NCBI RefSeq assembly: GCF_028550435.1
Contig: NZ_JAQQKV010000001.1
Location: forward strand, 186,001 to 250,000
Direction: 5' to 3'
Origin: Asticcacaulis machinosus
Lineage (GTDB): Bacteria > Pseudomonadota > Alphaproteobacteria > Caulobacterales > Caulobacteraceae
Length of the DNA: 64,000 bases
The notes beneath the pieces were generated by a model, which saw only the letters and a program-made list of their open reading frames with translations, did no database searches and was not told where the DNA came from. Positions 1 through 64,000 of the stretch are shown piece after piece. How positions within the stretch are numbered: position 1 is the stretch's first letter; each line of letters starts with the position of its first letter. A program made the position numbers and the translations under genes.

Positions 1-569
1 TGGTAGCGCAGGTCAACCGACAGGATGTCAGTCAGGGCGTAGCTACCGCCGACGTTCCAGGTGTTGTAGCCACCGAAATCACCGTAAGCGCCAGATACGC
101 TGATCTTGTCGGTCAGCGGGTAAGCGCCATTGACTTCGAAATAGTCTTCGAGGTCTTCGTCGGTGTTGACGTAAGCGGCGGCACCGATCGATCCCTTACC
201 CAACGGATAGCTGACGGCAGCTTTCAGTTCGGTCATGTTGAGATCGTCTTCTTGCGGGTAGGCATAGTACAGAACGCCAAAATCAAAAGCGAAATCGCCA
301 ACGGTTGGCTTTACACCAGCATACAGGTCGAGTTCGTAGTCAGCATCAGAGCCGAAGTCTACGTTCGAGGCCCAGGTGCCGGCGTAGAAAATGCCGTTGC
401 TGTAGTCGATGCCGCCAGAGATAGCTGGGTTTTCATCGGTTTGCGAAACGCCGCGCCAGACGTAATCGCTGGTGACGGCAACGTTGTAGCTAAACTCGCC
501 TTCGGCCATAGCTGAACCGGAAGCCAAAAGAGCAGCCGCAGCGGCGGCAGCAAACAAAATCTTTTTCAT
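1..569 (-). CDS. TorF family putative porin, 3' end cut by the window edge
   Basis: Reading from an ATG at 569, the frame stays open to base 1, giving 189 codons without a stop. It begins with a clear Sec signal peptide (MKK, an alanine/leucine core, cleavage near SAMA-EGE). The mature part opens with a VTSDYVWRGVSQTD-type segment, the hallmark of the TIGR02001/TorF family of outer-membrane beta-barrel proteins, and continues with alternating aromatic and polar strands typical of a barrel. A GAGGA ribosome site precedes the start; an in-frame ATG two codons upstream (575) is an alternative. It lies downstream of amtB on the same strand, separated by a terminator. In Proteobacteria this family is often found beside glnK/amtB genes, so a role in passage of small nitrogenous solutes across the outer membrane is a reasonable inference, not a demonstrated function. 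Confidence 0.85.
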   Translation of the reverse strand, partial: MKKILFAAAAAAALLASGSAMAEGEFSYNVAVTSDYVWRGVSQTDENPAISGGIDYSNGIFYAGTWASNVDFGSDADYELDLYAGVKPTVGDFAFDFGVLYYAYPQEDDLNMTELKAAVSYPLGKGSIGAAAYVNTDEDLEDYFEVNGAYPLTDKISVSGAYGDFGGYNTWNVGGSYALTDILSVDLRY

Positions 570-872
570 ATCCATATCCTCAGATGGGTTGTTTTTATAA
601 GTCCCGTAACCGAGGGCGTTTCCTGTTTTGCGTCATTTATGTAGTTTTTGTGACTTTGCAATATGACCATACAGAATTAACCGGCCCTGCCAAGGGTGTG
701 TATGTTTAAACACGTGTTGTGTGGTAATTATGCAATTTCATGGTTTCAATTGCTACATTTTAAGGGTTTGTTGCGGTGCATAACGTGACAAATAAGTCTG
801 GGGTGAGGACGCAAATAAGGCGCCCGTTACCGGACGCCTTATAAGCTCATCTGAAATCAGATGTGGATAGGC
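570..872. other. Intergenic region between porin gene and amtB
   Basis: About 300 bases without a gene. The only clear element is the amtB terminator at its right end. The A+T-rich stretch at 640-790 is the likely promoter region of the porin gene; no convincing promoter hexamers or nitrogen-regulator sites were found. Confidence 0.5.
817..840 (-). terminator. Terminator after amtB
   Basis: A 10-bp stem (AAGGCG, one G-T pair, CCG) with a four-base loop, followed on the minus strand by ATTTGCG. It lies 32 bases past the amtB stop. The U-tract is short, so termination may be partial, allowing some read-through into the porin gene. Confidence 0.65.
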
Positions 873-2327
873 TTAGTGATGAAGGGCTTCATCATGCAGT
901 GACGAATCAAGACCGGCTTCTTCGTCCGCTTCCGAAACCCGCAGGCCGGTCGTGAACTTACAGATTACCAGAATGATGAAGGTACCAACCGCCGACCACA
1001 CGATGGTGAAGCCAAGGCCTGCCAACTGAGCGCCGACCGTTGCGCCTTCAGCAAGGCTGTTGATGGAGGCGTCAGCGAACACAGCCGTCAGAACCGCGCC
1101 GAGGAAACCACCCGCGCCGTGGATGCCGAAAGCATCGAGTGAGTCGTCGTAACCCAGTATCTTCTTAACCCAGACCGCGGAGAAGTAGCAGACTGGACCC
1201 GCAATCAGACCAATGAACAGGGCGCCCATCGGATTGACGAAGCCAGCGGCTGGAGTGATGGCCACAAGACCCGCCACAATACCCGACAGGATGCCCAGCA
1301 GAGACGGCTTACGACGAACGATCCATTCAACAATTTTCCAGGTCAGGCCCGAAGCAAAGGCTGCCACCAGAGTGTTGAGCAGGGCTGCGGCAGCGATGCC
1401 GTCTGGTGTCCAGGCAGAACCGGCGTTGAAACCAATCCAGCCGACGAACAGCAAAGAGGCGCCGATCATGACGAAGACGAGGTTGTTCGGCGGCATTTCT
1501 TCGGTGCCGTAGCCTTTGCGGCGACCAAGGAAGAGGGCGGCCACCAGACCGGCGACGCCGGAGTTGACGTGAACGACGGCGCCACCGGCGAAGTCAAGCA
1601 CGCCCATCGAGCCGAGGTAACCACCACCCCAGACCTGGTGACAGATCGGAGCGTAGACGAAAACGGACCACAGGGCCATAAACAGCAGAAGGCCAGACAG
1701 CTTGATACGCTCTGCGAACGCACCGGTGATCAGGGCCGGAGTGATGATCGCAAACGTCATCTGGTAAGCAATCCACAGCATTTCAGGCAGATATGGTGCT
1801 GCGCTGAAAGCGGTCGATGAGGTAACACCCTTAAGCATAAGGACGTCAAAACCACCGATGAACTGGTTTACGAAGTCAGCGGACTGACCAAACAGAGGGC
1901 CCGCCTTACCGAATGCGATCGAGTAACCTACGACGAGCCAGAGAAGACCCGCGACGCAGGAGACGGCAACCGACTGAGTGACGGTGGCGATGACGTTTTT
2001 CTTACGCACCATGCCGCCGTAGAACAGCGCCAGACCCGGCAATGTCATCATAAGAACCAGAGCGGTCGATAAGAAGACGAAAGCAGATGCGGCGCCATCG
2101 AGTTCCAGAGCCGTCTGGTGGCCGAGAAGAACCGGAGCTTCGGCCTCGGCTTCGGGAGCAACGGCTTCTTCAACCGCCGAAGCGGCTTCAGACATGGCTT
2201 CGGCCGCCTCAGAGGCGACTTCGGCAGCGACGGGTGCCGCAGCCATAGCTGTACCGGCGACGGGTGCCGCCAGCATTATAGCGGCAGCACAGGCTGCGGC
2301 TTTTGATAATTTAATCCACGTTTTCAA
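873..2327 (-). CDS. amtB: Ammonium transporter AmtB
   Basis: A 484-residue Amt/Rh-family ammonium channel of the inner membrane. The start is a TTG at 2327 behind a strong AAGGGGGA ribosome site. Residues 1-30 form a signal peptide. Residues about 31-68 are an unusual alanine/glutamate-rich linker. The Amt core follows with the family's FYGGMVRKKN first-helix motif, a HVNSG segment carrying the first pore histidine (near residue 250) and a FGIHGAGG segment carrying the second (near 400). About eleven hydrophobic helices can be counted after the signal peptide. The protein is longer than E. coli AmtB mainly because of the acidic linker. It lies downstream of glnB and glnA; the PII protein made there is the expected regulator that plugs the channel, and the cluster argues for nitrogen control. 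Confidence 0.95.
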   Translation of the reverse strand: MKTWIKLSKAAACAAAIMLAAPVAGTAMAAAPVAAEVASEAAEAMSEAASAVEEAVAPEAEAEAPVLLGHQTALELDGAASAFVFLSTALVLMMTLPGLALFYGGMVRKKNVIATVTQSVAVSCVAGLLWLVVGYSIAFGKAGPLFGQSADFVNQFIGGFDVLMLKGVTSSTAFSAAPYLPEMLWIAYQMTFAIITPALITGAFAERIKLSGLLLFMALWSVFVYAPICHQVWGGGYLGSMGVLDFAGGAVVHVNSGVAGLVAALFLGRRKGYGTEEMPPNNLVFVMIGASLLFVGWIGFNAGSAWTPDGIAAAALLNTLVAAFASGLTWKIVEWIVRRKPSLLGILSGIVAGLVAITPAAGFVNPMGALFIGLIAGPVCYFSAVWVKKILGYDDSLDAFGIHGAGGFLGAVLTAVFADASINSLAEGATVGAQLAGLGFTIVWSAVGTFIILVICKFTTGLRVSEADEEAGLDSSLHDEALHH

Positions 2328-2556
2328 AGTATCCCCCTTGGTTAAGCGGATGTTGCACAGGCGAACAGTGCCGCCTTATGCCTTCAACTCAAAGGGTTTT
2401 TATCATGTTCAAGATAGGTAAAGGGGTGCGGGGTGGGCGATTGCGTCATTTATGTGTCAATTTGAGCCGGATTGACGTGTAAAGATGTATTTTGAAAATG
2501 GTTTCCTTTGAAATTAAAGTAATAACATTTGAAATTAAATATCGCGCTTAAATTTG

Positions 2557-2590
2557 GCAAAAATTAAGCCGCCCAAAATGGGCGGCTTAA
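2557..2590 (-). terminator. Terminator after glnA
   Basis: A perfect 11-bp stem (TTAAGCCGCCC with its complement) around a five-base loop, followed on the minus strand by TTTTTGCC. It is a strong intrinsic terminator 31 bases past the glnA stop, so amtB needs its own promoter in the A+T-rich gap at 2328-2556. Confidence 0.88.
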
Positions 2591-2621
2591 TCAAGTATTT
2601 CAGAGGCTTATAGGGCTTCTA

Positions 2622-4028
2622 TTAGCACTTGTAGTACATTTCAAACTCGACCGGGTGCGGACGCAGTTCGAAATTCATGACTTCTTCCATCTTCAGTTCG
2701 ATGTAGGAGTCAATGAAATCGTCGTCCATCACGCCGCCCTTTTTGAGGAAGGAGCGGTCAGCGTCGAGGCTGTTCAGGGCTTCACGCAGTGAACCGCAAA
2801 CTTCAGGCACCAGCTTTTGCTCCTGAGGCGGCAGATCGTACAGGTTCTTGTCGGCAGGTGCGCCCGGATCGATACGGTTTTCAATACCATCAAGGCCAGC
2901 CATCAGCAGAGCCACGAAGGTCAGGTAAGGGTTGCCCATCGGATCCGGGAAACGGGCTTCGAGGCGCTTGCCCTTAGGCGAGGATACCCACGGAATACGG
3001 ATCGAGGCCGAGCGGTTACGAGCCGAATAGGCCAGCTTCACCGGAGCTTCATAGCCTGGGACCAGACGCTTGTAGGAGTTGGTGGTCGAGTTGGCGAAAG
3101 CGTTGATGGCCTTGGCGTGCTTGATGATGCCGCCGATGTACCACAGGCACATGTCGGACAGGCCGGCATACTTGTCACCCGCAAATGACGGCTTGCCGCC
3201 CTTCCAGATCGACATGTGAACGTGCATGCCCGAACCGTTGTCGCCAAACATTGGCTTGGCCATAAAGGTGGCCGATTTGCCGTAGGCGTGAGCCACGTTT
3301 TGAACGACGTACTTGTAGAGTTGCAGACGGTCAGCCATGGTCAGCATGTCGGAGAACTTCAGGCCCAGTTCGTGCTGAGCGGGCGCCACTTCGTGGTGGT
3401 GCTTTTCGGTTTCCATACCGAGTTCTTCCATCACGGCCAGCATTTCGCCGCGCAGATCCTGACAGGAGTCGATAGGGTTGACCGGGAAGTAACCGCCCTT
3501 AGGCCCAGGGCGGTGGCCCATATTGCCTTCCGGGTAGACCTTGGCCGAGTTATGCGGCAGTTCAGTCGAATCGAACGCATAACCGGTGTTATCCGGCGAA
3601 ATCGACCAGCGCACGTCATCAAAAATGAAGAATTCAGCTTCAGGGCCGAAGAAGGCGATGTCGCCGATGCCGGACGATGCCAGATAGGCCAGAGCTTTTT
3701 TCGCCATCGAACGCGGATCGCGGTTGTAAGGCTCGTTGGTGTCGGGGTTCACAACGTCGCAGAACAGGAACAGGGTGGTCTGCTGGTAGAACGGATCGAT
3801 ATAGGCCGTTTTCAGGTCGGGACGCAGCTTCATGTCCGACTCGTTGATCGCCTTCCAGCCGGCGATGGACGAACCGTCAAACATCGTGCCGTCTTCGAGG
3901 AACTCTTCGTCGACCAGACCGATGTCAAAAGTGACGTGTTGCATTTTGCCGCGAACATCAGTGAAACGAACGTCAACATATTTGACGTCCTTTTCCTTGA
4001 TGAGGTTTAGAATTTCATTTGCAGTCAT
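2622..4028 (-). CDS. glnA: Glutamine synthetase, type I
   Basis: A 468-residue class I glutamine synthetase that joins ammonia to glutamate with ATP in the cytoplasm. The beta-Grasp N-terminal domain carries the FDGSSIAGW latch (residues 50-58). The catalytic barrel has the GPEAEFF metal-binding motif, the [10 protein letters not shown] segment and the NRSASIRIP segment. The adenylylation tyrosine falls at residue 397 in NLYDLPP, the same number as in E. coli, so the enzyme is the GlnE-regulated beta subtype. It is the second gene of a glnB-glnA pair, with 42 bases between them, and is followed by a strong terminator. Length is normal for the family. Confidence 0.97.
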
Positions 4029-4070
4029 TTTGAGACGCCCCGAAACCTTGAGTTTAATAATAAAGAGAAG

Positions 4071-4849
<779 letters not shown>

Positions 4850-4934
4850 GCGGTCGTGGCGGAACTGGTAGACGCACTGGGTTTAGGTTCCAGCGCCGAG
4901 AGGCGTGGAGGTTCGAGTCCTCTCGACCGCACCA
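4850..4934 (+). tRNA. tRNA-Leu (anticodon UAG)
   Basis: An 85-base type II tRNA with an encoded CCA end. The acceptor stem GCGGTCG pairs with CGACCGC. The D arm contains the leucine-type GGTAGACGC. The anticodon loop TTTAGGT gives anticodon UAG, reading CUA codons. There is a long variable arm and the TTCGAGT T-loop. It stands alone and is followed at once by a terminator-like hairpin. Confidence 0.97.
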
Positions 4935-4964
4935 AATTTCTCTCCGATAAATTTGGATTTTTAA
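4932..4964 (+). terminator. Terminator of tRNA-Leu
   Basis: CCAAATTT pairs with AAATTTGG around a 9-base loop, followed by ATTTTTAA. The stem begins within the CCA end of the tRNA. A second, GC-rich hairpin (4966-4974 with 5002-5010) follows and has no clear role. Confidence 0.6.
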
Positions 4965-5103
4965 TGGAGCGCAGCGGCGAGGCCGCTTGGCGGCGCGCAG
5001 CCTGCGCTCCCACTTGGTCGCTAGTCGCTTCGCTCCAGTTCGAGACTTTGTCGTAAAAACGAACAATCGAGGCAACCAGTCGGGCGCTGTGAATGCTTTC
5101 CGG

Positions 5104-5568
5104 CTAAACCGGCTTAGAGACCATCAGCCAGAATACGACGACAATCGCCGGAAAGGCGAGGCTGCCCAAGGTAATCCACCAGCGATCTAATCGCCAGTAT
5201 CGCTCAGGTAATGCCGTGCCGGTATCAACGGCAATTCGTGCCATGTCACGCATTTTGATTTGCATCCACACCACGGGCACCCAACACGCGCCTGCGAAGA
5301 CGTAGAGCAAAAGCCCCCATAATATCCAGAGATCGGCCAAGCTGTAGCCAGCCATGTGCACCATATAAAGTCCGCTAAAAAGCTGCACGATCACCGCAGG
5401 CGTCGTGAACAGCCAATCGGCAATGACCACATGGCGCACAGCGAAATAAATATCGCGCGTGTCGCGGCTGCGGTTGGCCATGAACATGTAAAAGGCGCTG
5501 CCTATGCCTGTGCCAAACAGTATGGTCGAACTTAAGACATGCACCCATTTGATCAGTTCGTAGCTCAT
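5104..5568 (-). CDS. DUF2269 family integral membrane protein
   Basis: A 154-residue protein with four hydrophobic helices (about residues 5-29, 48-72, 80-104 and 131-151), matching the predicted-membrane family DUF2269. The opening segment, with LIKWVHVLSSTILFGTG, is characteristic and includes the conserved helix-1 histidine (His10). A good AAAGGAAAA ribosome site precedes the ATG at 5568. It is transcribed away from the DCC-protein operon that starts at 5653, so the 84 bases between them hold both promoters. No biochemical role is known for the family; the conserved histidine and four-helix form recall small cytochrome-like or channel proteins, but that is speculation. Confidence 0.85.
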   Translation of the reverse strand: MSYELIKWVHVLSSTILFGTGIGSAFYMFMANRSRDTRDIYFAVRHVVIADWLFTTPAVIVQLFSGLYMVHMAGYSLADLWILWGLLLYVFAGACWVPVVWMQIKMRDMARIAVDTGTALPERYWRLDRWWITLGSLAFPAIVVVFWLMVSKPV

Positions 5569-5652
5569 GGTTTTCCTTTACCTGCGAAGCTGCTGGAGAC
5601 GGAAGGTTTAATACGCTATATCAAACAGATTGTTATAAGGGGAAGCTTAGAC

Positions 5653-6069
5653 GTGCGTGATGATCCTGATCCCGAAGGCGTCTGGTTTATTTATGATGGC
5701 GATTGCCCAGTCTGCGCTATGTCGGCGGAAATAGTTAAATTAAGGCGGAATTTTCGGCTGCACCTTATCAATGCCCGCGATGAGGGGGCGCATGATTTTG
5801 TTAAGCAGATCGATGAGGCCGGTTTTGATCTGAATCAGGGCATGGCCATTATTTATCAATCGCAAATCTATATCGGGGACGAGGCCTTGGCCTTGATTGC
5901 GGCCTTGAGCGATGATCGGCGGGGCTGGGGCTGGATCGTTCATCATATCTTTAAGTCCAAAACGCGGTCGCGGGTGATGTATCCGTTTCTGCGGGCGTTT
6001 AGAAATGGATTGCTGGCACTAAAAGGTGTGCGTCCCATTGATATGAAGGTGAGCCCGCGTGACCAATAA
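5653..6069 (+). CDS. Thiol-disulfide oxidoreductase DCC family (DUF393)
   Basis: About 138 residues from a GTG at 5653, which has AAGGGG ten bases upstream; the frame is open to an ATG at 5539, but that would overlap the divergent DUF2269 gene. The DUF393 signature FIYDGDCPVC lies near the N-terminus, giving the D-x-x-C-P-x-C redox motif of this thioredoxin-like family, followed by a helix with the arginine-rich VKLRR. It is the first gene of a tight three-gene operon: its stop overlaps the GTG start of the DUF4166 gene by eleven bases. A redox role is inferred from the cysteine pair; the substrate is unknown. Confidence 0.82.
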   Translation: MRDDPDPEGVWFIYDGDCPVCAMSAEIVKLRRNFRLHLINARDEGAHDFVKQIDEAGFDLNQGMAIIYQSQIYIGDEALALIAALSDDRRGWGWIVHHIFKSKTRSRVMYPFLRAFRNGLLALKGVRPIDMKVSPRDQ

Positions 6070-6670
6070 GCCGATCTTTCAATCTGTATTCGGAACTGCC
6101 TGGGAGAGGTTGCCGCCGGTTTTCAAAGCGCATTATGCCAACCGGCCATTCAGTAACGACAAGGTGCAGGTGGAGGGACTCATGAAGGTCGAACTGTCAG
6201 CCTTGGCAAAACTTCTGTCGCCCCTGATGCGGTTGACTAAGGCCTTAGTGCCGCAGGCGGGCTATAATATTCCGGTGACCGTAACCTTCAGTAGTGAACC
6301 TGATGGAGACGGGTTTCGCTTTGATCGGGCATTCAGATTTCCCGCTCGAAAGCCCTATCACTTTCGCTCGCGCATGGTGACTGCCGGTGAGGGCGATATT
6401 ATTGAGTGGATGCCTTCGGGTATAGGCTGGCACGCGCGATATGGCTTTGATGGTGAAAAGGTGACGATGCACCATAAGGGGTACAAGATGCGTGTGTTGG
6501 GAGTGACATTGCCGATCTCGCTGGAATGGTTGATCGGGCGTGGCTATGCCGAAGAGCGGGCCATAGATGACGTGCAGTTTGAGATGTATATGGATTTGAG
6601 ACACATCTGGTTCGGCCGCATCTACGCCTACAGCGGTACATTCACGGTCACAGACATGCGTTTAAGTTAA
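6059..6670 (+). CDS. DUF4166 domain-containing protein
   Basis: A 203-residue soluble protein that matches DUF4166. It opens with FQSVFGTAWERLPPVFKAHY, has a central beta-rich VTVTF segment, and ends with the FGRIYAYSGTF region. There are no signal peptide or membrane helices. It starts at a GTG inside the end of the DCC gene, and its stop overlaps the start of the next gene (TAATG), so the three are translationally coupled. In other bacteria this domain can be fused to the C-terminus of saccharopine-dehydrogenase-like proteins, which fits the gene downstream. Its biochemical role is unknown. Confidence 0.85.
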   Translation: MTNKPIFQSVFGTAWERLPPVFKAHYANRPFSNDKVQVEGLMKVELSALAKLLSPLMRLTKALVPQAGYNIPVTVTFSSEPDGDGFRFDRAFRFPARKPYHFRSRMVTAGEGDIIEWMPSGIGWHARYGFDGEKVTMHHKGYKMRVLGVTLPISLEWLIGRGYAEERAIDDVQFEMYMDLRHIWFGRIYAYSGTFTVTDMRLS

Positions 6671-7788
6671 TGGGTAAAGTTCTGATACTTGGGGGATATG
6701 GCAATTTCGGTAAGCGCATTGCTGAGGCTCTGATCCGGACAGATGTGCCTGTGGTCATTGCTGGGCGCGATCTGTCTAAGGCGCAGGCCTTGGCCGCACG
6801 GCTTAAAAATATAGTGCCGCACGCTGATGTGGCGGCGGCTTTGATCAATATTGACGATGGGCTGGTTGAGGCGCTGAAAAATCTGCCTCCAAAGGTCGTA
6901 GTCAATACGATTGGGCCGTTTCAGGGGCAGGATTATCATGTCGCCCGCGCCTGTATCGCTGCGGGCGTTCATTATATCGATCTGGCCGATGGCCGGGAGT
7001 TTGTCGCCGGCATTGCTAGTCTTGATGAAGAGGCCAAGGCTGAAAATCTTTGTGTCATCAGTGGCGCCAGCACGGTGCCGGGTTTATCGTCGGCTGTGGT
7101 TGAGCGCTACCGTCACCGGTTCAATGAGATTGAAACAATGATGTACGGCATCAGTCCGGGCCAGAAGGCCGAGCGGGGACTGGCGACCACGAAGGGCATA
7201 CTAAGTTATGTCGGCAAAAAGCTAAAACCCGCACGGGGGCAGGTTGGTGCGCGATATGGCTGGCAGGATCTTTACCGCCAAACCTACCCTGAACTGGGGG
7301 GCCGTTGGATGGCGAATTGCGATGTGCCGGATCTCGATCTGCTGCCTGAGGCTTATGATATAAAGTCGATCCGGTTTTCAGCGGGACTGGAGCATCCCTT
7401 GCTGCATCTGGGGCTATGGAGCTTAAGCTGGCTGGTGCGGATAGGTTTACCTATTAAGCTTGAGCGGCACGCGGCCTTAATGCTGCGGATGAGTGATCTG
7501 TTCAATGGTTTGGGCACCGCCGATGGAGGCATGCACGTCGTTTTACGCGGAACTGCCTCAGATGGACAACCGCGTGAAGTGCGCTGGTTTATCATTGCCC
7601 GCAACGGCGATGGCCCGCAAATCCCTTGTGTGCCCGCGATCATACTGGCGCGACGGCTGGCGCAAAATGACCGGGCAGTAGCGGATATCGGCACAGGCGC
7701 AAAGGCCTGTGTCGGCTTGGTCAATATTGACGATTATCTGACCGAACTCAGCCGGTTTGACATGAAGACGCACCACTTTGAAGATTAA
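6670..7788 (+). CDS. Saccharopine dehydrogenase-like NAD(P)-binding protein
   Basis: A 372-residue protein with an N-terminal Rossmann fold (VLILGGYGNFGKRIAEAL at residues 4-21, a GxGxxG-type nucleotide loop) and the Sacchrp_dh_NADP domain layout, including the VVNTIGPF and CIAAGVHYIDLADG segments typical of the trans-acting enoyl reductase/saccharopine reductase-like group. The C-terminal half, with LGLWSLSWLVR, is more hydrophobic and may touch a membrane. It is the last gene of the DCC-DUF4166 operon, and its stop codon overlaps that of the convergent symporter gene. True lysine-pathway saccharopine dehydrogenase activity is unlikely; an oxidoreductase acting on a lipid-like substrate is a guess. 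Confidence 0.82.
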   Translation: MGKVLILGGYGNFGKRIAEALIRTDVPVVIAGRDLSKAQALAARLKNIVPHADVAAALINIDDGLVEALKNLPPKVVVNTIGPFQGQDYHVARACIAAGVHYIDLADGREFVAGIASLDEEAKAENLCVISGASTVPGLSSAVVERYRHRFNEIETMMYGISPGQKAERGLATTKGILSYVGKKLKPARGQVGARYGWQDLYRQTYPELGGRWMANCDVPDLDLLPEAYDIKSIRFSAGLEHPLLHLGLWSLSWLVRIGLPIKLERHAALMLRMSDLFNGLGTADGGMHVVLRGTASDGQPREVRWFIIARNGDGPQIPCVPAIILARRLAQNDRAVADIGTGAKACVGLVNIDDYLTELSRFDMKTHHFED

Positions 7789-9143
7789 TTTGAGCGATAA
7801 AAATCGTCTAATTCGTCTGGGCTAGGCTCGTAGGGTTTACGGCCATAATAGATGTCTTCATCCAACTCGCCTTCCGTCCTGGCGACGGCCAGGGCGACCA
7901 CGGAATCACTGATGACGTTGATGGTGGTGCGGGCCATATCCATGATGCGGTCGACCGGCAGGATAAAGCCGACAATCAGGGCGACCTGTGCCGGTGTGGC
8001 GCCAAAGGTTTGCAAAACGACGGCGGCCAGAAACAAAGAGGCTGACGGGATGCCTGCGGCGCCGATCGCGGATATGGTGGCGGTCACCACAATCATGGCG
8101 TAGTGGCTTAAGGTCAGTTCATAGCCAAAGATGCGCGCTGTAAAAACGGCCAGAATCCCTAAGTATAGCGCTGTCCCGTCCATATTTATGGTCGCCCCCA
8201 GCGGCAGGGTTGAACCGGCAATCGACCGATTGACCCCCAGCTTTTGGGTGGTGCAGGCGATGGTGACGGGCAGGGTGGCGTTGCTGGAAGCTGTGGAATA
8301 GGCGACAGCGGCCGCATCGGCAACGCCCTTGAAAAATCGGCTCAGTGGCAGGCGCAGCCAGAGTTTTATAATCACCGTATAGGTTATGATCATGTAGGTG
8401 AGTAGCGCCAGGTACACGCACGCAATTAGCAATAATATGGATTTGAAGGCTTCTAGTCCCTGACTGGCGACCGTATAGGCGATCAAAGCGAATACGCCTA
8501 TTGGGGCGAATTCCATGACAATCTGGGTAACCTTGAGCATGGCCTCTGATGCGGCGGTAAACACATCGCCCGCAAGCTTTGCCGACGGCCCCGCCAGAAT
8601 GATGCCGATACCGAATATAACGGCGAAGAATATGATGGCCAGAACATCCCCTTCAACCAGCGCCACAACCGGGTTTTGGGGAATGACTTCCAGTAGTCGT
8701 TCACGTAAGGATGGATTGTCGGAAGCCAGCGGTGTGGCCTCAGTCGTCTCAAAGCTGATGCCTTGGCCCGGCTGAAAAATATTGCCGAATATCAGCCCGA
8801 CTATATTCGCGCACACGGTCATCAGCAGATAAAGCCCGATGGTTTTCAGCCCGACCGTCCCAAGCTTTTTCGGATCGCCTAAGGCGACGACCCCGGCCAC
8901 CAGTGTCGTGAAAATCAGCGGCACGATCAGCATCCGCAACAGACGCATGAAGACATCGCCGAAGGGGCCGAGATAGGTCTTGATCCAGTGGGTGGCAACG
9001 CTTTTGGCTTCGTCGGGGGCAATGCCAATATGCAGCCCCCAATAGATCAGCGCATGTTGCAGGCCATAACCCGTGATGACGCCAAGGACGAGCGCCAGCA
9101 TGACCCGCCCCCACAAAGGTATGCTAAACCACCATTTGAACAC
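7785..9143 (-). CDS. Dicarboxylate/amino acid:cation symporter (SDF family)
   Basis: A 452-residue inner-membrane transporter of the DAACS/SDF family (relatives of GltP and DctA). It starts at a GTG (9143) behind AGGAGA. The serine-rich re-entrant loop (YSTASSNATLPVT), the NMDGTALY motif and the C-terminal substrate-binding region with VGFILPVDRIMDMART are intact; the final arginine fits an acidic substrate. About eight helices and two re-entrant hairpins are expected. Substrate choice between glutamate/aspartate and C4-dicarboxylates cannot be settled from sequence alone. It is a single gene, convergent with the saccharopine-dehydrogenase-like gene. Confidence 0.92.
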   Translation of the reverse strand: MFKWWFSIPLWGRVMLALVLGVITGYGLQHALIYWGLHIGIAPDEAKSVATHWIKTYLGPFGDVFMRLLRMLIVPLIFTTLVAGVVALGDPKKLGTVGLKTIGLYLLMTVCANIVGLIFGNIFQPGQGISFETTEATPLASDNPSLRERLLEVIPQNPVVALVEGDVLAIIFFAVIFGIGIILAGPSAKLAGDVFTAASEAMLKVTQIVMEFAPIGVFALIAYTVASQGLEAFKSILLLIACVYLALLTYMIITYTVIIKLWLRLPLSRFFKGVADAAAVAYSTASSNATLPVTIACTTQKLGVNRSIAGSTLPLGATINMDGTALYLGILAVFTARIFGYELTLSHYAMIVVTATISAIGAAGIPSASLFLAAVVLQTFGATPAQVALIVGFILPVDRIMDMARTTINVISDSVVALAVARTEGELDEDIYYGRKPYEPSPDELDDFYRSN

Positions 9144-9436
9144 TGAACGTCTCCTGGTCTTATCATACAGAATGGAACTGTGGCATAAGTACGGGGTTGC
9201 GGCAATTAGGATCGCAGGGTGGCGACGTCATGAAATCCGCCCAAAAAGCAACAAATGCGGCTATATACCGTTGACCTTGAGGCGAATAATGCCATAGATG
9301 CGCATCTTTGAATTTCCGCCCGCGCGTGTTGTGCGGTCGGTCGTGTTTTGTCTGAATTGTGCGTCCGGTTAGTGTTTTGAATTATTCAAGATATTGGGGC
9401 TGGAAAGGGCGCGGTTCTAAAAGGTACTGAAAATCG

Positions 9437-10777
9437 ATGCAAGTCGTTGAAAAACTGAATGAAGGCCTGTCGCGCGTCTACGAAGTCACGATCGCTAAAG
9501 ATCAACTGACGCAAAAGCTGAACGCCAAGATCGCCGAAGTCGCGCCGAAAATGAACGTGAAGGGCTTCCGTCCCGGCAAGGTGCCGCCGGCCCACGTCAA
9601 GAAGCTGTATGGCAAGGAATTGATGAGCGAAATTCTTCAGGAGACGCTCACCGAAACAACCCAGTCGGCGCTGGATCAAAATAAAGTGCGTCCGGCCAGC
9701 CAGCCTGAACTGACGCCGCTGGGTGATATTGATGCGGTCATCAAGGGCGAATCTGATTTCGCTTATCAGATCGCGGTTGAGCAAATGCCCGATTTCGAGC
9801 CGGTTGATGTGGCTGGCCTTGAACTGACCCGCCCGGTCTATGAGCCGACCGAAGAGGAAATCAACGAAGCCCTGAACGGCATCGTGTCGCAGCAAAAGCA
9901 GTATGAGCCCAAGGGCGGCAAAGCGCCTAAGGCGGCTGATGGCGATAAGCTGAATATCGATTTTGTCGGCAAGATCGACGGCGAAGTGTTTGACGGCGGC
10001 TCGATGGAAGGCGCTGATCTGGTCATCGGTTCCGCCCAGTTTATTCCGGGCTTTGAAGAGCAACTGATCGGCGCCAAAAAAGGCGAAGAGCGCGTTTTGA
10101 ACGTGACCTTCCCTGCCGATTACGGTGCGGCCAATCTGGCGGGCAAAGAGGCGACCTTTGAAACCAAGGTCAACGAAATTTCTTCGCCTAAGGATGCCGT
10201 GGCTGACGATGAGTTCGCCAAGGGCCTCGGTCTCGAAGGTCTGGACGCGCTCAAGGGCCTCCTGAAGACCCAGATCGAACAGCAGTACAAGACTGCTGCC
10301 CGTTTCAAGATGAAGCGCGCTCTGCTTGACATCCTTGATGAAAAGCATTCGTTCGATCTGCCGCAAAAGATGCTGGACGCTGAATTTGCCGGTATCTGGC
10401 AGCAGGTTGAGCAGGACAAGGCCGCAGGGCAGCTGTCCGAAGAAGATGCCGGTAAGTCGGACGACGAACTGAAGGGCGAATACCGCAAGATCGCCGAGCG
10501 CCGCGTGCGTCTTGGCCTCGTGCTCGCTGAAATCGGCACTCGTCAGAACGTGACCGTGTCTGATCAGGAACTGGCTCAGGCTATCGCTCAGGAAGCCCGC
10601 AATTATCCGGGCCAGGAGCGTCAGGTGTTTGAATATTTCCGTTCGAACCCGGCCGCCTCCGCCCAGCTTCGTGCGCCGCTCTATGAAGAAAAGGTCGTTG
10701 ATGCGATCTTTGAACTGGCCAAGGTATCGGAAGCGCCGATTACTAAAGAAGAGCTTCTGGCGGAAGACGACGCTTAA
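9437..10777 (+). CDS. tig: Trigger factor
   Basis: A 446-residue ribosome-bound chaperone and peptidyl-prolyl isomerase. The N-terminal domain carries the ribosome-docking signature as GFRPGKVP (near residues 43-50). The FKBP-like PPIase domain spans roughly residues 150-245 and includes the FDGGSMEGADLVIGS stretch and the FIPGFEEQLIGAKKGEE core. The alpha-helical C-terminal domain ends in an acidic tail. It is the first gene of the classical tig-clpP-clpX-lon-HU order, and a strong terminator follows it, so clpP has its own promoter. Confidence 0.97.
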   Translation: MQVVEKLNEGLSRVYEVTIAKDQLTQKLNAKIAEVAPKMNVKGFRPGKVPPAHVKKLYGKELMSEILQETLTETTQSALDQNKVRPASQPELTPLGDIDAVIKGESDFAYQIAVEQMPDFEPVDVAGLELTRPVYEPTEEEINEALNGIVSQQKQYEPKGGKAPKAADGDKLNIDFVGKIDGEVFDGGSMEGADLVIGSAQFIPGFEEQLIGAKKGEERVLNVTFPADYGAANLAGKEATFETKVNEISSPKDAVADDEFAKGLGLEGLDALKGLLKTQIEQQYKTAARFKMKRALLDILDEKHSFDLPQKMLDAEFAGIWQQVEQDKAAGQLSEEDAGKSDDELKGEYRKIAERRVRLGLVLAEIGTRQNVTVSDQELAQAIAQEARNYPGQERQVFEYFRSNPAASAQLRAPLYEEKVVDAIFELAKVSEAPITKEELLAEDDA

Positions 10778-10806
10778 GCGTCGTCAATTCGCAGCTTGAA
10801 TTAAAT

Positions 10807-10844
10807 GAAAAAGAAGCAGGGGACTTTCCTCTGCTTCTTTTTTT
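10807..10844 (+). terminator. Terminator after tig
   Basis: AAAGAAGCAG pairs with CTGCTTCTTT around a short inner stem and loop, followed by a run of Ts. It lies about 30 bases past the stop of tig. Confidence 0.9.
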
Positions 10845-10965
10845 GCGCTTGAAAAGCTGTGGGTAAATTGCCAGTTTGTAAAAGGGGTTCGCGGGGTGTC
10901 CACTTTCGTTTAAGAGTTTTAACCCTATATACGAATCCACAAGCCAATTTTGATCAGGGGCAATT

Positions 10966-11598
10966 ATGCGCGATCCTATCGACAATCTGACTATGAATCT
11001 GGTGCCTATGGTGGTGGAGCAATCCAGCCGCGGTGAGCGCGCCTACGATATCTTCTCGCGTATGCTGAAAGAACGCATCATCTTTTTGACCGGCCCGTTC
11101 GAAGACGGTATGGCCAGCCTGATCTGCGCGCAGCTTCTTTTCCTTGAGTCGGAAAATCCGAAAAAGGAAATCGCGATGTACATCAATTCGCCCGGTGGTC
11201 AGGTGACCTCGGCCCTGGCGATCTATGACGTCATGCAGTACATTAAATCGCCGGTATCAACGGTCTGTATCGGTATGGCCGCATCCGCAGGATCGCTGAT
11301 CCTGCAAGCCGGTGAAGCCGGTCAGCGTTTCTCCCTGCCAAATTCCAAGATCATGGTGCACCAGCCTTCGGGTGGCGCGCGCGGTATGGCGTCGGATATT
11401 GAAATTCAGGCCGAAGATATCCGCAAGACTAAGAAGCTGCTCAACGAAATCTACGTCAAGCACACCGGCCAAAGCTATGAGACGATCGAGCGCACGCTGG
11501 ATCGCGACCGCTACATGACCGCTTTGGAAGCCAAGGAATTTGGTCTGGTCGACCACGTTTACGAAAAGCGTACCGATACGCTCGAAGTCGTTAAGTAG
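10966..11598 (+). CDS. clpP: ATP-dependent Clp protease proteolytic subunit
   Basis: A 210-residue ClpP peptidase that forms the double-ring chamber used by ClpX and ClpA. The catalytic triad is complete: Ser107 in GMAASAGS, His132 in MVHQPSGG and Asp181 in DRDRYM, each four positions before the E. coli precursor numbering. The hydrophobic-pocket and handle regions are normal in length. It starts at an ATG with AGGGG upstream. Its 3' end overlaps by eight bases the end of the convergent HAD phosphatase gene, which separates it from clpX. Confidence 0.97.
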
Positions 11599-12217
11599 GC
11601 TTGCCCGTAAAGACTCTGTAATACCCCTTGTCGGCGGCTTTGATCATCTCAAAGTCGCCGCTTGTGTCTCCGAAGGCTGTCGCGAGTTGCATTGATTCGC
11701 CGTAAGCCGCTTTGAGGCGCGCAACCTTTTCGGGGCCTCGGCAGTTCAGTCCGTCGAGGTCTGGCAGCAGCCGGTTGTCAGCAGAAAATCCGAGCTTAGT
11801 GCCGATTACCCGGTCAGCCTCCAGATATGTCCCGAACGCGCTGACCAGAATGTCTGGTGAGGCCGTGACGATCACCCTCAATCGATCGGGCTGTTTTTGT
11901 TCGGCCCATGTGGCTAATGCGTCCGGCCTGAACAGTTTATCTTTATGGCTATCCGCGAACGCAGCGATCAGGGCTTCAAGATCAGAGCGCCTGATTCCGC
12001 CGAGTAATTTATGGATGAGCCGGGATTTTAACGCGCCTCGGTCTCTGGTCCTTATGTAGTGGCTGATAAGCGACGGGGTGGAGATAAACGCCCAAGCCAG
12101 TCTCAAATACCCGCAATGCCAGACCAGAAACGCGGTGAAACTGTCCTTATAGGTCAGGGTGCCGTCGAAATCGAAGGCGGCGATTTGAGGAGCGGGGACT
12201 TCATTTGCGGAAGGCAT
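11591..12217 (-). CDS. HAD-IB family phosphatase
   Basis: About 208 residues from the ATG at 12217 (a TTG one codon upstream is possible). The HAD motifs are all visible: motif [11 protein letters not shown] near residues 13-22 with the two catalytic aspartates, motif II TASPD, a conserved lysine region before motif III, and [10 protein letters not shown] as the motif III acidic cluster. The order and spacing fit the SerB-like HAD-IB group with an alpha-helical cap ([10 protein letters not shown] region). Its substrate is not evident; phosphoserine and phospholipid-type phosphatases both occur in this group. It lies in reverse orientation between clpP and clpX and is probably an insertion into the ancestral clpP-clpX order. 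Confidence 0.85.
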
Positions 12218-12492
12218 CAACAGGGCCGTTTATGAGTGTGGCTTTTATTCCTCATATTCGATCCTATATAGAAATTCATCCTGCTAATTGTGGTCGGGGA
12301 CACGAAAACCCCAAAGGATGCGGTTGAGGCGTGGTCTAAACTGTGCATAGATCGCCTTAAGTGCCGTATGTTACGCGGATATGTAGCGAAAATAGCCTTT
12401 TTTTAATCCCTAAGAAGGCATAGTGTCGGTTTGAAGCGGGAACGTGTGTCGTACTTGGACTCACGGGCCGCGCATGAGGTGAGAAAGCGCTT

Positions 12493-13752
12493 ATGACGAA
12501 AGCCGCCAGTGGCGATAGCAAAAGTACCCTTTACTGCTCCTTCTGCGGAAAGAGCCAGCATGAGGTGCGTAAACTGATAGCGGGGCCGACCGTCTTCATC
12601 TGTGATGAATGCGTTGAGCTGTGCATGGACATCATTCGTGAAGAGCACAAGATCGCTTTCGTGAAGTCCAAGGACGGCGTGCCGACCCCGAAAGAGATTC
12701 GTGAAGTCCTCGACGACTATGTGATTGGCCAGTCTCAGGCCAAGAAGGTTCTGTCGGTCGCGGTTCACAACCACTATAAGCGTCTGAACCATGCCGCCAA
12801 AGGCAATGATGTTGAACTGGCCAAGTCCAACATCATGCTGATCGGGCCGACCGGTTCGGGTAAGACCCTGTTGGCGCAAACCTTGGCGCGCATCATCGAT
12901 GTGCCGTTCACTATGGCCGACGCCACGACGCTAACCGAAGCGGGTTATGTCGGTGAAGACGTTGAAAACATCATCCTGAAGCTGCTGCAAGCGGCTGATT
13001 ATAATGTTGAGCGTGCTCAGCGCGGCATCGTCTATATCGACGAAGTTGATAAGATTTCACGCAAGTCTGACAACCCATCGATCACCCGTGACGTGTCGGG
13101 CGAAGGTGTTCAGCAGGCGTTACTCAAGATCATGGAAGGCACGGTTGCCAGCGTTCCGCCGCAAGGTGGTCGCAAGCATCCGCAGCAGGAATTCCTGCAA
13201 GTGGACACGACCAACATCCTGTTCATCTGCGGAGGCGCGTTTGCCGGTCTGGAAAAGATCATTTCCGGCCGTGGTAAAGGCACATCGATCGGATTTGGCG
13301 CCACGGTTAAGGATCCTGAAGAGCGTCGTCTGGGCGAAGTCCTGCACCAGGTTGAGCCTGATGACCTGATGAAGTTCGGTCTTATCCCGGAATTCATTGG
13401 CCGTCTGCCGGTTCTGGCCACGCTGGAAGATCTTGATGAGGCGACCCTCGTCAAGATTCTGACTGAGCCGAAAAACGCCCTGATCAAGCAATATGCCCGT
13501 CTGTTCGAGATGGAAAACGTCACCCTGACCTTCACGGAAGAGGCACTGTTTGCTGTCGCCAAGAAGGCCATTGTCCGTAAGACCGGCGCGCGGGGTTTGC
13601 GCTCTATCCTTGAGGCCATTCTGCTCGATACCATGTACGAACTGCCGAACATGCAGGGCGTCGAAGAGGTGGTGATCAATGGCGAAGTCGTTGAAGAACG
13701 GGCGCAACCGCTGCTGATTTACGCTGAAAAACGTGGCGGTGGCGCAGCTTAA
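12493..13752 (+). CDS. clpX: ATP-dependent Clp protease ATP-binding subunit
   Basis: A 419-residue AAA+ unfoldase. The N-terminal zinc domain has its four cysteines at residues 15, 18, 37 and 40. Walker A is GPTGSGKT at 118-125, Walker B is the VYIDEVDKI segment, and the GYVGEDVE pore-loop and sensor segments follow. The ClpP-docking IGF-type loop is present as FGAT near the [10 protein letters not shown] segment. ClpX hands tagged substrates to the ClpP made upstream and in Caulobacterales degrades cell-cycle regulators. It is followed by a strong terminator. Confidence 0.98.
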
Positions 13753-13772
13753 GGCCATTCAAGCTAAGTGGT

Positions 13773-13804
13773 AAAAACAGCTCCGGAAACGGGGCTGTTT
13801 TTTT
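13773..13804 (+). terminator. Terminator after clpX
   Basis: AAACAGCTCCG pairs with CGGGGCTGTTT around a GAAA tetraloop (one mismatched or wobble step), followed by TTTTTAC. It is a textbook intrinsic terminator. Confidence 0.92.
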
Positions 13805-13850
13805 ACATTTAATGTTCTTGATTTGTTCTGACGTGGTGTTAGCATGATGT

Positions 13851-14963
13851 ATGCCTATTCCGACGCTCAGAACCGATCTTATTACTGACGAAAACGCCCT
13901 GCCGAACAGGTTGCGTAAAGGGCGGGGCTCAGTGTCAAACCGTACCAGCGGACGGTTCGATGCGCCGGATCTCTATGACATCGACGATGGCTGGACGCAT
14001 GAGGAAAGGGCAGGATTTGAGCAGCTTAAAACCATTCTGGGCGTTGATACCGCGCGCAAAATCATTACGCGCAATGCCTCGCCCGATATCGGTTTTGACC
14101 GGTCTATTAATCCGTACAAAGGCTGCGAGCACGGTTGCATTTACTGTTTTGCACGTCCCAGCCATGCCTATCTTGATCTGTCACCGGGCATAGATTTCGA
14201 GACGCGCATTTTCCGTAAACCTGATGCCGCCAGACTGTTGCGGCAGGAATTGTCCGATCCGCGCTACAAACCCGCGCCGTTGATGCTGGGGATCAATACC
14301 GATGCCTATCAGCCGACCGAGCGAATGGAACGCATTACCCGTAGTCTGCTTGAGGTGCTGTTTGAGTTTCGCCATCCTGTACATCTGATTACCAAATCCG
14401 CCTTGATCCAGCGTGATATGGATATTCTGGGGCCTATGGCGGCGTTGCGGCTTGTCACGGTAATGTTGTCGATCACGACCCTGGACCGGCATCTGGCGCG
14501 GATTATGGAACCAAGAGCCGCTACCCCTCAGCGACGGCTGGAAACCGTGCGGGCTTTGCGCAATGCGGGTATCCCGGTCGGGGTTATGGTGGCGCCCATC
14601 ATCCCCGGCCTGACTTGCCATGAAATTGAGAGCCTTGTGAAGGCGGCGGCCAACGCGGGTGCCGCAAAGGCGGGCTATAATCTGGTGCGGTTGCCCTATG
14701 AGATCAAAATCCTATTCGAGGAATGGCTAAGGCTTAATTTTCCGGATCGGGCCAATAAGGTACTTAATCATATTCGCCAATGCCGGGATGGCAAATTAAA
14801 TGACCCTAATTTCGGTAGCCGAATGACGGGGCAGGGGCCTTATGCGGCCCTGATCGCCCAAAGGTTCGCGCTGGCCGTCAAACGCCACGGACTGAACTGG
14901 AAGCCGAGTAATCTCGATTACAGTCAGTTCCGCGGCGGTGATCCTCAGATGACTTTATTTTAA
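13851..14963 (+). CDS. PA0069 family radical SAM protein
   Basis: A 370-residue radical SAM enzyme. The iron-sulfur motif is CX3CX2C at Cys92, Cys96 and Cys99 in GCEHGCIYCFAR, and the preceding NPYKG and following RPSHAYLDLSPGIDFE stretches are the signature of the PA0069/Rv2578c subfamily (relatives of spore photoproduct lyase). The rest holds the partial TIM barrel with LGINTDAYQP and a basic C-terminal part. The reaction is not established for this subfamily. It is a single gene on the plus strand, converging on the Gfo/Idh/MocA gene with only six bases between the stops. Confidence 0.9.
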   Translation: MPIPTLRTDLITDENALPNRLRKGRGSVSNRTSGRFDAPDLYDIDDGWTHEERAGFEQLKTILGVDTARKIITRNASPDIGFDRSINPYKGCEHGCIYCFARPSHAYLDLSPGIDFETRIFRKPDAARLLRQELSDPRYKPAPLMLGINTDAYQPTERMERITRSLLEVLFEFRHPVHLITKSALIQRDMDILGPMAALRLVTVMLSITTLDRHLARIMEPRAATPQRRLETVRALRNAGIPVGVMVAPIIPGLTCHEIESLVKAAANAGAAKAGYNLVRLPYEIKILFEEWLRLNFPDRANKVLNHIRQCRDGKLNDPNFGSRMTGQGPYAALIAQRFALAVKRHGLNWKPSNLDYSQFRGGDPQMTLF

Positions 14964-14969
14964 GAGCGT

Positions 14970-16130
14970 TTAAAGCTTGACCGTCGCGCCGCCGTTGTCG
15001 GCGCTTTTGTACATAGCCTGAATGATGCGCATGTCGCGCAGGCCCATTTCTCCGGGGGTGCGGTGAGGCTTGCCGGTTAGGGCTGCCGTCGAGAAGCCAT
15101 CGAGCTGAGCGGCAAACTGCACCAGAGAATCGCCGGCGCGGATCGGGCGGGTGGCATCCGTATGGATAACGCCGCCAATGCTGTTGTAATCCGTGGCAGG
15201 GTTGAGCGCGATGTAGCCCTTGGTGCCCAATATCCGCTGCTGGCTGGTATAGGCAAAGGTGTAGGACGATGAGCCTTGGGCGGTGATGCCGGATGCAAAC
15301 ATCAGGCGCCAGTCAACGCCGCCTTCGACTTCGGTAAAGCGCGGATCACCTGCTGGGGTGGTGTAGACGGCAGAGACGGCAATCGGTGGTTCATCGACAT
15401 ACATCAGGCAGCCGTTTAGCGCATAGATGCCGATGTCATACATCGACCCGCCACCGCCGAGCGCCTTTTCAAGACGCCATTTGACCGGTGGATAGGCGGG
15501 GTTAGCCGGAAAGCCGGTTTCGCCTGAGAAATAGCGAATATCTCCGATTTCGCCGGCGCGCAGGCGGCGCAGGGCTTCCATATTGTTGGGCTCGAAATGA
15601 ACACGATAGGCCACGCCCAGTTGCCGGTTGGCGGCCTTGGCGGCGGCGACCATCGCCTCACATTCTTCGACGGTTGAGGCCATCGGCTTTTCGCACAGCA
15701 CATGCTTGCCGGCTTTCAGTGCGCGGATAGTGTATTCGGCATGCAGGCCGACGGGTAGAGCGATGTAGACGCAATCGATGTCTTTATCATTAGCGATCTT
15801 GTCGAAGTTTTTGTAATCATAGAACTTATTGACCCCGTACCGCGCCCCGACATCGCGGGCTTTTTCAGGGTTGCCGGAGACGAGCGCCGTCACCGCAGAC
15901 TGAGACGCGGCTTGTAAGCCCGGCAGCACCTGACCAATGGCAAACGAGCCCAGCCCTACGACGGCATAGCCCATGCGCTTAGCGGGCGGTTCCGGCATTT
16001 TAGGGTTACCCAAAAGTGGCTGGCCCTTGGCAACCACTTCGGCCTGCGCGGCTCCCGCTACGGACGCAGCAAGGGGGGCGGCGCTGGCACCCAATAACAG
16101 CCGGCGACGATCGATCTCAAATCCGCTCAT
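14970..16130 (-). CDS. Tat-exported Gfo/Idh/MocA family oxidoreductase
   Basis: A 386-residue NAD(P)-dependent oxidoreductase resembling glucose-fructose oxidoreductase. Residues 1-30 form a twin-arginine signal (DRRRLLLGAS followed by a hydrophobic core and AQA cleavage site), so the folded, cofactor-loaded enzyme should be periplasmic. The Rossmann fold begins with YAVVGLGSFAIGQVLPGL, and the conserved GKHVLCEKP motif with its catalytic lysine is present near residue 147. The C-terminal domain is the Gfo/Idh/MocA beta sheet. Sugar or cyclitol dehydrogenation or sugar interconversion is inferred from the family; the substrate is unknown. It has no operon partners. Confidence 0.9.
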   Translation of the reverse strand: MSGFEIDRRRLLLGASAAPLAASVAGAAQAEVVAKGQPLLGNPKMPEPPAKRMGYAVVGLGSFAIGQVLPGLQAASQSAVTALVSGNPEKARDVGARYGVNKFYDYKNFDKIANDKDIDCVYIALPVGLHAEYTIRALKAGKHVLCEKPMASTVEECEAMVAAAKAANRQLGVAYRVHFEPNNMEALRRLRAGEIGDIRYFSGETGFPANPAYPPVKWRLEKALGGGGSMYDIGIYALNGCLMYVDEPPIAVSAVYTTPAGDPRFTEVEGGVDWRLMFASGITAQGSSSYTFAYTSQQRILGTKGYIALNPATDYNSIGGVIHTDATRPIRAGDSLVQFAAQLDGFSTAALTGKPHRTPGEMGLRDMRIIQAMYKSADNGGATVKL

Positions 16131-16218
16131 GATTGGCTTCCCTGATAATTTTGGCCTGATGGTTCTAGTTGGACGTTAGCGTTACCATTGTTTCAAGAAA
16201 GGTCAATTCGGACGGTAT

Positions 16219-16677
16219 TTATCGCCGCAGTTTTTGAGAGCGGGTAATGGTCTGATCCAGAGTTTGCAAAAACTGCGAGCGGTTGGCAGCTGAAAACGGC
16301 GGCGGGCCGCCAGTGATTTCGCCGGTTGAGCGGATGTGTTCCATGATAGAGCGCTGGGCCAGGGCGACGCCTATTGAGTCCTTGGTAAAGGCGCGGCCAT
16401 TGGGGGCAATGGCATAGGCGTCTTTGGCTAATACTCTGGCCGCTAAAGGGATGTCGTTGGTGATCACGATATCTCCGGCCACAGCCTGATCGGCGATCCA
16501 GTCATCGGCAATGTCAGGGCCGGCATCGACGATCATTCGGTGAATGAGCGGTGATTTGGGGATCTGAATAAAACTGTTGGAAACCACAAATACGGACAAG
16601 CTGTATCGGGCTGCGACCTTATAGGTCTCCTCCTTTACGGGGCAGGCGTCGGCATCAATGTAGATAATCATGGGCAT
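16219..16677 (-). CDS. YaiI/YqxD family protein (DUF188)
   Basis: A 152-residue protein of the UPF0178/DUF188 family, with the opening IIYIDADACPVKEE (conserved aspartates of a PIN-like fold), the ADDWIADQA segment and the DIVITNDIPLAARVL motif. The acidic residues are placed as in metal-dependent nucleases, but activity has not been established for the family. It is a single gene with a weak ribosome site, facing away from lon. Confidence 0.88.
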   Translation of the reverse strand: MPMIIYIDADACPVKEETYKVAARYSLSVFVVSNSFIQIPKSPLIHRMIVDAGPDIADDWIADQAVAGDIVITNDIPLAARVLAKDAYAIAPNGRAFTKDSIGVALAQRSIMEHIRSTGEITGGPPPFSAANRSQFLQTLDQTITRSQKLRR

Positions 16678-16708
16678 GTCAGGTTCATATCAGGCCCGTT
16701 AAGCCATG

Positions 16709-16739
16709 TCCCTTGAATATTATCCGACCTATCCCACAT
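16709..16739 (+). promoter_or_regulatory. Heat-shock (sigma-32 type) promoter candidate for lon
   Basis: TCCCTTGAA at 16709-16717 and CCACAT at 16734-16739 match five or more positions of the sigma-32 consensus halves (CTTGAA and CCCCAT) with a 16-base spacer. Transcription would start about 160 bases upstream of lon. lon is commonly heat-shock controlled, which supports the reading, but the -10 half has one mismatch. Confidence 0.45.
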
Positions 16740-16909
16740 AGAATTCAGGCTCATCCACAGTATCTGATATAGCTCAGGGCTTAGTGCCGGGCGAACAGGC
16801 TATCGGATGAGGCCTGAATCACTCTAACCTTGCAGGGCTTGGGGAAACGGGCTTTATTGTCTTTACGGAGATTTAGCTACGGCTCAGGTTTCCTGATCAG
16901 GAGTATGTA

Positions 16910-19306
16910 ATGTTTGATGTTTTGACAATTCCGGTTCTGCCGCTGCGCGATATTGTGGTTTTTCCGCACATGGTTGTGCCGCTGTTTGTCGGCCGGGATA
17001 AGTCAGTGCGTGCCCTTGATGAGGTCATGAAGGGCGATAAGCAGATCCTGCTGGCGACGCAAAAAAATTCCTCCGATGATGATCCTGAAGCCGACGCCAT
17101 CTACGATATTGGTGTGCTGGCCAACGTGCTGCAGTTGCTGAAGTTGCCGGACGGCACGGTAAAAGTGCTGGTCGAAGGTAAGTCGCGCGTGAAAATCAAG
17201 CGCTTCACCAAAACCGACAGCTATTATGAGGCCGAATCCTACGCGCTGGAGCCCAGCCTGTCGGAAGGCCCTGACCTCGAAGCTTTGGTGCGCGCGGTCT
17301 CTGAGCAGTTTGAAAACTATATCAAGCTGAACAAGAAAATCCCTGCTGAGGCCGTAGCAACCCTGGCTGAAATTTCCGATCCGGACGTATTGGCCGATTC
17401 CATCGCCGCCCATCTGGTGATCAAGATTTCCGATAAGCAGAACCTGCTGGAGCAGCTTTCGGTCACCAAGCGCCTTGAGAAAATCTATGCCCTGATGGAA
17501 GGCGAAATCTCTGTCCTTCAGGTCGAGAAGAAAATCCGCTCGCGCGTCAAGCGCCAGATGGAGAAGACCCAGCGCGAATATTACCTGAATGAGCAGATGA
17601 AGGCCATTCAGCGCGAATTGGGTGAGCAGGACGAGGGTAAGGACGAACTGGTCGAACTTGAGAAAAAGATCAAGGCGACCAAACTGTCCAAAGAGGCCCG
17701 CGATAAGGCGATGGCTGAACTGAATAAGCTGCGTCATATGTCGCCCATGTCGGCGGAATCGACGGTGGTGCGCAACTACCTCGACTGGCTGCTGGCTATC
17801 CCGTGGGGTGCCGCCAAGACCAAGCCGATCAAGCTGGATAAGGCTGAGGAAATCCTCGATGCCGATCACTATGGTCTTGAAAAGGTCAAGGAGCGCATTC
17901 TTGAGCACTTAGCCGTGCAAGCGCGCATGGGCACCCTCAAAGGCCCGATCCTGTGCCTTGTTGGCCCTCCGGGTGTCGGTAAGACGTCGCTCGGTAAATC
18001 GATCGCCAAGGCGACGGGGCGGGAATTTGTGCGCATCTCATTAGGCGGGGTACGTGACGAATCCGAAATCCGCGGTCATAGGCGAACCTATATCGGCTCC
18101 ATGCCCGGCAAGATCATTCAGTCGATGAAAAAGGCCAAAACGACCAACGCCTTCTTCCTTTTGGATGAAATCGACAAGATGGGCGCTGACTGGCGCGGTG
18201 ATCCGGCCTCGGCCCTGCTTGAGGTGCTGGATCCGGCGCAAAATTCAACCTTCAACGACCATTATCTGGAGGTCGATTATGACCTCTCCAAGATCATGTT
18301 CGTGACGACGGCCAACTCGCTCAACATGCCGCAGCCTCTGCTTGACCGGATGGAAATCATCCGCATCCCCGGCTATACTGAGGATGAAAAGGTTGAGATT
18401 GCCAAGCGTCATATCCTGCCGGTACTGGCCAAAGAACACGGTTTGTCGGCTGAGGAATGGATTGTGCCGGAGCAGGCCATTCGTGACCTGATCCGCTATT
18501 ACACGCGTGAAGCGGGCGTGCGCTCATTGGAGCGTGAACTCGGCAATCTGGCGCGTAAGACGATCCGCGATCTGGCCAAGGAGAAGGTCAAATCGATCAC
18601 GGTTGGTGATGAGCGTCTGGCCAAATATGCCGGTGTGCGCAAATATCATTATGGCGCAACCGATGAAGAAGATCTTGTCGGTATGGTCACGGGCTTGGCC
18701 TGGACGGAGTTTGGTGGCGATATTCTCACCATCGAAGCCATCAAAATGCCCGGTAAGGGCGGCATGAAGGTCACCGGCAATCTGAAAGAAGTCATGAAGG
18801 AATCGGTCTCTGCGGCCAATTCTTACGTGAAGGCCTTGGCACCGAAGTTTGGTATCCTGCCGCCGGTGTTCGATAAAACCGATGTCCACGTCCACGTCCC
18901 GGAAGGGGCTACGCCAAAAGATGGTCCATCGGCCGGTGTGGCTATGGTCACGGCCATGGTGTCGGTTCTGACCGGCATTCCAGTTCGCAAGGACATCGCT
19001 ATGACAGGTGAAATCACCCTGCGTGGGCGGGTGCTGGCGATTGGCGGTCTGAAGGAAAAGCTGCTGGCGGCGTTACGTTCCGGTATCAAGACCGTACTGA
19101 TACCGAAAGAGAATGAGAAAGACCTGATTGATCTGCCGGCCAATGTGAAGTCGGGTCTGGAGATCATTCCGGTATCTCTGGTTGAGGATGTCCTGAAACA
19201 TGCCCTGACCAAGCCGCTCGAATCTATTGAGTGGGTGGAGCCGGTGGTGGTCGCAGGGGCTGCGGTTGCTGCCATTGATGATCCGGACGCACTCACCGCA
19301 CACTAA
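16910..19306 (+). CDS. lon: ATP-dependent endopeptidase Lon
   Basis: A 798-residue LonA protease. The N-terminal substrate-binding domain starts with LPVLPLRDIVVFPHMVVPLF. The AAA+ module has Walker A GPPGVGKTS near residue 351 and Walker B FLLDEIDKMG. The C-terminal peptidase has the serine-lysine dyad at Ser674 (DGPSAG) and Lys717 (GGLKEK), 43 residues apart as in E. coli. It degrades misfolded and regulatory proteins, and in Caulobacterales controls cell-cycle factors such as CcrM. A heat-shock-like promoter precedes it and a terminator follows. The tail after residue 775 is short and hydrophobic or acidic. Confidence 0.98.
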   Translation: MFDVLTIPVLPLRDIVVFPHMVVPLFVGRDKSVRALDEVMKGDKQILLATQKNSSDDDPEADAIYDIGVLANVLQLLKLPDGTVKVLVEGKSRVKIKRFTKTDSYYEAESYALEPSLSEGPDLEALVRAVSEQFENYIKLNKKIPAEAVATLAEISDPDVLADSIAAHLVIKISDKQNLLEQLSVTKRLEKIYALMEGEISVLQVEKKIRSRVKRQMEKTQREYYLNEQMKAIQRELGEQDEGKDELVELEKKIKATKLSKEARDKAMAELNKLRHMSPMSAESTVVRNYLDWLLAIPWGAAKTKPIKLDKAEEILDADHYGLEKVKERILEHLAVQARMGTLKGPILCLVGPPGVGKTSLGKSIAKATGREFVRISLGGVRDESEIRGHRRTYIGSMPGKIIQSMKKAKTTNAFFLLDEIDKMGADWRGDPASALLEVLDPAQNSTFNDHYLEVDYDLSKIMFVTTANSLNMPQPLLDRMEIIRIPGYTEDEKVEIAKRHILPVLAKEHGLSAEEWIVPEQAIRDLIRYYTREAGVRSLERELGNLARKTIRDLAKEKVKSITVGDERLAKYAGVRKYHYGATDEEDLVGMVTGLAWTEFGGDILTIEAIKMPGKGGMKVTGNLKEVMKESVSAANSYVKALAPKFGILPPVFDKTDVHVHVPEGATPKDGPSAGVAMVTAMVSVLTGIPVRKDIAMTGEITLRGRVLAIGGLKEKLLAALRSGIKTVLIPKENEKDLIDLPANVKSGLEIIPVSLVEDVLKHALTKPLESIEWVEPVVVAGAAVAAIDDPDALTAH

Positions 19307-19326
19307 AAGCGCGTCCCGTTACAATC

Positions 19327-19364
19327 AGGCCGGTCTGTTTCTCGCGAATCAGACCGGCTTTTTT
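19327..19364 (+). terminator. Terminator after lon
   Basis: GCCGGTCTG pairs with CAGACCGGC around a 12-base loop, followed by TTTTTT. It lies about 20 bases past the lon stop. Confidence 0.9.
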
Positions 19365-19605
19365 GTGCGCCGCATCACGGACGTGTAACGATAAGAAAAT
19401 GGCCGTGAGGTATAAAAAGACGATAAAATCGCCTGAAACCCTTAAAAAAACACGGTTTGCGGTGCAAAAAATGCAATTTGGCTTTTGACCTGACGGTTTT
19501 TTTGTAGTCTCTATCGGTTTCGCCTTCGAAGGGCACGCTGAAAGTGAGTCGTGCCGTCAAAGGATAGTTTTTGGCAAACCTATACTGATGGTAGGGAGAA
19601 AATAT

Positions 19606-19884
19606 ATGACGACGAAAGCTGAACTCGTGGCATCGATTGCCGAACAGGCCGGCCTGACCAAAGAGCAAGCCAAGAAGGCACTCGACGCTTTTACCGACAG
19701 CGTTTCGGATGCTCTCAAAAAAGGCGAAGAAGTCCGTCTGGTGGGCTTTGGCACCTTCCTGGCCGTCAAGCGCGAAGCCGGCACGGCTCGCAACCCGCGC
19801 ACCGGTGAAACGGTTGCTCGTCCGGCCAGCACGACCGCACGCTTCCGCGTCGGTGAAGGCCTGAAGTCCGCTCTTAACGGCTAA
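19606..19884 (+). CDS. hup: DNA-binding protein HU
   Basis: A 92-residue histone-like protein. The ATG at 19606 is chosen because GGGAGA lies eight bases upstream and homology starts at MTTKAELV; an in-frame ATG at 19588 would add six atypical residues. The HU/IHF signature is intact: the dimer core helices (residues 3-38), GFGTFLAVKREA, the ARNPRTGE DNA-wrapping arm with its proline, and the C-terminal RFRVGEGLKSAL. Its place behind lon is the common lon-hupB order. A possible -35 element, TTGACC, is visible about 120 bases upstream without a good -10. Confidence 0.96.
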   Translation: MTTKAELVASIAEQAGLTKEQAKKALDAFTDSVSDALKKGEEVRLVGFGTFLAVKREAGTARNPRTGETVARPASTTARFRVGEGLKSALNG

Positions 19885-20038
19885 GACTTATTTGAGACGG
19901 TTTTCGCTGCGCGCACCTCTGATGGGGATAAATGCGCATCAGACCGCTTCAATGACTTGACTTCTGAAGCGGAGGCGGGCAAAGGCTCACCTCCACTTCA
20001 GAGACCGCACAGATATATGATGTCATGCGGTTTTAAGG

Positions 20039-20114
20039 GGGCGATTAGCTCAGCTGGCAGAGCGGCTCGTTTACACCGAGTAGGTCGGCGGTTCGATCCC
20101 GTCATCGCCCACCA
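20039..20114 (+). tRNA. tRNA-Val (anticodon UAC), integration site of the island
   Basis: A 76-base tRNA with encoded CCA. The acceptor stem GGGCGAT pairs with ATCGCCC. The anticodon loop TTTACAC gives UAC, reading GUA and GUG. The T arm contains TTCGATC. The 3' end (from 20098) is repeated at 30868, marking it as the attachment site of the genomic island that follows. The tRNA itself is complete, so integration restored it. Confidence 0.97.
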
Positions 20115-20115
20115 A
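20098..20115 (+). repeat. attL of the tRNA-Val island
   Basis: The 18 bases cccgtcatcgcccaccaa at the 3' end of tRNA-Val recur exactly at 30868-30885. The match ends one base after CCA plus A. This is the usual geometry for tyrosine-integrase insertion at a tRNA 3' end, and an integrase fragment lies next to it. Confidence 0.88.
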
Positions 20116-20166
20116 CCCCTTGATTCCATTGAATTTTCCGAAAATAATCGTCGAAATGAGGCGCTT

Positions 20167-20268
20167 TGTTGCCCCGTTTTGTATCACCAGACGATTTCCG
20201 GACAGCCAATTTCCATAATAGAATCAAACAGTAACGGACAGGCGACTGTTGCCCCGTTCAGTAGCACC
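20167..20268 (+). repeat. Pair of near-identical direct repeats next to attL
   Basis: Two 22-base repeats start at 20167 and 20247, exactly 80 bases apart. Both begin TGTTGCCCCGTT and end CACC; they differ at three internal positions. Their place between the attachment site and the integrase gene suits arm-type integrase or excisionase binding sites. This is inference from position only. The surrounding 20116-20433 holds no other supported feature. Confidence 0.5.
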
Positions 20269-20433
20269 GCCGGGCAAAGCCGGGCCTCCCGACTGTTTGG
20301 GCATCGTCGGACGACATCATCCTCAAAAACAATGGCCAAACCATCGATCCACGGTTCGTCGAGACCGTCCGGGATGGTCGAAACAGATCGCCCCGGAAAT
20401 GACCGGCGCACATCATCTTCTCAAAAGCATGGG

Positions 20434-21033
20434 ATGTTCGTCAGGGGACGATCCTTCTATGTTCGATGGAAAATCCCCTCACGACTCCAACCCATTATCG
20501 GGCAGTCACATTTCGTTCGGTCGTTGAAGACAGGACGATGGGCCGATGCTGTCCGGATGATCCGGGTAGTCAGTGTGGACTTCGAAAACATGCTCAGGAA
20601 GGCCGAAGGAGCGTCTGCGGTAAGCGTCTCGTTCATTTCGACCCCAGCGCCCCACGAGATCGTTCAAGCCGGTCCAAGCCCTATCTCACAGCCAATAGAC
20701 GATGGGATGACGCTTCAACAGGTCTTCGACATGTTCATGAGCGATCCGTCGAAGAAACGAGCATGGACGACGATGGCACGATACCGTGAGACCATGGGAG
20801 TGGTGTTCGAGGTTATTCCGCCCGACACGCCTATCAAAAAGGTTGATCGCGTCCTATGTCGGCAGGTGTTGGAAATGGTTCAATGGCTTCCGGCCAACGC
20901 TACGAAACCCGTGCGTAGCCAATCTTCAATCAACGCTCCTGTAAAAGCCTATGTCCTTCAAATGTTGGGTTACGTGATGTCGCAAGCAATCCCTTGCACG
21001 GTCTGCATTTGCGTCACTGAACCCGTGAGATAA
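20434..21033 (+). pseudogene. Tyrosine recombinase (phage integrase), truncated
   Basis: The first 157 or so codons from the ATG at 20434 match the N-terminal half of tRNA-targeting integrases: a DUF6538-like start (VRGRSFYVRWKIPSRLQPII, then VRSLKTG), a linker, and a SAM-like core-binding domain (MTLQQVFDMFMSDP to EMVQWLPANATK). The protein normally continues with the catalytic domain carrying the R-HxRH-Y residues. Here native sequence stops at base 20905, where the 196-bp inverted repeat begins; the frame then runs through the repeat to a stop at 21033. No catalytic domain is found elsewhere in the island. The upstream start is uncertain; an in-frame ATG at 20332 also exists, and the frame is open back through the tRNA. 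Confidence 0.8.
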
Positions 21034-21101
21034 ATTGTCTCATGCAAAGGCTGGTCTGTCGAAGTATCCGGGACACTTTTTTCACGAGATTGACCCGGCC
21101 A
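20906..21101 (+). repeat. 196-bp inverted repeat, left copy
   Basis: This segment is an exact reverse complement of 29431-29626, compared base by base. It holds the upstream region and first eight codons of the serine recombinase gene in reverse orientation, and it interrupts the integrase. An imperfect recombination subsite-like palindrome, TGTC-N11-GACA, lies at 21057-21075. Confidence 0.95.
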
Positions 21102-21125
21102 AATGAACCGGCTGAACACAAACGC

Positions 21126-21251
21126 ATGATGGCAAATATCGATGCGGAATTTCAGGACGTGGCTGACACGCATGAAATCTGCCGCATTTATTATATCATG
21201 GCGAAAGAGGGGCTGGTTCCATCCGTAGGCTATTCCTACGCATTTCCGTAG
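21126..21251 (+). CDS. Short open frame of doubtful status
   Basis: Forty-one codons from an ATG at 21126 (the open frame extends back into the repeat). The reading, with MANIDAEFQDVADTHEICRI, looks protein-like, with balanced charge and aromatic residues, but there is no ribosome site and no recognised family. It directly abuts the inner edge of the left inverted repeat and may be the remnant C-terminus of a gene cut by the same event that truncated the integrase. Confidence 0.3.
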   Translation: MMANIDAEFQDVADTHEICRIYYIMAKEGLVPSVGYSYAFP

Positions 21252-21253
21252 GT

Positions 21254-21285
21254 CTGAAAAAGCCCGCCGTTCGTGCGGCGGGCTT
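21254..21285 (-). terminator. Terminator of the 21967-21289 operon
   Basis: AAGCCCGCCG pairs with CGGCGGGCTT around a six-base loop; on the minus strand it is followed by TTTTTCAG. It begins four bases past the stop of the membrane-protein gene. Confidence 0.88.
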
Positions 21286-21288
21286 CCA

Positions 21289-21810
21289 TCATGCGATCCC
21301 GACGTTCTCCGCTACCGCCTTGATGATCTGCCGGGCTTGCGCGTCGGTCAGATTCTTTCGCGCCGATCCGTTCCGTCGCCAGTCATCAAGTTCGTCGATC
21401 TCGATTTCATATTCATCGAAAAGGTAGCCGCACAAGTTCTCGAAATTTATCGCGCACCCAGTGCGGCCGACGTGCTCTTCCCAGCCTTCGATGATCTGGC
21501 GCTCCGCCATCCAGCGGGTGACGCGCCCCTCGGATCGGTGGTTCTTGAGGAACGATGCCGACAGGGCGTGAAGGACCCTGTCTAAAAACTCGAACTGGCC
21601 GCGAATGGTGACGGACAGTCCAATGTAGGCTGCGGCAACTATGAGGATCGTGAAGATGGCCGCGTTGTCGAGACCGTCCGATACCGTCTCCGGCGCGAAG
21701 ACGCCAACGACGGTTTGTTGGATGGCTAACGCCGAAATTATCATGGCGAAGCCGATTGCCGCCCATACAACGACAAAGAGCTTCTGGACCGGAGAAAGGC
21801 AGTTGATCAT
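21289..21810 (-). CDS. Two-helix membrane protein of unknown function
   Basis: A 173-residue protein with two hydrophobic helices near the N-terminus (about residues 10-32 and 47-68) joined by a short loop, then a soluble, charged domain of about 100 residues (EGRVTRWMAERQIIEGWEEHVG, then EYEIEIDELDDW) and a basic C-terminal helix. The family is not recognised. It starts seven bases after the stop of a 49-codon gene on the same strand and ends at a strong terminator, so the two form an operon within the island. It could anchor a cytoplasmic effector at the membrane, but nothing shows this. Confidence 0.7.
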   Translation of the reverse strand: MINCLSPVQKLFVVVWAAIGFAMIISALAIQQTVVGVFAPETVSDGLDNAAIFTILIVAAAYIGLSVTIRGQFEFLDRVLHALSASFLKNHRSEGRVTRWMAERQIIEGWEEHVGRTGCAINFENLCGYLFDEYEIEIDELDDWRRNGSARKNLTDAQARQIIKAVAENVGIA

Positions 21811-21817
21811 GCAGACC

Positions 21818-21967
21818 TCAGCGAACTTCCATTGGCGGATGGACTATGTTGCCGCGCCCGTATTGTGCTTCGAGTAGGTTCCGCGCATCGTTGGGATTGT
21901 TAGCCTGAATGCGGACTTCACATACCTGCCCTCTGGCAGTTCGCACGTGCGCTCGAAAGTTTCTCAT
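21818..21967 (-). CDS. Small conserved-looking protein of unknown function
   Basis: A 49-residue reading frame from the ATG at 21967 with a very strong GAGGGAGG ribosome site upstream. The product begins MRNFRAHVRTARGQVCEVRI and continues with QANNPNDARNLLEAQYG. This resembles small beta-alpha proteins seen on plasmids and islands, but no family name can be assigned. Seven bases separate its stop from the start of the membrane-protein gene, supporting co-translation. It is basic at the N-terminus. Confidence 0.65.
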   Translation of the reverse strand: MRNFRAHVRTARGQVCEVRIQANNPNDARNLLEAQYGRGNIVHPPMEVR

Positions 21968-22084
21968 CGGAATAGCCTCCCTCTAAAAGCAACTTCGCTA
22001 GGCGGCGCAATTTGCCACCAAAATATAACGAATTGGAATATCTTATGGCGCAATCTACTTAACATTGGGTCAACAAGGCGACCC

Positions 22085-22342
22085 ATGCGCAGTATCCATT
22101 CCAAGCCCTATTCGATGATTATCGATGCCTTGATCGTGGCGAGGAAGGCTGCACCCTTGACGCAGGTGGAACTGGCAAAAATCTGGGGTAAGAAACAGCC
22201 GACGATCACCAAGATTGAACAGTGCGAACGCAGAATCGATATGGCCGAGTTTCTTGAACTCTGCATCATCCTCAATACCAATCCGACTGACATCCTGCGT
22301 GAGGCGCATCTGGAAATGAAGCGTTCAATGTTGTCTAGGTAA
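22085..22342 (+). CDS. XRE-family helix-turn-helix regulator
   Basis: Eighty-five residues from the ATG at 22085. Residues about 18-70 form a Cro/C1-type HTH (TQVELAKIWGKKQPTITKIEQCERRIDMAEFLELCIIL), with the conserved Q-x-x-L-A and recognition-helix pattern. The frame is open back to 21947 without a better start. Its 3' end overlaps by eight bases the end of the convergent 118-residue gene. It may control the island's own genes; no target can be shown. It is not adjacent to the methyltransferases, so it is less likely than the HigA-type protein to be their controller. Confidence 0.78.
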   Translation: MRSIHSKPYSMIIDALIVARKAAPLTQVELAKIWGKKQPTITKIEQCERRIDMAEFLELCIILNTNPTDILREAHLEMKRSMLSR

Positions 22343-22691
22343 CGCTGCCTTTGACGTTATCCAGTGCTGCTGAACCAAACAGAACCGCCGCTTCTGCTTC
22401 TGTAGCAAGCCTTTCATCGAGCACTCGCAGATGGTTCTCTTCGATGTCCTGCCATTTTAGAAGATCGATCACGCGCGCTTCGACAAGCACTTCCATCGCG
22501 TATATCTGACCTGAAGCCGTCCGAATGGTTGTGAAGTCTGGCAGATCAGACAAAGCGTGCCACTGGGCCTGAGCACCGATCCGACGGTTCAGACATTGAA
22601 AAGCTTCCAAGAAATTTGGCTGACCGTCGCCTCGCGCCAAGACTCTAAAATCAATCACCCATGCAAGTTGGTTTGTCGCGCTGGAACCCAT
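22335..22691 (-). CDS. Hypothetical island protein, 118 residues
   Basis: A soluble acidic protein with no recognised family. It starts MGSSATNQLAWVIDFRVLARG and ends with a helix rich in alanine and glutamate. There are no membrane segments, signal peptide or metal motifs. The ribosome site is weak. It converges on the XRE regulator with an eight-base overlap of the stops, an arrangement that suggests mutual interference in transcription. It may be a real gene because codon use is even over the whole length. Confidence 0.5.
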   Translation of the reverse strand: MGSSATNQLAWVIDFRVLARGDGQPNFLEAFQCLNRRIGAQAQWHALSDLPDFTTIRTASGQIYAMEVLVEARVIDLLKWQDIEENHLRVLDERLATEAEAAVLFGSAALDNVKGSVT

Positions 22692-22852
22692 GAGAAAATT
22701 CTCGCACGGAACCCGAATCTGTCAACGCATCCAGATGTAGAAACACCCCCGCCAAAGCGAAATATGCGAAATTCATATATTTTTATATATGCGATTTTAG
22801 AATAATAATGCCGTAGTGCTCAATCACTTCATACTTACGCCGGAGGACCAAC

Positions 22853-23020
22853 CTGTCATCACAACCTAATCTCCCCAGCTTCGACGCCTGCTTCCAGAAC
22901 TGGCTCAACGCTCAGTCCGACGATGACTTGCGCCGGGCTTTGGACGAGGATCGCGGCGAGATGATCCGTGAGAGGGTGATAGCGGAGATTGAGCGGCGGA
23001 CAGGAATTATGAAACCTTGA
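22853..23020 (+). CDS. Possible 55-codon gene with a CTG start
   Basis: A perfect GGAGG at 22842-22846 lies six bases before a CTG that opens a 55-codon frame ending at TGA 23018-23020. The product (SSQPNLPSFDACFQNWLNAQ, then a highly charged helix with LRRALDEDRGEMIRERV) reads as a plausible small helical protein. No ATG, GTG or TTG in this frame fits the ribosome site; an in-frame ATG at 22808 meets a stop at once. CTG starts are rare, so this is tentative. Confidence 0.4.
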   Translation: MSSQPNLPSFDACFQNWLNAQSDDDLRRALDEDRGEMIRERVIAEIERRTGIMKP

Positions 23021-23049
23021 TAACCTTTTCCTGTATAATATTTGATAAA

Positions 23050-24291
23050 TTATAAGTAATTATCACGCCAAGCAATGTTTGCAGGATTTATAAATGGCGG
23101 ATACGTTACCCCTTCAGGTATGAATCCATAATTTGCGCTGCTGGCCACATTGTCAGATAGCATGATACTTCCATCTATCCTTAGCCTTATGTTGCCAGAG
23201 TCAAATAAGCGGTGAATGTCGATACGTAGACAAATGCCATTATTTTCATCATCCGATCCGCCGTTCTTAACCGGGACTATGTGAGCAGCTTCGAGTATTT
23301 CAGGAATTTTTTCGCCAGTAATGAAGCAAGTCCGCTCATAAGCATTCAAAACGCGCGATCGAAATTTTGACTGTCCTGTCCGTGCTAATACAGTGGTCAT
23401 TACTCGGGTGCGTTCAATTATAGATGGCAACGATGAGTGTCGAACATCGTCTACAGCCCTTGCTGCACTAGCATCGTCCTCGAAAATCGATTCCTTTGAT
23501 GGCGCGCTGACTGATTCAACGTCAAACAATTCATCCATAACGAATTTTTGCTTCGAAACGTGCACTCCTGCCCCAGCTTCCAACCTCAGCAATCCAAAGT
23601 TTGCCAAGAAAAGAAGAAACTCCCTTGCAAGCCTACGGTCATTGTCCATGGGAGCGCAATCTGGCCAGCCATGAACAATAGAAGGATCAGCCCTATATCC
23701 GAATAGCATAGAAGCTATTGTATCGACAGAAGCTTTGGCACCCGCCAATGGTATTACAACCTTGACCAATTCTTCGTTGGTTAGATATGCGGCCGACGCC
23801 CCGGAATTGCGGCCTAATTTTTCAATAATTTCTAAAATCAGTTTTAACGGGCGAATTTCGAGGTTTGCTTCTCTCCACTTATCAATTTCATCGCTTGAGT
23901 AAGTTGCTACGTTGGGTAGCATCGTTTGCTGCACCATTAGTGCGGCAAACTCTGCCTGAGTAATATATCCGTCAGCTACCCGTCGTCCCAATGGCGTCAG
24001 TTGAATTAATCCTCGACGCGCCGAGGTTAAAAGCCCAGTTCCACGCCAGTATTGTCCCGAATTTCTGAACAGATTTCTGCTCGGGTCGCGCGCCAAGGTG
24101 ACAGAGGACTCTGTCTCTTCTTGCACGATTTGCAATGTGTCTTTGAGTCTTGGATCGGCGAAAACCCGCCCCTCATGACGGCCAAGCGCCCGCAGCACAC
24201 CAAGAAAAACTGGCGCTTCAAGTAACCCTTCGCTGGGCTGAACACTAAGCCACCGCCACTTGTAGGTATCAAATGGCTTGATCGGCGTCAT
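23050..24291 (-). CDS. HNH restriction endonuclease
   Basis: A 413-residue protein. Residues about 318-365 form an HNH nuclease domain: CFITGEKIPEILEAAHIVP supplies a first cysteine and the catalytic histidine, then NGICLRIDIHRLFD supplies the asparagine and final histidine. The N-terminal 270 residues look like helical DNA-recognition and winged-helix-like segments (ITQAEFAALMVQQT). Its start overlaps the end of the upstream methyltransferase gene by four bases, making it the last gene of a four-gene restriction-modification operon. The reading as the cognate type II endonuclease rests on this context and the HNH motif; the target sequence is unknown. Confidence 0.88.
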   Translation of the reverse strand: MTPIKPFDTYKWRWLSVQPSEGLLEAPVFLGVLRALGRHEGRVFADPRLKDTLQIVQEETESSVTLARDPSRNLFRNSGQYWRGTGLLTSARRGLIQLTPLGRRVADGYITQAEFAALMVQQTMLPNVATYSSDEIDKWREANLEIRPLKLILEIIEKLGRNSGASAAYLTNEELVKVVIPLAGAKASVDTIASMLFGYRADPSIVHGWPDCAPMDNDRRLAREFLLFLANFGLLRLEAGAGVHVSKQKFVMDELFDVESVSAPSKESIFEDDASAARAVDDVRHSSLPSIIERTRVMTTVLARTGQSKFRSRVLNAYERTCFITGEKIPEILEAAHIVPVKNGGSDDENNGICLRIDIHRLFDSGNIRLRIDGSIMLSDNVASSANYGFIPEGVTYPPFINPANIAWRDNYL

Positions 24292-25256
24292 GCTGCTTCC
24301 GACACGTTCGATTCTTTAACCGCTTTATTAGCACTCATGAGCATAGTGCCTATAGCTTTACCCAGCAGCGGTGGCACAGCGTTAGCTATTTGGCGATACG
24401 CGGACGTTTTAGTTCCTGCGAACACAAAGTCGTCAGGAAATGATTGAACGGCTGCAAGTTCCCGTGCCGTCATGCGGCGGTGATTGTTGGGATGGTGAAG
24501 CACCACAACGCCACCTTTTTCGTCACCTCTTGCCGTTACGGTAGGAGAAGGACGGTCTGCCTCTATGTAACGGTGCCCCAAATGCCCATTAAAACGCAAC
24601 TTGTAACGAGAGCATTGATGGTTAGGGATGTTTAATCCGTCTTCAGGCTCAGGAAAATGTGCAAGGGCCTTACCGACCGTGAACCAAGGCTTTAACTTAT
24701 TAACGCTTGCAGAATCCGGCGACGTATGGGTTGGCTTCGGAGGGAAAGAAAGCGTGTCTGGCACGTCTTTCCGCACACCGACAATAATTACTCTCATCCG
24801 AGCTTGGGGCACCCCGTAGTCGGCGGCGTTTACAACTTGATAGTTGACCCGGTAGCCCAACCCTTCGAACTCTTCAACAATACGCCGAAGTATTTCCCCT
24901 TTGCCGATTGAAGCCAGACCCTTTACATTTTCCCCGACAAAGTAGCGTGGTCTTTTGTCCCTTACGACGCGAACAAGCTCTCTATAGAGTGAATTGCGAG
25001 GATCACTCATGGTGCGCCCCCAATTTGCTACCGAAAACCCTTGGCAGGGGAAACCACCTACCACGACGTCACAATCTGGAATTTCAAAACTTTTAATTTC
25101 GCATATACTGCGCGTGTCTATGTGGTCGCCAATGTTATTGCGGTATGTTGATGCAGCATCTGCAAAAATGTCATTCGCCCAAACGATTTCCATACCCGCT
25201 TGGATCAATCCAAGGTCAAGCCCTCCCGCTCCAGAGAACAATGAGACGACTTTCAT
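24288..25256 (-). CDS. DNA (cytosine-5) methyltransferase, second copy
   Basis: A 322-residue C5-cytosine methyltransferase with all main motifs: SAM-binding motif I FSGAGGLDLG (7-16), catalytic motif IV GGFPCQGFS with Cys71, motif VI ENV (109-111), motif VIII QARMR (151-155), and motif X-type QIANAVPPLLGKAIG near the C-terminus. The target-recognition region (about 165-260) differs from that of its upstream neighbour although the first 80 residues are nearly superimposable. Its ATG shares one base with the stop of the upstream gene, and its end overlaps the HNH gene by four bases. Methylation presumably protects one strand of an asymmetric site. Confidence 0.95.
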   Translation of the reverse strand: MKVVSLFSGAGGLDLGLIQAGMEIVWANDIFADAASTYRNNIGDHIDTRSICEIKSFEIPDCDVVVGGFPCQGFSVANWGRTMSDPRNSLYRELVRVVRDKRPRYFVGENVKGLASIGKGEILRRIVEEFEGLGYRVNYQVVNAADYGVPQARMRVIIVGVRKDVPDTLSFPPKPTHTSPDSASVNKLKPWFTVGKALAHFPEPEDGLNIPNHQCSRYKLRFNGHLGHRYIEADRPSPTVTARGDEKGGVVVLHHPNNHRRMTARELAAVQSFPDDFVFAGTKTSAYRQIANAVPPLLGKAIGTMLMSANKAVKESNVSEAA

Positions 25257-26206
25257 TACGCAACCTCTTTAAGGATTGAAGTTTTTGCAAGCTGTTGCCC
25301 TAAAGCTTTCGCAAAAAGAACAGGAACGGCATTACCCACTTGGCGGTAACAGGAGTTCATCCCTCCAATGAACTCGAATTTCAGGGGAAATGCCTGTATA
25401 AGTGCTTGTTCTCGAATAGACATACGGCGATGATTTCTTGGGTGCTGAATTGCACAAACCCCTCCCTTGCCATTGCCTCTCGCAAGAATGGTCGGGGAAG
25501 GTTTGTTTGGGTCAGTGGTTCGGTGGCCCGTAAAATTCCGGTTGGTGACTTTGTATTTTGAAAAAACGTGGTTAGGCAGCTCGTTTGTGGAGCCGGGTTC
25601 AGGTATATCTTCCAAACACTCACCAATCGTTAACCATGGCTTCAGCCCCCCGTTCATTTTTGAAGGGTCGCAATGCGTCGGGTCAGGGAAGATGAAATCT
25701 GCGGCCTCAGGCAGGTCTTGCCGCGTCCCAGCTATGATGACGCGACGACGCATTTGAGGAACGCCAAAGTCGGCCACGTTAAAAAGACGTTTAGAAACAC
25801 GATACCCTGCATCGGCAAAATCGGCTTCAATTTTCTGTATCGCACGACCGCCAGCAAGGCTAAGTATGCCCCTGACATTCTCTGCCAAAAAATATAGAGG
25901 CTGTTTTTCTCTAACGATCCGCAAGAATTCGAGGTAAAGTCTGTTACGTTCATCTTCGTCGAAGCGCAACATATTGGCTTGCGAAAATCCCTGACAGGGA
26001 AATCCACCTACAACGACATCGCAATCAGGGATTTGCATCGACGAAATTTTACATATGTCGCCCAAGACGATCTCGGTTCCGATGTTGCCTTTGTAAGTGG
26101 CTACCGCATCTGCGTCGAAATCATTGGCCCAGATAATTTCATGGCCAGCTTGGATAAGTCCAAGATCAAGGCCACCAGCCCCAGAAAATAGTGATACGAT
26201 CCTCAT
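25256..26206 (-). CDS. DNA (cytosine-5) methyltransferase, first copy
   Basis: A 316-residue C5-cytosine methyltransferase, paralogous to the gene downstream. Motif I FSGAGGLDLG, the catalytic PCQ with Cys71, ENV at 109-111, QMRRR motif VIII and the QVGNAVPVLFAKALG motif X are all in place, at the same positions as in the sister protein up to about residue 160. The central target-recognition region diverges. Its ATG overlaps the stop of the HigA-type gene by four bases. Two side-by-side C5 methyltransferases are known from type II systems with asymmetric sites (HgaI is an example), each copy modifying one strand; this fits here but is inferred. Confidence 0.95.
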   Translation of the reverse strand: MRIVSLFSGAGGLDLGLIQAGHEIIWANDFDADAVATYKGNIGTEIVLGDICKISSMQIPDCDVVVGGFPCQGFSQANMLRFDEDERNRLYLEFLRIVREKQPLYFLAENVRGILSLAGGRAIQKIEADFADAGYRVSKRLFNVADFGVPQMRRRVIIAGTRQDLPEAADFIFPDPTHCDPSKMNGGLKPWLTIGECLEDIPEPGSTNELPNHVFSKYKVTNRNFTGHRTTDPNKPSPTILARGNGKGGVCAIQHPRNHRRMSIREQALIQAFPLKFEFIGGMNSCYRQVGNAVPVLFAKALGQQLAKTSILKEVA

Positions 26207-26526
26207 GCGGCTCGCCTTTGCTTTTTGGAAATTTCGATCATCGACGTCTGAATGGTCGGCAGCATATCGATCTGAGCACCGAGCTTTTTCTTCGCCAAAT
26301 CAATCTCATATTCTTTTTGGAGATTGAGCCAGAATTCTGGGCCGACGCAAAAAAAATGGCCAAGCCGCAAGGCAGTATCGCCGGTAATTGCCCGCTGACC
26401 GTTTATTATTTCAGTTAGCCGATTAGTTGGCACCTTTATGTGCCTTGCCAGTTCAGCGGCAGCCATATTGAGGGCTTTCAGCTTCATGCCCAGCTCGACG
26501 CCCGCATGGGTGCATTCTTTTAACAT
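26203..26526 (-). CDS. HigA-type XRE regulator heading the restriction-modification operon
   Basis: A 107-residue HTH protein of the HigA/VapI group: THAGVELGMKLKALNM, AAELARHIKVPTNRLTEIINGQRAITGDTALRLGHFF and the PEFWLNLQKEYEIDLA tail are diagnostic for addiction-module antitoxins. No HigB toxin lies upstream or downstream: the 220 bases before it contain no toxin-like frame in any reading, and the gene after it is a methyltransferase that overlaps it by four bases. Its position fits a controller (C) protein of a restriction-modification system, which usually belongs to a different XRE group. A toxin-less antitoxin recruited as controller is the simplest reading. Confidence 0.85.
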   Translation of the reverse strand: MLKECTHAGVELGMKLKALNMAAAELARHIKVPTNRLTEIINGQRAITGDTALRLGHFFCVGPEFWLNLQKEYEIDLAKKKLGAQIDMLPTIQTSMIEISKKQRRAA

Positions 26527-26642
26527 GGCGACGCAATCCCAGAATCAAATCGAATCAATGAATAAGTCTTTCTTGCCGATATGCATTACGTCAAGCGTAA
26601 CTCTGGCAATTATGCTCTCCGCGCAACGAGCAACTTATCTCC

Positions 26643-26665
26643 AACAAATCAGTTCCCTATTTGTT
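26643..26665 (-). promoter_or_regulatory. Inverted-repeat operator over the restriction-modification promoter
   Basis: AACAAAT and ATTTGTT form a perfect 7-bp inverted repeat with a 9-base spacer, 117-139 bases upstream of the HigA-type start. A consensus -35 hexamer TTGACA (minus strand, 26686-26681) lies just upstream, so the expected -10 position falls inside the repeat. This is where an autoregulating repressor would bind. Confidence 0.5.
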
Positions 26666-26680
26666 CCAATAATGAGCGGT

Positions 26681-26686
26681 TGTCAA
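26681..26686 (-). promoter_or_regulatory. -35 element of the restriction-modification operon
   Basis: TTGACA on the minus strand, a perfect -35 hexamer. The -10 counterpart 16-18 bases on is poor (ACAAAT or AAATAG) and overlaps the inverted repeat. Confidence 0.4.
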
Positions 26687-26746
26687 TAATTTTGGGTCAG
26701 GTAACTGGGTGTAGGTCAACCGGGAAGGAGCACCGCCTTCAAACTG

Positions 26747-27010
26747 CTAGATGCTTTCAGATTCTATGAAAAGTGAAATGCCGTTTGGAATTGTCTCTTT
26801 AGCACGTTTTGAAGAACCGTTGGCATCGACCGCATCGAATATCACCCTCTCTAGCTCGGCGCGTCTCTCATCGAGTTCATCGTTCCAAATTGCAACGACA
26901 GCATGGTCACTGATATTATGATCTGCCTGATATAAAGCTATAGCGCTGGCAGCTTTTTCCTCGTCGGTATAGTCATAAAGCCTGTCGGCTATATCCACAG
27001 TGATGGACAT
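26747..27010 (-). CDS. Hypothetical acidic island protein, 87 residues
   Basis: An acidic, helical, soluble protein starting MSITVDIADRLYDYTDEEKA; the ATG has AAGGAT at a suitable distance. No family is recognised. It lies 71 bases after the stop of the large P-loop gene on the same strand, probably in the same transcript, and about 60 bases before the restriction-modification promoter. No signal peptide or membrane segment. Confidence 0.6.
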   Translation of the reverse strand: MSITVDIADRLYDYTDEEKAASAIALYQADHNISDHAVVAIWNDELDERRAELERVIFDAVDANGSSKRAKETIPNGISLFIESESI

Positions 27011-27081
27011 TTTCTTATCCTTAGAAGTCTCATGGCGTAATGCAGGGGCGCTATTATTAATGTATACTACGAGATAACCGC

Positions 27082-28626
27082 CTAATCCAAGTCCTTCAAA
27101 AGCGGCATATCCTGTCCAGCCGCAAGCAGTGGGATAGCCTTGTCGACATATGAGATAAGTGGGTCCCGGCGTTTCTGCCAGCCCTTCAATTCGGTCGCAC
27201 TAAAGTCAGCCAAACGATTATACCCGGCAGCTACCGCCTTCCGCGCCCATTTCTCCACGAACTTCTTGTCGTCATTGCGTTTGGATCGTGCGGCAGACGC
27301 AGCCTTCATCTCGGCTAAGCGTTCTTCATCTGATTTCTCGACCAAGGTGGCGATCTTTCGGTTGATGGACGACATTGCGCTCGACCCCACATGGGTCAGC
27401 ACGACATTATTAAAACCGTTCTTATTCAGATGTTTCTGAACCGCCTCAGCCTGCGGCTTCTCATAGAGATAGATCAGATACGGTCCTGAATGGTCCCCGT
27501 TTCGGATGGCTCCGCGCATGATCATCTGACGGATTGCCTCGGTCTCTCGCGCATCAGTGATGTCAGCCGCCGTAATGTCCGTAACCTCGGTAATGGGTTT
27601 GTCGGTCGGCGTGTATTTGGCGCTGTAGATGAACGCACATTTCGTAAGATGTCGGAATTTGTTGAGACCCATCGCCAAAGGCGCAATGAACTCGCCACCA
27701 AACCGTCCTTGGAACCGTTTCTCGACACTCCCATTGGCTGACCAGAAACCGAGGTCAGGGTCGTGTTTGGATATGTAGTCAGCAACCTCGACAATAGCTT
27801 TGAGACCATCCTCGCTGTCCCAAAAGCTCGTGCTGCCGGTGTGTGAATCGGCGAAGTAGCGTATCTCAATTTCTGGCTGGCCGGTCCGGGGACGAGATAC
27901 ATCGGTCTCGACCAAGTGGAAAATATGCGAGAAGAAGAATGCCATCGCGCGGTAACCCAGACTACCTTTATAATTGGATGCCGAGATATAAATCTCATTG
28001 AAAGCAGACAGATACGTCGGAGACCAGAATGAAAACCAGCGGAAGGCTTTGCGGGCCTTGAGCGCCGCGTCCTCAATGAAAACTCCGGTCGGCCGCAATG
28101 CTTCTTTGAGGAACTTTTGTGCGTCTTTACTCAGATCGTTGTGGCGCGGTTTGTTCGCGGCTACGCCGTCCATCGTATAGTGCGTCCAGCCGTTGTTGCT
28201 ACCGGCCGGAACTAGGCCGTTTATGATCAGGTCGTAGGTCGCCCCTGCTTGAACCTGACCGGAGTGTAGGGTCGATGGGGCTTCATCGATCATCACGCTC
28301 CACCCTTGGAAGGCGTTGAAGGCATTCCCGATCAAGGTCTCGTGGGTGATGAACACGACGGCGTGGGGATGATGGGCATTGATCTCGTCCTTGAGCGCGA
28401 CGAGTTGGTCAAAGACCTTGCCATTGGTCTTACCCCCGGAATGAAGTCTCCGGATATACGGGATCAACCCTTCCTTCTTCGCCCGCGCTTCCTGTTCTTC
28501 GGCGAGTTCGATGGTCGGACACGCAAATAGATAACGCCCCGGCGTCATGGCCGCGACATTCCTGAGCTTATCAGTTTTCCCTGCACCTTGGTTGCCGGTG
28601 ATGACGTTGAGGGTTCGTTTAGCCAT
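27082..28626 (-). CDS. Large P-loop NTPase, DEAD-helicase-like, of unknown role
   Basis: About 514 residues from the ATG at 28626 (an upstream ATG at 28677 would add 17 atypical residues). Walker A is GNQGAGKTDK near residues 11-20, a PTIELAEEQEARAKK segment resembles helicase motif Ia, VVFITHETL is motif Ib-like, and MIDEAPS is a DEAD-type Walker B. A second helicase lobe is suggested by LIYLYEKPQAEAVQKHL. The C-terminal 80 residues are basic. Superfamily 2 helicase or plasmid-replication-type ATPase are the best guesses; no exact family is recognised. It is preceded by a long inverted repeat (28687-28735) and a gene-free region that might be its site of action. Confidence 0.7.
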   Translation of the reverse strand: MAKRTLNVITGNQGAGKTDKLRNVAAMTPGRYLFACPTIELAEEQEARAKKEGLIPYIRRLHSGGKTNGKVFDQLVALKDEINAHHPHAVVFITHETLIGNAFNAFQGWSVMIDEAPSTLHSGQVQAGATYDLIINGLVPAGSNNGWTHYTMDGVAANKPRHNDLSKDAQKFLKEALRPTGVFIEDAALKARKAFRWFSFWSPTYLSAFNEIYISASNYKGSLGYRAMAFFFSHIFHLVETDVSRPRTGQPEIEIRYFADSHTGSTSFWDSEDGLKAIVEVADYISKHDPDLGFWSANGSVEKRFQGRFGGEFIAPLAMGLNKFRHLTKCAFIYSAKYTPTDKPITEVTDITAADITDARETEAIRQMIMRGAIRNGDHSGPYLIYLYEKPQAEAVQKHLNKNGFNNVVLTHVGSSAMSSINRKIATLVEKSDEERLAEMKAASAARSKRNDDKKFVEKWARKAVAAGYNRLADFSATELKGWQKRRDPLISYVDKAIPLLAAGQDMPLLKDLD

Positions 28627-28686
28627 TGTGGTATAAGACCTTTTCAAGCAGGGTCGTGGTTCGCATGATGGTAGCATGATGCGGTT

Positions 28687-28735
28687 AAAAATATCTGACG
28701 GACATGTATTCTATATAAAAACGTCAGATATTTTT
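28687..28735. repeat. 14-bp perfect inverted repeat upstream of the P-loop gene
   Basis: AAAAATATCTGACG (28687-28700) and its exact complement CGTCAGATATTTTT (28722-28735) flank an A+T-rich 21-base centre containing TATATAA. It lies 60 bases upstream of the gene start. It could be an operator, or an origin-type element recognised by the P-loop protein. Confidence 0.65.
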
Positions 28736-28740
28736 TGACG

Positions 28741-29430
28741 AGGACGGGCCTATACGAGTGGATGCCCCGGCAGGAACGAGTAAAGGCCACGACCTCATCC
28801 CGGAGGCGGTAAAGCCGCAGGCGATGCCCGGCTCCGTTCAGGCGTTGAACATGATCCTCTCAATGACTTAGACCGGCCTTGAGGCTTTGAGGATGAGTGA
28901 TGCGTCGCAGCAGCCGCCATGTCAGCCCTTGAGGGGCGACCTGTTGGCCGCTGGTAGAGAACAAGCCCCTTCGACCATCCTTTAATGCGCTATTGCTCCG
29001 CTTCGCTCCACAACACCGCATACACAGCATCCCCGAAGCCACCTGTTCCCGGCTGTGCCTATGACTTGATTCAAGAAATCGAGGTCTGGAAGACCCGGCT
29101 GACAAGGGACTGTGTGGCATTATGGCCTTCGGCCGGTGCCCGGTCGCCGGGCGATGGCGATCAATGGCTCATTGTCCCGCCAGTCGGCTGCGACGCCAGC
29201 CAGCGAGAGGATCAGCGCAGGTTCCACCTGCGGTGATCATCGAGTGCTGGATCGACCACTATGATGTGCCGAAGGACTTGGTGGACATCATCGAAGGCCC
29301 GGCCTTAAACGATTGACTACCTCATGGCCAGACCGCCGTTCCTTGTTGCCTCTTCATTGCCCAGTCAAGTTCGCCGGGGCCGCAGGCCCCCCTCATGACC
29401 AGACACGCACGTCAGGACTGGGGAGTAGCA
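28741..29430. other. Gene-poor island segment
   Basis: About 690 bases with no supported gene. Short frames (28985-29236 and 29122-29316 on the plus strand) show no family and no good ribosome site. Text in two different frames (VPGCAYDLIQEIEVWKTR, later ECWIDHYDVPKDLVDIIEG) reads protein-like and may be a frameshifted remnant. Several short GC-rich hairpins occur. Confidence 0.4.
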
Positions 29431-29626
29431 TGGCCGGGTCAATCTCGTGAAAAAAGTGTCCCGGATACTTCGACAGACCAGCCTTTGCATGAGACAATTT
29501 ATCTCACGGGTTCAGTGACGCAAATGCAGACCGTGCAAGGGATTGCTTGCGACATCACGTAACCCAACATTTGAAGGACATAGGCTTTTACAGGAGCGTT
29601 GATTGAAGATTGGCTACGCACGGGTT
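29431..29626 (-). repeat. 196-bp inverted repeat, right copy
   Basis: Exact reverse complement of 20906-21101. It contains the upstream region, ribosome site and first eight codons of the serine recombinase gene, so it probably includes that enzyme's own recombination (res-like) site. Confidence 0.95.
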
Positions 29627-30217
29627 AGCACCCATGATCAGACGACCAACATGCAGATGGATGCTCTGATCGAGCATGGGGTGAAGGTCGAGGACATCTA
29701 CCAAGATGTCGCCAGTGGGAAGAAGGATGATCGCCCGGCACTGATGGCCTGTCTCAAAGCCCTGCGTGAAGGCGATACGCTGGTCATCTGGAAGCTCGAC
29801 CGCTTGGGCCGCGATCTGCGTCACCTGATCAACACCGTGCATGACCTGACCCACAGGGACATCGGCCTTCGTGTCCTTGCCGGGCATGGAGCCAGTATCG
29901 ATACGACGACGGCGAGCGGCAAGCTCATCTTCGGCATCTTCGCCAGTCTCGCCGAGTTCGAACGGGAATTGATCCGGGAGCGCACTGTTGCCGGACTACA
30001 GGCTGCCCGCGCCCGTGGACGACTGGGAGGTCGCAAGTTCGCCCTGACACCATCTGGCTTGCGCCGGGCACAAGCCGCAATGATGCACCGGGATACGAAC
30101 GTCGCCGACCTGTGCGCCGAACTGGGCATCACCCGGAACACGCTTTACAGGCTCGTCAGTCCCAACGGGCAGCTACGGCCTGACGGCGAGAAGTTGCTCA
30201 AGCTGGCCGGGAAGTGA
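29603..30217 (+). CDS. Serine recombinase (resolvase/invertase family)
   Basis: A 204-residue small serine recombinase starting at TTG 29603 with AGGAG six bases upstream. The catalytic Ser9 lies in GYARVSTHDQ, followed by the conserved KLDRLGRD arginine-containing segment, FASLAEFERELIRERT and a long E helix. The C-terminal HTH is VADLCAELGITRNTLYRLV. Length and layout match Tn3-type resolvases and Hin/Gin-type invertases, which this call cannot separate. The first eight codons lie inside the 196-bp repeat; the repeat ends just before the catalytic serine codon. With sites in inverted orientation such enzymes can flip the DNA between. Confidence 0.93.
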   Translation: MKIGYARVSTHDQTTNMQMDALIEHGVKVEDIYQDVASGKKDDRPALMACLKALREGDTLVIWKLDRLGRDLRHLINTVHDLTHRDIGLRVLAGHGASIDTTTASGKLIFGIFASLAEFERELIRERTVAGLQAARARGRLGGRKFALTPSGLRRAQAAMMHRDTNVADLCAELGITRNTLYRLVSPNGQLRPDGEKLLKLAGK

Positions 30218-30322
30218 ACCTTTAAGTCCCACTTAATAGTTAGGCAGGCTTTCGTCATAAATCACCCCGGTCTGGGCGACGGAGCATAAATACATGGGCA
30301 CCCACGAAGAGGAGAAAAGCCC

Positions 30323-30691
30323 ATGCCCCAGACCTACATCACCCGAAGCGAGGAGTGGCTTCTAAGCTTCCTCCCAGCCGGTCAGTTCCATGCCGAAGAT
30401 CGACAGCTTTACCACGACCATGTGTCGCCCGGTCTGATCCGGGAACTGCTCAAGCACTATGATCACGACGAGGCCATCGGCCTCCTGACCTATGTTGTTG
30501 AGAGGATCGACATCCGCCTCGACCGGGCCAAGGATCGTCGCCTCAAATACGAACTGGCCTGCTACCGCTCATGGCTGATGAACATGCGTGGCCAGATCGC
30601 CGCGACCAACCGCGCAGAACCCGCCACAGGTCGTCATACAAGCCTCATGGGAGCCGTGAAGCGTATCATCGCGGGTCAGGCTCATCCATAA
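30323..30691 (+). CDS. Hypothetical island protein, 122 residues
   Basis: A soluble, charged, mainly helical protein (starting MPQTYITRSEEWLLSFLPAG, with many His, Asp and Arg residues) of no recognised family. A strong AGAGGAG ribosome site eight bases upstream supports it. It is the last gene before attR and follows the recombinase after 105 bases. A hairpin (AACGCTC with GAGCGTT, 30690-30710) begins at its stop codon and may end transcription, though no T-run follows. Confidence 0.65.
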   Translation: MPQTYITRSEEWLLSFLPAGQFHAEDRQLYHDHVSPGLIRELLKHYDHDEAIGLLTYVVERIDIRLDRAKDRRLKYELACYRSWLMNMRGQIAATNRAEPATGRHTSLMGAVKRIIAGQAHP

Positions 30692-30867
30692 CGCTCCCGG
30701 TCTGAGCGTTACCCCAGCCTCCCGGAGCCTGTCTCCAATAACCCGGCTTCGGGCGGTCTTTATAAACACGATACGCTTCCCCAGTCGGCGCGTTGCATGG
30801 TTCAATAAGGCATCCTTAGAAAACGGATCGCTTAATGAAAACCGAAGAAAATCAACATCATAGACAA

Positions 30868-30885
30868 CCCGTCATCGCCCACCAA
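30868..30885 (+). repeat. attR of the tRNA-Val island
   Basis: Exact 18-base copy of the tRNA-Val 3' end at 20098-20115, with no tRNA body in front of it. Sequence after it should be the original chromosomal DNA downstream of the tRNA. Confidence 0.88.
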
Positions 30886-30945
30886 ATATACTTCCCTCCA
30901 AAGTCCCTCGCTATGCTCGCTGTACTTTGTCGCGGGTAAGAACGG

Positions 30946-30986
30946 AAAAATCAGCTCGAAGCGGTTCTTCGCTGATTTTTGCTTTT
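30946..30986. terminator. Bidirectional terminator between island and miaE
   Basis: AAAAATCAGC pairs with GCTGATTTTT around a 15-base loop that can itself pair; T-runs follow on both strands. It serves miaE on the minus strand and was probably the native terminator of tRNA-Val before the island arrived. Confidence 0.75.
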
Positions 30987-30998
30987 TTATTATCCGTC

Positions 30999-31601
30999 TC
31001 AGTTTGTCGGTGTGCCGCTATGAAAGCGGAACTCTGTATCTGGAGCGGAAATCAGCGCCTGCTCAACCGGGCGGATGGCTTTGATACGATCTGCCACATC
31101 ATCGGCATCACCATAAAGATGCGCTAGCTTCAGATAGCCGGTGAAGTGCCGCCCCTCGCTTTCCAGCAAGCCTTTGTAGAATTTTCCCAGCTCGTCATCC
31201 AGATGAGGGTAAAGCGCGTTAAAGCGTTCGCAAGATCGCGCCTCGATAAAGGCTGAGATCACCAGTATATCGGTCAGCATGCCGGGCTCCGTCCGGCGTA
31301 CCATTTGCCGCAGACCGGCGGCGTAGCGCGACGCCGAAAGCGTGCGCAAAGGGACTCCGCGCTTTTTCATCAGCTTCATGACCTGCTCGTGATGCACCAG
31401 TTCTTCGCGGGCTAAGCGTGACATGGCATTCATAAGCGCTTCACGGGTATTGTACTTGGCCATCAGATTAAGTGCGTTGCTGGCCGCCTTATATTCACAG
31501 TTCTTATGGTCAAGAAGCAGCAGATCTTGATTGGCAATTGCGGCCTCAATCCAGGCCTGCGGTGTTGTCGAGCCCAAAAAGTCTGTAATCTCTGAAATCA
31601 T
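30999..31601 (-). CDS. miaE: tRNA-(ms2io6A)-hydroxylase MiaE
   Basis: A 200-residue ferritin-like diiron monooxygenase that hydroxylates the isopentenyl group of ms2i6A37 in tRNAs. The four-helix diiron ligands are visible: the NCEYKAA glutamate, EELVHHEQV (Glu and His), the SAFIEARSCERF glutamate and ESEGRHF with its Glu and His. Length is usual. It is a single gene next to the right end of the tRNA-Val island. Confidence 0.93.
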   Translation of the reverse strand: MISEITDFLGSTTPQAWIEAAIANQDLLLLDHKNCEYKAASNALNLMAKYNTREALMNAMSRLAREELVHHEQVMKLMKKRGVPLRTLSASRYAAGLRQMVRRTEPGMLTDILVISAFIEARSCERFNALYPHLDDELGKFYKGLLESEGRHFTGYLKLAHLYGDADDVADRIKAIRPVEQALISAPDTEFRFHSGTPTN

Positions 31602-31724
31602 TTGGTTCCCATGCCAAAAAGAGCAGGGCGGAGCAATCGAAAATCGATAGTTCGGAATTGGTTAAGGTTTTGTTCACCAAGGTTCGACAGTCTGATTCCA
31701 TAGTATGTATGCGTGTGCGTGATT

Positions 31725-31737
31725 CTGGCAAAATGCC
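31725..31737 (+). promoter_or_regulatory. Shared flagellin upstream motif, first copy
   Basis: CTGGCAAAATGCC, containing the palindrome GGCA-AAA-TGCC, lies 39 bases before the first flagellin start. The same 13 bases occur before the second flagellin. The GG and GC elements do not have the sigma-54 spacing, so it is more likely a regulator site or part of a different promoter. Confidence 0.45.
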
Positions 31738-31776
31738 GGGTAAATTAACTCCTAACCAGAATGGCAAGGATCGCTC

Positions 31777-32619
31777 GTGTCAGTTGTGACCGCCAATACG
31801 AATACAGGTGCTATGGCAGCACTCCAGGCTTTGAATGCGACCGCGCGGCAAGTGCGTGAGGTGGAAAGTCGCATAACTACAGGCCTTAAAGTTGCGACCG
31901 CCAAGGATAACGGTGCGGTATATGCGATTGCGGTGATGCAACGCTCGGAAGTGTCGTCGCTTGATGTTTTACAGCGGTCTTTGGAACGTGCCAGTTCTGT
32001 CATCGATGTGGCTATGAGTGCCGGTGAAACGGTAGCGGATGTCCTGGATGAAATGAAAACGCGGGTAGTCTCAGCCGCGGATACATCGCTTGATACGACC
32101 GCACGCACGACGATGTCCGAAGATTTCATGGATCTTATCCGTCAGATCTGGCACGCGGTCAAAAACGCTGAGTTCGACGGCACAAATCTGATTGATGAAG
32201 GCGCAGAAGATATGGTTGTGCCGGCTTCGCTTACGCAGGACACCATCACAGTTCAGGCTCAGAATTTATCGCTGGGGGTTGATGGTCTGTGGTGGAATAT
32301 GCCGATTGCATCGGCGACCCTGCCGTTTACGACGGCGACCGAGGCTGCTGATTTTATTCCGGCAATGGATATCGCCATTAAGCGTGTCAGTTTAAGGCTG
32401 TCGGCGTTGGGCAGTGCCGCGAAGGCGATCGACGGGCAGTCGCAGTTTTTATATAAACTGCAGGATGCAATGACAGAAGGTGTTGGCAATCTGGTCGATG
32501 CCGATATGGCGAAAGAAAGTGCCCGCATGACTTCGGTGCAAACTCGTATGTCGCTTGTGCAGCAGTCATTAAGCATTGCCAACCGCGCACCCAGCATGAT
32601 TTTGGGCCTGTTCCAATAA
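31777..32619 (+). CDS. Flagellin, first of a tandem pair
   Basis: A 280-residue flagellin of the short Caulobacter type: conserved D0/D1 N-terminus (TNTGAMAALQALNATARQV, then RITTGLKVATAKDNGAVYAIA) and C-terminus (LQDAMTEGVGNLVDADMAKE, then LSIANRAPSMILGLF), with only about 60 residues of variable middle containing a WW pair. It begins at a GTG with AAGGA six bases upstream and has no signal peptide, as expected for the type III flagellar export route. It is followed after about 100 bases by a paralogue; no other flagellar genes are near, so these are satellite filament genes. Confidence 0.93.
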   Translation: MSVVTANTNTGAMAALQALNATARQVREVESRITTGLKVATAKDNGAVYAIAVMQRSEVSSLDVLQRSLERASSVIDVAMSAGETVADVLDEMKTRVVSAADTSLDTTARTTMSEDFMDLIRQIWHAVKNAEFDGTNLIDEGAEDMVVPASLTQDTITVQAQNLSLGVDGLWWNMPIASATLPFTTATEAADFIPAMDIAIKRVSLRLSALGSAAKAIDGQSQFLYKLQDAMTEGVGNLVDADMAKESARMTSVQTRMSLVQQSLSIANRAPSMILGLFQ

Positions 32620-32675
32620 GCTCCCTTAACCGCACCTTTACTCAGGTGTAATATTTTGCCGGCTACACGCAATTG

Positions 32676-32688
32676 CTGGCAAAATGCC
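32676..32688 (+). promoter_or_regulatory. Shared flagellin upstream motif, second copy
   Basis: The same 13 bases as at 31725, here extended to the perfect palindrome TGGCA-AAA-TGCCA, 29 bases before the GTG start of the second flagellin (38 before the alternative ATG). Confidence 0.45.
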
Positions 32689-32717
32689 ATTATTTCTCAT
32701 TGGAAAGGAGGCGTGCC

Positions 32718-33563
32718 GTGCCGGGTATGTCGATCCTGACCAACAGAGCGGCCTTAACGGCGTTGCAAAATTTAAATGCGACGGCGGCGGAGTTGGCGGT
32801 GACACAAAGGCGTATTTCTACGGGCCTTAAGGTCGCCAGTGCCAAGGATAATGGCGCGGTATGGGCCATCGCCAATTATCAACGCTCGCAGATTTCATCG
32901 ATTGATGTTCTGCAAACCTCGCTCAATCGCGGCAAGTCCGTCATCGATGTGGCCATGGCCGCGGGCGAGTCGATCTCAGACATCTTCACTCTGATGAAAG
33001 AAAAGGCGCTCGCGGCATCCGATACGTCGATTGATACGACGGCGCGGGCGGCCCTGTCAGAAGAGTTCATGACTCTAGCTAAACAGGTGGACCGCATTTC
33101 CCGGACATCTTCATTTAACGGCACAAGTCTGATCGGCGCCGGAAATCAAAACATAAGCGTCCTTGCAGGCCTTGGCGGTGACACTATGACCATCCGTGCG
33201 CAGGATATGTCTCTGGCCGGCTTGTGGGGCAGCGTGCCGGGGCATGGGGCGGTCACGCTTGGGCCCATCACTACGGCGGCGGATGCTCAGAAATTTATCG
33301 ATGCCACCAACTGGGCGATTAAAAATACCAATCTTAGTCTGGCGAAACTGGGTACGGATTCAAAGATGCTGGATCGGCAATCGACCATGCTCTATAAAAT
33401 TCAGGATGCCATGGAGGCTGGGGTCGGTAATCTGGTGGATGCTGATATGGCCAAGGAAAGCGTCAAATTACAAGCACTCCAGACCAAAATGCAGTTGGGG
33501 ATACTGGCGCTGTCGATGGCTAACAAAAGCTCGCAGATGATCCTTGAGTTGTTCCGCCGTTAA
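32718..33563 (+). CDS. Flagellin, second of a tandem pair
   Basis: About 281 residues from the GTG at 32718, which stands six bases after AAGGAGG; an ATG nine bases later (MSILTNRAALTALQNLN) is the alternative. N-terminal RISTGLKVASAKDNGAVWAIA and C-terminal MEAGVGNLVDADMAKESVKLQALQTK are closer to the Caulobacter FljK consensus than in the first copy. The middle is again very short. The two genes are clearly paralogous but well diverged, which suggests different positions in the filament. Transcription appears separate, since each has its own upstream motif. Confidence 0.93.
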   Translation: MPGMSILTNRAALTALQNLNATAAELAVTQRRISTGLKVASAKDNGAVWAIANYQRSQISSIDVLQTSLNRGKSVIDVAMAAGESISDIFTLMKEKALAASDTSIDTTARAALSEEFMTLAKQVDRISRTSSFNGTSLIGAGNQNISVLAGLGGDTMTIRAQDMSLAGLWGSVPGHGAVTLGPITTAADAQKFIDATNWAIKNTNLSLAKLGTDSKMLDRQSTMLYKIQDAMEAGVGNLVDADMAKESVKLQALQTKMQLGILALSMANKSSQMILELFRR

Positions 33564-33907
33564 AAAGACCAGATACATGCTTGCATTTTCAAGACTTTGC
33601 TTGTAAAGGCTACGCTCCGGCGTGGAAATCAGTTTCCACTCCGTTCTGTCCGAGACCTTCGGGGAGCAGGGGCCGCCTGTTCCATAAACTTCCGGGAGCC
33701 CCCGAAAGACCGAAAATAGACGGGACGCGACACGCCATCAAGATTGCACGATTTCCTTGTGTATAGGAAGCGCGTGCGGCCCTTGGGTGATTAGCTTCTC
33801 ATCATGGACAGTGACAAACCGCATCAGGGTAACCTGACGCGATTTTGTCGTTTGTTACGTCTGTTGGGAATTCCCCCTTCAGATATCACCTCAATTGGAG
33901 GCCGCAA
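33564..33907 (+). other. rplJ leader region with probable L10-type autoregulatory structure
   Basis: A 344-base gene-free region before rplJ. A promoter candidate is TTGCAT (33581-33586), a 17-base spacer and TAAAGG (33604-33609). Downstream, GTGGAAA-tcag-TTTCCAC (33622-33639) is a perfect hairpin, and the CTTCGGGG region near 33660 can pair with the CCCCGAAAG near 33695. Long structured leaders that bind L10-L12 and repress translation are known before rplJ; that role is inferred from position. Confidence 0.5.
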
Positions 33908-34423
33908 ATGGACCGCGCACAAAAAGCCAGTTCGATCGAAGAGCTTAAGGGCATCTTCGCTGACTCAGGCGTCGTGGTTGTGACCCAGTATTCGGGTCTG
34001 ACCTTTGTGGAAATGGCTGAACTGCGCAACCGTCTTCGTAAAGAAGGCGCTGTGCTTAAGGTGTTTAAGAACCGTCTGGCTCAAAAGGCTCTCGACGGCT
34101 CGGTCGGCGAAAAGGGCGATGCCCTGTTCAAAGGCCCGGTCGCGCTGGCTTACGGCCCGGACCCCGTCACTGCCGCCAAGATTACGGCCCAGTACGCCAA
34201 AGAGAATGACAAGCTCAAGCTCGTTGGCGCCCTCATGGGTACCGAAGTCCTGAACGAAGCTGGCGTCAAGTCTCTGGCCACACTGCCGTCGCTCGACGAA
34301 CTTCGCGGCAAGCTTATCGGTCTTATTCAGGCACCTGCGACCCGTATCGCTGGCGTTCTGCAAGCACCGGCGGGTCAACTGGCACGCGTCTTTGGCGCGT
34401 ATGCCAAAAAAGACGCCGCTTAA
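33908..34423 (+). CDS. rplJ: 50S ribosomal protein L10
   Basis: 171 residues from the ATG at 33908, which has GGAGG seven bases before it; the open frame reaches back to 33845 without homology. The N-terminal RNA-binding part (VVTQYSGLTFVEMAELRNRLR and FKNRLAQKAL) is typical, and the C-terminal helix that carries L7/L12 dimers is present. It is cotranscribed with rplL after 45 bases. rplK and rplA, often upstream, are absent here; flagellins precede it instead. Confidence 0.97.
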   Translation: MDRAQKASSIEELKGIFADSGVVVVTQYSGLTFVEMAELRNRLRKEGAVLKVFKNRLAQKALDGSVGEKGDALFKGPVALAYGPDPVTAAKITAQYAKENDKLKLVGALMGTEVLNEAGVKSLATLPSLDELRGKLIGLIQAPATRIAGVLQAPAGQLARVFGAYAKKDAA

Positions 34424-34468
34424 TCAGCTCATACCACTCACAAACCTATACCTACTTAAGGAAATACA

Positions 34469-34852
34469 ATGTCTAAAATTGAACAATTGGTCGCCGACCT
34501 GTCCACCCTGACCGTTCTCGAAGCTGCTGAACTGTCGAAGGCTCTTGAAGAAGCATGGGGCGTTTCTGCCGCTGCTCCGGTTGCTGTTGCCGCTGCTGGT
34601 GGCGCTGCCGCTGCTCCGGCTGAAGCTGCTGAAGAGCAAACCGAGTTCACCGTTGTCATCGTTGACGGCGGCGACAAGAAGATCAACGTGATCAAGGAAA
34701 TCCGTGGCATCCGTTCGGACCTCGGTCTGAAGGAAGCCAAGGACCTGGTTGAAGGCGCTCCGCAAACCGTTAAGGAAAACATCTCCAAGCAAGAAGCTGC
34801 CGACATCAAGAAGAAGCTTGAAGAAGCTGGCGCCAAGGTCGAAGTTAAGTAA
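34469..34852 (+). CDS. rplL: 50S ribosomal protein L7/L12
   Basis: 127 residues: N-terminal dimerisation helix ([21 protein letters not shown]), alanine-rich hinge near residues 33-52, and the C-terminal factor-binding domain with [15 protein letters not shown]. It forms the ribosome stalk with L10 and recruits translation GTPases. A strong terminator follows, so the following genes and rpoB are at least partly uncoupled from rplJL. Confidence 0.98.
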
Positions 34853-34884
34853 TTCAGGCTTTTGGCCATATTACTTTAAAGCTC

Positions 34885-34916
34885 AGGCCCGAAGGGAAAC
34901 CTTCGGGCCTGTTTTC
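34885..34916 (+). terminator. Terminator after rplL
   Basis: AGGCCCGAAGG pairs perfectly with CCTTCGGGCCT around a GAAA tetraloop, followed by GTTTTCG. The U-tract is short, so read-through towards rpoB is possible. Confidence 0.85.
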
Positions 34917-34936
34917 GTTAGCACCGGAGTGGAGAT

Positions 34937-35419
34937 ATGACGCAGGCGCTTTTGCGGACATTTGATTTCCTGCGTGAGGTGATGCCGCCTGAACCATCAT
35001 GGCGGGTTATCGGATCTGGGGCCCTGTGGCTGAGTGGGGTTCCTGTCGTGCCACAGCCAGAAGATGTCGATGTGGTGGCACCGTTTGAGGTGATTGAGGG
35101 CGTGCGCCGGGCCTTAAAGGTGTCATTGCCGGTTGCGTCCAAACCTGATGAGCGTTTTCGCTCGCGGCCGTTTTTTCAGTATAGACCCGATGGCGGAGTT
35201 ATAGTTGATTTCATGGGAGATCTGGACGTTTTCGGGGTGGAATGGCATCGCTTGCGTTTTGAAAGTTGCGTTTCGGCGGGTGGAATTTTCCTTCCAGATC
35301 TGAATGAGCAGGTGGCTATTCTGCGTCGGTTTGGCCGGCCGAAGGATTTGCAGAGAATTGAGGCGGTTCAGGTTTTCCTGAGTGGCGATCAAGCGGATCG
35401 TCTTGTCGCTGATTTTTAA
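34937..35419 (+). CDS. Nucleotidyltransferase-fold protein, unknown substrate
   Basis: A 160-residue protein with the beginning of a nucleotidyltransferase fold: WRVIGSGALWLSG (the GS element) followed by EDVDVVAP (paired aspartates) and a later GVIVDFMGDLD with a third acidic residue. This matches the minimal GS-DxD-D pattern of the AbiEii/MNT-like superfamily. It lacks obvious transferase partners. It sits between rplL and rpoB, where these genes are normally adjacent. The function is unknown; the fold call is moderate. Confidence 0.65.
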   Translation: MTQALLRTFDFLREVMPPEPSWRVIGSGALWLSGVPVVPQPEDVDVVAPFEVIEGVRRALKVSLPVASKPDERFRSRPFFQYRPDGGVIVDFMGDLDVFGVEWHRLRFESCVSAGGIFLPDLNEQVAILRRFGRPKDLQRIEAVQVFLSGDQADRLVADF

Positions 35420-35515
35420 CCATGTTGACACGGCGTTTTCATACGCTACTCTGTGGATAATTCGGGTGGCAGCAACAAAATCAAGCTGCCAGGATCGCCA
35501 TGTGGGAGGCGTGCC

Positions 35516-36145
35516 GTGATAACTTTTAAAAAGCAAGTTAAATCAGCGATTAAGCGGTTTGTGGCTACCCCCTATTTTCTTGGGGTGCTTATCTTTATAT
35601 TTGGGGCGTGGATTACTTTATCCAGTAACGCTTTGGGGGCGGCGACGGTTTTTTGCGGGCAGGGCTGGTTTCGGCCTGTGTGCTCCTATGGCGGGCTGGC
35701 CGGCGTGGCCTCGCCAACCGAAGAGCGGTTCTGGGTGGCGGCTTCATCACGCACGGATGGTGAGGGGTTGCGCCAGTATTTGCTAATTTATCCGCAAGGG
35801 GAGTTTGCGCGCGAAGCTATGTTGCGCCTGCAAACCTGCCGCCGCGTGGAGCGTGAAAACTGGGACGGCGAGGAAAAAACCCTTCCTCTTCTGGTGATGA
35901 CGGCTTTGGTGCCCTCGGTTTCGCAAGGGGCGGCCAAAGATATTGCCATCGCGTCGGGTAAAACCGATGCGGCGGTTATGTGTCGAAATTACGAGGCGGG
36001 GCAGTACCGGCTCAGAAAGTCGGATGTACGGCCTGATCACTGGAGTTGCTCGGCGCGCGGGCGGGGCGTGGTGTGCGGATTTGAAGGGGTCGCTGTCTGT
36101 CAGGTTCAGACCCGCTTTGTCGAAGTTCATGAGGACTGCACATGA
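35516..36145 (+). CDS. Single-pass membrane protein of unknown function
   Basis: About 209 residues from the GTG at 35516, which has GGGAGG six bases upstream; an earlier GTG at 35453 lacks a ribosome site. A short basic N-terminus precedes one hydrophobic helix (about residues 20-40, YFLGVLIFIFGAWITL), placing the rest in the periplasm. The periplasmic part has six cysteines, suggesting disulfides, and the segment YLLIYPQGEFAREAMLRLQT recalls tetratricopeptide-like or caspase-associated stretches, but no family is recognised. It lies between rplL and rpoB on the same strand. Confidence 0.65.
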   Translation: MITFKKQVKSAIKRFVATPYFLGVLIFIFGAWITLSSNALGAATVFCGQGWFRPVCSYGGLAGVASPTEERFWVAASSRTDGEGLRQYLLIYPQGEFAREAMLRLQTCRRVERENWDGEEKTLPLLVMTALVPSVSQGAAKDIAIASGKTDAAVMCRNYEAGQYRLRKSDVRPDHWSCSARGRGVVCGFEGVAVCQVQTRFVEVHEDCT

Positions 36146-36507
36146 TTTCAGAGCCGCTTTCACGACCTGGAATTTTAATTCTTGACATTTTCAAAAAATA
36201 TTGAGGATGCCCTCTTCACAGGCGGGGATAAGTGCGCTATGGCGTGCTCTCTTGGATTGCGACTCGTACTGCGTTTCGCGCATCCTGCGAATTTACCTGA
36301 TGGCTGACATTATGCTCTTTTCGTCGGCGAAGGGTTTGGCTTAGATCGCAAAGCCATAAAAACAAAGCGTCTGAGGCGATTTGTCGCTTCATAAAGAGCG
36401 GACGCAAGGCAACTTTTACACCCGGTGGGTGTGACGACACCTTGAACCCCCGGATGCCCGCATTCAACGGCGCATCCAAAGCACAGCGTTTCCACGCAAG
36501 GATAAAA
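36146..36507. other. Gene-free region before rpoB
   Basis: About 360 bases without a supported gene. A TTGACA at 36182-36187 is a perfect -35 element without a clear -10 at 17 bases. The region probably holds the rpoBC promoter and leader. Confidence 0.45.
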
Positions 36508-40584
<4,077 letters not shown>

Positions 40585-40662
40585 GGCGCAAGCTCTCCCC
40601 TCTGCCTTCGCCCGTTTTCTACTGATTTTTTAGGTGCTTACGGCACCATATGGAGCAACTGG

Positions 40663-44847
<4,185 letters not shown>

Positions 44848-44907
44848 CCAGGGGGTTAACCCCCTGGACCCGGAACGTGGCGCGTTAAACGCCATTGGGT
44901 AAGTCAC

Positions 44908-44945
44908 AAAAAACCCCTGAGTGTCCGCACTCAGGGGTTTTTATT
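44908..44945 (+). terminator. Terminator after rpoC
   Basis: AAAAACCCCTGAGTG pairs perfectly with CACTCAGGGGTTTTT around a TCCG loop, with T-runs on both sides. It can end transcription in both directions and also serves the convergent YhiN-type gene. Confidence 0.93.
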
Positions 44946-45030
44946 TTTGCTTGAATTTTTAAATCTTCAATCGTGGAAAAGTACACTGAGACGAAAGCGA
45001 AGCTGAGCGAAGGACTTTTTCACGGGATGC

Positions 45031-46224
45031 CTATATAGCCTGACCGGCGGCCCAGCCCGATGACCACGCCCACTGGAAGTTATAGCCGCCCAGCCAGCCG
45101 GTAACATCCAGCGCTTCGCCGATGAAATAAAGACCTGCGCACAACTGGCTTTCAAAGGTTTGCGATGAGATATCCTTGGTGTCGATGCCGCCGAGCGTGA
45201 CTTCGGCGGTGCGATAGCCTTCGGTGCCGTCTGGGATCAGGCTCCACGGCTGAATATGCGATAAGATACCCTTGATTTTGACATCGGACATATCGGCGAT
45301 CTTGGTCTCAACTGTTTCCGGGCTCAGACCCTGTGCGGCCATGATCTTTTCCGCCAGACGACGCGGCAGGATTTCAAACAGGGCCGTGTGCAGGGATTGG
45401 CGGGTTTTGCGCTTGGCCCGGAACCATTCCATCAGATCCATATCGGGCCGGAGGTCAACTTCAAGCGTTTGGCCCATCTGCCAGTAGTTGGAGATTTGCA
45501 GTATAGCCGGACCAGACAGGCCGCGATGGGTGAATAAAAAGCCGTCTTCAAACTTGGTCTTGCCGACCTTAACGCGGGCCTGCATCGAAACACCGGCCAT
45601 ATCCAGAGCCTGTATCTTATCCGGGTGGAGGGTAAGCGGCACCAAACCAGCACGCATGGGGGTGATCACATGGCCGAACTGCTTTGCGGTCTCATAGGCG
45701 AATGGTGAGCCTAGCTTAGGGATCGACAAACCACCGGTGGCAATGACGATTTTATGAGCCCTAACAGTCTCACTAGGTGTCGTGATCTCAAAACCGGCGT
45801 CATTTTTGGTAATGGCCGTGACCGGGGTTTGCAGCCACAGTTCACCGCCATTGTCACGTAACTCATTCAGCAGCATGTCGATGATATCCATGGCGGATTC
45901 ATCACAAAACAACTGCCCCTCGGTCTTTTGATGGTAAGGAATCTTATGCCGTTCGACCAGGCTCACGAAGTCGCGCGGCGTGTAACGCTTTAGGGCCGAA
46001 ATACAAAAGCGCGGATTTTGCGACAGGTAATTGTGCGAATGGGCGCGCAGATGGGTGAAGTTACAGCGCCCGCCACCGGAGATACGAATCTTTTCGGCCG
46101 GGGCATCGGCATGCTCCAGCACGACCACGCGTTTACCGCGTTTGGCGGCTTCGATCGCGCACATAAGGCCTGCGGCACCGGCGCCAATAATGGCGGCATC
46201 ATAGTATTTTGGGGAAGAGGACAT
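45031..46224 (-). CDS. YhiN/HI0933 family NAD(P)/FAD-dependent oxidoreductase
   Basis: A 397-residue flavoprotein of the BaiN/HI0933 family. It opens with the FAD-binding GAGAAGLMCAIEAAKRG (residues 14-30), then the family-specific KIRISGGGRCNFTH, IVIATGG, and a C-terminal FAD motif with YFIGEALDVTGWLGGYNFQW. Most members have unknown substrates. It is a single gene, divergent from the SCP2 gene. Confidence 0.92.
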   Translation of the reverse strand: MSSSPKYYDAAIIGAGAAGLMCAIEAAKRGKRVVVLEHADAPAEKIRISGGGRCNFTHLRAHSHNYLSQNPRFCISALKRYTPRDFVSLVERHKIPYHQKTEGQLFCDESAMDIIDMLLNELRDNGGELWLQTPVTAITKNDAGFEITTPSETVRAHKIVIATGGLSIPKLGSPFAYETAKQFGHVITPMRAGLVPLTLHPDKIQALDMAGVSMQARVKVGKTKFEDGFLFTHRGLSGPAILQISNYWQMGQTLEVDLRPDMDLMEWFRAKRKTRQSLHTALFEILPRRLAEKIMAAQGLSPETVETKIADMSDVKIKGILSHIQPWSLIPDGTEGYRTAEVTLGGIDTKDISSQTFESQLCAGLYFIGEALDVTGWLGGYNFQWAWSSGWAAGQAI

Positions 46225-46328
46225 GAAATCTCAAAAAATTGCGCCAGGTTCCGTGGCGTCATACTTGTTCTGCCGAAAATCCGGCGTAAGGTCGCAGCCA
46301 CCTATATAAGCCTGTTCAGGAGGATACC

Positions 46329-46634
46329 ATGTCCGATTTGGCAACCATCACAGAAAAAATCAAATCTTCGGTCGGAGAGGACTCCGGTTTGGGTAAAATC
46401 GTCAAACTGGACTTCGGGGATGCCGGTAAAATCCTGATCAATGCTGCACAGGTGCCTAACGTCGTCACTAATGACGATGGTGCTGCTGATACGACCGTCA
46501 TCATTGGGCTGGATGATCTGATCTCTATGGCCAAAGGCCAGCTTGATCCGATGATGGCCTTCATGCAGGGTAAGATGAAGATCCTTGGCGATATGAGTGT
46601 CGCACAGAAACTCGCGCCACTGTTGAAAGGCTAA
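46329..46634 (+). CDS. SCP2 sterol-binding domain protein
   Basis: A 101-residue protein that is a single SCP2-like domain: GLGKIVKLDFGDAGKILINA, then DTTVIIGLDDLISMAKGQLDPMMAFMQGKMKILGD. Such small proteins bind hydrophobic ligands; in bacteria the ligand is usually unknown. A good AGGAGG ribosome site precedes the ATG. It converges on the MBL hydrolase, the two stops being adjacent. Confidence 0.92.
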   Translation: MSDLATITEKIKSSVGEDSGLGKIVKLDFGDAGKILINAAQVPNVVTNDDGAADTTVIIGLDDLISMAKGQLDPMMAFMQGKMKILGDMSVAQKLAPLLKG

Positions 46635-47321
46635 TCAGCCCGGCCCGGATGTGTTGGCTTTAGAATGAGCAATCACCCGATCCGCGACATAGGGGTTAGT
46701 TTGGCGTTCCTGATGAAAGCTCGACATCGGGCCGTGTCCCGGCACGAACTGGACGTCCCCCAGCGGCCATAACCGCGTGGTAATCGCCTTGATCAGATCA
46801 GCGTGATTGCCGCGCGGGAAGTCCGTTCGCCCAATTGAGCCCTTAAATAGAACATCGCCGACCTGCGCGAAGTTCGACGGACGGTGGAAGAAAACCACGT
46901 GGCCGGGCGTATGACCTGGGCAGTGATAAACCTCCCATTCGGTTTCACCCAAAGTGACCGTATCGCCGTTTTCCAGCCAGCGGTCGGTTTCAAACACGCG
47001 CATGCCTTCGACGCCGTAGCGCTGACCGGCTTCGGGGATGCGGTCGATCCAGAACTGATCGTCACGGTGCGGGCCCTCGATAGTGGCCCCCGTGCGTTCT
47101 TTTAGCTCAGCGGCACCGCCGGCGTGATCGGCATGGCCGTGGGTGATCCATATCTTATCGACGCTCAACCCGCGCCGTTTAATTTCCCCCAGCACGGCCT
47201 CAAGGTCACCGCCCGGATCAATGACCGCAGACTTGTTGGTTTTCGTGCACCAGACGACCGTACAGTTTTGCTGCAATGGAGTTACGGGGGCGACAAACAA
47301 GCGGATAGGGGCGTCGGACAC
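46635..47321 (-). CDS. MBL fold metallo-hydrolase (glyoxalase II-like)
   Basis: A 228-residue metallo-beta-lactamase-fold hydrolase starting at a GTG with GGAG upstream. The metal-binding HxHxDH is THGHADHAGG (residues about 60-69), the later histidine is in CPGHTPGHVVFF, the bridging aspartate in QVGDVLFKGSIGRTDFP, and the last histidine in VPGHGPMSS. This set matches small GloB-like thioesterases. It is separated from the APC permease gene by a terminator. Confidence 0.92.
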   Translation of the reverse strand: MSDAPIRLFVAPVTPLQQNCTVVWCTKTNKSAVIDPGGDLEAVLGEIKRRGLSVDKIWITHGHADHAGGAAELKERTGATIEGPHRDDQFWIDRIPEAGQRYGVEGMRVFETDRWLENGDTVTLGETEWEVYHCPGHTPGHVVFFHRPSNFAQVGDVLFKGSIGRTDFPRGNHADLIKAITTRLWPLGDVQFVPGHGPMSSFHQERQTNPYVADRVIAHSKANTSGPG

Positions 47322-47337
47322 AGGGGAACTCCAAAAA

Positions 47338-47371
47338 GAAAAGCCCCTATGTTCTAAAACATAGGGGCTTT
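47338..47371 (-). terminator. Terminator upstream of the APC permease gene's opposite neighbour
   Basis: AAAGCCCCTATGTT pairs perfectly with AACATAGGGGCTTT around a four-base loop, followed on the minus strand by TTCTTTTTGG. It lies 23 bases past the stop of the APC permease gene and just before the MBL hydrolase start, so it ends the permease transcript. Confidence 0.9.
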
Positions 47372-47393
47372 GAACTCTACAGGATATTACATC

Positions 47394-49031
47394 CTATTTC
47401 TTATCGTCGATATTGCCGCGGAACGCATCGGCCGGTGAGGACAGATCGGCGTCTTCGGTAATATCAATGCCCTTAGACAGCTTTGAGTGCCAGAACCCGT
47501 AAGCGGCATATATCAGCGCGCCTACGATGGCATAACACACCAGAATAGTCAGCGGCAGAGTGTTGCCCTTCATGGCGTGATCAACCATTGGGGCGAAGTT
47601 CTGCGTGGCCAGGAACAAACAGGCCAGAATACCCAGAACCGCCGTAAATATTCCGCCGGGCACCTTAAACGGACGCTCCATCTCAGGATGTGTGATACGC
47701 AGATAAATAACCGACAAACACACGATCGAGAAGGCGACCGCAGTTCCAAGCGACACCAGATCACCCAGCAGGCTGATAGGCAGGAACGAGGCGGCCACCG
47801 CAACCATGATCCCCAACAGAATGGTGCCGAGCCAGGGGGTGCGGAACTTATCGTGGATTTTCGAGAATACGGCTGGCAACAGGCCGTCACGCGACATGGT
47901 GTAAAAGATGCGGGTCTGGCCAAAGCACAGTACCAGCATGACGGACGATAGACCCGCAACCGCTCCGACCTTAATCAGCAGGCTGATGGCGTTCATCTGG
48001 CCACCTTCGACAAATGGCCACGGGAAGTTGGCCCAGGTCAGCGCCATGCGGTCGATAGCCACCGCAATCGGCGCTGGGCTGGCCAGTTCCAGATAGGGTA
48101 CCACGCCGGTCATGACGGCCGCGACGGCCATATAGATGATGGTGCAGATGATCAGTGCGCCCAGAATGCCGACGGGGACATCGCGACTTGGGTTCTTGGC
48201 TTCGGCGGCAGCGGTTGAGACGGCCTCAAAGCCGACATAGGCGAAGAAGATAATGGCGGCCCCGCGGAAAATACCGCCTACACCAAACTCACCCGGATTG
48301 CCGGTGGCGGGCGGAATGAAGGGGTGCCAGTTGTCAGGGTTAATATAGGTAATGCCGACTGCTATGAAGGTCAGAAGTACGATGATCTTCAGAACGACAA
48401 TGAAGTTGTTCACGTTGGCTGATTCGCTGACGCCCAAAACCAGCAGGCAGGTCACGGCGGCGATGCCGATAGCGGCGATCAGGTTAAATGTACCTGACAG
48501 CATCATCGTCGTGTGTCCGCCATCATCGGTTACGGCGCGAACCAAAGGTGTGGCCCACATGGTTGCCGGGTGGTCGGTACCGGTGCCGATGGCCGGAAAA
48601 TGCACCCCGAAGTCCCCCAGTAAACTGACTACATAGCCAGACCAGCCGACCGCCACAGTAGAGGCAGCAATCCCGTATTCCAGCACCAGCAGCCAGCCCA
48701 TGATCCAGGCGAAGACTTCGCCCAGCGTGCCGTAGGCGTAGGTATAGGCCGACCCCGACACCGGCATGGTTGACGCCAGTTCGGCATAACAGAGGCCGGC
48801 CAGCGCACAGGCAATGCCTGCCACAACAAAGGATAACATGATTGCTGGCCCGGCATTGGCCGACGCCACCTGACCGGTAAGAACGAAAATGCCGGCGCCA
48901 ATAATAGCGCCGACACCGAGCGACATGAGATTAATCGGCCCAAGCGTGCGCTTGAGCGGACTTTTGGCCGCTTCTTTTTGGATATTGGCAATCGACTTTT
49001 TCTGGAACAGCCGACCAAGGTTGTTGGACAT
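47394..49031 (-). CDS. APC family amino acid permease
   Basis: A 545-residue inner-membrane permease with about twelve to fourteen helices. The first helix has the APC GVGAIIGAGIFVLTG glycine-rich motif (residues 36-50), and the conserved helix-6 region is FFAYVGFEAVSTAAAEAKNPSRDVPVGI. Layout and length fit the YfnA/CAT-type group that imports cationic or broad-range amino acids. It is a single gene with its own terminator. Confidence 0.93.
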   Translation of the reverse strand: MSNNLGRLFQKKSIANIQKEAAKSPLKRTLGPINLMSLGVGAIIGAGIFVLTGQVASANAGPAIMLSFVVAGIACALAGLCYAELASTMPVSGSAYTYAYGTLGEVFAWIMGWLLVLEYGIAASTVAVGWSGYVVSLLGDFGVHFPAIGTGTDHPATMWATPLVRAVTDDGGHTTMMLSGTFNLIAAIGIAAVTCLLVLGVSESANVNNFIVVLKIIVLLTFIAVGITYINPDNWHPFIPPATGNPGEFGVGGIFRGAAIIFFAYVGFEAVSTAAAEAKNPSRDVPVGILGALIICTIIYMAVAAVMTGVVPYLELASPAPIAVAIDRMALTWANFPWPFVEGGQMNAISLLIKVGAVAGLSSVMLVLCFGQTRIFYTMSRDGLLPAVFSKIHDKFRTPWLGTILLGIMVAVAASFLPISLLGDLVSLGTAVAFSIVCLSVIYLRITHPEMERPFKVPGGIFTAVLGILACLFLATQNFAPMVDHAMKGNTLPLTILVCYAIVGALIYAAYGFWHSKLSKGIDITEDADLSSPADAFRGNIDDKK

Positions 49032-49218
49032 GAGACCCCTCGCATGGTGCCGCCATTTTCACTCGCGGCATAAAACTCTAAAGACATGACGTTAATGTCA
49101 CATTTTCAACTAAGCAACAGCTATTTGTGGGCAGATTTCACCAGTTAACAGCCAAGTTTAATGAGAAATTTAGCCTATGCGTGACATTTGGCGGAAAATT
49201 CTGCTAGGGAGGCGAATT

Positions 49219-51687
49219 ATGTTGCCTGTCGAAGAGATATATTCGCCGCTTAAGGCGTATCTGCAAAGCCGAACCACGGCCCTGATTATCGCGCCGCCGG
49301 GCGCGGGCAAGACGACGGGTATACCTCTGGCCTTGTTGGATGAGGTGTGGCTCAAGGGCCAAACCCTGATTCTGCTGGAACCGCGTCGGCTGGCGGCCCG
49401 GGCGGCGGCGGCGCGTATGGCGGAGACCTTGGGCGAAGCTGTCGGTGAAACCGTGGGCTTTCGGGTGCGCGGCGAAAGCCGGATTGGCCCTAACACCCGG
49501 ATTGAAGTGGTCACCGAAGGCATATTTTCGCGCCGCATCGTCGATGATCCCGCCCTTGATGGCGTGGGCGGCGTCATTTTTGATGAGTTTCATGAACGTA
49601 GTCTGGATGCTGATCTGGGGCTGGCTTTTGCACGCGATACCCAAACTCTGTTGCGCGATGATTTACGACTTTTGGTCATGTCGGCGACGCTGGATGGGGA
49701 GCGTGTGTCATCGATTTTGCCTGATGCGCAAACCTTTCATTCCGAAGGTCGCGCCTATCCGGTCACCACCCACTATCTGGGCCGGGATCAGGGGCTGCGA
49801 CTGGAAGATGATGTCGCCCGCCATATCTTAAGATTACAATCTAAACTCACGCCTGAACAGGCTGAAACTATGCTGGTTTTTCTGCCGGGGCAGGGAGAGA
49901 TTCACCGCGTGGCCAGTCGTTTGGAAGACGGCGGACTTCATAACCATATCGAACTTTGCAAACTCTATGGCGCAATGGATGTCCGTGATCAGTCTGCTGT
50001 TTTGCGCAAAAATACAGTGGGGCGTCCGAAGATTGTACTGGCTACAGCCATTGCTGAAACCTCGCTGACCCTGGATCGGGTAACAATGGTCATTGACAGC
50101 GGCGTGTCGCGGCTTGGGCGTTACGACCCTGCACGCGGGACCGTGCGGTTCGTAACCGAGCGGGTGACAAAAGCCTCTGCCGATCAGCGCCGTGGCCGTG
50201 CAGGGCGGACACAGGCTGGGGACTGTTACCGTCTTTGGGATAAAGAACAGGATCTGTCGTTAATCCCCTTTGCACGACCGGAAATTCTGGAAACCGATCT
50301 GTCACGGCTGGTGCTGGATTTGCGGATGTGGGGCGCGAAATCGACGATGGGGTTGAACCTGCTCGATCATCCCCCTGAAGGGGCCATGACTGAGGCGACA
50401 CGGTTGCTGCAGGCCCTGGGCGCGCTGGATGACAAAGGCGAACTGACGACACATGGGCGTTTGATGTCGCAGTTACCGATGTCGCCACGTCTAGCCAATA
50501 TGTTGCTCCAGGCGGCCAAACAAGGCCAGAGCGCGATCGGTGCAGCCCTGGCGGCTCTGTTGTCTGAAAATGGGTTGGGTGGGAAATCGACCGATCTGGA
50601 AACCCGCCTTGAGGGCTTAAGCCGTGACAAGACGCCCAAAGCGGTTCAGGCGCGTAGTCTGGCGCAGAACTGGACACGTCTGGCGGATACTCTGATTAAA
50701 AAAGAAATTAAACAAACGGATGTGGGTAAAAACTCAGCCTACCTGTTAGCCGAAGCTTTTCCTGAACGCACCGCCAAGGCACGAGGGAAGCCCGGTGAAT
50801 TCGTCATGGCCAATGGCCGCGGCGCCTATGTGGATGAAACCGATCCTTTAGCCAGATCGTCTTATCTCGCCGTTGGTGATCTGGGCGGCGGCAGTGCCCG
50901 TGATCGCATATTGCTGGGGTCTGCGCTGACTGCCGATGAGATTATGCGCCTGTTCGCAAACCGTCTGGAGACGGCTACGGTGATTCAGAAAAGCGCAGGC
51001 GGTAATTTCCGGGCTTTCGAACAGGTTCGGCTAGGGCAAGTTGTGCTGTCCTCCAAGCCTATGGAGCGCGTACCCGCAGAATTATTAGTGAAAGTTCAAG
51101 CTGAGGAAATAAAATCTAAAGGGCTGAAAGCGCTGAAATTTTCGGATCATGCGGAAAGTTTACGTCAGCGCGTGCAGTTTTTGCGAAATGATGACCTGTC
51201 ATGGCCTGATATGTCGGATGCGGCCTTGTTGCAAACCCTTGAGGATTGGCTTGGACCCTATGCCGGAGGGCGTCCGCTGCTGAATCTTACGGCACACGAC
51301 GTTACCCAAGCGCTAACCAGTTTGCTCAGTTACGAACAGCAACGAAATCTTGATGCTCTGGCGCCGGAAAGCCTGCGTTTGCCGACTGGCAATGGGGCGC
51401 GCATTGATTACGGTGCCGAAGGCGGCCCGCGGGTTGAAGCGCGGGTAACGGAGTTTTATGGCACGTCCCGTCATCCGACGGTTGGCGTCAACAAAACGCC
51501 CCTGACCCTGGCCTTGTTGTCGCCGGCCCATCGCCCAATCCAGATTACCAAGGATATAGTCGGTTTCTGGAACGGTTCCTGGCCGGAGGTACGCACCGAA
51601 ATGAAGGGGCGATACCCCCGTCATGTCTGGCCCGAAGACCCCAAATCAGCTCAGGCTACCGCACGGGCCAAACCGCGCGGCACCTGA
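49219..51687 (+). CDS. hrpB: ATP-dependent helicase HrpB
   Basis: 822 residues from the ATG at 49219, directly behind GGGAGG; the frame is open to 49177. It is a DEAH-type RNA helicase: Walker A APPGAGKTT, the DEFHERSLDADLG motif II (DEFH in this family), SATLDGE motif III, and QRRGRAGRTQAGDCYRLW as motif VI. The C-terminal HrpB-specific region (RVEARVTEFYGTSRHPTV, then GSWPEVRTEMKGRYPRHVWPEDP) is complete. The cellular role of HrpB is not firmly known; RNA processing is assumed. Confidence 0.96.
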   Translation: MLPVEEIYSPLKAYLQSRTTALIIAPPGAGKTTGIPLALLDEVWLKGQTLILLEPRRLAARAAAARMAETLGEAVGETVGFRVRGESRIGPNTRIEVVTEGIFSRRIVDDPALDGVGGVIFDEFHERSLDADLGLAFARDTQTLLRDDLRLLVMSATLDGERVSSILPDAQTFHSEGRAYPVTTHYLGRDQGLRLEDDVARHILRLQSKLTPEQAETMLVFLPGQGEIHRVASRLEDGGLHNHIELCKLYGAMDVRDQSAVLRKNTVGRPKIVLATAIAETSLTLDRVTMVIDSGVSRLGRYDPARGTVRFVTERVTKASADQRRGRAGRTQAGDCYRLWDKEQDLSLIPFARPEILETDLSRLVLDLRMWGAKSTMGLNLLDHPPEGAMTEATRLLQALGALDDKGELTTHGRLMSQLPMSPRLANMLLQAAKQGQSAIGAALAALLSENGLGGKSTDLETRLEGLSRDKTPKAVQARSLAQNWTRLADTLIKKEIKQTDVGKNSAYLLAEAFPERTAKARGKPGEFVMANGRGAYVDETDPLARSSYLAVGDLGGGSARDRILLGSALTADEIMRLFANRLETATVIQKSAGGNFRAFEQVRLGQVVLSSKPMERVPAELLVKVQAEEIKSKGLKALKFSDHAESLRQRVQFLRNDDLSWPDMSDAALLQTLEDWLGPYAGGRPLLNLTAHDVTQALTSLLSYEQQRNLDALAPESLRLPTGNGARIDYGAEGGPRVEARVTEFYGTSRHPTVGVNKTPLTLALLSPAHRPIQITKDIVGFWNGSWPEVRTEMKGRYPRHVWPEDPKSAQATARAKPRGT

Positions 51688-51694
51688 TAGCGAA

Positions 51695-51817
51695 CTAACG
51701 TGTAGCGGACTGAGCAGATGTCAGCTTAGGATCGCTGTCCTTGGCAATGATGATGCAGCCGGACAATGATGCCGCGATTGCCGCTATAGCCGCGAGTTTT
51801 AGGATAGATTGGCGCAT
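51695..51817 (-). CDS. Tiny lipoprotein, second of a pair
   Basis: A 40-residue frame from the ATG at 51817 with AAGGGGAC upstream. It has a lipoprotein signal (basic start, alanine-rich core, lipobox LSGC with the cysteine at residue 21), then a short polar tail of about 19 residues. It is paralogous to the gene just upstream: both have the pattern K-x-A-A-I-A and then A-x-LSGCII followed by a charged residue. No function is known; such entericidin-sized lipoproteins are often stress-related. Confidence 0.7.
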   Translation of the reverse strand: MRQSILKLAAIAAIAASLSGCIIIAKDSDPKLTSAQSATR

Positions 51818-51832
51818 GATTTGTCCCCTTAA

Positions 51833-51982
51833 TCAGAAGCTGGTTTTCTTGGATGTATCTTCGGCAGGCATCTGTGAGTGGGTGACCTTGGTGTCGACCT
51901 TGTCTTCGACATAGATAATGCACCCCGACAGAGCAGATGCCATGACCGCAATAGCAGCCATTTTAAATATAGCGGATGTCAT
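51833..51982 (-). CDS. Tiny lipoprotein, first of a pair
   Basis: A 49-residue frame from the ATG at 51982, with AGGGGATC five bases upstream. The signal peptide ends in the lipobox ALSGC (cysteine at residue 21), followed by IIYVEDKVDTKVTHSQ and a polar tail. Fifteen bases separate its stop from the start of the second paralogue, so the two form an operon. The mature protein, about 29 residues, has no aspartate directly after the cysteine, so transport to the outer membrane is likely. Confidence 0.72.
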   Translation of the reverse strand: MTSAIFKMAAIAVMASALSGCIIYVEDKVDTKVTHSQMPAEDTSKKTSF

Positions 51983-52085
51983 GATGATCCCCTGATGAAC
52001 CGTGTAACAGATAAGCCCCCACGGCTTATGTGTTGACCATAATGACCTGAAACTGAACGGGATATGAATTACAAATACTTCATAT

Positions 52086-52874
52086 TCATTCGGTCGCGGC
52101 GTAAATCATGATGCCGGTGGCCACTGAAAGGTTCAGGCTATCGGCACGGCCACGCATAGGGATCTTGACGTGAGTATCGCAGATAGCCGCAACCTCAGCG
52201 CTAAGGCCGGACTGTTCGGTGCCCATCAGGATCAGGGTTGGCCGCTGATAAGGAGCAGAGCGGTGATCGTGGCTGGCCGTTAAAAGTGTGCCGACTACCG
52301 AGCCTGTCCAGCGCGCACGATCCGCTATAAATTCGGCCTGAGTGCATTTGACAATCGGTAGAGCAAAGATTGACCCCATAGTCGCGCGCACGGTTTCGAC
52401 TGAAAACGGGTCAACGCAATCGCCAATGAGAATGACGCCGCCAATACCTGCTGCATCGGCTGTGCGGATAATGGTGCCAAGATTGCCCGGATCACGCACC
52501 TGCTCAAGCGCCACCCAAACGTCGTTGTCCGTGGGGGTGATATCGCTGAGAGTTTTGATGTGCTGAGCAAATACCCCAATAACCATCTGAGGGTTATCCT
52601 TGCGGGATATTTTTTCTAATATTTCTCGGGTTACTTCAAGAACCTGACCACGGGCTTTAAGTGTCTGGTCAATGGCGCGGGTCAGAAGCGGATGGCGGTC
52701 AGCATCCTTGCCATAGACCAGAATTTGCGGTGAGAAGCCCTGATCCAGCGCGTCAATAATGATCTTCAGGCCCTCGGCAAGGAACTGCTGTGTTTCCTCA
52801 CGCGTTTTACGCATGTGCAGGGCGCGGATATCTTTTATGGTTTGGTTGGTAAGCGAAGTAATCTCTTTTATCAT
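52086..52874 (-). CDS. TrmH family RNA methyltransferase
   Basis: A 262-residue SPOUT-class methyltransferase. An N-terminal substrate-binding domain (residues 1-100) precedes the knotted domain with EQVRDPGNLGTIIRTADAAG (motif 1), LILMGTEQSGLS (motif 2) and IPMRGRADSLNLSVATGIMIY (motif 3). It probably 2'-O-methylates a ribose in rRNA or tRNA. It starts four bases after the stop of the methyltransferase gene upstream, with which it forms an operon. Confidence 0.93.
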   Translation of the reverse strand: MIKEITSLTNQTIKDIRALHMRKTREETQQFLAEGLKIIIDALDQGFSPQILVYGKDADRHPLLTRAIDQTLKARGQVLEVTREILEKISRKDNPQMVIGVFAQHIKTLSDITPTDNDVWVALEQVRDPGNLGTIIRTADAAGIGGVILIGDCVDPFSVETVRATMGSIFALPIVKCTQAEFIADRARWTGSVVGTLLTASHDHRSAPYQRPTLILMGTEQSGLSAEVAAICDTHVKIPMRGRADSLNLSVATGIMIYAATE

Positions 52875-52878
52875 GACC

Positions 52879-53817
52879 TTATGCCTTATCCTTCATCCAA
52901 CGCGCAAAGAAGGAAAGTCCAATTTCGCGTGGGGGCACGGGGCTTAAAGCCATGCCTTTGGGAGCTTTATCCTGCTCAACCAGAGTGAGTTCGCCGTAAT
53001 CAATCTGTCCTCCTTTATCAGGCCCGACGGCTTCGGCCAGAAGGTGCGCCAACGCCGGCCCGGACACCCGCGCGGCATAGGCATTGAGCAGCAGGAATGC
53101 GGCATCGTCCGACAAGAGCTGTGCGCACAGGTCGATCAGTTCCGGCAGGTCTTCAAATAACCGCCAGACTTCGCCGGTTGGGCCACGGCCGTATTTAGGG
53201 GGATCGAGAATGATGCCTTCGTATTTTGAGCCACGCTTGACTTCACGCTGCACATATTTACGGGCATCTTCGCAGATCCAGCGAATAGGGGCATGTTCCA
53301 TGCCTGACAGGGTTGCGTTCTCGCGCGCCCAGCCTACGGATTTCTTTGACGCATCAACATGGGTAACTTTTGCGCCGGCTGCGGCGCAGGCCAGTGAGGC
53401 AACGCCAGTATAACCGAACAGGTTCAGGACGCGCGGTGGCTGCCCTGCCGCGACGCGGCGCTCAATACACTCGGTTTGCCACGCCCAGTTTGCAGCCTGT
53501 TCCGGAAAAAAGGCCAGATGGCGGAATGAGGTGAAGCGGCCATAAAACTTGACCTGATTCCACCCCAGTGCCCATTGATCGGCGGGTTTACGGCTGAATT
53601 GCCAGCGGCCATCATCATCTTCGTCAGTGGGATCGAAAATGGCGTCAGCCTTGTCCCATAAAGCCGGGTATTTAGGCATCCACCAGCACTGGGGTTCCGG
53701 GCGGATAACCAGGTAGTCGCCGTAGCGTTCCAGCTTTTTCCCATTGCCGGAATCGATAAGGGCGTAGTCGGACCAGGCCAGCGTGCGCAGTTGAATGGGG
53801 TGATCAGCAATCATCAT
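52879..53817 (-). CDS. Class I SAM-dependent methyltransferase (RlmI/RlmK-like)
   Basis: A 312-residue methyltransferase with motif I VLNLFGYTGVASLACAAAG (near 145-163), an acidic motif II HVDASKKS, EDARKY and the catalytic DPPKYGRGPTG. The set is that of rRNA m5C methyltransferases related to RlmI and the C-terminal half of RlmKL, but the PUA-like N-terminus of RlmI is missing. The target is not certain. It is co-oriented with and nearly contiguous to the TrmH-type gene, making an RNA-modification pair. Confidence 0.88.
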   Translation of the reverse strand: MMIADHPIQLRTLAWSDYALIDSGNGKKLERYGDYLVIRPEPQCWWMPKYPALWDKADAIFDPTDEDDDGRWQFSRKPADQWALGWNQVKFYGRFTSFRHLAFFPEQAANWAWQTECIERRVAAGQPPRVLNLFGYTGVASLACAAAGAKVTHVDASKKSVGWARENATLSGMEHAPIRWICEDARKYVQREVKRGSKYEGIILDPPKYGRGPTGEVWRLFEDLPELIDLCAQLLSDDAAFLLLNAYAARVSGPALAHLLAEAVGPDKGGQIDYGELTLVEQDKAPKGMALSPVPPREIGLSFFARWMKDKA

Positions 53818-53860
53818 GGCCGCTGATTAGCGCATCAGACGCCGTTGCACCAGAGTTTCT

Positions 53861-55321
53861 CTAACTGATGGCCGCAGGTTTATGATCGGTTTTGTCCCAG
53901 TGAAAAGGCTTGACGATGAGTTGGTAAATCGCATGGGCGGCGCTGATGGATTGCAGGCTCCAATAAAAAGGGGCTGATAGTACATCCTTCAGGCCAAAAG
54001 GCACGCCGGTACGTTGTGCGCCCTGATACAGTGCCAACATGCCGCTTAAGGTGCCAAACAGTAACAGACCCAGATCACGGTAGGCTATTGGGCTAAACTG
54101 CCCCGATAAGGCCTGCAACATAAGGCTTGAGATAACCATGCACGTAAATGGCGCATAGCACAAAGCCGCTAATGTACTTAAGCCTACGCCCAATATCATG
54201 CTGGCCCAGACTTTCAGGCGAAGGGTCGTCGTAAGCCGACTATGAACCAGCAGAGTCTGCATATAGCCTTTGATCCAACGCGTGCGCTGCGGTATCCAGG
54301 TATATATATTCGATGGCGGGGTTTCGATGGTCGGTGCCTTGAGCATGGCGCTAGTATAGCCATATTGCGCCAGCCTTAAGCCCAGATCGGCATCTTCGGT
54401 GACATTGTACGAATCCCACGCGCCGATAGATTTCAGTACTTTGGTGCGGAAATGATTGCTGGTGCCACCCAGAGGGAACGGCAATTTTAAGCGACAGAAC
54501 GCTGGCAGCAGCACATCGAACTGCACTGCGTATTCGGCAGCGAACTGCCGCGCAATAAATCCATCTCCACCCTTGGGCCGCAGAGGCGCCTGAAGACAGG
54601 CTAACGAAGCGTCGCCGGTTTTGCGAGCCCGATCAAACGTGCGGGCGGCTTCCAGCAATTGATCCGGGGCAGGACGGTCTTCGGCGTCATAGATAACCAC
54701 AAGTTCGCCAGTCGCTTGTTTAAGCGTATAATTCAGAGCACGGGGTTTGGTTCGGGGTGTGCCAGGCGGTACGATTACCAAGTGCATGTAGTCAGGCAGG
54801 TTTTGGGCTTTAAAAGCGGCGATAGTCTCTTCATCGTCAGCTTCAAGTGCGTAGAGTATTTCAAGGTTTTCGCGCGGATACACAAGGTTTGATAACGCCC
54901 CAACCAATTGTGGGACGATCAAAGCTTCGCGGTAAAGAGCCACAATGACGCTGTAACGCGGCAGGTTTTCGTTAGAGGCTTCGAGAAAGGGGTCTGAAAC
55001 CGTTATGGGCTTGGGCATTAAGGTGGCCAGAAATCTTACGCCCGCGCCGGTCGTAAAACTGATCCAGCAAAACCAGTAAAGTCCGCTGATGAGACCGGAA
55101 GGTGCGCTAAATGCCGCCCATATAATGAGGGCTGTTACGGTTAATGCCAGAAACAACTGGGCTGTTGATGGCCCGGTACGGGCTGAAAATGCCTCGGGCA
55201 AGGGCGTTATCGGCGCCGGCTTGGGAACGGGGAAAGCTGATTTTATCGAAGGAATAAAGGGCGCTTGGGGCCTGACGTAACCTTTGAGCCATTTTTCCTT
55301 GAAAGCATCAGCGGTTGCCAT
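53861..55321 (-). CDS. Family 2 membrane glycosyltransferase
   Basis: 486 residues from the ATG at 55321, which has GGGGGAT seven bases before it; an ATG at 55354 is possible but lacks a ribosome site. Two N-terminal helices (about 60-105) are followed by a GT-A domain: VIVALYREALIVPQLV, the DAED motif (UDP-sugar and metal binding), TEDADLG (catalytic base) and QRTRWIKGYMQT (the Q-x-x-R-W of processive enzymes). Two to four helices close the protein. This fits polymerising enzymes such as the XagB or cellulose-synthase-like group. A surface polysaccharide role is inferred; no partner genes are adjacent. Confidence 0.88.
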   Translation of the reverse strand: MATADAFKEKWLKGYVRPQAPFIPSIKSAFPVPKPAPITPLPEAFSARTGPSTAQLFLALTVTALIIWAAFSAPSGLISGLYWFCWISFTTGAGVRFLATLMPKPITVSDPFLEASNENLPRYSVIVALYREALIVPQLVGALSNLVYPRENLEILYALEADDEETIAAFKAQNLPDYMHLVIVPPGTPRTKPRALNYTLKQATGELVVIYDAEDRPAPDQLLEAARTFDRARKTGDASLACLQAPLRPKGGDGFIARQFAAEYAVQFDVLLPAFCRLKLPFPLGGTSNHFRTKVLKSIGAWDSYNVTEDADLGLRLAQYGYTSAMLKAPTIETPPSNIYTWIPQRTRWIKGYMQTLLVHSRLTTTLRLKVWASMILGVGLSTLAALCYAPFTCMVISSLMLQALSGQFSPIAYRDLGLLLFGTLSGMLALYQGAQRTGVPFGLKDVLSAPFYWSLQSISAAHAIYQLIVKPFHWDKTDHKPAAIS

Positions 55322-55418
55322 GCTATATCCCCCCGATCGCATAGCATTTTGCATCGCGATAATGGTTAATAAAGTATAAATTCAACCTACAGGCAACCTA
55401 TTGGGGGTAGTGTCGCGC

Positions 55419-56216
55419 GTGACGGGATTCAGGCTTGGGTTGTTTTTTGCGGTTCTGCTCCTTTGCGGGCCGAGGGCTTATGCTGAGACGTTAGGGCGCG
55501 TTGTGTCGCTTGATATGTGTGCAGATCAGTACGCACTTGGTCTTTTACCGCGTTCGGCTATTGCGGCTCTGTCTCAGCGGGCGATGCACGAAGATTCGTA
55601 CTATCGTGAACAGGCCCGTAATATTCCCCGCTACCGTCCCAGTCTCGAAGCCATTCTGGCGCTTAAGCCAACGGCTGTGCTGAGGACATGGGGAGGGGAT
55701 GCACGTCTGGTGGAAAGCCTAAAAAATCGAGGCATAGACGTAATCCAGATAGAAGACGCTGCCGATTTTTCGACGGCACGGGCTGAGCTGTTGCGTATCG
55801 GCACGCGTTTGGGCCAGCCGAAAAAAGCCGGGATTGAAGCGCGTCGTATGGATGTGGCTGTGGCGGCGATTTCACGTCAGGGGCGAGGCCGCACCGTTTT
55901 ATATTATACCCCATCCGGCTACACGGCGGGGCCTGAGACATGGGTGGGCGGCGTGCTAAAGCATATGGGATATGCGGTTATATCTTCGGAAGATTATTAT
56001 AGTTATTTGTCGCCTGAATTGTTTGTGAAACTGAACCCAGATGTTTATGCGCTTGGGTTTTACGAAGACAAATACGCTATGCGTCGTGTTGCGGGGCGGC
56101 ATCCGCTTGTGCGTCGTAAAATTGCCAGTCGCGAGACACTTGTGCTACCGGCACCTGCGATTGCTTGCAATGCCTGGTACAGCCCTGTCGCTGTAAATGA
56201 GAGTCTGAAAAGATGA
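55419..56216 (+). CDS. ABC transporter substrate-binding protein (BtuF/FecB-like)
   Basis: About 265 residues. A GTG at 55419 with GGGGG upstream is chosen; a TTG at 55401 and a GTG at 55410 are possible. A signal peptide (hydrophobic FRLGLFFAVLLLCG, cleavage after AYA) precedes the fold. GRVVSLDMCADQYALGLLP and IPRYRPSLEAILALKPTAVL are the usual N-lobe segments of class III cobalamin and siderophore-binding proteins, and AGPETWVGGVLKHMG is typical of the second lobe. It overlaps the permease gene by four bases. Substrate (B12-like or iron chelate) is unknown; no riboswitch or TonB receptor is adjacent. Confidence 0.88.
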   Translation: MTGFRLGLFFAVLLLCGPRAYAETLGRVVSLDMCADQYALGLLPRSAIAALSQRAMHEDSYYREQARNIPRYRPSLEAILALKPTAVLRTWGGDARLVESLKNRGIDVIQIEDAADFSTARAELLRIGTRLGQPKKAGIEARRMDVAVAAISRQGRGRTVLYYTPSGYTAGPETWVGGVLKHMGYAVISSEDYYSYLSPELFVKLNPDVYALGFYEDKYAMRRVAGRHPLVRRKIASRETLVLPAPAIACNAWYSPVAVNESLKR

Positions 56217-57199
56217 TAACTTCAGCGCGCATGATCTTTGTTTTCTCAGGTGTAAGTTTGTTGCTGCTGGCGGCCTTGCTACTGGTGGGCGACGTGGCTT
56301 TGAGTCCCGACGATTATGTAATGGCGGTGATGATGCCGAAGTCTTTGAACGGTGATATTTTGTGGGGCATAAGATTGCCGCGAAATTTGTGCGCCTGGGG
56401 GGTGGGCGCCATGTTGGGCATAGCCGGTGCGGTCATGCAGGGTCTGCTGCGTAATCCGTTAGCGGAGCCGGGTATATTAGGTGTGTCATCCGGTGCTGGT
56501 TTGGGCGCTTCGGTGGCCATAGTCATGGGTGTCGGGTTGGTGCCTTTTGCCGTCGAGGCCAGCGCCTTAGTGGTGTCTCTGATGATGTCGGCGGTGTTGA
56601 TTGCTTTTGTGGCCCGGTTTCCGGATCGGCAGGCGCTTATCTTGCTAGGGGTTGGTATATCGAGCCTGTGTGGGGCCTTGATGGCGCTGGTGTTTAATCT
56701 GTCGCCGTCACCGGTGACGACTACTGAAATTCTGGGCTGGCTGATGGGCTCTGTCGAAAACCGTAGCTGGCAGGATGCGGCTTTGTGCTTGGCAGGCCTG
56801 GCCGTTGCGGTGTGGCTTGTGCCGCGATTAAGGGCTGGCCTAAGGTTACTGACATTGGGTGAGGAAACCGCCCAGAGCATGGGAATGAATATCCGGCATG
56901 TCACTTTGATTGGGGTTATCACCGCGTCTGTTCTGGCAGGGCTTTCGGTAGCTGTGGCCGGTATTATCGGGTTTGTCGGGCTTGCTGCACCGCATTTTGT
57001 GCGGGCGCTTGGCTTGCGTGATCCTTACGGCGTAATCTGGCCGTCAGGTTTGGCGGGCGGTACGATGGTGCTGATGGCGGATGGCCTTATCAGGGTTATG
57101 CCCGCCAGCGGGGATATTCGCTTAGGGGTTCTGACCTCCCTGATCGGCGCGCCGTTGTTTGCGCTCATAGCGTACAAAAGTGCGAAGTCATGGGCGTGA
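56213..57199 (+). CDS. FecCD-type ABC transporter permease
   Basis: A 328-residue permease with about ten helices. The IRLPRNLCAWGVGAMLGIAG, GAVMQGLLRNPLAEPGILGVSSGAG and GFVGLAAPHFVRALG segments are diagnostic for FecCD/BtuC. It starts with an ATGA overlap with the substrate-binding gene and ends inside a 14-bp tandem repeat that leads to the ATPase gene. Confidence 0.95.
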   Translation: MITSARMIFVFSGVSLLLLAALLLVGDVALSPDDYVMAVMMPKSLNGDILWGIRLPRNLCAWGVGAMLGIAGAVMQGLLRNPLAEPGILGVSSGAGLGASVAIVMGVGLVPFAVEASALVVSLMMSAVLIAFVARFPDRQALILLGVGISSLCGALMALVFNLSPSPVTTTEILGWLMGSVENRSWQDAALCLAGLAVAVWLVPRLRAGLRLLTLGEETAQSMGMNIRHVTLIGVITASVLAGLSVAVAGIIGFVGLAAPHFVRALGLRDPYGVIWPSGLAGGTMVLMADGLIRVMPASGDIRLGVLTSLIGAPLFALIAYKSAKSWA

Positions 57200-57239
57200 A
57201 GTCATGGGCGTGAAGTGATGGGCGTGAAGTGATGGGCGT
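57184..57239 (+). repeat. Four-copy 14-bp tandem repeat between permease and ATPase genes
   Basis: Four head-to-tail copies of GAAGTSATGGGCGT (S = C in copies 1-2, G in copies 3-4). Copy 1 encodes the last codons of the permease. Copies 2-4 each contain an ATG that opens a frame of four codons (M-G-V-K) closing on TGA, and from copy 2 on each TGA shares a base with the next ATG (TGATG). The last one (ATG at 57232) ends at TGA 57247-57249, overlapping the ATPase start (ATGA). Confidence 0.95.
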
Positions 57240-57245
57240 AACAAT

Positions 57246-58004
57246 ATGATCGATATACGTAATCTTGACATCGATATGGGTCGCTCACGAGTCGTCAGTA
57301 AGTTGACGGCGCGCTTTGAGACCGGCCGATTACATGCGATCATTGGTCCTAATGGTGCAGGTAAAACCAGTCTGCTGAAAGCTATATGTGGCCTGCTGCC
57401 CAGTGCGGCTGGTACAATCAGGCTTGCCGGGCATGACCTGTCTGCACTCAGTTTGCAAGAGCGAGCGCGGCTTATGGCCTACTTGCCTCAGGAGCGCACC
57501 ATTGCCTGGGATCTTAAAGCCATAGATATCGCAGCACTCGGCTGTGCGGGGCTGTCGGCAGAGGATAGCCGCAGGCATGCGCAGCAGCAACTTGTGGTCA
57601 TGGGGTTGTCGGATAAGGCCGAAAACAGTGTCTTCAGCCTGTCTGGCGGGCAACGCGCGCGGGTGCTATTGGCGCGTCTGTTGGCAACGGACGCCAAAAT
57701 CTATTGCCTTGATGAGCCTCTGACGGCGCTTGATCCGGCCTGGCAGAGGCGGATGCTGGAGGTGCTTAAGGCGCGTGCGGTGCAAGGCTGTACTGTCATT
57801 GTGAGCATACACGATATCGGATTGGCGGCGCAGTTTGCCGATGATCTGTGGGTGCTGGATCAGGGGCGATTAGTGGCGCACGGCGTGCCAGAAGTGGCAC
57901 TGTCCGACGATGTGCTGCGACAGGTTTTTAACATTACCGGCATGTTTACTGATGGGCGCCACCTGAGGATTGATCCGAAGGCGCTGCCGGAGCACAGCGC
58001 CTAA
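57246..58004 (+). CDS. ABC transporter ATP-binding protein
   Basis: A 252-residue ATPase of the FepC/BtuD type: Walker A GPNGAGKTS (residues 34-42), Q-loop YLPQERTIAWD, the signature as SLSGGQRARVLLARLLA, and Walker B IYCLDEPLTALD with the H-loop SIHD. No independent ribosome site is visible; the start overlaps the stop of a mini-ORF from the upstream repeat, suggesting coupled translation. Its stop overlaps by four bases that of the convergent transglycosylase gene. Confidence 0.95.
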   Translation: MIDIRNLDIDMGRSRVVSKLTARFETGRLHAIIGPNGAGKTSLLKAICGLLPSAAGTIRLAGHDLSALSLQERARLMAYLPQERTIAWDLKAIDIAALGCAGLSAEDSRRHAQQQLVVMGLSDKAENSVFSLSGGQRARVLLARLLATDAKIYCLDEPLTALDPAWQRRMLEVLKARAVQGCTVIVSIHDIGLAAQFADDLWVLDQGRLVAHGVPEVALSDDVLRQVFNITGMFTDGRHLRIDPKALPEHSA

Positions 58005-60190
58005 TTGCCGCTCTGCTTCTTAAGGTCGAGATAGTTGATCGGCCCGGACGGCGTTTCACCTGTGCCGCTATCATCCTCAGACAAAGGCGTGTAAGTAATA
58101 ATCATGCCGCGTTTCAGATCGGCCATAGGTCGCAAAACCGCCTGCCCGCCATTAAGACGGGCACGATAAACCTGCATGTTTTCCATAACTCGCATCATAT
58201 AGTTACGGGTTTCTGTGAACTGTGCGCACTCAATGAACATGATCGGATCGCCACCATCGCCGCGCGGATCAGCGCATTCTGTAATCCAGCGCGGGGGGCG
58301 GTTTGGGCCAGCATTATAACCGGCGGCAGCCATGACATAGGAGCCACCGAAACGATCCACCAGTTCACCCAGATGATAGGCGCCCAGCGTCATATTAAAT
58401 TCCGGCTCATATAGCTTAGCGTCGGAATAGCTGAGCGACATGCGCCGGGCTACAGCACGTGCGGTTGGTGGAATAAGCTGCATCATGCCGCGGGCATTGG
58501 CATGGGAGCGCACCATCGGATCGAAGCCGCTTTCCTGACGGGTAATGGCCAGCACAAAGGCATTTTCGGGAGCCTTAACATTGGGAACGGCTCGCAATGG
58601 ATAGGCGCGTTCCGGCAGGTAAAAGCCGCGCTGCATGGAGACCCGCGCGATACGCATGGCCGTGTCCTGCGTGTCATAGGTGCTGGCCAGATCGACCAGA
58701 AGGGCCTGTTCTTCGGCGTTAGGCAATACGTCATCCAGCGCCAGCACCATGCCGCGGAACAGGTCGCGTTCGCCCATACTGCCCAAAATGCGGGCGGCTT
58801 TGGTCATGTCGCGGTTGTTAAACCGGTCACGGTCAGCGGCGGTGGGAACAGGATCCTTGGTCAGGATGATATGAGCGTGCCCTGCTTTTTCAGCCGCTAA
58901 CTGGCCATAGAAGCTGTAGATGTACTGGCCGCCTTCCTGATAGTTCAGTTGCGCATTGGCGGCATCGCCGGCCGTTTCATAGGCGCGGCCCAGCCAGTAG
59001 TGCGCACGTCCCTGAGTGATGGGAGACGTTCCCGCCCCTTCGAGCGACTGGAAATGGGCAATGGCGCGGGCGGGGTCATTCAGCTTTGTCAGGGCCATCC
59101 AGCCCGCGAAAAATTCAGCCTCAGCCTTTTTCTCGCCATTGGGAAAACCGCCATTATTCATGGCGTTATAGGCGGCGCGATAATCCTTAGCCTTAAGCGC
59201 CTCGCGGAAATAGCTCAGGCGTTCAACCCACAGATTGTTTATGGCGGCGTCATTTTGAGGGGCTGCCGGAAACTGCATCAGTAGCGGAAAACCAAGAGGC
59301 TCAAGGTCTTTTTTGCGCAGAAAGCGCGCCCGCTCATAGGCCAGAACACTGTTGTTGGGTGACAGCGCCAAGGCCGCCTCCCATTTTTGGGTGGCATCGG
59401 CAGTACCCGCGCGCAGTGCAAAGGCGGCCTGCGCCACGGCGCGGTCACCGTCGCTGACATAATCCAGCATAGCGCGGGATGCCGGACCCTGTGGCCCCAG
59501 AAGCAGGCTGTTCAGACGGGCGACATGATCTTCCTGCGTCAGATATTTGCCGAACAAACCGTAAAAGCGCTGCTGATCCAGAGCCTCAAAGCTTTGATCC
59601 CGCCACCAGAAACGGGCTGTGGCGCGGGCGTCTTCGGTCTTACCCAGTTGGTCGTAGGCCATAATCAGCGCAATGGCACCGTCAACGGTCATAGGTGGCG
59701 CGCCGTTGAACCAATCCACCACCTGTTGCGGGCTTAAGCCTGAGGTCGAAATCAGTTTTTCGGCGGCCAGAACCCGGCGCGATTCGCGCGGCCAGCCGAT
59801 AAGATCACGGCGGGCGGCATCTAACGTAGCGAATCCGTAGATTGACGCGCCTTCATTATCGAGGATGTTCCACAGCACAATCTTACGCGCCACCGGATCG
59901 TTCAGGCTGTTACGCAGGGATTCGGCCAGAGAAAAATTACCCGACTTCACAGCCCGCAGCGCCGACTGCAACGTTTCCATCTCAGCTTGCGGTAAAGCGG
60001 CGGGCTGATACGGGCGTGCGGTCGATGTGGAATCTATGGCGCGTGATTCGGCGGTCTCCACCGCATCTTCCTGCGCTTTTTCGATCGCGAATGCGCCGGT
60101 TCCGGCAAGCGTCAGGCTACCGGCGACTATGACAACCCATTTTGAAATGCCGGAGCTGAGCAGGGTTTTCAAGGCGGGTTTTATCATCAT
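58001..60190 (-). CDS. Soluble-type lytic murein transglycosylase (Slt70-like)
   Basis: A 729-residue periplasmic enzyme. An N-terminal hydrophobic segment (residues 20-38) serves as signal or anchor. A long alpha-superhelical U-domain (about 60-540, tetratricopeptide-like repeats) precedes the goose-lysozyme-like catalytic domain: ITRQESGFDP with the catalytic glutamate near residue 555, ARGMMQLIPPTA, and MAAAGYNAGPNRPPRWI. It cleaves peptidoglycan with formation of anhydromuramic ends. Length is somewhat greater than in E. coli Slt. It is a single gene facing dapA. Confidence 0.94.
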   Translation of the reverse strand: MMIKPALKTLLSSGISKWVVIVAGSLTLAGTGAFAIEKAQEDAVETAESRAIDSTSTARPYQPAALPQAEMETLQSALRAVKSGNFSLAESLRNSLNDPVARKIVLWNILDNEGASIYGFATLDAARRDLIGWPRESRRVLAAEKLISTSGLSPQQVVDWFNGAPPMTVDGAIALIMAYDQLGKTEDARATARFWWRDQSFEALDQQRFYGLFGKYLTQEDHVARLNSLLLGPQGPASRAMLDYVSDGDRAVAQAAFALRAGTADATQKWEAALALSPNNSVLAYERARFLRKKDLEPLGFPLLMQFPAAPQNDAAINNLWVERLSYFREALKAKDYRAAYNAMNNGGFPNGEKKAEAEFFAGWMALTKLNDPARAIAHFQSLEGAGTSPITQGRAHYWLGRAYETAGDAANAQLNYQEGGQYIYSFYGQLAAEKAGHAHIILTKDPVPTAADRDRFNNRDMTKAARILGSMGERDLFRGMVLALDDVLPNAEEQALLVDLASTYDTQDTAMRIARVSMQRGFYLPERAYPLRAVPNVKAPENAFVLAITRQESGFDPMVRSHANARGMMQLIPPTARAVARRMSLSYSDAKLYEPEFNMTLGAYHLGELVDRFGGSYVMAAAGYNAGPNRPPRWITECADPRGDGGDPIMFIECAQFTETRNYMMRVMENMQVYRARLNGGQAVLRPMADLKRGMIITYTPLSEDDSGTGETPSGPINYLDLKKQSGN

Positions 60191-60352
60191 CTTTTATTTC
60201 TCAAAGTCTGTGCGAAAAATAGTGCCAACGACATCATGGCCCAGATTTTTCAATATTGAAACATGGAATTCTTTAAACAAATTCCCAACTAATCATTGCG
60301 GCCCGCGCTTTGTGGTCTTAAGGAATTGCGCAAAGGTTTTACTCAGGATTTT

Positions 60353-61249
60353 ATGTCGATGACCCGCAGTTCAGTTCCGCTTTTTCATGGTGTAATTACA
60401 GCCCTGATTACGCCGTTCAAAGACGGTGAGGTGGACTATGCGGCTTTTGAAGCCTTGGTGGAGCACCAGATAAAGTCCGGGGTTCATGGCCTGGTGCCGG
60501 TGGGGACGACGGGTGAAACTTCGACGCTGAGCATGGCTGAGCATAAGTCTATCGTGGAACTTTGTGTCAAAACCGCAGCCGGTCGCGTGAAAGTGATCGC
60601 TGGCGCGGGCTCTAATTCCACCGCCGAAGCGCTGGAACTGACCCAACATGCCAAGGCGGTGGGTGCGGATGCCGCGCTAGTGGTGGCTCCCTATTACAAC
60701 AAGCCGTCTCAGGAGGGCATGTACCAGCACTATAAGCATCTGAACGACAATGTGCAGATTCCGGTAATGATGTATAACGTCCCCGGCCGCACGGTGGTTG
60801 ATTTGTCGAATGCGACCGTGGCGCGCTTGGCGCAATTGCCGAATATTGTCGGTATCAAGGATGCAACGGGCGATCTGGCGCGGGCAAGTATGATGCGGCT
60901 TGAAGTGCCGGACGATTTCGCCCTGATTTCCGGTGATGATCCCACGCTTTTGGGTTACATGGCGCACGGCGGGCATGGGGTGATTTCGGTGACGTCCAAT
61001 GTCGCACCCGCACAGATGGTTGAGCTTTATAACGCTGCGGCGGCAGGTGATTTTGCGACCGCGCGATCCATTCAGGATAAGCTCATCAATCTGCATAAGG
61101 CATTATTTTACGATGCCTCACCGTCGCCGACCAAATATGCTTTAAGCCGTTTGGGACAATGCACGGACGAAGTGCGGCTGCCGATTACGCCGTGTGCGGT
61201 TGATGTGCGGCCGAAGGTCGATGAGGCCATGAGGCTGGCGGGGCTGTAG
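60353..61249 (+). CDS. dapA: 4-hydroxy-tetrahydrodipicolinate synthase
   Basis: 298 residues from the ATG at 60353 with AGGA five bases upstream; the open frame reaches back to 60296, and an ATG two codons later is also possible. The catalytic set is complete: the GTTGE motif with Thr52-Thr53, Tyr141 in MMYNVPGRT, and the Schiff-base lysine Lys169 in VGIKDATGD. It condenses pyruvate with aspartate semialdehyde in lysine and diaminopimelate synthesis. It directly precedes smpB with one base between them. Confidence 0.97.
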
Positions 61250-61250
61250 T

Positions 61251-61718
61251 ATGGCCGAGCCCACAAACTACAAGGTCATAGCGGAAAATCGCCGCGCCCG
61301 GTTCGATTACTTCTTCGAAGATACGTTTGAGGCCGGCATCGTACTGACCGGCACGGAGGTCAAGTCTCTACGTAATGGCCGGGCGAATATTACCGAATCC
61401 TATGCCAGTGTTGAAGGCACCGATATCGCTCTGATCAATGCCGATATCCCGCCCTATGCCCAAGCTAATCGCTTTAACCACGAGCCGCGCCGTATCCGCA
61501 AACTGCTATTGCACCGTAAGCAGATCGACCGTCTGATGGGGGCGGTGCAGCGCGAAGGCCTGACCATCGTACCGGTTAAGCTCTATTTCAACGAGAAGGG
61601 CTTTGCCAAGCTTCAGATCGCTCTGGCCAAGGGCAAGAAAAATCATGACAAACGCGAAGCTGTGGCCGAACGCGATTGGCAGCGCGATAAGGCGCGGCTT
61701 ATGCGCGATCGGGGCTGA
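61251..61718 (+). CDS. smpB: SsrA-binding protein SmpB
   Basis: A 155-residue tmRNA-binding protein for trans-translation: [54 protein letters not shown] and the basic tail [20 protein letters not shown] are all typical. It works with tmRNA and feeds tagged proteins to ClpXP, encoded earlier in the window. The dapA-smpB order is common in alphaproteobacteria. Confidence 0.98.
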
Positions 61719-61728
61719 TTAGACCAGA

Positions 61729-62313
61729 TTACAGGTCTTCGTCATCGAACTGATCGGCGAATTTCGGCGCATTCTGTTGAGCCTGACGTGGGCGACCCAC
61801 GACGCTGGCCAGATCAGCCAGATCCACAAAGGTGTCAGCCTGACGGCGCAGTTCGTCCGAGGTCATCGGTGGTTGCGACTTGACGGTTGACACCACTGTC
61901 ACCCGGCAGCCTTTGCGCTGAACGCTTTCGATCAGGCGCCGGAAATCACCATCGCCCGAAAACAGCACCAGATGGTCGGCATGTTCGGCCATTTCCATCA
62001 TGTCGCAGGCGATTTCAATATCCATATCCCCGCGCCAGCGCTTACGCCCCTGCGAGTCGGTATATTCCTTGGCGGTCTTGGTAATGAGAGCAAAGCCGTT
62101 GTAGTCAAGCCAGTCGACCAGCGGGCGGATAGGTGAATAGTCGTCGCCTTCGACCAGAGCGGTATAATAATAGGCCCGGATCAGGATGCCGCGCTTACGG
62201 AATTCATCCAGCAGCTTGCGGTAATCAATGTCGAAGTTTAAAGCCTTGGCTGCCGAATACAGGTTGGCGCCGTCGATAAACAGAGCGATTTTGTCGGTGG
62301 GATAAAAACTCAT
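61729..62313 (-). CDS. NYN domain protein (LabA-like)
   Basis: A 194-residue protein with the PIN-like NYN fold: IALFIDGANLYSAAKALNF (first aspartate), KRWRGDMDIEIACDMM (second acidic cluster) and LVLFSGDGDFRRLIESVQRKG (third). The three conserved aspartates suggest metal-dependent ribonuclease activity. The C-terminal 40 residues are polar and probably disordered, ending DDEDL. It converges on smpB; ten bases separate the stops. Confidence 0.92.
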   Translation of the reverse strand: MSFYPTDKIALFIDGANLYSAAKALNFDIDYRKLLDEFRKRGILIRAYYYTALVEGDDYSPIRPLVDWLDYNGFALITKTAKEYTDSQGRKRWRGDMDIEIACDMMEMAEHADHLVLFSGDGDFRRLIESVQRKGCRVTVVSTVKSQPPMTSDELRRQADTFVDLADLASVVGRPRQAQQNAPKFADQFDDEDL

Positions 62314-62346
62314 GGTAATGGCTTTCTAAAAATAGGGTAGGCGATA

Positions 62347-62868
62347 ATGGATGGCGGTAAAATCTATATTGCATATGGGGCTAATTTACCCGGCCGCCAC
62401 GGGAATCAATCGCAAGAATTAGCCCATGTTGTCAAGAGATTACGCGAATTTGACGTAAGGGTTGAGCATATTTCCAAGCTTTGGCGATCAAAGGCATGGC
62501 CTAATCCTGATGATCCGCCCTTTTATAACGCTGTTTTTCGAGTATCCACCGACCACTTACCCTATGATTTATTGAAAATTTTACATCGGATCGAAGTTGA
62601 GGCGGGACGTATCCGCGATGTTAACCTTAGTGATATGAAAAACACACCGCGTGTACTTGATCTTGATCTTATTGCCTATAGCGATGAGGTGATCAATGAG
62701 CCAGGTGGCATTCAGTTGCCGCATCCGCGGGCTCATGAGCGGGGATTCGTCATGGGGCCTTTGGCTGAGATTGATCCGGAATGGCTGCATCCTATCCTTA
62801 AGCAAACGGCACGCGAATTGGTGCTTAAGGTTACGGTCGGGGTGGATGCTTATCCATTGGAGGGCTGA
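62347..62868 (+). CDS. folK: 2-amino-4-hydroxy-6-hydroxymethyldihydropteridine diphosphokinase
   Basis: A 173-residue HPPK that transfers pyrophosphate in folate synthesis. YIAYGANLPGRHGNQ is the N-terminal loop, LWRSKAWPNPDDPPFYNAVF contains the conserved aromatic pterin-binding region, and TPRVLDLDLIAY carries the R-x-x-D-x-D magnesium ligands. PHPRAHERGFVMGPLAEIDPEW closes the fold. It overlaps by 19 bases the end of the convergent DMT transporter. Confidence 0.95.
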   Translation: MDGGKIYIAYGANLPGRHGNQSQELAHVVKRLREFDVRVEHISKLWRSKAWPNPDDPPFYNAVFRVSTDHLPYDLLKILHRIEVEAGRIRDVNLSDMKNTPRVLDLDLIAYSDEVINEPGGIQLPHPRAHERGFVMGPLAEIDPEWLHPILKQTARELVLKVTVGVDAYPLEG

Positions 62869-63806
62869 GATTTACGCTGATCCAGCCAGCTATATAGGCC
62901 TACGCCGACCAGAACTAAAATCGTTCCGGCAATATCGGATGTGGTTATGGTCTCGCGCAGGATCAAGCCGCTGAGGATCAGGGTAATTACGGGATTTATA
63001 AACCCGATTACCGCATTGGCCTGAGCTGAGATACGCGACAGGGCAAAATTGATCAGATAGCTGGGCAGGACGGTGGCACCAATGGCCAACCCTAAACATA
63101 ACCACAATAGGGGCGCGGATATGGGGATATCCGATGCCTTATGCGTCACTCCGAAGTGAATAAATGACGCGATTGCCGCACCCGTCATGGCCCATGAGGT
63201 GAACAAAGATGGCCCCATTTTCTTGATCACCGGCCTGGCCAGTAGAAGGTAAAGCGCAAACGCAACCGACGACACGGTAACCCATAAAGCGCCGGCGGTG
63301 ATATTGCCGCCTTTGGTGTGCATATCAGTTATGAACACCAGACCCAGACCGGTATAGGAAATGGCAAAGGCCGATAGCGCCCACGGCTTGATCTTATGAT
63401 CGAAAAACAATGCGCCGAGCAAAATGACAAACAGAGGGTAGGTGAACAGAATCAACCGCTCAAACTGCGGCGTCAGGTGCACCAATCCTTCAAAATCCGT
63501 GTAGCTGGCAAACCAGTAGCCCAGCACGCCTACAGCAATTGCGTGCGGATAGGTTTTGGCCGGAATGTCGATAGTGGCCCGGTGTTTCCACCAGGTGATT
63601 ACTCCCACTATCAGGAAAAAAGGGGTCGCCATCAGCAGGCGCAGGGTTAACAGCGTTGTGGCATCGACATCATAGTCATAGGCCAGCTTGATATAGATGC
63701 CCTTGGTGGCAAACAGAAATGAGCCCAGCAGTGCCAGTCCGTAGCCGCCCCATGTTATGAGCGGATTTTCTTTTTCTGAACTATCTGCGGGGATCGTCTC
63801 TGACAT
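62850..63806 (-). CDS. DMT family transporter (EamA)
   Basis: A 318-residue inner-membrane protein with ten hydrophobic helices arranged as two EamA repeats; GSFLFATKGIYIKLAYDYDVD opens the first, and the second ends with LILRETITTSDIAGTILVLVGVGLY. Exporters of amino acids or other metabolites are typical of the family; the substrate is unknown. Confidence 0.92.
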   Translation of the reverse strand: MSETIPADSSEKENPLITWGGYGLALLGSFLFATKGIYIKLAYDYDVDATTLLTLRLLMATPFFLIVGVITWWKHRATIDIPAKTYPHAIAVGVLGYWFASYTDFEGLVHLTPQFERLILFTYPLFVILLGALFFDHKIKPWALSAFAISYTGLGLVFITDMHTKGGNITAGALWVTVSSVAFALYLLLARPVIKKMGPSLFTSWAMTGAAIASFIHFGVTHKASDIPISAPLLWLCLGLAIGATVLPSYLINFALSRISAQANAVIGFINPVITLILSGLILRETITTSDIAGTILVLVGVGLYSWLDQRKSQPSNG

Positions 63807-63879
63807 GGTGGGCCTGATACTGCGGGCCCTGATATCATGTAAATAGACAGCACCCTAAATGACATAAGGTGCTGGTAAC

Positions 63880-64000
63880 TCAGGCACCTGTTTTAAAGCG
63901 ACGCGCGCGGCGTGCGAGCTTAAGCGCCCAGAGCGGCTTTTCAGTTTTCTCGACGGCCTTGCGGTCCCGGCGTGCATCAGCGGCCACAATGCGGGTTGCT
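63880..64000 (-). CDS. C-terminal end of an unknown basic protein (partial)
   Basis: The minus-strand frame ending at TGA 63882-63880 is open to the window edge (40 codons). It reads ATRIVAADARRDRKAVEKTE and then a very basic tail ending FKTGA. No family can be assigned from this fragment. A weak hairpin (CAGCACC with GGTGCTG, 63848-63874) follows its stop and could be its terminator. Confidence 0.45.
   Translation of the reverse strand, partial: ATRIVAADARRDRKAVEKTEKPLWALKLARRARRFKTGA

Follow-up and report, generated by a model that had tools for sequence, protein, structure and literature searches.

Transposons of the Tn5053/Tn402 type are recognised by the tniABQ genes together with 25-bp terminal repeats, and the invertases Hin and Gin recombine two short inverted crossover sites (hix or gix, about 26 bp) that carry no accessory subsites. 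The available text of PMC12217951 describes SGI1-family islands, in which a res/resolvase system was demonstrated to remove island multimers, and some of which carry the resolvase gene with a restriction-modification (R-M) system replacing the TA system. According to the available part of PMC2764113, the resolvase Sin, like other resolvases, is selective for direct repeats, and regulatory sites block inversion. No report of an Asticcacaulis genomic island with restriction-modification, or of an invertible R-M island, was found in the open-licence literature.

The locus studied here lies in a 64-kb stretch of DNA (the window) and, judged from its sequence, appears to be a TniR/res module on a tRNA island, with an inverted second res-like copy at the integrase break. 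Like the SGI1 family as described in the available text of PMC12217951, it combines an integrative element with a serine resolvase of its own and a putative res upstream, and carries R-M and not TA, as in some members; however, SGI1 is Tn3-like with trmE as its usual target, whereas the window has the TniR type in tRNA-Val, with a broken integrase and an inverted second res-like copy. It resembles the TniR/res of Tn5053/Tn402 in a recombinase about 69–71% identical and an upstream region that aligns over the accessory block, but differs in having no tniABQ among the ten island proteins scanned, and so is not assigned to these transposons, in its degenerate gene-proximal dyad, and in the second inverted copy of the region. 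With Hin, Gin and Pin (PinQ, available text of PMC12529663) it shares a small serine recombinase beside inverted copies that probably hold its site, and Gin is the best solved-structure match of that recombinase; the region aligns, however, with TniR res and not with short hix/gix sites, the enzyme groups with TniR, and the promoter-like boxes of the arms face outward.

An island in tRNA-Val with a broken integrase

The repeat-bounded segment sits within a 10.8-kb island in tRNA-Val, bounded by 18-bp att direct repeats:

20039–20114, plus strand, tRNA-Val (TAC) into which the island is inserted (ARAGORN; Rfam RF00005, 64.5 bits)
20098–20115, plus strand, 18-bp attL core at the 3′ end of the tRNA (direct repeat with 30868–30885; empty-site overlaps)
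20419–20907, plus strand, tyrosine-integrase gene remnant with a DUF6538 N-terminal domain (Pfam PF20172, 2.7e-11)
21105–21251, plus strand, 48-aa open stretch, possibly a cargo gene end cut by the left arm (ORF list)
30868–30885, plus strand, attR core, 18 bp (direct repeat with attL; empty-site overlaps)

The empty site was found in three congeners (G002, G004 and G012), where the flank matches overlap by exactly the 18 bp. The att repeats, the integrase at the tRNA end, although broken, and the empty sites in relatives identify the segment as a tRNA-integrated genomic island. The integrase remnant is 45% identical to a full-length relative, and the similarity ends at 20907, at the start of the left arm of the inverted repeat. 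Had the catalytic C-terminal half lain at the opposite end of the segment, it would have proved an inversion that split int; this half was sought in the window and in the organism's own genome (the latter search without a positive control) and was found in neither. Relatives of the 48-aa stretch were absent from the plasmids, phages and 298 other family genomes searched.

Cargo genes

The genes and conserved stretches between the arms and downstream of tniR are as follows; L014 is a related locus in UBA2476.

21289–21810, minus strand, 173-aa protein, family unassigned (85% identical homologue in L014)
21947–22342, plus strand, HTH (Cro/CI type) regulator (Pfam HTH_3; 93% identical in L014)
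22335–22691, minus strand, 118-aa protein (L014 homologue, 66% identity)
23050–24291, minus strand, HNH restriction endonuclease (Pfam HNH_2, 1.4e-11; PADLOC HNH, 1.4e-16)
24288–25256, minus strand, C5-cytosine methyltransferase (Pfam PF00145, 6.5e-74)
25256–26206, minus strand, second C5-cytosine methyltransferase (Pfam PF00145, 9.7e-72)
26203–26526, minus strand, leading gene of the R-M operon, an antitoxin-like regulator of the HigA family (TIGR02607)
27082–28677, minus strand, P-loop protein, named from its own sequence (unmatched in Pfam, NCBIfam and PADLOC)
28876–29430, plus strand, probable non-coding stretch preceding the res-like region, conserved in L014
30323–30691, plus strand, 122-aa gene 3′ of tniR (same place in L014 and A. 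endophyticus)

The four R-M genes each overlap the next end to start, and a Type II restriction-modification system with two C5 methyltransferases and an HNH nuclease in one operon is predicted. The first gene of the operon matched TIGR02607 (HigA antitoxin family) at 74.4 bits (4.9e-21; cut-off 47.7), and PADLOC, run on ten island proteins, matched the nuclease and the two methyltransferases only. Distantly related to proteins from a plasmid and from other Caulobacteraceae, the P-loop protein was found in 5 of 398 genomes of the order, its own included; the 122-aa gene was found in 4 of 299 family genomes (own included, one weak). For the 173-aa protein the only match among 385 genomes of the class was its own genome; UBA2476 carries one but is absent among those matches. 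Viral contigs scanned with the inner or end genes yielded no relative, and with the P-loop protein no pattern match. A structured RNA at 28876–29430 was rejected, since this stretch had no Rfam match, the sole match in 19900–31200 being the tRNA (E up to 1).

The inverted repeat

Three features define the repeat and the gene that it enters:

20906–21101, minus strand, left repeat arm, which repeats the res-like region and eight codons of tniR in inverted orientation (repeat search, string comparison)
29431–29626, plus strand, right repeat arm, the res-like region and eight codons of tniR (repeat search, string comparison)
29603–30217, plus strand, TniR-type serine recombinase, 204 aa, Ser9 (Pfam Resolvase, 1e-44)

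The first-pass annotation had described the arms as exact reverse complements, the right one ending just before the catalytic serine codon, and both statements were confirmed. Searching all 64 kb for repeats returned the two arms as a 196-nt inverted pair, 100% complementary, and a string comparison agreed (196/196 identical). The right arm comprises the upstream region of the recombinase and its first eight codons: the open reading frame starts with TTG at 29603, and the repeat end at 29626 immediately precedes the AGC of Ser9. Only this long inverted pair was detected in the window, with a spacer of 8329 nt, and the arm sequence occurs at two places and no third in the organism's own genome (3.77 Mb, 10 contigs). 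Chance cannot account for a perfect 196-nt match. Repeats can mislead assemblers, but the arms differ in their flanks on all four sides and lie inside a 1.86-Mb contig, which makes an assembly artefact very improbable.

Long perfect inverted repeats enclosing a cargo segment might also mark the termini of an R-M-bearing transposon. However, a target-site duplication is absent from the outer flanks (ACGCTACGA and AGCACCCAT), the repeat extends on one side into the coding sequence of the recombinase itself, no transposase was found among the proteins scanned, and the genome holds only the two arm copies; this origin was rejected as extremely unlikely. Promoter-like boxes are present in both arms and point outward, so that flipping of the segment would not move them into the restriction operon.

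The recombinase and its candidate res region

The recombinase is about 69–71% identical to 77 of the 80 TniR-type loci kept. In a tree of 10 proteins, in which no branch was starred, it joins, at 91/98, the TniR encoded in an annotated tniA-tniB-tniQ-tniR element, and two annotated phage invertases form a separate group (85/85); it is therefore assigned to the TniR type, outside the invertase clade. Its score lies under the NCBIfam cut-off for the Mpi invertase family, and its best solved-structure match is Gin, at 143.9 bits versus 97.7 bits for gamma-delta. The tniR gene is under purifying selection, its dN/dS being about 0.07 in comparison with L014 and 0.10 in comparison with A. endophyticus.

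Each arm can be aligned to TniR res regions, which span about 125 bp, and the following subsites are proposed:

29457–29519, plus strand, putative accessory res region (alignment with TniR loci)
21013–21075, minus strand, left copy of the putative accessory res region (mirror of 29457–29519)
29553–29580, plus strand, putative gene-proximal res subsite, degenerate (position by alignment)
20952–20979, minus strand, left copy of the putative 28-bp gene-proximal res subsite (mirror of 29553–29580)

Of 25 dereplicated upstream regions, 21, the window included, hold the distal (accessory) block within 4 substitutions, and 21 hold the common gene-proximal dyad within 9; the 28-bp subsite of the window occupies the corresponding position but is not among the latter. 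The L084 row of the alignment, taken from the wrong strand, is to be disregarded. Alignment of the arm with a Tn5053-type region scored 62, against a mean of 37.8 (sd 6.9, maximum 57.6) in 500 shuffles. We conclude that the recombination site of the enzyme very probably lies within the repeat. The initial claim to this effect holds for the conserved TniR res-like accessory block and less well for the gene-proximal dyad, which is degenerate. The latter weakens the putative res status, as does the finding that the two A. endophyticus TniR genes (88–92% identical) have an upstream region different from that of the window.

Related loci and the inversion in L014

L014 was the sole relative found carrying the inner block, and 28876–30747 is 77% identical to it. 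The left-hand inner block and the P-loop fragment lie in L014 in the orientation opposite to that in the window, as does the homologue of the 173-aa protein relative to tniR. These data show that an inversion separates the two lineages. L014 shares the res-tniR-122-aa end but has no left arm, and the breakpoints of the inversion differ from the arms; since it lacks the left arm and keeps its 28876–29430 stretch beside res, the inversion in L014 did not use the arms. The opposite orientation sought in relatives was thus present for the block and the P-loop fragment, but at other breakpoints. At three of six loci with relatives of the P-loop protein (L143, L144 and L146) a resolvase 40–42% identical lies 1–2 kb away and divergent as in the window; L145, L147 and L148 have no such nearby divergent resolvase. 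Given the arrangement at the former three, the P-loop/tniR order of the window could be the older and L014 the rearranged one, and we make no claim as to the ancestral orientation.

A strand-aware scan of the sequence examined around each TniR locus found a near-identical inverted partner at none of 80, with the window as positive control, whose own partner it recovered. Of the 80 loci, 7 carry another related recombinase encoded on the opposite strand, and in two of these (L060 and L084) it was a TniR at 67–70%, the opposed genes being about 4 kb apart, which shows that oppositely facing modules do arise.

If TniR recombined two inverted res sites, it would flip 21102–29430 and vary how the R-M genes and their neighbours are expressed. 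Two identical inverted res-like regions, an intact and conserved recombinase, the structural match to Gin and the opposite orientation of part of the segment in L014 are all consistent with this. Nevertheless we consider it unlikely, given the absence of near-identical inverted partners at the 80 loci in the sequence examined, the other ends used in L014, the degenerate gene-proximal subsite, the outward boxes and the direct-repeat selectivity of resolvases as given in the available part of PMC2764113. Together with the grouping of the enzyme with TniR, these findings leave the Hin/Gin-type invertible layout first proposed for the locus unsupported. Conversion of a TniR-type resolvase into an invertase through an inverted res duplication, with the 8.3-kb R-M block flipping through a resolution-type synapse in a locked island, seems more improbable still.

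Identical inverted repeats generally permit RecA-type flipping, and the 196-bp arms could act as a homologous substrate and produce both orientations in a mixture at low frequency, without regulatory purpose, with crossovers keeping the arms identical. The 196/196 identity of the arms, when the arm stretch is only 79% identical to L014, argues for this, but a single assembled orientation is all that was seen; we regard such flipping as possible, though short of probable. It is compatible with the left arm being a rearrangement scar.

Origin of the left arm

Several lines of evidence point to a scar as probable, though by no means secure: a recent inverted duplication, or the relic of a second res-tniR module, would have broken the integrase, and what remains would be a scar and not a built switch. 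The element is a 10.8-kb tRNA-Val island whose cargo includes the two-methyltransferase R-M system, with a TniR/res module that may resolve multimers or cointegrates. The left arm would be the scar itself, a res-like region and tniR start lying backwards where the integrase breaks off without its catalytic half. It may have arisen by recent inverted duplication, or from a second, opposed res-tniR module left after deletion. The arms would be identical because the event was recent or because conversion maintains their identity. Some flipping of the 8.3 kb by RecA, or by leaky TniR, may occur.

The second-module origin is a sub-case of the scar. It holds that int on the plus strand once faced a tniR module on the minus strand, that a deletion joined int to tniR codon 8, and that conversion equalised the res regions. 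A second A. endophyticus locus, with the order truncated integrase (plus), ParE-like toxin gene (minus) and tniR (minus), the opposed TniR genes of L060 and L084, and the inner edge of the left arm, which falls 3 bp within the L014-conserved block and so nearly coincides with its edge, are consistent with such a history. However, that A. endophyticus copy shares with the window the tniR coding DNA only and not the upstream region, and 100% identity of the arms demands conversion or a very recent duplication, so that we find this particular route rather unlikely.

Some observations run against a scar in general. The left arm retains the res-like region in full, which a random fragment would not have to contain, and its inner edge lies 3 bp into the block shared with L014; the two islands carry the left block and P-loop fragment in opposite orientations, as expected from a flipping segment; and the recombinase scores higher against Gin than against gamma-delta, in addition to the doubts about the res region. 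No pre-scar island was found among the relatives. On balance a scar is more likely than a genetic switch. The alternative offered in the first-pass annotation, a past rearrangement that is recent or kept identical by gene conversion, fits better than the switch that it put first; from the latter interpretation the site within the repeat and the reversed block in a relative survive, and the analogy to Hin/Gin does not.

Should inversion prove true, the locus would be a switchable defence island and would test whether inverted full-length res is really refractory to a chromosomal TniR-type resolvase. If the left arm is a scar, the locus would record one route to island immobility, in which a copy of the island's own resolution region lies at the integrase break while the resolvase is still selected.

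Inverted repeat pair and the island that encloses it

Repeat search revealed a single long inverted pair in the window, 20906-21101 and 29431-29626, and a string check found the two 196-nt arms, which are 8329 nt apart, to be fully complementary. The right arm begins 172 bp before the start codon of the recombinase gene tniR (TTG at 29603) and ends with codon 8; the codon directly past it is AGC (Ser9). The perfect repeats, their coordinates and the content of the right arm (the recombinase upstream region plus eight codons, stopping before Ser9) were thus as described in the first-pass annotation. No third copy was found in the strain's own genome (3.77 Mb, 10 contigs). There are 0 differences between the arms in 196 bp, that is, a divergence of less than about 1.5% (upper limit by the rule of three), versus about 21% in Asticcacaulis sp. 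UBA2476 over the same stretch. Therefore, either the duplication is recent or the arms are kept alike by recombination.

The closest matches were A. endophyticus and the MAG UBA2476, both of the same genus. The main features of the surrounding element are:

20039-20114, tRNA-Val(TAC)
20098-20115 and 30868-30885, 18-bp direct repeat, comprising the final bases of tRNA-Val
20906-21101 (-), left arm
29431-29626 (+), right arm
29603-30217 (+), tniR, TniR-type serine recombinase gene

In A. endophyticus, UBA2476 and a third congener (G012), the left-flank match and the right-flank match share exactly 18 bp, representing an empty site. Together with the direct repeat at tRNA-Val, these empty sites show that a genomic island of about 10.8 kb encloses the inverted-repeat segment.

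A minus-strand operon in the island encodes a HigA-like regulator, two C5 methyltransferases and an HNH nuclease, with successive genes overlapping by 1-4 bases; by composition it is a predicted type II restriction-modification (R-M) system. Some SGI1-type islands are described as having R-M in place of toxin-antitoxin genes (PMC12217951). The first operon gene (26203-26526) gives a match to the HigA family of antitoxins. A HigB partner was not detected in the set of proteins scanned, and the HigA-family protein may regulate the R-M operon. To the left of the operon are genes for a 173-aa protein, an HTH regulator and a 118-aa protein, and to the right a P-loop protein gene, a conserved stretch, a res-like region, tniR and a 122-aa gene. 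The conserved stretch, roughly 550 bp long (28876-29430) and lying upstream of the res-like region, is shared with UBA2476 (77% over 28876-30747); it has no Rfam match and no evident reading frame common to the two, and is probably non-coding.

A DUF6538 tyrosine integrase gene adjoins tRNA-Val. It resembles two full-length relatives (45% and 43%) up to base 20907, the last codon ahead of the left arm, and no further. The remaining part left no convincing trace within the window, and a single search of the own genome, run without a positive control, did not find it. Other islands of the genus also have integrases of truncated or internally deleted appearance. We hold that the left arm is a scar where the integrase was lost, which would have arisen by inverted duplication or as the remnant of a second res-tniR module. 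In A. endophyticus (L139, 8821-10748), the second tniR is next to a ParE-like toxin gene and is faced by a truncated integrase.

Recombinase and res-like region

From 240 relatives, 80 recombinase loci were kept. The window recombinase is 91-92% identical to the UBA2476 and A. endophyticus proteins; identity is 88% with the second copy in A. endophyticus and about 69-71% with those of the other 77 loci. The named TniR reference belongs to an annotated tniA-tniB-tniQ-tniR mercury transposon on plasmid PB11. In a small tree of 10 proteins, in which no branch reached the star threshold, the window recombinase and PB11 TniR grouped together (support 91/98), separate from two phage invertases; counting against this grouping, the best solved-structure match was Gin (143.9 bits, gamma-delta 97.7 bits). 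With dN/dS of about 0.07 and 0.10 versus two relatives, tniR is maintained by selection.

res-TniR is the cointegrate-resolving part of Tn5053/Tn402 (PMC7765201), and three subsites are described for the res of SGI1 (PMC12217951). The upstream regions of the window and the 80 loci (81 in total) were reduced to 25 at 85% identity, one row (L084) being taken from the wrong strand. A distal block (common form ACGGGTTAAGTGAC) was found within 4 substitutions in 21 of the 25, including the window and UBA2476. A gene-adjacent 28-bp dyad was present within 9 substitutions, also in 21, including UBA2476 but not the window; there, the sequence that alignment puts in the dyad position, 29553-29580, keeps the spacing but is degenerate. 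The two A. endophyticus rows have neither block nor dyad. Global alignment of the window upstream region with that of PB11 scored 62, whereas the highest of 500 shuffles reached 57.6. In the motif analysis proposed for the repeat, the distal block and the PB11 alignment support the expected recombination site, but the dyad does not. The entire res-like region is present in both arms; one of its subsites would hold the crossover, and this may or may not still work.

Orientation of the segment in UBA2476

The related island of UBA2476 (L014, 3239-11280) is located at tRNA-Gly(CCC) and bounded by a 26-bp direct repeat (96% identity). Among 299 family genomes searched, the inner block was matched only in the own genome and UBA2476. 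Since 21256-22804, 22878-22999 and a 41-bp piece of the P-loop gene match UBA2476 in the opposite orientation while 28876-30747 matches in the same one, the two islands are separated by an inversion. However, the left arm was not found in the UBA2476 island, and 28876-29430 adjoins res in both, so the breakpoints were not the arms. The opposite orientation sought in relatives thus exists for part of the segment, but not as a flip between the repeats. Of six loci holding a P-loop relative, three have it divergent to, and 1-2 kb from, a 40-42% identical resolvase, as in the window, so either island could have the ancestral gene order.

In these three loci (L143, L144 and L146), which belong to another Caulobacteraceae genus, the P-loop relatives are 25-26% identical and the resolvases nearby are of the serine type, an arrangement that suggests a plasmid-type module. 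Protein comparison gave no match to the R-M operon in the UBA2476 island, one gene of which is weakly methyltransferase-like, below the Pfam cut-off.

Invertible segment or scar

A strand-aware scan of the DNA surrounding the 80 TniR loci (at least 20.5 kb for 41 of them) found no near-identical inverted partner at any; the same scan on the window recovered the left arm as a positive control. A second related recombinase occurs at 26 loci, on the other strand in seven. Two of these seven, L060 and L084, have oppositely facing TniR genes (67-70%) about 4 kb apart, whose second copies share 59 and 76 bp with the site region at 80% and 88%. The arms hold promoter-like boxes, at 29470-29498 and in the mirror position, that both face out of the segment, so inversion would not exchange them; these come from a consensus scan with 14 matches (shuffles 9.1, sd 2.9). 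The resolvase Sin, like other resolvases, is described as selective for directly repeated sites, with regulatory sites blocking inversion (PMC2764113), and for SGI1 the synapse topology is reported to make resolution of sites in direct orientation more favourable than the joining of plasmids (PMC12217951).

A switch driven by TniR, the Hin/Gin-like segment first proposed, may exist but has weak support, given the missing partners and the outward boxes. Further points against it are the A. endophyticus rows lacking block and dyad and the degeneracy of the window's subsite; they count equally against a fully working resolution site. The alternative raised at the same time, a rearrangement scar, is favoured, its arms being identical through recent duplication or through recombination, and RecA may flip the segment. 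Most likely, the TniR/res of the island serves, or served, multimer resolution.
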